Positions 1 through 34,005 of a DNA stretch of 34,005 nucleotides are shown piece after piece; within the stretch, counting starts at the first letter, position 1; each line of letters opens with the position of its first letter. The notes below the pieces were generated by a model that worked only from the letters and a program-made list of their open reading frames with translations, did no database searches and was not told where the DNA came from. Location: positions 10,994 through 44,998 of the forward strand of contig JAHEAR010000028.1 in the NCBI GenBank assembly GCA_024642665.1, given 5' to 3'. This DNA comes from Bacteroidota bacterium (GTDB lineage: Bacteria; Bacteroidota; Bacteroidia; Chitinophagales; Saprospiraceae). Position numbers and translations under genes: made by a program.

Positions 1-99
1 TTATACTTAGTTCGAAAGATAGCAGATTTTGCTTTGGTTTGCTTATCCTGTTACGGCTTGCGTAATCTAAATGCCTGGTTATCTGAAAAATATGGATAG
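1..99 (+). CDS. possible 3' end of a gene entering from the left
   Basis: The first 96 bases read as 32 sense codons in frame 1 followed by TAG at 97-99. The peptide is partly hydrophobic with a basic start and ends in NAWLSEKYG. I do not recognise a family. An open stretch of 32 codons can arise by chance, and the other two plus frames close earlier. The minus strand carries a TATCTTTC box at about 15-22, which could instead be the promoter of a gene lying to the left on the minus strand. Low confidence. Confidence 0.2.
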   Translation, partial: LYLVRKIADFALVCLSCYGLRNLNAWLSEKYG

Positions 100-133
100 T
101 GAAGTGAGTCAGGCTGTTATGCAAACATTATTC

Positions 134-141
134 TAAATTTG
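134..141 (+). promoter_or_regulatory. -7 promoter box of mutS2
   Basis: TAAATTTG matches the Bacteroidota -7 consensus TAnnTTTG. It ends only seven bases before the mutS2 ATG at 149, so transcription would begin at or next to the start codon. No TTTG element is visible at the expected -33 spacing. Confidence 0.45.
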
Positions 142-148
142 TGATCCC

Positions 149-2530
149 ATGTCCCATTTGGTTGAAATATCCACTGCTGCAGAAGAACAAATTGAATTTC
201 ACAAGGTTCGAGAGATTCTTGCTGAGTACGCTCGAGGGAATGCAGGCAGGGTAGCGTGCATGGCGCTTCATCCTATGGCAGCAATCGAGGATATTCAATT
301 TCGCATGGATCAGGTATTTGAGTATTCCGAAATTTCAGCATTATCGAACAGGCCTTTCCTGAGTGTGTATGAAGATTTTTCGGAGACGCTGGATCATCTG
401 CTGGTGGATGGATATGTCCTGCCTCAGGAAGATATTCATGAGATAGGAAGGCAAATGGAACAGGTGCAGTTGATCCACATGTTTTTCTCCAAACCGGATC
501 ACCGGAGAGCATATCCGGCTATTGCTGAATGGACGGAACGCGCCTCGGATCCCACCAAAATGCTAAAGGCCATTCGCACCATCCTGGATGAGAAAGGAGA
601 TGTGCGACCGGATGCTTCACCGGAGTTATTGTCCATTTCGAGAGCAAAGGATGCCGAAGCCGCTAAGCTAAACCGAGAGTTTGTCAGACTCATTTCAAGA
701 TATAAGGGAGAAGGTTATCTCACGGATACTGTTGAGTCCATTCGTTCAGGTCGTCGGGTTTTATGTGTCCATGCAGAATTTAAAAGAAAAATCAAAGGCA
801 TCATCCATGATGAATCTACAACCGGTCGTACTGCCTTTATAGAACCCGAGTTGATCGTAGAAATCAACAACAATATCATTGAATTCGAAGCGGAGTTTAA
901 GAAAGAGGTTTTTAGATTACTCAAAGAATTGTGTGCCCGATTGAGGCCGCACAAAGAAGAGATAGAAGACATCAATCGACTCATCCATCACTGGGATTTG
1001 ATTCAGTGTCTTTCCATGCTTGGTATGAGCTATCGCGGCGAAAGACCAAAGCTCGAAGCTTCTGCCCGTTTGCATCTTGTGCATGCAAGACATCCGCTAC
1101 TTTATTTAAAAAATAAAGAACGGAAAAAAACAGTGGTGCCCTTTGATCTCATCCTCGATCCGCCAAACAGGCTGTTGATTTTAAGTGGCCCAAATGCCGG
1201 AGGAAAATCCATTCTGATGAAAGCCACCGGGCTGATTCAGGTGATGGCGCAATGTGGGATGCTGATTCCTGTTGATGGAAGTACCGTGATAGGGGTTGTC
1301 AAAAAAATCTGCGTGGATATCGGCGATCAGCAATCAATTGAAGAGGATCTTTCTACCTACAGTTCCCGGTTGAAGAACATGAAGGATACGTTAAAGACTG
1401 CTGATGAATCCACCATGATTCTTGTGGATGAGTTTGGTTCCGGAACAGATCCAAAGATTGGAGGTGCTATTGCGGAGGCCATATTGGATGTTCTGGTGAA
1501 GCGAAAGGCATATGGTGTATTAACGACGCATTATCCCAACATTAAGATGTATGCCCACAATACCAAAGGGGTCGTCAATGGAGCCATGTTATTTGATCGT
1601 GAAAAAATTCTTCCCACATACAAACTAAAGATTGGAAAGCCCGGCAGTTCTTTTGCTTTTGAAATAGCAGAACGAACAGGCTTACCACAAGAGGTGATAA
1701 AATACGCGAAGGATAAAGCAGGTAGTCAAACGATAGAACTGGAAGACCTGATTCATGATCTGGATGATAAGACATTGAAACTATCCACGGAGATCAGTAA
1801 ACTGCAGAATAAGCAAAGAGAACTCGATGCCCTCATCGGAAACTATGATCAGTTGCGACTGGATCTGGAGATCAAGCGCAAGAAGTTTAAGATTGATCAG
1901 AAAAAAGCATCGCTCAATGAAGTCTCTCATTACAGTCAGGAGATGAATAAGCTCATCAAGGAGTTGAAAAAGGAAAAAGATGTTGAGCAGGCGAAAACAA
2001 AAATTCAGGAGTTAAAGAAAAAGCAAAGTGAAGTCAGTGAAGAGATTCAGGAAATTGCTGAAGAGCTGGTTGAAAATGTGGATTTCAAAAGAGATTTTCT
2101 TGAGGGAGATCATGTCAAATTGCGATCAACCCAACAATACGGCGTCGTAGAAAGAATCACCAAAAACAGAGCAGTAGTCCTGATCGGCGAACTACAGATG
2201 ACCATGCCTCTGACGGAGCTTATGCCTGCGAATGCCCCTGTAAAAATTAATACACAAAAAAGTCTGACGAAAGATGTTGCCGATTACACTAAGTTTGTCA
2301 ATGAACTTGATATCAGAGGCATGCTCCCTGAAGAAGCATCTCATTATGTGGATCGATTTATTGATGCAGCCTTTATGAGCAATGAAACTATTATCAGAAT
2401 CGTGCATGGAAAGGGGACAGGCACACTCCGTCAGTTAGTCGCCCGTCGCATGAAAAAATATCCATTCAAAGAAGTTTCTCATCCCGAACAAAAGCAGGGT
2501 GGTGATGGGGTGACGATAGGCCATCTTTGA
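149..2530 (+). CDS. mutS2: MutS2 family protein (SMR-domain ATPase)
   Basis: 793 residues, the usual MutS2 length. The family lacks the mismatch-binding domain of MutS. Members act on branched DNA (suppressing recombination) or on collided ribosomes, depending on the organism. Visible in order: a MutS-type core and lever region, Walker A GPNAGGKS (residues 347-354), Walker B ILVDEFGSGTDP with D427/E428, a long charged coiled coil (about 525-650), a short beta-rich segment, and a C-terminal Smr nuclease domain (about 715-793) with LDIRG and HGKGTG (H753). LDIRG is a mild variant of the usual LDLRG. The ATG at 149 is supported by a -7 box just upstream. It is a single-gene unit converging on a minus-strand gene across a repeat-filled spacer. 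Confidence 0.95.
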   Translation: MSHLVEISTAAEEQIEFHKVREILAEYARGNAGRVACMALHPMAAIEDIQFRMDQVFEYSEISALSNRPFLSVYEDFSETLDHLLVDGYVLPQEDIHEIGRQMEQVQLIHMFFSKPDHRRAYPAIAEWTERASDPTKMLKAIRTILDEKGDVRPDASPELLSISRAKDAEAAKLNREFVRLISRYKGEGYLTDTVESIRSGRRVLCVHAEFKRKIKGIIHDESTTGRTAFIEPELIVEINNNIIEFEAEFKKEVFRLLKELCARLRPHKEEIEDINRLIHHWDLIQCLSMLGMSYRGERPKLEASARLHLVHARHPLLYLKNKERKKTVVPFDLILDPPNRLLILSGPNAGGKSILMKATGLIQVMAQCGMLIPVDGSTVIGVVKKICVDIGDQQSIEEDLSTYSSRLKNMKDTLKTADESTMILVDEFGSGTDPKIGGAIAEAILDVLVKRKAYGVLTTHYPNIKMYAHNTKGVVNGAMLFDREKILPTYKLKIGKPGSSFAFEIAERTGLPQEVIKYAKDKAGSQTIELEDLIHDLDDKTLKLSTEISKLQNKQRELDALIGNYDQLRLDLEIKRKKFKIDQKKASLNEVSHYSQEMNKLIKELKKEKDVEQAKTKIQELKKKQSEVSEEIQEIAEELVENVDFKRDFLEGDHVKLRSTQQYGVVERITKNRAVVLIGELQMTMPLTELMPANAPVKINTQKSLTKDVADYTKFVNELDIRGMLPEEASHYVDRFIDAAFMSNETIIRIVHGKGTGTLRQLVARRMKKYPFKEVSHPEQKQGGDGVTIGHL

Positions 2531-2643
2531 AGTGAAAAGTTAAAAACGAAAAGAGAAAATCAGAAATCAGTGTGTGGAGAGAGTTTAGCACAATGCGCCT
2601 TTGGCACATGTTGTTGAGAGGGTTTAGTAAAAGTTTTATTTTT
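2531..2643. other. convergent spacer, weak hairpin
   Basis: Spacer after the mutS2 stop. It opens with an A/G-rich run (gtgaaaagttaaaaacgaaaag). A weak hairpin follows: ATGCGCC (2593-2599), a 3-base loop, and GGCACAT (2603-2609), seven pairs with one mismatch. It may help end mutS2 transcription, but there is no T-tract. I see no gene here. Confidence 0.3.
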
Positions 2644-2744
2644 CGTAATTCGTAATTTATTTTTGCCCCATGCCCCATGCCCCATGCCCCATGCCCCATG
2701 CCCCATGCCCCATGCTCCATGCTCCATGCCCTCTGCCCCATGCC
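2644..2744 (-). repeat. composite intergenic element, copy 1: heptamer array plus TTACGAATTACGAAA
   Basis: On the plus strand this is TTCGTAATTCGTAATTT, a short T-rich linker, then a tandem heptamer array. The units are seven perfect GCCCCAT (2665-2713), two GCTCCAT (2714-2727), GCCCTCT (2728-2734), GCCCCAT (2735-2741) and a partial GCC. Read on the minus strand, the array begins directly at the TAG stop of the small membrane protein (stop at 2744-2746) and ends in the AT-rich core. A second copy with the same order and orientation lies at 4314-4366. The period of seven is not a multiple of three, and the array has no stop codon in any minus-strand frame. It is not a recognisable gene or IS. 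Confidence 0.85.
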
Positions 2745-3040
2745 TAAACCAGCCACTCCAAATGCCCATCATATAAATAATAAAAAACAGCCCCAATCAC
2801 AATTGGTGTAATTATCGATACAAGCATCAGCCCATAATACCAACCCGGAATCCTTGAGGGCTCAATGAAATCTGAGATGGTGGCAAGAATGAGAATAATT
2901 AAAATCACACCGGGAATAATCAGTGTGAAATATGATGCGACATATTCATTCCATAACCAAAGGCCGGTATAAGTTACCGCCTGCACGAGAAGAGCAATAG
3001 CCAGATTGGTTCGAATATCTTTTGCCTCTGATTTTTTCAT
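2744..3040 (-). CDS. small membrane protein, unknown function
   Basis: 98 residues from the ATG at 3040. The frame stays open upstream to 3124, but that extension would overlap the divergent gene's start region and is basic and unlike the rest. The protein starts MKKSEAKDIRTN. It then has a hydrophobic segment (about 10-30), a second (about 36-56), a short polar stretch with SRIPGWYYG, and a third hydrophobic segment near the C-terminus ending DGHLEWLV. It is probably a three-helix inner membrane protein. I do not recognise the family. It is transcribed divergently from the secreted gene at 3103, with 62 bases between the starts. Its stop codon touches the heptamer array. Confidence 0.6.
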   Translation of the reverse strand: MKKSEAKDIRTNLAIALLVQAVTYTGLWLWNEYVASYFTLIIPGVILIILILATISDFIEPSRIPGWYYGLMLVSIITPIVIGAVFYYLYDGHLEWLV

Positions 3041-3090
3041 TCTTTGCCGGAACTTTTTACGCTCACAATATATTGAAGCTAATGATAGTT

Positions 3091-3098
3091 TATCTTTC
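3091..3098 (+). promoter_or_regulatory. -7-like box next to the 3103 start
   Basis: TATCTTTC resembles the Bacteroidota -7 box with a final C for G, and is followed by four bases and the ATG at 3103. The same spacing occurs at smc and gpsA. No clear -33 TTTG at 19-base spacing. Confidence 0.35.
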
Positions 3099-3102
3099 CG
3101 GT

Positions 3103-3615
3103 ATGAAAGCATTGATAAAAACAAGCTTGTTTCTTACTTTTCTCTTTCTGGGCGGGATTTCTTTTGCCCAGACACCGGCCGAATTTGAAGCAAACTATGC
3201 CAAACGAATAAAACTGGAAATGATCAACGGGGTCTATATCCCTTCGGATCTGGAGGACGCCTTCAGCGAACTCAGTCGATTGTCCAGTACGGAAGGACTG
3301 GCCACTTTCAAAGCTTCTCCGGAAGATTCCATCCGAAGAAAACTTCACTTCGGCCTGGGCAGATGGATCTTAATTAATTGGGGGCTGGAAGATGGCAGCC
3401 GGATTTCAGCTTATATGAAAAACAAAGGCGTTACGGTACCTGATGATATGGTGGAAGTGATTATTCTGACATGGCATCGACACCTGAATGATCGGCCTTT
3501 AAGAATTCAGGAAGAAGTAGCGATCATCGACAAACGCCTTGAACAGGAACAAGCTAAGCGGGATTCGTTGAAAGAGATCATCATCTTAGAGACGCGACCG
3601 CACAAAGAGGACTGA
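3103..3615 (+). CDS. secreted DUF6794-like protein
   Basis: 170 residues from the ATG at 3103, chosen because it gives a clean signal peptide (MKALIKTSLFLTFLFLGGISFA, cleaved before QTP). In-frame upstream codons reach 3022 but add no signal-like sequence. The mature part contains IPSDLEDAFSELSRL, then LHFGLGRWILINWGLEDGS and a block with DDMVEVIILTWHRHLN. This order resembles the DUF6794 family of short Bacteroidota proteins (from memory). The tail (about 140-170) is a charged helix. The protein is probably periplasmic. Function unknown. It converges on the RNase H-like gene with 32 bases between. Confidence 0.7.
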   Translation: MKALIKTSLFLTFLFLGGISFAQTPAEFEANYAKRIKLEMINGVYIPSDLEDAFSELSRLSSTEGLATFKASPEDSIRRKLHFGLGRWILINWGLEDGSRISAYMKNKGVTVPDDMVEVIILTWHRHLNDRPLRIQEEVAIIDKRLEQEQAKRDSLKEIIILETRPHKED

Positions 3616-3647
3616 CGTGCATATCGATTTATTTGGCTGTTCTTAGA

Positions 3648-4118
3648 TCAGACCACTTTATCTGCGCACGAAGAACTGGCAAAGGCATCAGGCTTTGCTT
3701 TGAAGACAAATCCCATACCCAGGATATACCCCATGGCTTCACGCAATGCTTCGTTTGATTTGAAATGAGGATCCGTATTGATGTCTGCATGCACCTCCAG
3801 GCCGATATCATATCGATCCAAGGTCTCACAAAGTTTGTAAGCGATATCCACCGATTTAGAAACTTCTGAGATCATTCGCTCGCGAAGGCTCATCAGACGC
3901 TCTATTTTTTCATTATGGATAAACATAAACCCACCTTTCTTTTCTCTTAGAAAAACGATCACGGTGGCAAATTCAATCACCGTTCCTCTAACCTGTGAAT
4001 CTGTACCGATGCAGACCTTGAGTTTATAGCCGGCAGCCATTTCTGTTTCAACCGTTTGCTTGACAGCACCCAGGATATCTCCTTTGATTTGCTCGCCATT
4101 AAGTCTTCTCCAGCCCAT
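3648..4118 (-). CDS. RNase H-like protein, YkuK/DUF458 family
   Basis: 156 residues, the usual length. Family features visible are IGTDSQ near residue 38 (first acidic residue of an RNase H-like fold), a central HNEKIERLMSLRERMISE segment, VHADINTDPHFKSNEALREA (second acidic cluster) and a C-terminal block with FKAKPDAFASSSCADK. The family (PF04308) is assigned to the RNase H-like superfamily by structure prediction, and its substrate is not firmly known. It lies downstream of smc on the same strand but 248 bases away, across a repeat-rich spacer, so co-transcription is uncertain. Confidence 0.8.
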   Translation of the reverse strand: MGWRRLNGEQIKGDILGAVKQTVETEMAAGYKLKVCIGTDSQVRGTVIEFATVIVFLREKKGGFMFIHNEKIERLMSLRERMISEVSKSVDIAYKLCETLDRYDIGLEVHADINTDPHFKSNEALREAMGYILGMGFVFKAKPDAFASSSCADKVV

Positions 4119-4186
4119 AATGATGGTATTTATCCATGTAAGTTATAAAAATAAATGTATAAATCACTGAGGATGTAGATATGGAA

Positions 4187-4218
4187 GAAAAGGCGGAAAA
4201 GGCGGAAGGGCGGAAAGG
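4187..4218. repeat. short GGCGGAAA-type tandem repeat
   Basis: Three to four irregular units of 8-9 bases (GGCGGAAAA, GGCGGAAG, GGCGGAAA) after a purine-rich lead-in. It lies in the smc to RNase H-like spacer, outside any convincing gene. Confidence 0.6.
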
Positions 4219-4313
4219 CATGGAGCGATGAGCAAATGGCCTGAGACTGGATGCAGAAGCAATCTCCCGGAGTCGGGTAAGTAACCTGAATTTTACAACA
4301 CAGAGAACAGCCC

Positions 4314-4366
4314 TTTCGTAATTCGTAATTTTTATTTTGCTCTGCGCTCTGCGCCCTACGCTTCTA
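4314..4366 (-). repeat. composite intergenic element, copy 2
   Basis: Same architecture as 2644-2744. On the plus strand TTTCGTAATTCGTAATTT and a T-rich linker are followed by heptamers GCTCTGC (4339-4345), GCTCTGC (4346-4352), GCCCTAC (4353-4359) and GCTTCTA (4360-4366). On the minus strand the array starts at the base after the smc TAG stop (4367-4369). The heptamer sequence differs from copy 1, but the period, the C/T-rich units, the flanking core and the position against a stop codon are the same. Confidence 0.75.
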
Positions 4367-7300
4367 CTAGTTTTGCATCGCGAGAATATCCTTATCCTCA
4401 AACTCTCTGAAATCAACCTGGCTTAATCCGGAGACCCCTTGCTCCTCCATATACACGCCATAGATCGTATCCACAGCAGACATCGTGGTCTTATTGTGTG
4501 TCACGATGATAAACTGTGATTGGGAAGAAAACTTCTTAATGATCTTATTGAATTTCTGAATATTGGCATCATCCAGTGGAGCATCTACCTCATCAAAAAC
4601 ACAAAAAGGTGCCGGCTTCATCAGATAGAGTGCAAAGAGAAGAGCGATGGCCGTCAGTGTCTTCTCACCCCCGGAAAGTTGTGACAAAGACTTTGGACGC
4701 TTACCCTTTGGTTTGGCGATGATATCAATATTGGAGTCGAGTGGAGCTTCCGGATTGAGCAGGATCAGATCGCAGGTATCATCATCCGTAAACAAACTGC
4801 GGAATACTTCGACAAAGTTTTCACGCACCTTATCGAAAGATTCGAGAAACTGACTGGTCGCCGTTTCCTCGATTTCTGTAATCGTTTCGAGTAATGAATC
4901 TTTAGCACTTAAAATATCCTGTCGCTGGCTATTGATATTATCAAATCGGATTTTTATTTCTTCATAAGCTTCAATGGCCATTGGATTGATTTCACCATAA
5001 TTTTCCAATCGCTTGCGCAGACGAATAACTTTTTCCTCCAGTTCTTCTAACGGAAGTTCTTCATTCAGATGCTCTTCCGTAATTTCTTCCAGACGCACGC
5101 CAAACTCGACTTCCATTCGTTCTGAAATAGCGATGAGTCGGAATTTCAATTGATTGTGATTATCCTTTAATTCATTGATTTGAATCTGAAGATTGGTGCG
5201 CTTTTTTTCTTCTTGCTTAATTTTTTCATCAGCCTGAGCGATTTCATTGCGCTGTTGATAGTAGCCCTGTTCAACTTCCGTCAGGTGCACTTCCTTAGAT
5301 TTCTTTTCCTGATATTGCTGTTGCAATGAATCGGACATTACACCAACTTTTTCAGACATACTTTCCAATTCAACAGACTCATTTTCAATCTGAAGCTTGT
5401 TCTGCTCTTTGGTCTGACTGATTTGTTCGTTTTGATCCGTATTGTATTTCAATTCTCTGCCGAAACTTTCCAGCTTGTTGGCAATATGAATTTCTTCCAG
5501 TTTGAGTTCATTAGCAGCTGCCTCCGCTTCATTCAGTTGTGCTTGAATCAGCTTGTACTTCTCTTCGGTTTGATCTTTGGTATCCGCGTAATCCTTGAAC
5601 TTTAATCGCTTGTCTTCCAGCTCAGCAGAGATCGACTGTACTTTTACCTCGATTTCATTCAGCGTCTCATGATTTTTAATGGTTCGCTGTTTACTTTCTT
5701 CAGATCGTTCCGTAATATGCTGCAGTCTGGAATTAAGTTCTGCCCAGGATTGCATTAGATCAACAGACTGCTTACGCAGCGTTTGTAACTGATCACTGAT
5801 ATCGACGCCTTGCAGATTGGCCAGTTGTGACTGCGAGAATTGCACTTTTGACTGGATCTCATTCCAGGTCTGGCGCATAGCAACAATCTCTTTTTCAAGA
5901 TGCTCCAGATGTTTTTTGCGCCCTAATTTTTTACCTTCAAAGAGTCCGACACTTCCTCCGGTTAATTGGCCGGCACGACGAATCATCTGTGCATCTTTAT
6001 CAATGATGGTAAGCGTATTAATATCGACGGATCCATCGCGCTGGTCGAGCGGTGAACCATCACTGACATAGACATTATACAGCAGTCGCCTGACAAGATT
6101 TTCATATCCCGGTTCGATCTGGAGATTTTCCAGCAAAGGGGAGAGCCCGTTGTGGGCGTTCGTTTGGAGACTATGATCAAATTCGGAGAGAATGAAAAAA
6201 TTAGCTCTTCCTTTTTGAGCAAAGCTTAACAACTTGACAGCACGAGAAGCTTCATCCCATGATTTGACCACATAATAATTTAAATAGGGCTCAAGGATTT
6301 GTTCTACAATGACTCGGTGTTTCTGATCACAATAGATCACATCCGTCAGTAGCGGGGCAGATACATTCCAATCCTGGGTTTTGTTTAGAAACTTAATGGA
6401 TTCGGGAAAGCCTTCCAGATTAGAGATCATATCTTTCAGCAATTCCGCCTCATGGGTTCGAGCATCTAGTTTGCGTTGCGTTTGTCGCAGCTCATCCAAT
6501 TCACTGGCGAGATTGATTTCCAATTCCCGAATGGTGCGTAGTCGTTTGAGTTCCTGTTCTTCTAAGGCAGCCAGTTCGTTTGCCGCATTTTCTTTTCGTT
6601 CCCACTCATCCTTGAGGGAAATTTGAAGTCTTGAAGCTTCTTCCTCAAGTCTTTCGGCTTCATTTGAAATGATTTTATTTTCATTGCGGATGATGTCGGC
6701 ATTATTGAGGAGTACGGCAATGTTTTTCTCCAGATTAAACACATCTTTTTCAAACTGCTGATGCTGCTGGTTGGCCAAATCTCTGTTTTCAACCATTTCC
6801 CGATAGCGGGCACTGATTTCATCTCGTTTGGTCTGTGCTTCTGTCAGACGCGTTCTGTGGGATTGAAGGATAAGATCCTGCTCGCTGTACTGTATCTGAA
6901 CTTTGGCGATTTCTTCCTGGAATCTCGTGATGCGTTCATCTGCCTTTGCAATCTGTGTTTCAAGATTTTGTTTGTTTTGCCGGATAAAGGCAATTTTTTG
7001 CTCGGCCAGATTTTTTTCATTTTCAGTCGTGCGAATCTGAGAGACTAATTCATTCAGATCTTTTTGGAAAGCACTGACGGACATCTCATCCCCGAGGTGA
7101 TCTTTTTTTAATTTTTCAAGATCGGCATGCATCATTGTTAACTCAGCATCCAATCCGGAATAAATATCTGTTTGCTCTTGTATTTGCTTTTCGGATTGCG
7201 CAAACTGCTCTCTTAATTCAACATTATTTCGAGCACCCAGCGTAAGACTGAGTTCTTTGTATCTCTTTTTTAGGTCGAAGAATTTTTCGGTTCGCTTGGC

Positions 7301-7924
7301 TTGTTTTCCCAGTGTATCCAGATTCGATTCAATCTCTTTCAGGATGTCCTCGATACGCGTAAGATCTTCTGTCGTAGCTTTTAACTTAAGCATGGTCTCA
7401 TGCTTACGCTTCTTATATTTTGAAACGCCGGCAGCTTGTTCAAACATTTTTCGTCGGGCGTTATCCTTGTCATAAAGGATGTCATCGACCATGCCCAACG
7501 CTATAATTGCATACGAATTGGAGCCAATACCGGTATCGATCAGCAGTGACTGAATGTCTTTTAAACGACAGGATACACCATTCAGTTTGTATTCACTCTC
7601 TCCGCTTCGGTACAGGTGTCTGGAGATCATGACTTCATGATATTCCGAAGGGAGTACACCAAGATTATTATCAAAAGTGATAGCCACCTGAGCTACGGGG
7701 GAGGGCTTTCTTTTCTTTGTCCCGTTAAAAATGACATCACCCATAGATTCCAGGCGAAGTTCCTTTCCTTTTTGCTCACCCAGCACCCACCGGATAGCAT
7801 CAACTACATTGGATTTTCCGGCGCCATTGGGGCCTACAATGCCTATAACGTCCTCTTCAAAATAGAGGCGGGTATCGTTGGCAAAGCTTTTAAATCCCTT
7901 TATTTCAAGACTCTTCAATCGCAT
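4367..7924 (-). CDS. smc: chromosome partition protein SMC
   Basis: 1185 residues from the ATG at 7924 (MRLKSLEIKGFKSFA, the family-typical start; a further in-frame ATG lies six codons upstream). SMC is the ATPase of bacterial condensin, which works with ScpA and ScpB to organise and segregate chromosomes. Visible: Walker A GPNGAGKS (31-38), a first coiled coil (about 165-500), a hinge (about 510-660) with the GQLTGGSVGL block, a second coiled coil (about 665-1000), the ABC signature LSGGE (1083-1087) and Walker B VFDEVDAPLD (D1111, E1112). All ATPase motifs are intact. No scpA or scpB lies nearby. A TATCTTTG box sits four bases before the start. Confidence 0.97.
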   Translation of the reverse strand: MRLKSLEIKGFKSFANDTRLYFEEDVIGIVGPNGAGKSNVVDAIRWVLGEQKGKELRLESMGDVIFNGTKKRKPSPVAQVAITFDNNLGVLPSEYHEVMISRHLYRSGESEYKLNGVSCRLKDIQSLLIDTGIGSNSYAIIALGMVDDILYDKDNARRKMFEQAAGVSKYKKRKHETMLKLKATTEDLTRIEDILKEIESNLDTLGKQAKRTEKFFDLKKRYKELSLTLGARNNVELREQFAQSEKQIQEQTDIYSGLDAELTMMHADLEKLKKDHLGDEMSVSAFQKDLNELVSQIRTTENEKNLAEQKIAFIRQNKQNLETQIAKADERITRFQEEIAKVQIQYSEQDLILQSHRTRLTEAQTKRDEISARYREMVENRDLANQQHQQFEKDVFNLEKNIAVLLNNADIIRNENKIISNEAERLEEEASRLQISLKDEWERKENAANELAALEEQELKRLRTIRELEINLASELDELRQTQRKLDARTHEAELLKDMISNLEGFPESIKFLNKTQDWNVSAPLLTDVIYCDQKHRVIVEQILEPYLNYYVVKSWDEASRAVKLLSFAQKGRANFFILSEFDHSLQTNAHNGLSPLLENLQIEPGYENLVRRLLYNVYVSDGSPLDQRDGSVDINTLTIIDKDAQMIRRAGQLTGGSVGLFEGKKLGRKKHLEHLEKEIVAMRQTWNEIQSKVQFSQSQLANLQGVDISDQLQTLRKQSVDLMQSWAELNSRLQHITERSEESKQRTIKNHETLNEIEVKVQSISAELEDKRLKFKDYADTKDQTEEKYKLIQAQLNEAEAAANELKLEEIHIANKLESFGRELKYNTDQNEQISQTKEQNKLQIENESVELESMSEKVGVMSDSLQQQYQEKKSKEVHLTEVEQGYYQQRNEIAQADEKIKQEEKKRTNLQIQINELKDNHNQLKFRLIAISERMEVEFGVRLEEITEEHLNEELPLEELEEKVIRLRKRLENYGEINPMAIEAYEEIKIRFDNINSQRQDILSAKDSLLETITEIEETATSQFLESFDKVRENFVEVFRSLFTDDDTCDLILLNPEAPLDSNIDIIAKPKGKRPKSLSQLSGGEKTLTAIALLFALYLMKPAPFCVFDEVDAPLDDANIQKFNKIIKKFSSQSQFIIVTHNKTTMSAVDTIYGVYMEEQGVSGLSQVDFREFEDKDILAMQN

Positions 7925-7928
7925 TGGC

Positions 7929-7936
7929 CAAAGATA
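7929..7936 (-). promoter_or_regulatory. -7 promoter box of smc
   Basis: TATCTTTG on the minus strand matches TAnnTTTG exactly, followed by GCCA and the smc ATG. This supports the 7924 start and suggests a very short or absent 5' leader. No -33 TTTG at 19-base spacing. Confidence 0.45.
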
Positions 7937-7962
7937 TGACAATCATCTATAAGATTTTTTGC

Positions 7963-7985
7963 TATGTGACGGAGGGGATCACATA
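7963..7985. terminator. hairpin between yhhQ and smc
   Basis: TATGTGA (7963-7969) and TCACATA (7979-7985) pair perfectly over a nine-base loop. It lies between the yhhQ stop and the smc start. No clear T-tract follows on either strand, so it may be a weak terminator or an mRNA-end stabiliser. Confidence 0.35.
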
Positions 7986-8021
7986 TAACTTACTGATATT
8001 CATTCCACCTTGTAAGGCAAA

Positions 8022-8810
8022 CTATTGCGCAGCTGCGGAAGCCTTCATTTTATCCGCAAGGTCGTGACCAAGATATCGTTCGATCAGGTCATGTCCCCAG
8101 TAAATGACTGGTGTCAGCAGGATCGCCATGGTGAATTTATAGATGTAATTAACACACCCAATAGCCAGCACTCTGACCAGATCCCAGTCAGCGCCTATAT
8201 AGAAAGCAATAATCAGGACGATAAAGCTGTCAATAAACTGGGATATCAGTGTCGAACCGGTCGCCCGAAGCCAGATTTTGCTTTCACCGGTGATACTTCG
8301 GATTTTGTGGAAAATTATCACATCTACCATTTGTCCGATGAGAAAAGCAATTACAGATCCGGCGATGATCCATAATCCCTGTCCAAATATTCGGGAGAAG
8401 GCGAGATTCATATCGGAGATGGAATGAGCAGGATCTTCCCGAACTCCGCTGACCGATTGCCACCAATCATTTGGAGGGGTTTGGATAGCCAGAAAAGCCA
8501 TCAGGAAGGCATAGATAATCAGCCCGACCGCAAGCCAGGAGAGGAAGCGGACACCTTTAGTACCATAATATTCATTGATGATATCCGTCATGATAAAGAC
8601 GACCGGCCATAATAAAACACCCGCGGTGAGATTAAATCCAAGATCATGGACACCGAAAAAGGTCATGGATAATGGATCAAGCCCAAATAGCTTTTCAAGG
8701 GAGAATATCTTGATTCCAATAAATTCAGCCAATAGCGCATTGGCTATAAAAAACCCGCCTAAAACGATAAATAATTTGGTTGCTTTTGAGCTTAGAATTT
8801 TTGAAGTCAT
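8022..8810 (-). CDS. yhhQ: queuosine precursor transporter (YhhQ/VUT family)
   Basis: 262 residues from the ATG at 8810 (MTSKILSSKATKLF). The frame is open 19 codons further, but that extension would cross a TATCTTTC promoter-like box at 8826-8833. Family members import queuosine precursors such as preQ0 or preQ1 through the inner membrane. About six or seven hydrophobic segments are visible. The family signature DIINEYYGTKGVR follows the second or third of them, and later come AFLIGQMVDVIIFHKIR, LRATGSTLISQFIDS and IYKFTMAILLTPVIY, all typical of COG1738. No other queuosine gene and no preQ1 riboswitch is visible in the window. Confidence 0.88.
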   Translation of the reverse strand: MTSKILSSKATKLFIVLGGFFIANALLAEFIGIKIFSLEKLFGLDPLSMTFFGVHDLGFNLTAGVLLWPVVFIMTDIINEYYGTKGVRFLSWLAVGLIIYAFLMAFLAIQTPPNDWWQSVSGVREDPAHSISDMNLAFSRIFGQGLWIIAGSVIAFLIGQMVDVIIFHKIRSITGESKIWLRATGSTLISQFIDSFIVLIIAFYIGADWDLVRVLAIGCVNYIYKFTMAILLTPVIYWGHDLIERYLGHDLADKMKASAAAQ

Positions 8811-8825
8811 GACCGAATGTTCAAA

Positions 8826-8833
8826 GAAAGATA
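8826..8833 (-). promoter_or_regulatory. -7-like box upstream of yhhQ
   Basis: TATCTTTC on the minus strand, 15 bases before the chosen ATG. One mismatch to TAnnTTTG and no clear -33 element. Confidence 0.3.
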
Positions 8834-8879
8834 CTAAAGAACCTAAATTGCAGAACCTTTCTATCATTTATTCGCAATT

Positions 8880-9935
8880 ATGAATGTTACTTGTCCACGT
8901 GCTTATCTTGTTTGCCTCTTCCTGCTGGACGCATTGCTTATGGTTGGTCAAAACGACAATTTGCAACATGAGATCGGTGAGATTATTCATTACGAAGCAA
9001 ATATTGATTTTTCGCTTGTTCCGGGTGTTTTAGTAGGGGTCATCGATGGCGACAGTACTTATATAAATGGTTATGGCCAACCACTTTCTCCTGATTCGCT
9101 TTATGAATTAGGAAGTGTAACTAAGCCATTTGTTGCGTGGCTGGTGGATCAGACACTGGATGCTTTGCATTGGACATCAGATACATCAATTTGTACTTTT
9201 CTTCCTGATTCTATTTGCTACGAACGCTACCGGCAACTCACTTTTGATGAGGTATTGGAACATCGAACCGGATTGGCCATGTTGCCACTGGATATAGGGG
9301 CTGTTGAAGAGCCAGCAGGGGATCCTTATGCAGCGTATGATGAGAAACTTCTGGCGCATGACCTGATGTCTCTGACACCATCACCAGGAACCTACAAGTA
9401 TAGTCATATCGGTTATGCCCTTTGGTACTGGTGGTTTGAACAACTTGGTGGGTTGGAAGTATTTTCAAATGAAAGATTTGGAGGTACACTTCATTTGAAT
9501 CATACAAAGTGGGATGTTGCAGATACCTTAATAGCAGAAGGTTACGGCATGGATGGCAGACCGAATCCGGTGTGGCATTGTCAGGCACTTAAAACGGCCT
9601 TTGGTTTGAAATCATCGATGAATGATCTCTTGTCTTTTATCAGGTTGGTTTCGCCGTCGCTGGTACGAAATGATACCATACACTTTCGAACGCTTAAAAA
9701 GGAAATCAACGGATTGAGTCGAAAAGGTGAATACAAACTTTCACAAGGATGGTTTTTGATGACCTCCGGTTCCTCAATTGTATATTACCATTCGGGAAGA
9801 ACAGGCAGGCATCATGTGAGTATAGCTTTTATTCCGGATTTGATGAAAGGGGTGGTGGTGATTACTAACAGTTCGATAGGTTCATATGACTTGTCGCTCC
9901 TTGTCCTTGGAATGGTTCAGAGAGCAAAAGAGTAG
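8880..9935 (+). CDS. secreted serine hydrolase, class C beta-lactamase/PBP fold
   Basis: 351 residues. The N-terminus carries a hydrophobic export signal (about 8-23), so the enzyme is probably periplasmic. The nucleophile motif is SVTK (S79, K82) in LYELGSVTKPF. The second motif, normally Y-x-N, appears as YSH (Y174-S175-H176) in KYSHIGYALW. The third appears as HSGRTG (304-309), the HxG form common in esterase and peptidase members of PF00144. The fold matches, but these motifs do not show a true beta-lactamase; an esterase or D-amino-peptidase role is as likely. The gene is divergent from yhhQ, with 69 bases between starts, and is followed 50 bases later by the SUI1-like gene. Confidence 0.85.
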   Translation: MNVTCPRAYLVCLFLLDALLMVGQNDNLQHEIGEIIHYEANIDFSLVPGVLVGVIDGDSTYINGYGQPLSPDSLYELGSVTKPFVAWLVDQTLDALHWTSDTSICTFLPDSICYERYRQLTFDEVLEHRTGLAMLPLDIGAVEEPAGDPYAAYDEKLLAHDLMSLTPSPGTYKYSHIGYALWYWWFEQLGGLEVFSNERFGGTLHLNHTKWDVADTLIAEGYGMDGRPNPVWHCQALKTAFGLKSSMNDLLSFIRLVSPSLVRNDTIHFRTLKKEINGLSRKGEYKLSQGWFLMTSGSSIVYYHSGRTGRHHVSIAFIPDLMKGVVVITNSSIGSYDLSLLVLGMVQRAKE

Positions 9936-9952
9936 CAGAGCAAGAACCTCAT

Positions 9953-9960
9953 TATATTTG
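9953..9960 (+). promoter_or_regulatory. -7 promoter box of the SUI1-like gene
   Basis: TATATTTG matches TAnnTTTG exactly, 25 bases before the ATG at 9986, implying that this gene has its own promoter. No obvious TTTG at -33. Confidence 0.45.
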
Positions 9961-9985
9961 TAGCAACATTAATGACCCATTCATC

Positions 9986-10357
9986 ATGCCAGATCCATTA
10001 AAAGACTTACAAAATTTAAAAGACCTTTTTCCTGACATGGAAACCTATGTCCCGGATGAGAAGGAGATAAAAGAAACGAATGAAGCAATACCTGTCTCTG
10101 AAGAAGCAAAAGCTAAAATGCGTTTGTATGTCCTTCGGGATAAAAAGCAACGCGGTGGAAAACAAGTGACATTGGTGGAAGGCTTTGAAGGCTCAGAAGA
10201 AGCAATGCAGGAATTGCATGCTACACTAAAATCACTTTGCTCTGCCGGTGGAAGTCTTAAAGATGGCGAGATGATGATTCAGGGAAATCACGTTCAGAAA
10301 GTCATTAATTTTCTGATTAAATCAGGCTATAAGCAGGTAAAACAAAAGGGCGGGTGA
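9986..10357 (+). CDS. SUI1/eIF1-like translation factor (YciH family)
   Basis: 123 residues. The first 45 are charged and probably disordered. The SUI1 domain (about 46-120) shows RLYVLRDKKQRGGKQVTLVEGF, then LKSLCSAGGSLKDGEMMIQGNHVQKVINFLIKSGY, which matches the family pattern of a basic RGGK-type loop followed by an LK...GG-S-KDG...IQGdh block. Bacterial YciH-type proteins resemble eIF1 and are thought to influence start-site fidelity. The gene has its own -7 box and ends before a strong hairpin terminator. Confidence 0.9.
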   Translation: MPDPLKDLQNLKDLFPDMETYVPDEKEIKETNEAIPVSEEAKAKMRLYVLRDKKQRGGKQVTLVEGFEGSEEAMQELHATLKSLCSAGGSLKDGEMMIQGNHVQKVINFLIKSGYKQVKQKGG

Positions 10358-10404
10358 AGCAGATAGGTTTCATTTGAAAACAGAAAGCACTTTAGGGAAA
10401 AGAA

Positions 10405-10439
10405 AAACCCGCAACCGGTATGATCCATGTTGCGGGTTT
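10405..10439. terminator. bidirectional rho-independent terminator
   Basis: An 11-base-pair perfect stem, AAACCCGCAAC (10405-10415) with GTTGCGGGTTT (10429-10439), over a 13-base loop. It lies between the convergent SUI1-like gene and the PKD metalloprotease gene. On the minus strand it is followed by TTCTTTTCCC, and on the plus strand by a weaker CTTTATG, so it can serve both genes. Confidence 0.85.
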
Positions 10440-10453
10440 CTTTATGTCGAATT

Positions 10454-10478
10454 AAAGCAATTATTGATGAATTGCTTT
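10454..10478 (-). terminator. hairpin formed by the last codons of the protease gene
   Basis: AAAGCAATT (10454-10462) and AATTGCTTT (10470-10478) form a nine-base-pair perfect stem over a seven-base loop that contains most of the stop region (stop at 10461-10463). It may protect the mRNA 3' end or assist the terminator 15 bases further on. Confidence 0.5.
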
Positions 10479-13400
10479 TAAGACCGTTCGTGATTGTTTA
10501 TCCTGAATAACAACTAAAATGAGACCTTGCGGAAGCGTGCCACTGTCGAACATCAAAGAAGTTTGTCCGGTTTGGAAATCGCGTTCTTCCTTCCTTAGCA
10601 GACGTCCCTGAACGTCCATGATCGATACGATAGCAGTTCCATTTAATAGGGGCTCGCCATAGATCGAAAACGAGTGATTAAAAGGACTTGGTCTGATCTC
10701 CCAACCATATTCATTTGCATTCGGGTCCCGGGTACCGGTGATTACAATATTTACCCAAATAGAAGCTGTGTCAAAACCACATGGGTTGTATACTATTAAT
10801 GAGATTTGATAATGTCCTGAGACATTGTAGGTCGCTGTTGGATTCAGGCTGGTGTCTGTTCTGCCATCCCCAAAGGACCAGCGTAAACTATCGAAGTCTG
10901 TCCCTTGATATTCAAGTGAAATGACATTCTCATTTTGCTCATGGAAAAAGTCAGCATCCGGTGTTCCTCCCACCTGAATTAATCCATCCAGCAGTAGTGC
11001 GTCAGAACCTTCAGCATTGGTAGCCAATAGCGATACAGAATAGACTCCGGGAGTCGTATATGTAATGACAGGATTTTGTTCGGTAGAAGTTTCTGGCGTT
11101 CCTCCTTCAAACATCCACTCCCATTCCGTAGGATTGTTTTGTGATTGATCAAAAAAGGAAACGGAAAATGGAGCGCAGCCTGTATGTGCACTATAGCTGA
11201 AGAATGCATTCGGTACAGTAGACAGAACAATTTCAACTTCAAATGTATCATGACCACAGGCATTGGTCGCGATCAACATGACGTTATACGTTCCAAATTC
11301 CGAATATTCATGAACAGGATCTGTCTCCGTTGACATACCTCCATCGCCAAATATCCACTGATAGCTATTTGCACCTGAACTTTCATTATGGTAGGTTACG
11401 GTGGTGCCATTCGTTGATAAAAAGAAATCTGCATCCGGTACATCGCCAATCGTTATAAAATTATTGGTGGTTGCCGTATCCGAACCGGCCGCTGAGTAGG
11501 CAATTAAAGTCACATTGAAAGTGCCGGGATTAACATAAGAAACCACCGGATTAGCAGCCGTCGAGGTAGCCGGCGTTCCTCCGGGAAATGACCATAAAAA
11601 TGAAGTGGCGTTGGAGCTACTTTGATTTGTAAAGGTAACCGTTACCGGAACGCAGTCCCCTGAATGCTGGAATGAATATCCTGCATGGGGAGGCGTGGCG
11701 ATATTGACCGTATGGGTACTTGTATCATTGCCACAGAAACCTTCAGATATCAACTTGACGGTGTATAGTCCATCAGATAGATACGTATGGACAGGGTTGG
11801 TTTCTGTACTTGTAAATGAATCGCCAAAATCCCAGAAAGAACTGGTTGCGTTGAATGATAAATTGGTAAAAGTTACTTCAAGTCCATTAGTAGCGGAACT
11901 AAATTCACTATTCGTTGGGAATTCAACTTCAATATAGTCTGAAAGCAAAATCATTTCACTTCCGGTACTATTAGAAACGGTAAGTTGTACATCGTACAGT
12001 CCCGGTGTATTATAAGTAATGATCGGGTTGGGTACATTACTGGAAGCAGGGGTGCCACCTTCAAAAACCCAGGCATAGGATGTTGGTGATCCGCCCGACA
12101 TATCTGTGAACTGTACAACGAGTGGTGCACAACCGTATTGGGTACTGGCTTCAAAGGAAGGCGATGGGGCCCCGGTAAGTGTCACGTTTAGTTGTAGTGT
12201 ATTTGATCCGCACTCATTGGTCACCGTTAGAAAGACCTGATAGGTTCCTCCTGATGCATAGACATGCACCGGGTTTTGTGCAGAGCTGAAACTATTATCT
12301 CCAAAGTCCCATGCATAGGTGTCACCGGTGCTTCCGGTAGAGTTAAATGTTACCTGCAAACCATTTATGGTATAGTTGAATTCAGCATTAGGTTGTGCTA
12401 ATACCGTGATATAATTATTCAATGTGTAAATGTCATCACCGGCATCATTAGTAGCCACCAGCGTAACGCTATAAGTGCCAGGTGTTTCATAAAGCACTAA
12501 TGGTTCAAAGTTTGTTGATGTAGCAGGGGATCCACCGGGAAAAGACCAGTTAAAATACTCTGCATTTGATGATGAGAGATTATAAAACTGAACTTCAATA
12601 GGTGAACAACCTTCAGTGATGTCAGAGGAGAAAATGGCAAAAGGAAGGGTGATGATTTCTATTTGTATTGTATAAACATCAGTCCCGCATGAATTGGTAG
12701 CGTATAATGTAACGGTATAGAAACCATCTTCATTATATTCATGCAGTGGGTTTGTTTCAGTGGAACTTCCACCATCCCCAAAGTCCCAACTATAGCTATC
12801 CGCATTAAAACTATTGTTTTGAAAATCGACTTCAAAATCATTGATGGAATAGCTGAAGTCAGCGAGAGGAAGTTCACCAACGACGATATAATTTGTTCTT
12901 GTAAGCGTATTAGAACCTACAGCATTAGTCACCTGTAAGGTTACATCAAATTGGCCTGCTGTATTATAGGTGACTGTAGGGTTTTGATTCGTGCTCGTAG
13001 AAGGGTTTCCGCCTTCAAATGTCCACAACCAGGATGTTGGATCGTTAGCACTCTGATCATCAAAGAATACAATTAAGGGCGTGCAACCTTCCGTTGGATC
13101 CCCATCAAAATCGGCAACGGGTGGCTCGGGTATACCACAAGGACCAAGGCAATTAATCTGATTGATATAGTTGTTGATACTGCTGATGGAAGCCCCGGAC
13201 CAGTTATTGGTATTGTTGACCGACGGAGCCATAATAAAGCCGGAATTTGGCGCATCATGATTGGCACTAAAGTTATGGCCCATTTCATGCGCTTGCAGTA
13301 CTCTCAGGAGTGCTGAATTAGAGGTAAAATCTTCCAATACATGATATCTGAAATTCGTACATATGGCACTTAGCCAGGCTACTCCGATGACATCCCCTGT

Positions 13401-14330
13401 AAAATTTCGAGCGCTCCAAAACGCGCCTACATCATGCGTATTAGAAAATCCGCTTGGCCCCCAATCCGTAAAATCATCCAACATAGCATAGATATCATTA
13501 CCATCATACCATGGGTCATTGCTTGGGCTGGTCGCTACATAAATTTCAACTACACTGAATTCCAAATCGACATTAAATTCAAAGTCATAATTCGTTTCCA
13601 CGTTATTGATCACTGAAAGATTGTGATCCTCTACATCATCAACACTGCCATATTCATCAAACATTCGATAGTCATCAGCGATGGCAATTTCCAGTTCTTT
13701 GCAAACGCGGCTACCTTGTCCCTCGGCAGCTTCATGCGGATCATCAGGTCCCTCGTCATAGGTGGTCCCAATACTTGTCCCGCAAGCATCCTCAGAAAGT
13801 CTCTTTAAATTGTCGCTTCCTTTATAGATGACAAATTGATTTCTTGGCGCATTTGGAATAATATTTCGAACCATCTCGATATAGATCTCATCTTTTTCCT
13901 GCTCAATGAATGCATTGAAAAAATTGTCGTCAGCGGTGATACGCACCTTATGGGCTCCTGTTAACGTATATCCTGCGTAGGTTTTGTTTGGAGAGCGAGG
14001 CAATTCATAATCACCCTCCGGTCCCCAGGCTCTGAGTTTGTAGTGAGGAGCTCTGATATCTCTGGCGGTTAGACTAAAGTCATATTTTTTATTGCCTACC
14101 TCAAGGTGAAGTTCCGAAAAATGATCCGTGGATTTTAATAGGTTGTTTACAGTTTCTGTGTTAAGCGAAGCCACTGTAAAAGCACTAAAATACTGTTGTA
14201 AAATCTCGGTTTGGGCATCCGTAGCGCGTAGGGTTTTAAACCGAATGGTTTCCTGTCCTTGTAGGTTTGAAACAAGGAAAAAAATAAGCGCACATAGCAT
14301 GCTCGGGGTATAAATAAGCTTTTTGTTCAT
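10461..14330 (-). CDS. secreted metzincin protease with ten PKD domains and T9SS sorting domain
   Basis: 1289 residues. It has a signal peptide (about 1-26), a pro-region (about 27-200) and a reprolysin-like zinc protease domain (about 205-395) with HEMGHNFSANHD (348-359; zinc ligands H348, H352, H358; catalytic E349) and a Met-turn at FIMAP (M367). Ten PKD domains (about 403-1198) follow, then a type IX sorting domain (about 1209-1289) of the form IRPSPF...GRLL...LPQGLILVVIQD. The family glycine after the zinc motif (HExxHxxGxxH) is serine here. The PKD domains alternate between two types. The protein is probably exported through the outer membrane and attached or released to degrade external protein. 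It is a single gene between a terminator and a 184-base divergent spacer. Confidence 0.93.
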   Translation of the reverse strand: MNKKLIYTPSMLCALIFFLVSNLQGQETIRFKTLRATDAQTEILQQYFSAFTVASLNTETVNNLLKSTDHFSELHLEVGNKKYDFSLTARDIRAPHYKLRAWGPEGDYELPRSPNKTYAGYTLTGAHKVRITADDNFFNAFIEQEKDEIYIEMVRNIIPNAPRNQFVIYKGSDNLKRLSEDACGTSIGTTYDEGPDDPHEAAEGQGSRVCKELEIAIADDYRMFDEYGSVDDVEDHNLSVINNVETNYDFEFNVDLEFSVVEIYVATSPSNDPWYDGNDIYAMLDDFTDWGPSGFSNTHDVGAFWSARNFTGDVIGVAWLSAICTNFRYHVLEDFTSNSALLRVLQAHEMGHNFSANHDAPNSGFIMAPSVNNTNNWSGASISSINNYINQINCLGPCGIPEPPVADFDGDPTEGCTPLIVFFDDQSANDPTSWLWTFEGGNPSTSTNQNPTVTYNTAGQFDVTLQVTNAVGSNTLTRTNYIVVGELPLADFSYSINDFEVDFQNNSFNADSYSWDFGDGGSSTETNPLHEYNEDGFYTVTLYATNSCGTDVYTIQIEIITLPFAIFSSDITEGCSPIEVQFYNLSSSNAEYFNWSFPGGSPATSTNFEPLVLYETPGTYSVTLVATNDAGDDIYTLNNYITVLAQPNAEFNYTINGLQVTFNSTGSTGDTYAWDFGDNSFSSAQNPVHVYASGGTYQVFLTVTNECGSNTLQLNVTLTGAPSPSFEASTQYGCAPLVVQFTDMSGGSPTSYAWVFEGGTPASSNVPNPIITYNTPGLYDVQLTVSNSTGSEMILLSDYIEVEFPTNSEFSSATNGLEVTFTNLSFNATSSFWDFGDSFTSTETNPVHTYLSDGLYTVKLISEGFCGNDTSTHTVNIATPPHAGYSFQHSGDCVPVTVTFTNQSSSNATSFLWSFPGGTPATSTAANPVVSYVNPGTFNVTLIAYSAAGSDTATTNNFITIGDVPDADFFLSTNGTTVTYHNESSGANSYQWIFGDGGMSTETDPVHEYSEFGTYNVMLIATNACGHDTFEVEIVLSTVPNAFFSYSAHTGCAPFSVSFFDQSQNNPTEWEWMFEGGTPETSTEQNPVITYTTPGVYSVSLLATNAEGSDALLLDGLIQVGGTPDADFFHEQNENVISLEYQGTDFDSLRWSFGDGRTDTSLNPTATYNVSGHYQISLIVYNPCGFDTASIWVNIVITGTRDPNANEYGWEIRPSPFNHSFSIYGEPLLNGTAIVSIMDVQGRLLRKEERDFQTGQTSLMFDSGTLPQGLILVVIQDKQSRTVLKAIHQ
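10737..13124 (-). repeat. five tandem 477-base (159-residue) A/B PKD super-repeats
   Basis: PKD domains 1, 3, 5, 7 and 9 are type A: an early Cys followed by one residue and Pro, and a W-x-F-[PE]-GG-x-P core. Domains 2, 4, 6, 8 and 10 are type B: a WDFGDG-like core and a late CG. Type A cysteines are C416, C575, C734, C893 and C1052. Type B cysteines are C548, C707, C866, C1025 and C1184. Every A-to-B spacing is 132 residues, every B-to-next-A spacing is 27, and the period is exactly 159, with no net length change across five copies. Confidence 0.9.
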
Positions 14331-14514
14331 TCCATGAAAGTTTGTCAGACAACAATTAAGTAGTAAGAATAGTTAATTCTCTTAGTTGGTATTGTTTTTA
14401 TGGCGGGAATTAGCGTGCAAATTACACAAAAAGTAAGTTGATTATTTCCTAATTATCCAAAAAAGTTATCTATTTGTCAGTCCTTTTGCCGATTTTACAT
14501 TATAAAATTTAGTA
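14331..14514. other. divergent spacer
   Basis: 184 AT-rich bases between the starts of the protease (-) and the beta-barrel-like gene (+). It must hold both promoters, but I see no box that matches the Bacteroidota consensus well. The plus-strand sequence TAAAATTTAG just before 14515 is only a partial match. Confidence 0.4.
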
Positions 14515-15192
14515 ATGCACCTCATTTTCAGAACTTTATTTTCAATTTTACTGGTTTGCACATTCGTGCTTACAGGGATTTCTCAAACCACGGGCAAGAA
14601 GAAGTTTGTTCGCCCTGAACAAATTGAAGCCGAAAAGGCCGAAAAAGCCGAGCAGGAAAAGGTCAAAAGACTGGAACCCTCTCGATGGGGATGGGGGATC
14701 AATCTTGGGAGCATATACTTCACCTCTAATTCTTATCAAATTGGGTTGGATCCTAATGTGGCCTATAGGTTGGATATCAATCTGGCCGTTGGATTCCTGC
14801 TGAAAATGAATTATTACCATACAAAAGACCCATATAGCAAGCTTAAGTATGATGCCTTCAATTTAGGGCCGACGCTTTATGCCCGATGGAAGCCACTGAT
14901 GAAGATGGAAGGAGCCACGCCATTTATGCAAAGTTTGTTTCTTCAGGGGGAATACGAGCATGCCTTCCTGTCCAGACCGTTGTATGATGATTTTGGGAAT
15001 TATATTCTGAATCCGGCTAAAAACAAAATCCTTTCTTCAACCTATGGTCAGGATTACTTGTACATAGGGCTTGGTATAGCGACTGGATTTCCTGCCGGAT
15101 CATTTATTTCGATTCATTATAATCTGCTGGATGATCCTTACCTCTATGGACCAAAATTCACTTTTAGAGTAGGATTTACCATGAACTACTAA
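14515..15192 (+). CDS. probable outer-membrane beta-barrel protein, unknown function
   Basis: 225 residues. A signal peptide (about 1-23, ending GIS-Q) is followed by a short charged helix rich in E, K and A (about 35-52, EAEKAEKAEQEK). The rest alternates polar and aromatic or hydrophobic residues (WGWGINLGSIYF, AVGFLLKMNYYHT, LFLQGEYEHAFL, YIGLGIATGF) and ends in GFTMNY with a terminal aromatic residue, as in small outer-membrane barrels. I do not recognise a named family. Its TAA stop (15190-15192) is directly followed by the stop codon of the receptor gene on the other strand, with no spacer. Confidence 0.7.
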   Translation: MHLIFRTLFSILLVCTFVLTGISQTTGKKKFVRPEQIEAEKAEKAEQEKVKRLEPSRWGWGINLGSIYFTSNSYQIGLDPNVAYRLDINLAVGFLLKMNYYHTKDPYSKLKYDAFNLGPTLYARWKPLMKMEGATPFMQSLFLQGEYEHAFLSRPLYDDFGNYILNPAKNKILSSTYGQDYLYIGLGIATGFPAGSFISIHYNLLDDPYLYGPKFTFRVGFTMNY

Positions 15193-17640
15193 TCAAAGGT
15201 TCAGGCTGAATTGTAGTAGAAAGTATCTGCCGGCTTGCGGAAAGTAGCCCTTCAAATGGTATTGACCACTACCTTCTGATCCTGCATATGGATCATCCGG
15301 TACGGGATCATAACCCTCACTTTTAAATCTGTATATCCATCCGTTTGACTCGTAGTTTGCATCAAAGAGATTCTTTATCATAAATCCGAGGTGCAGATCC
15401 TTTCCGATTTTATTGAATAGGGTCCAATGCAATCCCACATCTGCAAGACTATAGGCGTTTAGGACAGACGCCTCATTGGAAGTATTGTCAACATATTGTT
15501 TGCCAATATATCGCCCCGCCAGATCTATACTAAACGTATGTCGTTCATTAGAAATAACCATATAGTTAACGAGAAGGTTGGCCAGCATAGAAGGTGAAAA
15601 GGCGAGATCCGTATTGGAATGATTTATCACCAATTGACTTCCGGTATCCCAGTTATCAATATACTCATCAAAAGTCTTGATTCTGTTTTTACTAATGGTG
15701 GCAGATCCGGTTATCATTAAATTACTGATTGGCTGAAAGCCGGCAATCACCTCCAGTCCCATTCGGGAGCTTTTATCCACATTGATTCTGGTATAAGCAC
15801 CGACATCATTGAGTTGCCCGGTAAGCACAAGTTGATTTTTATAATCCATGAAATACCCGACCAATTCAAGATTGAAATCTTTCTTTTGACACCGGTAGCC
15901 TACTTCCGTATCCCAAAGCCGTTCAGCGTTAGGTTGACTTAAAGGGGTCGATTCAGTGTAATCGTCCCGATTCGGCTCTTTATGTACAACCCCGGATAAA
16001 GCATAGATGGATGCATTTTTTCCGGTAGCATAATGAAATCCAATCTTGGGATTAAAGAACTTTAAGGCAACATCCTGGTTGGTCGGATTTCCATTTTCAT
16101 CAGGTCCCACAAAAGCATAATTAATCCATCGTCCCTGGAGATCAACGGTAATATTTAAATCCTCTGTGATTTTGGAATTGCTCCGTGCATAAATATTACC
16201 ATCCGTTTTCACAGCTTCATTATCATAATAGGGCAGTACGCCATCCAAAGAAACCCCGGATGCTGTCCATATAACCTCCCCAAAATGTCTTCCCAGATAT
16301 TTATTCCAGGCACCTCCCAGAATAAAATACCTTTCTCCGGGAGCACCTATCTGAAGGGTGGAGGTGAATCCATAGAAGTCATTGTCCAGCCATCGCCGAC
16401 GAACCAGGTCAGAAGGATCAGGAATATTTTCAATGCCATAATCACTTAAATCCTGGTCTGCTTTGTATTGTTCAAAATACCCCGATCCTTTCGTATAGTG
16501 AAGCGCATTAGTCCATCTCGTGAAGGGAGTAATCGCCTGATCAAAATGCAATTGAACATGGCTCTGGCGATAATCATCCACCTCATTATCGTATGGATCA
16601 CCCGGCTTTTCAGTACCCGCCGAGTTGTAGGTTCTGAGTACCGGATCATCGATATATTGTTCAGGTACACCATTCCAGGCCTGATAGGTTTTCTCATCTC
16701 CCAGAGCATATACCAGCGTCAGATTGGTCTGATCGTGATGATATCCGGCTGATCCGTAAAGCGAGTACAGGTTGCTCGTAGCCCTATCGATATAGCCATC
16801 AGAAGCGATATAACTAACCCTGCCATCCAGCGTAAATCTTCCATTGATTAATCCGGATCCGCCTCCGGCAGTGACCCGTCGGGTATTAAAACTTCCGCCC
16901 CCCAGTTTGATTGTGCCATAAGGTTCGTAATTAAACCCTAATGTATTTATATGCACCCCACCGCCAAGATCGCCTACACCGGGTTTGCTCCATCCAAGGC
17001 CACGTTGTACCTGGATATTGGTTGTAGAACTGGCCAGATCGGGCATATTCACCCAAAAAACATTTTGGGACTCTGAATCATTCACAGGAATTCCATTTAG
17101 CGTCACATTGATTCGGGTAGGATCAGTCCCCCGTATGCGTAAACCTGAATACCCAATGCCCTGACCTGCATCAGACGTAGTAACCAGCGAGGGTGTCCCC
17201 TCCAGAATAAAAGGCATATCCTGCGCGAAATCTTTTTTCTGAATGTCCGTGGACGTTACATTGATATGCGTGACCGGCTCTTTTTCCCCGGCGACACTGG
17301 CCACCACACTGATTTCATCCATTTTTATATTCCGCGGGATGTGAAGGGTAATATCGATGCTGCCCCGAAGATCTATTTTCTTCCTTCGGATCCCATAGGC
17401 AGTGATGACTACCAGTTCATAAGGACCTGACTTTAGATTTTCAAATCGAAATACGCCCTGATCGGTACATTGCTGCTGTTCGTAGTAATCTTCTCCCCGC
17501 AATTCAGCCGTAGTATAATCATAAGGGTTTTCATTATCATCCAATCCTCTGCCAAGGATATAGTACTGAGCAGACAAAAGATGGGTCACGAAAAGCAGGC
17601 CTAATAGGAAAAGAGGACGAACACGCAAAGCTTGGTTCAT
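15193..17640 (-). CDS. TonB-dependent outer-membrane receptor under TPP riboswitch control (thiamine uptake)
   Basis: 815 residues from the ATG at 17640, which gives a standard signal peptide (MNQALRVRPLFLLGLLFVTHLLSA). A second in-frame ATG at 17676 would add twelve residues and lie six bases after the riboswitch. The mature protein has a carboxypeptidase-regulatory-like N-terminal domain (about 26-100), a plug domain (about 120-230) with GYSGLRIRGTDPTRINVTLNGIP and a GVGDLGG motif, then a 22-strand-type barrel. The TPP riboswitch in the leader identifies the ligand as thiamine or a related compound by inference. TPP-controlled TonB receptors are known in Bacteroides. No pnuT, thiamine kinase or SusD gene is adjacent, so the inner-membrane partner must be elsewhere. 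Confidence 0.9.
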   Translation of the reverse strand: MNQALRVRPLFLLGLLFVTHLLSAQYYILGRGLDDNENPYDYTTAELRGEDYYEQQQCTDQGVFRFENLKSGPYELVVITAYGIRRKKIDLRGSIDITLHIPRNIKMDEISVVASVAGEKEPVTHINVTSTDIQKKDFAQDMPFILEGTPSLVTTSDAGQGIGYSGLRIRGTDPTRINVTLNGIPVNDSESQNVFWVNMPDLASSTTNIQVQRGLGWSKPGVGDLGGGVHINTLGFNYEPYGTIKLGGGSFNTRRVTAGGGSGLINGRFTLDGRVSYIASDGYIDRATSNLYSLYGSAGYHHDQTNLTLVYALGDEKTYQAWNGVPEQYIDDPVLRTYNSAGTEKPGDPYDNEVDDYRQSHVQLHFDQAITPFTRWTNALHYTKGSGYFEQYKADQDLSDYGIENIPDPSDLVRRRWLDNDFYGFTSTLQIGAPGERYFILGGAWNKYLGRHFGEVIWTASGVSLDGVLPYYDNEAVKTDGNIYARSNSKITEDLNITVDLQGRWINYAFVGPDENGNPTNQDVALKFFNPKIGFHYATGKNASIYALSGVVHKEPNRDDYTESTPLSQPNAERLWDTEVGYRCQKKDFNLELVGYFMDYKNQLVLTGQLNDVGAYTRINVDKSSRMGLEVIAGFQPISNLMITGSATISKNRIKTFDEYIDNWDTGSQLVINHSNTDLAFSPSMLANLLVNYMVISNERHTFSIDLAGRYIGKQYVDNTSNEASVLNAYSLADVGLHWTLFNKIGKDLHLGFMIKNLFDANYESNGWIYRFKSEGYDPVPDDPYAGSEGSGQYHLKGYFPQAGRYFLLQFSLNL

Positions 17641-17654
17641 CAAACAAATTGATG
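17638..17654 (-). promoter_or_regulatory. hairpin over the receptor start codon (candidate expression platform)
   Basis: On the minus strand CATCAA (17649-17654), a five-base loop and TTGATG (17638-17643) form a six-base-pair perfect stem. The ATG at 17640-17638 is part of the stem. It lies 28 bases after the TPP aptamer. It could gate translation, but the pairing is short and its link to the aptamer is inferred. Confidence 0.4.
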
Positions 17655-17681
17655 TTTTACAAATATTTAGTTTCATGTTTA

Positions 17682-17759
17682 CATATTTCCCTTTCCGGCA
17701 TTACCCGGACAGGTTCAAAGGGTTTGATCTCAGCCTGAACTTTTTCGGCACCCCGTATG
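17682..17759 (-). ncRNA. TPP riboswitch (THI box)
   Basis: On the minus strand the conserved parts occur in order: GGGGTGCC (17747-17754), GCTGAGA (17728-17734), ACCCTTTGAACCTG (17710-17723), GGGTAATGCCGG (17695-17706) and AAAGGGAA (about 17687-17694). The ends CATA (17756-17759) and TATG (17682-17685) can close helix P1. The aptamer binds thiamine pyrophosphate and normally switches the downstream gene off. It ends just before the TonB receptor start and shows no terminator stem with T-tract, which suggests control of translation. Confidence 0.95.
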
Positions 17760-17833
17760 AATAAGAACGTCAACAAATGTAAGGAGAATTAGGTTCTTAT
17801 GGCAACTTGGGCCGGCACTGCGTTTTTGCGCCT

Positions 17834-17841
17834 TATATTTG
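17834..17841 (+). promoter_or_regulatory. -7 promoter box of lpd
   Basis: TATATTTG matches TAnnTTTG exactly, 27 bases before the lpd ATG. The nearest upstream TTGG (17807-17810) is a few bases too far for the usual 19-base spacing. Confidence 0.45.
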
Positions 17842-17868
17842 CCCCCTGAAACAATTAAAAAATATGCT

Positions 17869-19266
17869 ATGAAGTATAATGTTATCGTTGTGGGAAGCGG
17901 TCCCGGAGGTTATGTAGCGGCTATAAGGGCCAGTCAATTGGGACTCAAAACTGCTATTGTTGAAAGGGAGGCACTGGGTGGAATCTGCCTGAATTGGGGT
18001 TGTATACCTACAAAAGCACTATTAAAGAGTGCTGAAGTATTCAATTATCTGAGCCATGCCGAAGATTTCGGAATTAAAGTCAAAGGAGCCGATGCAGATT
18101 TGGAGGCCGTAATCAAACGATCAAGAACGGTAGCAGAGGGGATGAGCAAAGGCGTACAGTTTCTGATGAAGAAAAACAAGATCGATGTGATCATGGGATC
18201 AGGCAGGCTGGCCCGTGGAAAGAAAGTTGAAGTGACCGATGAAAAAGGAACAGTAACAACCTATGAAGGAGAACATATTATCCTGGCCACCGGAGCGAGA
18301 GCTAAAGCGCTTCCTAATATTCCAATTGATGGAAAAAAAGTCATTGAATACCGAAAAGCAATGGTGCCGGAAAAACTACCAAAATCATTGGTGGTCATCG
18401 GTGCAGGAGCCATCGGTGTTGAGTTTGCTTATTTCTACAATGCTATGGGAACGAAAGTTACCGTGATTGAATTTCTAGAACAAGGATTGGTACCAAGAGA
18501 AGATCATGAAGTTTCAAAAGAGTTGAAGCGACAATTTACCAAAAGCGGTATTGATGTTCTGGGAAATACTGCAGTAGAAAAAGTGGATACGACAGGAAAG
18601 ACCATTACCGTTACTGCAAAAGACAGAAAAACAGGAAATATAACCGAAATTAAATGTGACCTTGTTTTATCAGCAGCAGGAGTAGCTTCAAATCTCGAAA
18701 ATCTAGGATTAGAAACGCTTGGTATCAAAACAGAAAGAGACAAGGTACTCGTCAATGAATGGTATGAAACAAATGTCGGTGGTATTTATGCGATTGGAGA
18801 TATCACTGAAGGACCTGCCCTCGCTCATGTCGCTTCTGCAGAAGGGATTATCTGTGTTGAAAAAATTGCAGGACATCATCCCGAACCACTTGACTACGGC
18901 AATTTACCTGCCTGCACATTCAGCCAACCCGAAATAGCTTCCGTTGGTATGACAGAGAATCAGGCTAAAGAAGCAGGAATTGATATAAAAGTTGGAAAGT
19001 TCCCGTTTACGGCAAGTGGAAAAGCAAAGGCTGTTGGACATCCCGAAGGTTTTGTCAAGTTGATTTTTGACAGCAAGTATGGAGAAATACTGGGCGCTCA
19101 CATGATAGGTCACGGGGTTACAGATATGATTGCCGAAATTGTTTTAGCACGAAAACTGGAGGCCACCGGAATGGAGTTAATTAAAACCGTTCATCCTCAT
19201 CCAACCATGAGTGAAGCTATCATGGAAGCTGCAGCAGCAGCGTATGGAGAGGTGATCCATTTATAA
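17869..19266 (+). CDS. lpd: dihydrolipoyl dehydrogenase (E3)
   Basis: 465 residues from the ATG at 17869 (MKYNVIVVGSGPGG). The frame is open ten codons upstream but without a better start. E3 reoxidises dihydrolipoamide on 2-oxoacid dehydrogenase complexes and the glycine cleavage system, passing electrons to NAD+. Visible: FAD-binding GSGPGG (9-14), redox disulfide C40/C45 in GICLNWGCIPTK, NAD-binding VIGAGAIGVEF, the second FAD motif IYAIGDI, and the C-terminal HPHPTMSEAIMEA with the catalytic His and following Glu. No E1 or E2 gene is adjacent, so the complex served cannot be told from context. It heads a plus-strand cluster, 23 bases before surE. Confidence 0.97.
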   Translation: MKYNVIVVGSGPGGYVAAIRASQLGLKTAIVEREALGGICLNWGCIPTKALLKSAEVFNYLSHAEDFGIKVKGADADLEAVIKRSRTVAEGMSKGVQFLMKKNKIDVIMGSGRLARGKKVEVTDEKGTVTTYEGEHIILATGARAKALPNIPIDGKKVIEYRKAMVPEKLPKSLVVIGAGAIGVEFAYFYNAMGTKVTVIEFLEQGLVPREDHEVSKELKRQFTKSGIDVLGNTAVEKVDTTGKTITVTAKDRKTGNITEIKCDLVLSAAGVASNLENLGLETLGIKTERDKVLVNEWYETNVGGIYAIGDITEGPALAHVASAEGIICVEKIAGHHPEPLDYGNLPACTFSQPEIASVGMTENQAKEAGIDIKVGKFPFTASGKAKAVGHPEGFVKLIFDSKYGEILGAHMIGHGVTDMIAEIVLARKLEATGMELIKTVHPHPTMSEAIMEAAAAAYGEVIHL

Positions 19267-19289
19267 ACTAATTTGATAATCAGGATTTG

Positions 19290-20075
19290 ATGGGTAAGGA
19301 TTCAAGACCACTTATATTAATCACGAATGATGATGGCATGTTTGCGCCGGGTATTCACAAATTGGTTGAGATTGCCAGAGAATTGGGTGAAGTAGTTGTC
19401 GTTGCTCCAAATTCTCCTCAATCAGCGAAAGGACACGCGGTAACACTTTCTGATCCAATTCGATTAAACAAAGTAGATGCCTTTGGAGGGATCGAAGCGT
19501 ATGAATGCTCAGGGACTCCGGTGGATTGCGTCAAACTGGCAAAAAATATTCTTCTTAAAGACAGAGTCATTGATTTATGTGTCTCCGGAATCAATCACGG
19601 GTCAAATGCGTCCATTAATATTTTGTACTCCGGTACCATGTCAGCAGCAATGGAAGCCTCGATCGAAGGGATTGATTCTATAGGATTCAGTTTAGAAGAT
19701 TATTCTATGGATGCTGATTTTAATCCGGCAGCACCATGGATCACATCCATTATGCAATATGTACTTCAAAATGGGCTTAAAGATTGTAACCTGTTAAATG
19801 TCAATATTCCGCATCCAAAATTGGGGCCAATAAAAGGCATGAAGGTTTGCCTGCAAGGGGAAGGACGATGGGTCGAAGAGTTCGTGGAAGGAGAGGATCC
19901 CAGAGGCCAGAAATTTTATTGGCTGACCGGTAAATTTGCATCAAGTGATACACGGGAGGAAGCGGATATTTCAGCTTTGCAACAAGGCTATATCTCAATC
20001 GTGCCTTCGCATCATGACCTGACGCTTCATCAATCAATCTCTTTATTAAAATCTATTGAATCCATAAACGTTTAA
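19290..20075 (+). CDS. surE: 5'-nucleotidase SurE
   Basis: 261 residues from the ATG at 19290; a TTG one codon upstream is unlikely to be used. SurE is a metal-dependent phosphatase of nucleoside 5'- and 3'-monophosphates. Visible: ILITNDDG (N13, D14, D15) with the acidic metal site, VVAPNSPQSAKGHAVTL, the conserved ECSGTPVDCVKLA, SGINHGSNASINILYSGTMSAAMEA, and the LNVNIP segment. All key blocks are intact and the length is normal. It lies between lpd and a small membrane protein, and is probably co-transcribed with the genes to 22146. Confidence 0.96.
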   Translation: MGKDSRPLILITNDDGMFAPGIHKLVEIARELGEVVVVAPNSPQSAKGHAVTLSDPIRLNKVDAFGGIEAYECSGTPVDCVKLAKNILLKDRVIDLCVSGINHGSNASINILYSGTMSAAMEASIEGIDSIGFSLEDYSMDADFNPAAPWITSIMQYVLQNGLKDCNLLNVNIPHPKLGPIKGMKVCLQGEGRWVEEFVEGEDPRGQKFYWLTGKFASSDTREEADISALQQGYISIVPSHHDLTLHQSISLLKSIESINV

Positions 20076-20078
20076 ACC

Positions 20079-20396
20079 ATGATGCAATTTCTAAAAAAGG
20101 ATTCAGTTTGGTTTGGCATGCTACTGGGTCTGGTAAGTCCTATAATTGTTTACCTCCTGCTTTTGATGATCTATTCGTTTATGGATTCCATTGGCGTTTT
20201 CAGTGATTATGGCTTTGCCGAAGATTTCCGAACGCGAACACTTGCCCTGATTGCTATTTGTTCTAATTTGATCATCATGCAGACCTTCCGTAAATCACAT
20301 CAGCAACATGAAACGATTCGAGGTGCACTGATTGCCAGCATGATTTTAGTAGCTATTTGGTTCTGGCTGTTTGGATTTAAAATGCTTCAGTTTTGA
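20079..20396 (+). CDS. small membrane protein between surE and lpxB
   Basis: 105 residues with three hydrophobic segments: about 12-34 (MLLGLVSPIIVYLLLLMIYSF), about 53-68 and about 82-100 (LIASMILVAIWFWLFGF). A basic HQQHET stretch lies before the last segment. I do not recognise a named family. It begins three bases after the surE stop and its TGA overlaps the lpxB start (TTGA), so it is tightly coupled to both. The position next to lpxB suggests an envelope role, but this is inference only. Confidence 0.75.
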   Translation: MMQFLKKDSVWFGMLLGLVSPIIVYLLLLMIYSFMDSIGVFSDYGFAEDFRTRTLALIAICSNLIIMQTFRKSHQQHETIRGALIASMILVAIWFWLFGFKMLQF

Positions 20397-21490
20397 AATA
20401 TTATGTGTTGGCCGGAGAAGCCAGCGGCGATAAGCAAGCTGCCCTCCTGTGTGCAGCCATCTTTCAAAACGATGCCGGTGCCAAAATCACCGGTTGGGGA
20501 GGTGAAGCGATGGAAGCAACAAGTGTTACCGTTACAAAACACTATAGCGAACTTGCTTTTATGGGATTTGCAGAAGTCGTCAAACACCTGCCTGCAATTT
20601 TCAAGAATTTTAAAACTTCAAAAAAAGAGATAGCAGACTTTGCGCCTGATGCACTTATTCTTGTAGATTATCCCGGATTTAATTTGCGTATTGCCAAATG
20701 GGCTTTCAGGCAGAAGATTCCGGTATATTATTATATTTCTCCACAGTTATGGGCCTGGCATACCTCAAGAGTGCACGGAATAAAAAAGGCAGTGCGAAAA
20801 ATGTACGTCATACTCCCATTTGAGAAAGATTTTTACGAGCAATATCAAATGCAGGTGATGTACATCGGTCATCCTCTTGCTGTGGAAATAAAAAGAGCTG
20901 GTGATTTTGATTATGCACCACAGGAAAATCATATTGCCTTGCTTCCGGGCAGCAGAACACATGAGGTAGATCGAATACTTCCAATCATGGCTGCATTGAT
21001 TCAGAAGATGCCGGAAAGCATTTTTACAGTAGCTGCTGTATCCCATCTTCCACGATCGATTTATGAAAAGTGGTTAGGATCATTTTCCAATGTAAAGATT
21101 GTAGTGGATGATATGAAAGGGGCTTTGCGCAACAGTGCAGCTGCCGTAGTGACATCCGGAACTGCAACGCTGGAAACTGCATTGCTTGGCGTTCCACAAA
21201 TTGTCGTGTACAAGGGAAGTACGTTTTCATATCAGATCGCAAAGCGATTGATCAAAGTCAACTATATCTCTTTAGTCAATCTGATTATGGACAAGGAATT
21301 GATCCCTGAATTGATTCAGTCTGAATGTAATCCGGACAATATGCACCGGCAACTTACAAGAATGATGCAGGCAGATGTGGCATCGCAGGTAAAAATACAA
21401 TACAAGCAACTGGCTGATTTGTTAACCTCAGGTGGAGGTGCCCCTGCTGCCGCTATTGATATTATTTCCGATATTGGGCGCCAGCAATAG
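20393..21490 (+). CDS. lpxB: lipid A disaccharide synthase LpxB
   Basis: 365 residues starting at a TTG (20393). LpxB joins UDP-2,3-diacylglucosamine and lipid X to form the lipid A disaccharide. Visible: the N-terminal AGEASGDKQAALL, GWGGEAMEA, ELAFMGFAEVVKHLP, DALILVDYPGFNLRIAKWA, YYYISPQLWAWHTSRVHGIK, IGHPLA, LLPGSRTHEVDRILP and SGTATLETALLGVPQIVVYK, all family hallmarks (GT19). The TTG start is chosen because it gives MKYYVLAGEASGD, the usual N-terminus, and no ATG occurs in frame before residue 49. The start overlaps the previous stop as TTGA. The gene implies a lipopolysaccharide outer membrane. Confidence 0.95.
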   Translation: MKYYVLAGEASGDKQAALLCAAIFQNDAGAKITGWGGEAMEATSVTVTKHYSELAFMGFAEVVKHLPAIFKNFKTSKKEIADFAPDALILVDYPGFNLRIAKWAFRQKIPVYYYISPQLWAWHTSRVHGIKKAVRKMYVILPFEKDFYEQYQMQVMYIGHPLAVEIKRAGDFDYAPQENHIALLPGSRTHEVDRILPIMAALIQKMPESIFTVAAVSHLPRSIYEKWLGSFSNVKIVVDDMKGALRNSAAAVVTSGTATLETALLGVPQIVVYKGSTFSYQIAKRLIKVNYISLVNLIMDKELIPELIQSECNPDNMHRQLTRMMQADVASQVKIQYKQLADLLTSGGGAPAAAIDIISDIGRQQ

Positions 21491-21495
21491 GTATC

Positions 21496-22146
21496 ATGGC
21501 CCGTTATAGTTTAAATCAGCGACTTAAAGAATTTACCACTTGTGCAAATGCCTTATCCTGGGATTTGAAGGACAAGGATGAGTTTGGCATGATTAAATGG
21601 CTATTGGATTTTCATCTTTTCAAAAAGGGAGGAGCTAAGAAAATTACGCCGATGGTCATGCACAAAAAGGATGATCTTGAGTTCAGTAGTTTGTTTGACT
21701 ATTCCTATACGGTCTCCACCGGAAAATCAAGTGCTACCTTTCGCCAGACTGTTTATTTCAGATATTCCAAATCACTGGCACTTCCACATTTTATTATGGT
21801 ACCGGAAAAATGGTATCATCGGCTGGGAAGTTATTTCGGGATGCAGGATATTGATTTTGTGGAGTACCCGGCATTCAGTCAGAATTATTTGCTGCAAGGC
21901 GGTGACGAAGATTATATCCGATATCATTTTAATCACCCGGACATGATTCGTTTTTTTGACCAGCAGGGATTCTATAGCCTGGAAGGAATGAATTATCTGA
22001 TGATCCTGTATGTGGATAATGTGGTGCTGCCGGCCGAACAAGCATTACAGTTGGTGACGATTGGAGATCACCTGCACAATTACTTTGCCGATAAGACGCC
22101 GGCAGTTTCGTTACCGTTAATGAAAAATCCCGAAGAGGATTATTGA
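21496..22146 (+). CDS. uncharacterised soluble protein at the end of the lpxB cluster
   Basis: 216 residues with no signal peptide or membrane segment. An N-terminal region (about 1-60) is followed by FRQTVYFRYSKSLALPHFIMVPEKW, then YFGMQDIDFVEYPAFSQNYLLQGGDEDYIRYHF and FFDQQGFYSLEGMNYLMILY. The order (paired beta strands, an F-x-x-x-PE segment, a 'DIDF..YP.FS..YLL.G.DE' segment, then a short 'EG..YLM.LY' strand) recalls small conserved proteins found in several bacterial phyla, but I cannot name the family. It starts five bases after lpxB and overlaps the convergent topA by seven bases. Function unknown. Confidence 0.75.
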   Translation: MARYSLNQRLKEFTTCANALSWDLKDKDEFGMIKWLLDFHLFKKGGAKKITPMVMHKKDDLEFSSLFDYSYTVSTGKSSATFRQTVYFRYSKSLALPHFIMVPEKWYHRLGSYFGMQDIDFVEYPAFSQNYLLQGGDEDYIRYHFNHPDMIRFFDQQGFYSLEGMNYLMILYVDNVVLPAEQALQLVTIGDHLHNYFADKTPAVSLPLMKNPEEDY

Positions 22147-24674
22147 GCTGTACCGACTTTCTTAACCACGGAATCCGGCATCTTACCTTCTATAATTTCC
22201 AGTACTTCTTCCAGCGTTAATAATTTTGCTTCTTCGGAAGTGAGTCGCTCACCATTGATTTTCGGAATATTGATTGCTTTCTTTCCTTTGCGGATGAAAG
22301 GTCCCCATCGTCCGTTCTCCAGACTGATTTTCTCTTTCTCCCATTGCTGGATATATCGGTTGGCTTCTTTTTCTACTTTCGCAGCGATCAATTCAAACAT
22401 ATCATTGTCGGAAATGGTCTCCGGATCATAGCGCTTAGGAATATTGACAAAAATGCCATCGTATTTAAGGAATGGTCCAAAACGGCCTTTTCCTTTAGTA
22501 ATTTCTTTTCCTTTATAGGTAGCGACCGGGCGATCTTCATGAAGTTTTGCTTCAATGATTTCAATGGCGCGCTCCTGGGATAGTTCTAATGGATCTTCCC
22601 CTTTAGGCAGAGAGACAAACTGCTCACCGAATTTCACATAAGGACCAAATCGTCCAACACCAATCAGTACCTCCTGATCTTTGTATGGGGCTAACGTTCG
22701 TGGTAGTTTAAATAACTCCAATGCTTCTTCCAGAGTGATCGTCTCAATGGACTGTCCCGGTCTTAAATTAGCGAAACGCGGTTTCTCTTCTTCGCCCACT
22801 TCTTCCCGCGTACCAATCTGAACTACCGGGCCAAATCGAGTCATTTGTGTCAGGATGGTATGACCACTTTCTTTTTCAACACCCAGGTCTCTTCTTCCTC
22901 GTGCACGCTCTGCATTTTCTCTGGTTTCCTCAACAGTTTTGTGAAACGGTGTATAGAAATCCCTGATCATTTTATTCCAGACCAGTTTTCCATCCGCGAT
23001 GATATCAAATTTCTTTTCAATATCCGCGGTAAAGTTGTAGTCCATGATCACTGAAAAATGTTCATTCAGAAAGTCAGTGACGAGAAGTCCCATATCGGTC
23101 GGAACCAGTCGATTAGAAATAGCTCCAGTCATCTCCGTCTTTTGTTCTTCCGCTACTTTGTCTTTCGCCAACGTGATGACAGCATAAGCTCTTTCCTCTC
23201 CGGGTCGATTACCGCGAATAACATATCCGCGATCTTCTTCCATGATTTTAGTGATCGTCGGCGCATACGTAGACGGACGACCAATACCAAGCTCTTCCAA
23301 TTTCTTAACTAATCCGGCTTCTGTATATCGCGCCGGTGGTTTCGAATAACGCTCCGTCCCGGTCATGGTGTTCAGATCCAGCGCCTGTCCTTCTTTCATT
23401 GGTGGAAGAATAGTCGCGCCTTCTTCCTCCGGCTCATCATCAAGATTTTCGATGTAAAGTTTTAGAAAACCATCGAATTTAATGACTTCTCCTTTGGCCA
23501 CAAAAAAATCATTTTTGTGAGCGGAAACAGATATACTGACTTGTGTGCGCTCCAACTTTGCATCAGCCATTTGCGAGGCAACCGCTCTTTTCCATATCAG
23601 ATCATAAAGTCTGACTTTATCTCTGTCACTATCGCTGATGGAGGCATTCTCCGGATAACTTGGACGAATTGCTTCGTGCGCCTCCTGCGCATTCGCAGAT
23701 TTGGAAGCGTACTGCCGTGGCATCGCATATTCTTTACCAAATTCCTTTGTGATCTGTTCCAGAATCCCTGTTTGAGCAGTCTCACTCAAACTGGTACTGT
23801 CTGTTCGCATATAACTTATATATCCGGACTCATAGAGTTTCTGAGCAGCGGACATGGTACGCTTTACATTAAAGCCGAGTTTACGACTGGCTTCCTGCTG
23901 TAATGTAGATGTTGTAAATGGAGGAGCCGGTTTGCGTGTAGCAGGTTTGACATCGATATTGTCCACCTTGAAGGTAGCGCCAACACATGCATCAATCCAT
24001 TTTCGGGCAGCAGGTTTTGAATCTATTTTAGCCGGAAGATCAGCTTTAAATTCATACACCTTTCCACTCTCATCCTTAACGTTAAAAATAGCTTGTATTT
24101 TGAAGAAGGCTTCCGGTGTGAAAGCCATGATCTCTCTTTCTTTCTCTGCGACTAATCGAACTGCTACAGATTGAACTCTTCCGGCTGATAATTTTCCTTT
24201 GACCTTGCGCCAAAGCGTTTCAGACAATTCAAACCCCACTAATCGATCGAGGATACGCCTTGCCTGCTGCGCATTGACGACATCAATATCTACAGTTCTA
24301 GGTTCATTAATGGCCCGCAGAATTGCCGGCTTGGTAATTTCCCGAAATACAATCCGTTTAGTTTTTGCAGGATCCAGTCCGAGTACTTCACACAAATGCC
24401 ATGATATGGCTTCTCCTTCGCGATCCTCGTCCGTCGCGAGCCAGACAACATCTGACATCTTGGCGGAGTCTTTTAAATCCTTTACCGTTTTCTTTTTTTC
24501 GGGAGAAATAATGTACTTCGGTTCGAAGTCATTTTCTATGTCGATTGCATTATTCCCTTTTTCTAAATCTCGAATATGCCCATAGCTGGATTTGACTTTA
24601 AAGTCTTTGCCCAGAAATTTTTCGATGGTCTTGGCCTTAGCCGGGGACTCAACGATTAGCAGATTTTTTGACAT
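22140..24674 (-). CDS. topA: DNA topoisomerase I
   Basis: 844 residues. The type IA enzyme relaxes negative supercoils through a 5'-phosphotyrosine. Visible: Toprim domain (1-about 115) with E9 in LLIVESPAKAKT and D82/D84/E86 in TDEDREGEA; the core with RRILDRLVGFELS and KGKLSAGRVQSVAVRLV; catalytic Y288 in YISYMRTDS; and IGRPSTYAPTI. The C-terminus (about 600-830) has no zinc-finger cysteines. Instead it carries four copies of a short GRFGPYVKxG-like repeat (beginning TRFGPVVQIG, then GRFGPYVKFG, GRFGPFLKYD and GRWGPFIRKG), as in many zinc-free TopA proteins. The stop overlaps the convergent gene by seven bases. A TACTTTTG box lies 45 bases upstream of the ATG. Confidence 0.97.
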   Translation of the reverse strand: MSKNLLIVESPAKAKTIEKFLGKDFKVKSSYGHIRDLEKGNNAIDIENDFEPKYIISPEKKKTVKDLKDSAKMSDVVWLATDEDREGEAISWHLCEVLGLDPAKTKRIVFREITKPAILRAINEPRTVDIDVVNAQQARRILDRLVGFELSETLWRKVKGKLSAGRVQSVAVRLVAEKEREIMAFTPEAFFKIQAIFNVKDESGKVYEFKADLPAKIDSKPAARKWIDACVGATFKVDNIDVKPATRKPAPPFTTSTLQQEASRKLGFNVKRTMSAAQKLYESGYISYMRTDSTSLSETAQTGILEQITKEFGKEYAMPRQYASKSANAQEAHEAIRPSYPENASISDSDRDKVRLYDLIWKRAVASQMADAKLERTQVSISVSAHKNDFFVAKGEVIKFDGFLKLYIENLDDEPEEEGATILPPMKEGQALDLNTMTGTERYSKPPARYTEAGLVKKLEELGIGRPSTYAPTITKIMEEDRGYVIRGNRPGEERAYAVITLAKDKVAEEQKTEMTGAISNRLVPTDMGLLVTDFLNEHFSVIMDYNFTADIEKKFDIIADGKLVWNKMIRDFYTPFHKTVEETRENAERARGRRDLGVEKESGHTILTQMTRFGPVVQIGTREEVGEEEKPRFANLRPGQSIETITLEEALELFKLPRTLAPYKDQEVLIGVGRFGPYVKFGEQFVSLPKGEDPLELSQERAIEIIEAKLHEDRPVATYKGKEITKGKGRFGPFLKYDGIFVNIPKRYDPETISDNDMFELIAAKVEKEANRYIQQWEKEKISLENGRWGPFIRKGKKAINIPKINGERLTSEEAKLLTLEEVLEIIEGKMPDSVVKKVGTAQ

Positions 24675-24697
24675 AATAAGGTGTTAGTTGAAATAGT

Positions 24698-24713
24698 TCA
24701 TTCAAAAGAATGA
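24698..24713 (-). other. hairpin in the topA leader
   Basis: TCATTC (24698-24703), loop AAAA and GAATGA (24708-24713) form a six-base-pair perfect stem between the -7 box and the topA start codon. It could affect translation or mRNA stability. Confidence 0.35.
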
Positions 24714-24718
24714 GGGGG

Positions 24719-24726
24719 CAAAAGTA
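24719..24726 (-). promoter_or_regulatory. -7 promoter box of topA
   Basis: TACTTTTG on the minus strand matches TAnnTTTG exactly, 44 bases before the ATG. No TTTG at the expected -33 position. Confidence 0.5.
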
Positions 24727-24921
24727 AAAAGATTTGGATTCTTTGCCTGTTTTTTGGATTTATCGGGCGTAAGATAGGGGGATTACATCAAGGATGCAAT
24801 TCATTGACATTTCATTCAATCAATTGATAAAGCGCACGTTAACGTGGCATTTCAACAAGAAGGTATCCCTCGAGATATTATCTTACGGCTTGCCTGGCGG
24901 ACCTTAAATGAGGATAAAGGG
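24727..24921. other. spacer between topA and the coiled-coil gene
   Basis: 195 bases with no convincing gene. It contains a perfect 12-base palindrome, CACGTTAACGTG (24835-24846). A stop-free plus-strand stretch (24808-24927) lacks an ATG start and matches nothing I know. No terminator hairpin with a T-tract is visible for the minus-strand coiled-coil gene. Confidence 0.4.
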
Positions 24922-25944
24922 TTATGATTCAAAGAGATTATCGTACTCGCTTGATCCGGTGTTAGGTCTTGAAAGTCGTTCTTTTTGCGGGGCGTTGAGG
25001 TCAAGTTTTTCTTCCTGGCTGCCTCCCATCAACAAGAGCGTGCTATTCTTTTCCCACTCTTCGAGCATCTGCATACCCTGATCTTCAAAGACGCCATTTT
25101 GCAAATCAACGGAATCCATGAAACTACTGGACATTTCCATAAAGCGCTCCATTTCCCCAACCTTATTGGCGACATCATCGGCTATTACTTCCAGTGCCTG
25201 ATCAAACATAGCGCGTTTATCAGCATTACCGGAGATGATACTCATTGCCGATTTCATGGCACTATGACTGGAGCGAATGGCCTTGCGTTCTTCTTCTTTT
25301 AATTTAACCTGGTCCTTGGTGTCTTCTAAAAGGATTTCAGAATTGGAATACATTTTAGTCAGCACACGATATAAAATGTTCATTTTATTTTCGAGGACGG
25401 CATATTTTTCATTCGATTCTTTCAGGCGCGCTGCTTTGCGACTGGAGAGTAACATTTGTTTTTCAACCCCTTGCTCACGCGCCTTTTGAGCAAGCTTCAT
25501 GTTGTATTCAATTTCATTGGCATTTTCTTCCTGTATGGTTTTTAGTTTTCGTATTTGCCCGCGAAGAATACCAATTTGCTCACCCATCTTTTTCAGATTG
25601 TCCTGCAGGTCTTCTACATAATTTTTAAGGATGCCTATTGGGTCTATGGTGATAAACCAACTCGTCAGATTGCGCATGACACTCTTGTACATGTAGCTCA
25701 CCAACGTGCGCATTTTTGGATCAAGGACCATATAGATGATCGCACCGAGTACTAATACAGTGACGACAAGGCCTAACAACGAAGAAGCAAAAGCCACAAT
25801 TTGCGGAAGATAAGTGACGATGGCATAACCAAGTCCGGCAAAAATAGCCAACATGAATATCAATCCGGTTTTACCTTCAGGTCTGCCCCAAAATGATTTT
25901 GGTTTTGACAGGTTGCCACTAAAATCTTGCGGAGGAGTTGTCAT
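24922..25944 (-). CDS. two-helix membrane protein with a PspA-like coiled coil
   Basis: 340 residues. A short cytoplasmic N-terminus (1-25) is followed by two membrane segments (about 26-46 and 48-74), a basic region, and a long helical domain (about 100-275) beginning DPIGILKNYVEDLQDNLKKM. The tail (about 300-340) is polar. The helical part recalls the PspA/IM30 (bacterial ESCRT-III) pattern: an I-L-K-N helix, a long hairpin of heptads with AQKAREQGVEKQ in the middle, K-V-x-x-L-E-x-K blocks, then a later ISGNADKRAMFDQ segment. Unlike PspA it has two membrane anchors. This is a fold suggestion from pattern only. It lies ten bases after the coiled-coil gene at 25955-26500 and is probably co-transcribed with it. 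Confidence 0.75.
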   Translation of the reverse strand: MTTPPQDFSGNLSKPKSFWGRPEGKTGLIFMLAIFAGLGYAIVTYLPQIVAFASSLLGLVVTVLVLGAIIYMVLDPKMRTLVSYMYKSVMRNLTSWFITIDPIGILKNYVEDLQDNLKKMGEQIGILRGQIRKLKTIQEENANEIEYNMKLAQKAREQGVEKQMLLSSRKAARLKESNEKYAVLENKMNILYRVLTKMYSNSEILLEDTKDQVKLKEEERKAIRSSHSAMKSAMSIISGNADKRAMFDQALEVIADDVANKVGEMERFMEMSSSFMDSVDLQNGVFEDQGMQMLEEWEKNSTLLLMGGSQEEKLDLNAPQKERLSRPNTGSSEYDNLFES

Positions 25945-25954
25945 AAGTAGTTTT

Positions 25955-26500
25955 TTATAAGTTTTGTTGGATAGCCGCCATGTCCGATTCTATGGCCGAT
26001 ACAAATTGTTGATAGGTGTTTTCAAATTTAATTTTAGTCTGATTAATAGAGGCTTTTGCTTCTGCTACCTCTTCATCCGAACGAGCAATCTTATCCTGAT
26101 CATCCAGAATTTGTTTTTCCAGCTTTGCAATTTGCTTTTTATGCTCTTCAATTTGTTTTTGAAGATTGATCAATTCGTCTTTTTTTGAGTCGATCCGTTG
26201 TTGCACCTGACTGTTGAGCGCCTGATCAAATTGTTTTTTCTCTTCCCCTAATATCGTCAGGTAGTGACGTCCTGATTGCAGGAGGGAATCTTTCGTGACG
26301 CCCATGGTGGAAGCAATGGCAAAAGCAGATTTTAAGGAGGTAGGTACATCCAGTTTTAACCCTGCCAATTGCTCGATGGACTGTTTAAATTTTAAATAGT
26401 CAAATCCGGGTTGCGTTTGCTTTATAATAGCAGCTTCCAGAAAATCAATACTCTTCTGATCAGCATTGCTACCCAGCCCTAATAATTGCGAAATCTTCAT
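25955..26500 (-). CDS. soluble coiled-coil protein, partner of the membrane coiled-coil gene
   Basis: 181 residues without a signal peptide or membrane segment. The N-terminal part (about 1-80) is a small helical domain (MKISQLLGLGSNADQKSIDFLEAAI, LKSAFAIASTMGVTKDSLL). The C-terminal part (about 86-168) is a strongly charged coiled coil with K, E and Q heptads (KKDELINLQKQIEEHKKQIA). I do not recognise a family. It is the first gene of a two-gene unit, with ten bases to the membrane coiled-coil gene. The shared coiled-coil character suggests that the two products bind each other. Confidence 0.75.
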   Translation of the reverse strand: MKISQLLGLGSNADQKSIDFLEAAIIKQTQPGFDYLKFKQSIEQLAGLKLDVPTSLKSAFAIASTMGVTKDSLLQSGRHYLTILGEEKKQFDQALNSQVQQRIDSKKDELINLQKQIEEHKKQIAKLEKQILDDQDKIARSDEEVAEAKASINQTKIKFENTYQQFVSAIESDMAAIQQNL

Positions 26501-26629
26501 ATGTATATATCAAAATAGAGCCTCTAATATAGAGTAACCCTGTTATTGAGCCCCAAAATAAAGATATCTGAACACCTCGGACATGATTTTATACCAAAAC
26601 ACGTGAAAAAGTATACAATTTCCCTTTGG
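26501..26629. other. spacer between gpsA and the coiled-coil pair
   Basis: 129 AT-rich bases. It should contain the promoter of the coiled-coil pair on the minus strand. A small hairpin (CTCTA/TAGAG) lies about 25-37 bases upstream of the start. No consensus promoter box is clear and I see no gene. Confidence 0.35.
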
Positions 26630-27688
26630 CTAAAGGTGAATGGAAACATCTGCGGAGTAAGGATACCGCATCAGATAATTGAGTGCATATTCAAATGACA
26701 ACTCCTCATACACGATTTTGTACAGGGTTTCGATAATAGGAAGGCGGGTTTTCTCCGTTTTGGCGAGTAAAAAGGCAATTTTTAACGTGCGGACCCCTTC
26801 CGCAAGCTCCGTCGTTGCATCCAACACATCTTGTAGCTTTTTTCCTTCGCCCAATTGAAAACCAAAACTAAAATTTCTGCTATTCGGACTGGTGGCGGTG
26901 GCAATAAGATCCCCAATGCCGGCAGTACCCAGAAAAGCAGCCTTATCGGCACCAAGCATACCGCCGAAATGAGCTATTTCATGCAAGCCTCTGGTAATAA
27001 ATATACCCTGTACATTCTTGCCTAATCCTTTGCCCATGAGATAACCCGAGCCGACGGCAATGATATTTTTAAAAGCCCCTGCGAGTTCAGCACCAAGAAT
27101 ATCTTTAGAGCCAAACACAAATATTTTTTTACTGGATAAAAGTTCTTTACCAATTAACTCCACTTCCTCATATTCACTCGCAATCACTGTTGCGGTTGGT
27201 TGGCCTTCTAGGATCTCTTTACTTAAATTGGGTCCGGAAAGACAACCAATACGCAGCACATTGCTTTCCTGCCGAATGACTTCAGACATAGTAAAGACAT
27301 CTGTGCGGGTTAAGGTGCCGCTAAACGACATGACGTCACTGACTTTTTCCGTATCGAGTCCTTTTGTGCCATGAATTAAAATGTGCCTGGGAGAAAGTAA
27401 TGGTCCCAGCATTTTCATCATGTTGCGAAAGTCATCCGATGGAATCACGGGAAATATAACTTCGCAGGCGTTTGCCAGTTCCTCATAGGAAGATATGGCG
27501 GTAATGCGTTTCGAAAGTTTGACGCCGGATAAAGCATGCGTTTCATTAATCGTAGAAACTACATTAGGGTCACGAGCAAATAAAAGAACCTTGTTATTTT
27601 CAGCCAATAACTGTGCAACGGTCAAACCAAAACTACCGGCGCCTACTACACCAATCGGCGCCTCATGATGTGAATGGCTTACAGTCAT
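26630..27688 (-). CDS. gpsA: glycerol-3-phosphate dehydrogenase [NAD(P)+]
   Basis: 352 residues, slightly longer than the usual 330-340 because of an eleven-residue His-containing N-terminus (MTVSHSHHEAP). The enzyme reduces dihydroxyacetone phosphate to sn-glycerol 3-phosphate, the backbone of phospholipids. Visible: NAD-binding GAGSFG (16-21), FPVIPSDDFRNMM, HGTKGLD, LSGPNLSKEI, AGAFKNIIAVGSGY (catalytic Lys), FITRGLHEIAHFGGMLGA, and the C-terminal GIGDLIATATSPNSRN with the substrate-binding Arg. All blocks are intact. A TATCTTTA box lies four bases before the start. It is followed on the same strand by a separate transcription unit. Confidence 0.96.
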   Translation of the reverse strand: MTVSHSHHEAPIGVVGAGSFGLTVAQLLAENNKVLLFARDPNVVSTINETHALSGVKLSKRITAISSYEELANACEVIFPVIPSDDFRNMMKMLGPLLSPRHILIHGTKGLDTEKVSDVMSFSGTLTRTDVFTMSEVIRQESNVLRIGCLSGPNLSKEILEGQPTATVIASEYEEVELIGKELLSSKKIFVFGSKDILGAELAGAFKNIIAVGSGYLMGKGLGKNVQGIFITRGLHEIAHFGGMLGADKAAFLGTAGIGDLIATATSPNSRNFSFGFQLGEGKKLQDVLDATTELAEGVRTLKIAFLLAKTEKTRLPIIETLYKIVYEELSFEYALNYLMRYPYSADVSIHL

Positions 27689-27692
27689 AGGT

Positions 27693-27700
27693 TAAAGATA
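27693..27700 (-). promoter_or_regulatory. -7-like box next to the gpsA start
   Basis: TATCTTTA on the minus strand is one mismatch from TAnnTTTG and is followed by ACCT and the gpsA ATG. The spacing is identical to that at smc and at the gene starting at 3103. Confidence 0.35.
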
Positions 27701-27720
27701 GCTGATCGGGTGATGTGTTG

Positions 27721-29592
27721 TTATTTCTTTTTCCTGGAGATATTCGCTTTGGCTTCATTCTTTTTAGCCTCCGCAATCTTTTGCTGATCTTTCATAGCTT
27801 TCTCAAGGCGCTCACCAAACCCACCTTTTTTCTTGGGTTTCTCTTTATTCTTGTTCAGCTGAAGCATGATCTTTTCATCATCAAACAAGAATTTTTTCGC
27901 CCCTAATGTCTGAGCGATATTCAGGAGATTTGAATAAAGAAGATACAAGGTCAGTCCGGAAGCATAACTATTAAAAAATACCAGAAACATCACCGGCATA
28001 AAATATTGCATGTACTTCAATGCAGGATTCATGCTGGTCATATCCGTATTCTGCATATTGTAGTAAGTATAGGCCACGGTACTGGCAGCCCATAACAACG
28101 TTAGCAAACTGATGTGTGCGCCAAAAAACGGAATATCCCATGGGAGATAAGTAATGACATCATACGAAGAAAGGTCAGTCGCCCATAAAAAAGAGGCTTG
28201 TCGGAATTCAATGGAAGCCGGAAAAAAACGATAGAGGGCAAACCATACCGGCATTTGAAGCGCCACAGGAAAACATCCCCCAAGTGGGTTGACCCCATAC
28301 TCCCGATAGACCTTCATGGTTTCCATTTGCTGCTTTTGCTGGTCATCTTTATATTTTTCTTTTAATCCGGCCAGCGATGGTTTCAGCGCAGACATTTTTG
28401 CCTGACTGTGCAACATTTTATACGATAGGGGAGATAGCGCAAGTTTAATTAAGAAGGTCAGTAAAAGAATGACCAATCCCTTGCTGCTGATAAAGGATAA
28501 TAGAAAATTAAATACTGGTCGGACCACCCATCGGTTGATTGTACCAAAAATGCTTCGACCAAAGGGAATAATATCTTCCAACCCCATTTTGTAATGGCGA
28601 AGATTTTCAAAATCATTTGGCCCGACATAGAAGGTCATGTCACTGGTCGATCCATCACGAAGCATCGGCAGTCCAACAATGGCAGAGGTCGATTTTAAGA
28701 TATCACTTCCTTCTACCGGCATTTTAGTTTCAAACAGACCTCCGGCAAATGACTCGGATGAAATTAAAGAGCTGTTGAAAAACTGATTGGAATGAGAAAA
28801 CCACTTAATAGGTTGGGTAGAGAGGTTTTCCTGGGCATCTGAACGACAGTTGCAGTAATCCATCGATTCGGTATTTTCTTTGAAATACACAGTGGACATC
28901 GATTGCTCAAACTGAGTACTTCTTTCTAAGCGACCAAGATGATTGACCCAGGTGAGTTTAGCCGTTTGATCAGAAGCGCGTAGCAGACCGGTAGCATTTT
29001 CTACGCGAAAGTTATAGCCAATCTCATACGGGCTGTCCTGTAGTGTGTATTCCTGCACGATCTGTTCTCCGTTTTCTCCTAAGGCCCTGAATGTCAATTT
29101 TTTGCCTTGAATGGAAGGTTTAAATATCAAATCTTCCGTATGCAATTCACCTCGTTGGGTCGGAATGGTGATATCCCAGATATTATCCGGATTGTCTAAT
29201 AAATGCAGGGGTACCTTGTATTCTTTATTGTTTTCATCCAGAAGAGCTTTCTTGTATTGTTTGAGCTCGACATTGGATATTTTTCCTCCTTTTGAATTAA
29301 AATAAACGATAAAGTATTGATTTTCAAGCTTTACTATTTCACCATCGCCGGTGGCTGCTGCCGCAAAAGAGCCAAATTGATTAGCCATCGTGGCTGAATC
29401 CGGGGCGACCTCCTCAGCAGGTACTTCAGCCGGAGACGAAGGCAGAGAATCTTTAAGGATTTCTACGCGGTTAAGGCTGTCTTGCCTTTGCTGCATGGCC
29501 AGAGCCTCCTCTTTGGAAGGTGAATTGACAAATGTCCAGACCAATAAAAGCCCAAAAATGAGAACAAAGCCTATGATATGATTACGCTCCAT
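27721..29592 (-). CDS. yidC: membrane protein insertase YidC
   Basis: 623 residues, the Gram-negative long form. YidC inserts proteins into the inner membrane, alone or with SecYEG. Visible: N-terminal membrane segment (about 6-24); a large periplasmic domain (about 60-345) with a beta-sandwich-type region (TFRALGENGEQIVQEYTLQDSPYEIGYNF); then the five-helix insertase core (about 350-570) with the K-L-A-L-S-P-L-S-Y-K segment, GGCFPVALQMPVWFALYRFF, and ALKYMQYFMPVMFLVFF. The lysine-rich tail (about 575-623) is suited to ribosome binding. A CNC pair occurs in the periplasmic domain (ESMDYCNCRSD). In many Bacteroidota yidC follows pyrG, but here no pyrG is present. The promoter upstream is the clearest in the window. 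Confidence 0.96.
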   Translation of the reverse strand: MERNHIIGFVLIFGLLLVWTFVNSPSKEEALAMQQRQDSLNRVEILKDSLPSSPAEVPAEEVAPDSATMANQFGSFAAAATGDGEIVKLENQYFIVYFNSKGGKISNVELKQYKKALLDENNKEYKVPLHLLDNPDNIWDITIPTQRGELHTEDLIFKPSIQGKKLTFRALGENGEQIVQEYTLQDSPYEIGYNFRVENATGLLRASDQTAKLTWVNHLGRLERSTQFEQSMSTVYFKENTESMDYCNCRSDAQENLSTQPIKWFSHSNQFFNSSLISSESFAGGLFETKMPVEGSDILKSTSAIVGLPMLRDGSTSDMTFYVGPNDFENLRHYKMGLEDIIPFGRSIFGTINRWVVRPVFNFLLSFISSKGLVILLLTFLIKLALSPLSYKMLHSQAKMSALKPSLAGLKEKYKDDQQKQQMETMKVYREYGVNPLGGCFPVALQMPVWFALYRFFPASIEFRQASFLWATDLSSYDVITYLPWDIPFFGAHISLLTLLWAASTVAYTYYNMQNTDMTSMNPALKYMQYFMPVMFLVFFNSYASGLTLYLLYSNLLNIAQTLGAKKFLFDDEKIMLQLNKNKEKPKKKGGFGERLEKAMKDQQKIAEAKKNEAKANISRKKK

Positions 29593-29621
29593 ATGATGTT
29601 TTACCTGATATTAAGAAGGTG

Positions 29622-29652
29622 CAAAGGTATATGGTATTCCCTAAGCACCAAA
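29622..29652 (-). promoter_or_regulatory. yidC promoter (-33 TTTG, 19-base spacer, -7 TACCTTTG)
   Basis: On the minus strand TTTG (29649-29652), exactly 19 bases, then TACCTTTG (29622-29629), an exact match to the Bacteroidota sigma-ABfr consensus. It is followed by a leader of about 23-29 bases to the yidC ATG. Inverted arms AAAGGTAT (29623-29630) and ATACCTTT (29652-29659) frame the promoter, and GGTATA (29627-29632) with TATACC (29659-29664) form a second pair. Confidence 0.75.
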
Positions 29653-29687
29653 TACCTTTATACCGGGAGGGTTTTCCGAAGGATGGA

Positions 29688-30482
29688 TTAATCGTTTTCG
29701 CCAATCAGTACAAGAACCGGTATGGAAGCATGAAATCGGGTAGAAGAGGTTCTTTTAGGACCTATGGTTTTTTCCAGAAAGCCCCTTTTTCGCTTAATAA
29801 TCACAAGTAAATCAGTAGGATTTTGGGACAGATGGGAGGTCATATTGGCACTATACTGATCATCAGGAAAATGTATGATATCTGTAGCCAGGGGCAGGAT
29901 ACTGACCTTATTTTGAACATCTTCCTCTGCTTCTCCAAATAGCAGGAGTTTTACATCCGGCTGAAAATGGGCGATGAGGTCTATAAGCGGTTCGAGGGTC
30001 AGGTTGTCTTTGACCTGACTGAAGATGGCGGCAATGGCGATATGCTGAATACCGGAAAATTTAAATCGCGGTGGGATCAGGATAACAGGAATCCTGGAAG
30101 CCATCATGATACCTCCGGCGGTTGATCCGAGATAGATAGTGCTGTCTTCCCGATCTCCCTGACAACCGGCGATCAGCAGATCAGCACCAATTGATTTTGT
30201 CAAACTTTGCATGCTGACTGCCGCATCCCCCTTGACAATTTTGTAATCGATTTGAAGTTCGGGATATTTCAGGGTGATTTTTTTAATACGCTTTTGCATC
30301 CATTTCTCCGGACTCTTTTCTTTGTGTCCTTTTTTTGTAGTATGAATGACCGCTTTAAGTAAAAGACTATAGAAATGCACGATGGTGATCATTGCATGTT
30401 CTCTAAGGGCAAGATGTACGGCATACCTCAATGCCTCTTTGGAATTCCTGGAGAGGTCTACCGGAACGAGTATATGTTTCAT
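29688..30482 (-). CDS. tandem universal stress protein (UspA family)
   Basis: 264 residues, two UspA-like halves. The first (about 1-138) starts MKHILVPVDLSRNSKEALRYA and ends with the ATP-binding pattern G-2x-G-9x-G-S-T (GCQGDREDSTIYLGST) followed by IPVILIPP. The second half (about 145-264) keeps the fold pattern (HIAIAAIFS..., ending TRFHASIPVLVLIG) but lacks the glycine-rich loop, so only the first half is likely to bind ATP. Such proteins respond to starvation or energy stress. It starts 36 bases after the glgC stop on the same strand, so it may be co-transcribed with glycogen genes. Confidence 0.88.
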   Translation of the reverse strand: MKHILVPVDLSRNSKEALRYAVHLALREHAMITIVHFYSLLLKAVIHTTKKGHKEKSPEKWMQKRIKKITLKYPELQIDYKIVKGDAAVSMQSLTKSIGADLLIAGCQGDREDSTIYLGSTAGGIMMASRIPVILIPPRFKFSGIQHIAIAAIFSQVKDNLTLEPLIDLIAHFQPDVKLLLFGEAEEDVQNKVSILPLATDIIHFPDDQYSANMTSHLSQNPTDLLVIIKRKRGFLEKTIGPKRTSSTRFHASIPVLVLIGEND

Positions 30483-30518
30483 AAGAATAGTCAGGGATAA
30501 ATGTTATCTGATTGGCGT

Positions 30519-31802
30519 TCAGACATCTCCGATTTTTGTTCCTGCCGGAATGGCAACTGATTTTTTAATCACGACAATACCATCTACGACAGAATAGGTC
30601 TCTGTTTCCATATCTTCAAGTTTTTCGCTGCCTTTAATGACTACGTTATTTCCGATGCGACAATTGATATCCAGAATAGCATTTTCAATATGACAGTCTT
30701 CGCCAATTCCTTTTGGAATGATTTCCTGCGAAATAAGCGCTTCAATATTTTCGTATTGATCCAGCCCCATCATGATTACGCGTCTTATTACAGAACCTCT
30801 GCCAATTCTTGATCGCACACCAATAACAGACTGACTGATTTCTTTGGCATTAATGATGCAGCCTTCACCCAGCAAGACATGTGTACATTGGGACCCAAGT
30901 ATTTTTGAAGGGGAAAGCATTCTGGATCTGGTGAACACCTGATTATGCGCATCATAAAGATTGAAACGAGGCAATGGCATCGCCAACTCAAGATTAGCTT
31001 CAAAGAAGGAACGAATAGTTCCTATGTCAGTCCAGTAGCCATCATACGCATAGCTATGCACTTTGTACAGGTTATTGATGGCAAAAGGAATGATTCCTTT
31101 TCCAAAATCTACCTCACTTGGGTTCAGTTCAAAAAGTTGTTTGAGGGATTCCTTTTTAAATAAATAAATCCCCATCGAAGCCAGAAAATTTTTCTGCTCT
31201 GCAGCATATTTTTCCGGTACCTCCGAAGTCCAATCGTTTAAAATATCCTCGCCCGGTTTTTCAATAAAACTTTCAATTTCATTATTTTGATTCACCTTCA
31301 TGATCCCAAATCCTGTAGCTTCTTCGGCGATCACCGGAATCGTGGCGATGGTGAGTTCAGATTCTTTGTCCAAATGTTGCTGAAGGAATGCAGCAAGGTC
31401 CATTTGATATAATTGATCACCCGATAAAATAAGTACATAGTTGTAATCATACTCATCGAGTCGGGTCATGACCTGACGCACTGCATCGGCCGTGCCCTGA
31501 AACCAATCCTTATTTGTGGGCGTTTGTTCGGCTGCAAGAATATCCACAAAGCCGGGCCCGAAGGCATCAAAGTGATAACTGTTTTTGATATGGCGGTTTA
31601 AAGACGCCGAATTGAATTGGGTCAAAACAAAAATTCGATTGTACCCTGAATTCAAACAATTGGAAATAGGAATATCAATCAATCGATATTTACCGCCCAG
31701 GGGAACAGCAGGTTTTGAGCGTTTGGCTGTCAGGGGATACAGGCGAGAACCGGCTCCACCGCCCAGAATCACACATAATACTTCTCTATTCAGATTACTC
31801 AT
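30519..31802 (-). CDS. glgC: glucose-1-phosphate adenylyltransferase
   Basis: 427 residues. It makes ADP-glucose from glucose 1-phosphate and ATP, the committed step in bacterial glycogen synthesis. Visible: the N-terminal nucleotidyltransferase domain with GGGAGSRLYPLTAKRSKPAVPLGGKYRLID, then LTQFNSASLNRH, FQGTADAVRQ, LILSGDQLYQMD, and the ADP-Glc-type block GFGIMKVN...EKPGED; then a left-handed beta-helix domain (about 300-427) with repeated I/V-x-x-G motifs. The start codon overlaps the glgA stop by eight bases, showing translational coupling. The N-terminus (MSNLNREVLCVI) is short and clean. Confidence 0.96.
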   Translation of the reverse strand: MSNLNREVLCVILGGGAGSRLYPLTAKRSKPAVPLGGKYRLIDIPISNCLNSGYNRIFVLTQFNSASLNRHIKNSYHFDAFGPGFVDILAAEQTPTNKDWFQGTADAVRQVMTRLDEYDYNYVLILSGDQLYQMDLAAFLQQHLDKESELTIATIPVIAEEATGFGIMKVNQNNEIESFIEKPGEDILNDWTSEVPEKYAAEQKNFLASMGIYLFKKESLKQLFELNPSEVDFGKGIIPFAINNLYKVHSYAYDGYWTDIGTIRSFFEANLELAMPLPRFNLYDAHNQVFTRSRMLSPSKILGSQCTHVLLGEGCIINAKEISQSVIGVRSRIGRGSVIRRVIMMGLDQYENIEALISQEIIPKGIGEDCHIENAILDINCRIGNNVVIKGSEKLEDMETETYSVVDGIVVIKKSVAIPAGTKIGDV

Positions 31803-33288
31803 TGGATGACGCTGGTATTATTTCGGAAAATATATGAAGATATCTTGAAGCGGAATGCTCCCATGACAAATCTTTATGCATGATTTTATTTCTAACGGTT
31901 GAGTGTAATTCAGGCATGGAAGCTAATCTTGCAGCACTTTCAATGCCCCACATCCCCTGATAGTCTTCCAAATCCCGAAACAGGAAGCCATCACCATTCT
32001 CTCCATCAAAGGGCTCGATCGTATCCAGTAACCCTCCGGTAGCTCTCGCTATAGGCACTGTTCCATAACGCATAGCATACATTTGATTGAGTCCGCAGGG
32101 TTCCGTTCGGGAGGGCATCCACAAAAAATCTGCCGATGCATACAAACGATGCGCGACGCCTTCATTGTACATGATCAGCGATCTTACATAGGGGCCAAAA
32201 TGATGCTCAAGCGTTCGACACTGATTTTCTAAATGACCATCCCCGGTACCCAGAATAATAAAACAGGCACCTCGTTGGTATGCCATGTATTGATGGATCA
32301 AATCGGCAAGAAAATCAACGCCTTTGTCGTGCACCATCCGCCCAATGAATATATGCAATGGCAGATCAGTGGGCATATTGAGCTCAGTCATCAGACTGTT
32401 TTTATTGTCGAGTTTCCACTGATCAATATTCTTTTTAAGTTTTATTTTCAGATAAGGATCGGATGCAGGATTCCAATAATCATAATCAATGCCATTGACA
32501 ACTCCTCTGCACTTGTGCGCTTCAGCTCTGAGGAGAGATTGCAACCCAAAACCATTTCTCTCCATCAACTCACGCAGATAATTTTGAGAAACGGTAGTCA
32601 CCCGCCAGGCACATTTAATACCACAGGCCAAAGAGTTGATAGCATGTCCCCAATCCAGCAATCCTGAACGATCCCGGGCAAATTCAGGCAGGAGATATTG
32701 CCTGTCCCAGCTAAACATGCCCTGGTAGGCAGCATTATGGATCGTCAGTACAGTGGGTGTCCTACCTAACCGCCAGAATTCAGGACATTGGGTCATCATA
32801 AAGGGAATCAGTGCTGAATGGTGGTCATGACAATGAATCAGATCCGGTAGTTCTTCCCATTGATGAACCCATTGCAGTACAGCTCTTTGAAATGAAATGT
32901 TTCGCTCCATTTCATCACGATAATACGGATTGTCGTGGTCACTGTAAATACCCGGTCTGTCAAACTTTCCCGGGATATCTGTCACGTAAAGGTCATAACC
33001 AAGTTCTTCATGAAATATTTGACAGATGCGATATTCTATATGTTCTCCTCCTAAATGAAATCCACCTACATGGACTTCACGATACTCCTGTTGCGTCAGC
33101 CAGGGATTGTGATATCCGGGGATGATCACGGCACAACGGGCTTTTTTTGATTTGTTGAGGTACCTGGGAAGAGAACCAACGACATCCGCCAGTCCGCCGA
33201 CCTTGGCAGCAGGGTAGCATTCAGCGCTAACCATTAAGATATGTGGTGTTTTAGCGGCCTTTTGTTTCATAGTTGGTTTACCCTTCAT
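31795..33288 (-). CDS. glgA: glycogen synthase
   Basis: 497 residues. It adds ADP-glucose units to the growing alpha-1,4 glucan (GT5). Visible: KVGGLADVVGSLPRYLNK near the N-terminus (ADP-glucose-binding KxGGL), HCHDHHSALIPF, TIHNAAYQGMFSW, VNGIDYDYWNPASD, a second Rossmann domain with IFIGRMVHDKGVDFL and the retaining-GT E-x7-E region SRTEPCGLNQMYAMRYGTVPIARATGG. The ATG at 33288 gives a short basic N-terminus. An internal ATG at 33270 is an alternative six codons downstream, and neither has a strong ribosome site. It is the first gene of the glgA-glgC pair, and possibly of a three-gene unit with the universal stress protein. Confidence 0.96.
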   Translation of the reverse strand: MKGKPTMKQKAAKTPHILMVSAECYPAAKVGGLADVVGSLPRYLNKSKKARCAVIIPGYHNPWLTQQEYREVHVGGFHLGGEHIEYRICQIFHEELGYDLYVTDIPGKFDRPGIYSDHDNPYYRDEMERNISFQRAVLQWVHQWEELPDLIHCHDHHSALIPFMMTQCPEFWRLGRTPTVLTIHNAAYQGMFSWDRQYLLPEFARDRSGLLDWGHAINSLACGIKCAWRVTTVSQNYLRELMERNGFGLQSLLRAEAHKCRGVVNGIDYDYWNPASDPYLKIKLKKNIDQWKLDNKNSLMTELNMPTDLPLHIFIGRMVHDKGVDFLADLIHQYMAYQRGACFIILGTGDGHLENQCRTLEHHFGPYVRSLIMYNEGVAHRLYASADFLWMPSRTEPCGLNQMYAMRYGTVPIARATGGLLDTIEPFDGENGDGFLFRDLEDYQGMWGIESAARLASMPELHSTVRNKIMHKDLSWEHSASRYLHIFSEIIPASSNE

Positions 33289-33351
33289 TTTCGATCAGTA
33301 GGTTCTGTTGCCACAATATACGTTTAGGGAAAGAATCTTGCCAAGTCCTGA

Positions 33352-34005
33352 TCAATGTCCTTTCAGATTTCTTTTACGAAGGAAAGGAATCAGCACGGGA
33401 ACCTCAGCTTTATACTGTTCAAAGTCCGATCTGGATTCAGAAAGCCTTTTTTCCTTCATTGGAATCGAAGCAAAGACAAACATCAGCAACATACCCACTG
33501 CGCCGGCGCACGTCCAGATAGGAGCACCTGCTCCCAACCCAATCCATGCAACGCCAATCCAAAATAATATTTCTCCCAGATAATTTGGGTTCCGACTATA
33601 GCCCCATAACCCTTTCCGAACGCAAATATCTATTTGATATTCCGGATTTTTTCTTTCCCCAAAAAGAACATTGTCTGCAAAAAGCTCAAGTAATGTTCCG
33701 GTAAAAGCAATCAGACTTCCTGAAACAATAATTCCATTCAACGATTGCGCACCATCAAAAAGATAGAACAGGCCACTAAGACTTAAAAAAACAATACACG
33801 TAGGATAGAGATGAATAGCAGAAAAGTTTATCCACTCAAAATGTTTACCAAATTGTTTCCTGAAATTTACATAGCGCCAATCTTCATGCGCCCATCCCGG
33901 CCAACTTCGATACCAATTGTGTGTCAAACGCCATGACCAAAAGGAAACAATGAACGCCGCTAAATAATGTGCCATGCCCCAGTATTCATTTCCAATAAAC
34001 CACCA
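33352..34005 (-). CDS. DUF1295-family membrane protein (5'-partial)
   Basis: The frame runs off the right edge of the window. A Met at 33975 is probably internal, because the ten upstream codons (encoding WWFIGNEYWG) continue a hydrophobic-aromatic segment without a stop. 207 residues follow that Met. They show RSWPGWAHEDWRYVNFRK, several hydrophobic helices, and the C-terminal block GLWGYSRNPNYLGEILFWIGVAW followed by PMKEKRLSESRSDFEQYKAEVP. This block is shared by DUF1295/steroid 5-alpha-reductase and isoprenylcysteine methyltransferase-like proteins. The substrate is unknown. It lies 63 bases upstream of glgA on the same strand, so the two may or may not share a transcript. Confidence 0.85.
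   Translation of the reverse strand, partial: WWFIGNEYWGMAHYLAAFIVSFWSWRLTHNWYRSWPGWAHEDWRYVNFRKQFGKHFEWINFSAIHLYPTCIVFLSLSGLFYLFDGAQSLNGIIVSGSLIAFTGTLLELFADNVLFGERKNPEYQIDICVRKGLWGYSRNPNYLGEILFWIGVAWIGLGAGAPIWTCAGAVGMLLMFVFASIPMKEKRLSESRSDFEQYKAEVPVLIPFLRKRNLKGH

Follow-up and report, generated by a model that had tools for sequence, protein, structure and literature searches.

A secreted Saprospiraceae metalloprotease with a stalk of five PKD domain pairs, each probably clamped by a disulfide

The minus-strand ORF at positions 10461..14330 of the window, the whole stretch of 34,005 nucleotides that was analysed, codes for a 1289-residue secreted M12B-type metalloprotease with a stalk of ten PKD domains and a putative type IX secretion tail. 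The protein is very probably a zinc protease whose catalytic head is held off the cell by five PKD didomains, each made of a first (A) and a second (B) domain clamped together by a disulfide. The early Cys of A, in the AB turn at the lower pole of the domain, would bond across the A-B interface to the late Cys of B, in the FG turn at its upper pole, and the junctions between successive pairs would carry no disulfide. Formation of the bond would stiffen the pair, and five rigid didomains in series would act as a spacer holding the protease head away from the cell surface, to which the polypeptide is presumably attached. An array growing or shrinking by whole pairs would keep every clamp closed.

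Domains are coded E when they have the early Cys only, L when they have the late Cys only, X when they have both and o when they have neither. The window array, (E-L) five times, would be the alternating version of a wider Bacteroidota PKD arrangement, where each early Cys has its partner in the late Cys of the following domain. In continuous arrays of the type E-X-X-...-L, the first domain would contribute an early Cys only, the middle ones both and the last one a late Cys only.

Domain organisation of the protein

The leader and propeptide occupy residues 1 to ~205 (13716..14330, minus strand, like all the segments below), of which residues 1-25 appear by eye to be a putative signal peptide. 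They are followed by the M12B reprolysin-like catalytic domain (residues 210-398; 13137..13703), which bears HEMGHNFSANHD at residue 348 and cysteines 210, 324, 394 and 398. It matches Pfam Reprolysin_5 with an E-value of 2.5e-17 and 64.2 bits (cut-off 27), its structural matches include acutolysin A and adamalysin II, and its zinc motif HExxHxxxxxH reads HEMGHNFSANH. The three His of this motif and C210, C324, C394 and C398 are present in 25/25 rows of an alignment of 24 distinct proteins, the window protein entering twice. By analogy with the M12B family, from which their roles and pairings are taken, these four cysteines most likely serve the protease. C183, found within DACGTS of the propeptide, is also kept in 25/25 rows and is a candidate cysteine switch.

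The stalk is matched by Pfam PKD_4 over ten stretches (E 4e-109, 357.3 bits, cut-off 27). Pair 1 covers residues 401-559 (12654..13130), with the early Cys 416 in A1 and the late Cys 548 in B1. It is followed without interruption by pair 2 (residues 560-718; 12177..12653; Cys 575 and 707), pair 3 (residues 719-877; 11700..12176; Cys 734 and 866), pair 4 (residues 878-1036; 11223..11699; Cys 893 and 1025) and pair 5 (residues 1037-1195; 10746..11222; Cys 1052 and 1184). Residues 1214-1285 (10476..10691) are a putative sorting domain for type IX secretion, a weak match to Por_Secre_tail that lies at the expected carboxyl-terminal place but falls short of the 27-bit cut-off (21.7 bits, E 2.5e-4).

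Periodicity of the PKD array

The cysteines of the ORF are residues 13, 183, 210, 324, 394, 398, 416, 548, 575, 707, 734, 866, 893, 1025, 1052 and 1184. From 416 onward they are separated by alternating steps of 132 and 27, ending with 132, which gives the period of 159 residues reported in an earlier note made from the sequence. That note described five exact super-repeats; the length and the cysteine spacing of the copies are indeed identical, but their sequences are only 31-52% identical (32-52% between A domains, 31-52% between B domains), which indicates that the array is old. Its periodicity is far beyond chance. Ungapped self-identity of the protein is 0.38-0.43 at lags of 159, 318 and 477 residues, compared with 0.15 at the next best lag, and the self-comparison of the DNA at a lag of 477 bases, proposed in the note, gives 0.47 versus 0.255 on average (sd 0.020) for lags from 60 to 1499. 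The PKD array is not among the repeats reported by Tandem Repeats Finder run on the window.

The two subtypes are readily told apart. Subtype A has a longer AB loop, in which the Cys is followed by x-Pro, and a FEGG/FPGG motif. Subtype B has a tight turn where A has its longer loop, the motif FGD and a late Cys that precedes a Gly. The array reads ELELELELEL and its five early and five late cysteines are each matched when the early Cys of one domain is assigned to the late Cys of the next.

The pair as unit of duplication in relatives

The full protein was searched against 150 genomes of the taxonomic family of the window and a match was found in 150/150, many of the listed matches spanning PKD domains only; at least 29 new loci are among the matches listed. 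The family set analysed here consists of 30 scanned arrays, 29 from relatives and one from the window protein itself (L001). All 30 follow the alternation E-L-E-L with few deviations apart from ends clipped by locus boundaries. In L098 the single "o" domain results from a profile match that stops just before the Cys, which is present, and in L112 the single X domain carries VCNALGC, two neighbouring cysteines that provide an extra late Cys. L117 and L118 have six pairs followed by a final Cys-free domain. The number of detected domains spans 6 to 14 in the 13 complete proteins and is even (6, 8, 10 or 14) in 11 of them, window included, L117 and L118 being the exceptions.

Adjacent pairs of L116, L115 and L094 reach 99.6, 96 and 95.2% DNA identity, respectively, and 96-100% protein identity; judging from these sequences, they are recent duplications of a single pair. 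Together with the alternation kept by relatives, this bears out the proposal that the unit of duplication is the pair and not the single PKD domain. The three cases also point to ongoing change of array length in this protease family. In the window protein, each pair is most similar to the same-numbered pair of a relative from the same genus (66-80% identity) and shares at most 47% with the other pairs of its own stalk, showing that its pairs are old. The note suggested looking in homologues for the A/B order together with the cysteine spacing; the order is kept, and 159 is the commonest period but not a fixed one (80/158 steps, range 155-169 in the 30 family proteins, window included). If the disulfide reading is right, a change by a single domain would orphan thiols, and the array would therefore change by pairs.

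Co-occurrence of cysteines at domain junctions

Each junction was scored for two rules, one matching the early Cys of domain i to the late Cys of domain i+1 and the other matching the late Cys of domain i to the early Cys of domain i+1. Counting was restricted to domains aligned across profile columns 13-72 and to junctions whose gap is at most 16 residues. In addition to the family set, a peptide-pattern set was formed by the best 80 among 188 loci that peptide patterns of the window protein retrieved; removal of similar proteins left 79 proteins with 535 junctions, excluding the window and the loci L002-L010 of its own genome. The phylum set is an independent draw by Pfam match from 296 genomes of the phylum. 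Its 50 loci, the 30 best matches plus 20 stretches picked before their cysteines were seen, yielded 31 proteins and 78 junctions.

The early-late rule disagrees with 5 of the 535 peptide-pattern junctions and the late-early rule with 56 (agreement at 530 and 479; sign test p 1.7e-12). For the 78 phylum junctions, disagreements number 0 and 13 (agreement at 78 and 65; p 2.4e-4). Taken individually, peptide-pattern proteins are better described by the early-late rule in 47 cases and by the late-early rule in one, with 28 ties. When similar proteins are kept (1100 junctions), the former disagrees at 7/700, 1/291 and 0/109 junctions in the three sets and the latter at 75, 3 and 17, some phylum junctions being doubled in this count because L124 lies inside L152 and L126 inside L153.

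In the family set both rules fit, as expected from strict alternation (1 versus 3 disagreements at 277 junctions with similar proteins removed; p 0.62), and it is the array ends that decide. Family arrays start with E in 21/21 cases and end with L in 15/17, the other two ending with o. Peptide-pattern arrays, similar proteins removed, start with X (36), o (9), E (4) or L (1) in the 50 cases counted, and end with X (34), L (26) or o (7), never with E, in 67. For an X at an array end, the partner Cys would have to lie outside the detected domains. A suitably spaced Cys is found there downstream in 25/36 cases (0.37 expected by chance), which is suggestive, and upstream in 18/39 (chance 0.33), a weak indication. 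Mixed arrays, including many of the phylum set, hold closed segments of the types EL, EXL and EXXL among Cys-free domains. E-X-L segments beside Cys-free PKD domains are also seen in L061 and L053, from MAGs of Ignavibacteriales and Desulfobacterales that lie outside Bacteroidota according to their record titles, with the patterns ELoooooEXXLoEXL and Eo(45)oooooEXXXLE(45)Lo.

Position of the cysteines in the fold

In Ig-like sandwiches the AB and FG turns sit at opposite ends. Couplings were computed from 777 distinct neighbouring domain pairs of peptide-pattern proteins, window protein left out; with ~548 effective sequences many couplings are weak and only those named here are used. Within the domain, F7-N24 and A5-S26 are antiparallel contacts around an AB turn whose centre is the early Cys (column 15); couplings of T63 with D71/T72 centre on columns 67-68, so that the FG turn adjoins the late Cys (column 70). 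The strands of a predicted model of one pair agree: early Cys 16 ends strand 14-16, ahead of strand 19-25, and late Cys 148 is located between strands 137-146 and 149-158. Sequence couplings and predicted strands hence support a location of the two cysteines at opposite poles, early at the lower one and late at the upper one. In an end-to-end string, this topology makes each early Cys face the late Cys of the domain that follows; in the window protein the two are 132 residues apart. A bond between early and late Cys of the same domain was rejected, as the sites are at opposite poles and share a domain in 1/345 full family domains.

The strongest coupling between domains is precisely early(i)-late(i+1), and a further one, V79(i)-G69(i+1), likewise connects a lower pole with the FG turn of the following domain. 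The rest of the top five inter-domain couplings, C15-C15, D66-D66, C70-C15 and G56-G56, reflect at least partly array type as well as contact.

The model of a single pair has a pLDDT of 98.2 and a pTM of 0.82, and that of six domains a pLDDT of 95.7 and a pTM of 0.64; the alignments behind both held relatives with conserved cysteines, which means that the models are not independent of the cysteine signal. The six-domain model superimposes on entry 9flw of the grappling hook protein GhpA over 454 residues at 7.5 A, and on seven GhpA entries in all, with 300-454 residues aligned at 7.4-9.2 A; other Ig and fibronectin strings give similar results. The pair model overlays two successive GhpA domains (153 residues, 4.1 A) and equally well the unrelated fibronectin tandem 1qg3 (153 residues, 3.4 A). 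The overlay thus speaks for an end-to-end string and says nothing specific on disulfides.

Linker lengths were compared as an indication of a flexible hinge between pairs and gave no consistent sign across the three sets: the medians of unclamped versus clamped linkers are 9 versus 11 in the family set, 12 versus 9 in peptide-pattern arrays and identical in the phylum sample. Successive pairs may be joined flexibly.

Alternative readings

The earlier note proposed that each late Cys of a B domain forms a disulfide with the early Cys that lies 27 residues further on in the following A domain, bridging neighbouring pairs, with the first A Cys held by a protease cysteine (C394 or C398) and the last B Cys lacking a partner. 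We consider this arrangement probably wrong and give it very little credence. In its favour is the constant 27-residue step, which has a simple explanation: the step comprises the G strand of one domain, the A strand of the next and the short linker that joins them. Across the 79 non-redundant peptide-pattern arrays, too, the distance from a late to the next early Cys is nearly constant, at 23-33 with a median of 26. Short and constant spacing of cysteines in a sequence is no evidence of bonding, and a tempting inference is here corrected. Topology alone is compatible with the bridge, as a fold-back of B and the next A would join the two poles, and the C70(i)-C15(i+1) coupling is also high. 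The six-domain model, however, overlays end-to-end strings and not hairpins, meaning that the necessary fold-back is not predicted; in an extended chain the two cysteines would be ~60 A apart, as estimated from strand lengths. Bridging also predicts late-only starts and early-only ends, against 21/21 family starts with E and no peptide-pattern end with E, disagrees with 56/535 and 13/78 junctions where the early-late rule disagrees with 5 and 0, and leaves C416 and C1184 unpaired. With bonds from early(i) to late(i+1), all ten stalk cysteines pair within the five pairs: C416 has no need of C394 or C398 and C1184 is matched inside pair 5.

The cysteines might be unbonded in the mature protein, as reduced thiols or as metal or lipid sites, their co-occurrence being a trace of subtype history. 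A and B differ at many residues and the cysteines could be passengers of the duplicated pair, but the rule holds at 78/78 phylum junctions, many of them in mixed arrays of varied layout, and an array that breaks it has a second Cys near column 61, as if thiols need partners, although this is a single array. We find this explanation unlikely, if less so than the bridge between pairs. A different question is whether the main function of the PKD array is to bind or loosen the substrate and not to act as a spacer. In bacterial collagenases and related proteases the PKD domains have been described as interacting with the substrate, and the best single-domain structural matches include PKD domains of collagenases. 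A length varying from 6 to 14 domains is what a spacer would show, though binding arrays can vary too. Such a primary role in substrate handling is a minority reading, of appreciable weight, and is compatible with the A-B disulfides that we favour.

Arrays departing from the rule

In some of the five peptide-pattern mismatches, inspection by eye reveals a Cys slightly beyond the limits of the profile match or an additional one close by; L024 has no obvious replacement Cys. The own-genome set (L002-L010) fits neither rule, with 13 mismatches for early(i)-late(i+1) and 14 for late(i)-early(i+1) at 16 junctions, or 7 and 8 at 10 junctions once the repeat is removed. It is dominated by a single array that enters the set twice, as L003 and L004, whose nine domains all have a late Cys without an early one and which breaks both rules at 13/13 counted junctions (7 when counted once). 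This array may use another cysteine scheme. A Cys near column 61 of the same domain accompanies 13/17 late-Cys junctions lacking the upstream early Cys, compared with 16/824 having it; all 13 come from the L003/L004 array and the link is a lead, not a rule. The L003 ORF (118-2775, minus strand, contig C38 of the same genome) has nine PKD domains, the first eight being similar copies with a period of 84. Each of these eight has four cysteines separated by steps of 58, 9, 5 and 12, a scheme unlike that of the window protein.

Known systems and implications

The component parts of the protein belong to known families; the proposed string of clamped PKD pairs and a candidate general rule for reading cysteine patterns appear to be new. 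The M12B catalytic domain with its HExxHxxxxxH motif is shared with acutolysin A and adamalysin II. Snake venom and ADAM relatives carry other carboxyl-terminal domains, whereas in the window protein the protease is followed by the PKD stalk and the putative type IX tail. Association of a protease with PKD domains is found also in clostridial ColG and ColH and in Vibrio PrtV and Epp, and the PKD1 domains of these two Vibrio proteins are structural matches of domain B, at 1.2 A for PrtV and 1.1 A for Epp. Those enzymes belong to different catalytic families and have few PKD domains.

Among solved structures, GhpA, grappling hook protein A from Aureispira sp. CCB-QB1, comes closest to the entire stalk as judged from the predicted model; its entries (9flp, 9flw, 9fly and others) take Foldseek ranks 1-3 for the six-domain model. 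GhpA is likewise a giant string of Ig-like domains, aligned over most of that model. Visual inspection of part of its sequence shows that most consecutive domains have both an early Cys and a late GC, as in the continuous version of the arrangement. It differs from the window protein by its size (5898 residues) and by the absence of alternation in that part. No description of inter-domain disulfides in PKD arrays was found in the literature searched, which covers few of the subscription journals.

We lean, with less assurance than for the window protein itself, towards a general reading in which the cysteines of Bacteroidota PKD and Ig strings form a code that marks the clamped junctions. The mechanics of a chain could then be read from it as a continuous ladder, as clamped pairs or as isolated clamps among free domains, and duplication of closed units would leave no orphan thiol. 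If true, cysteine patterns would predict locked domain junctions in many sparsely annotated surface proteins of Bacteroidota, the change of the window-protein array by pairs would be explained, and the existing GhpA structures could be used to test the rule.

Other features of the window

Eight of the nine other ORFs scanned match Pfam families, mostly of housekeeping functions (MutS2-like, SMC, topoisomerase, SUI1 and others), and one has no match. Just past the first ORF (149-2530), positions 2664-2744 hold a tandem repeat of the 7-base unit TGCCCCA, with 11.6 copies and 91% matches.
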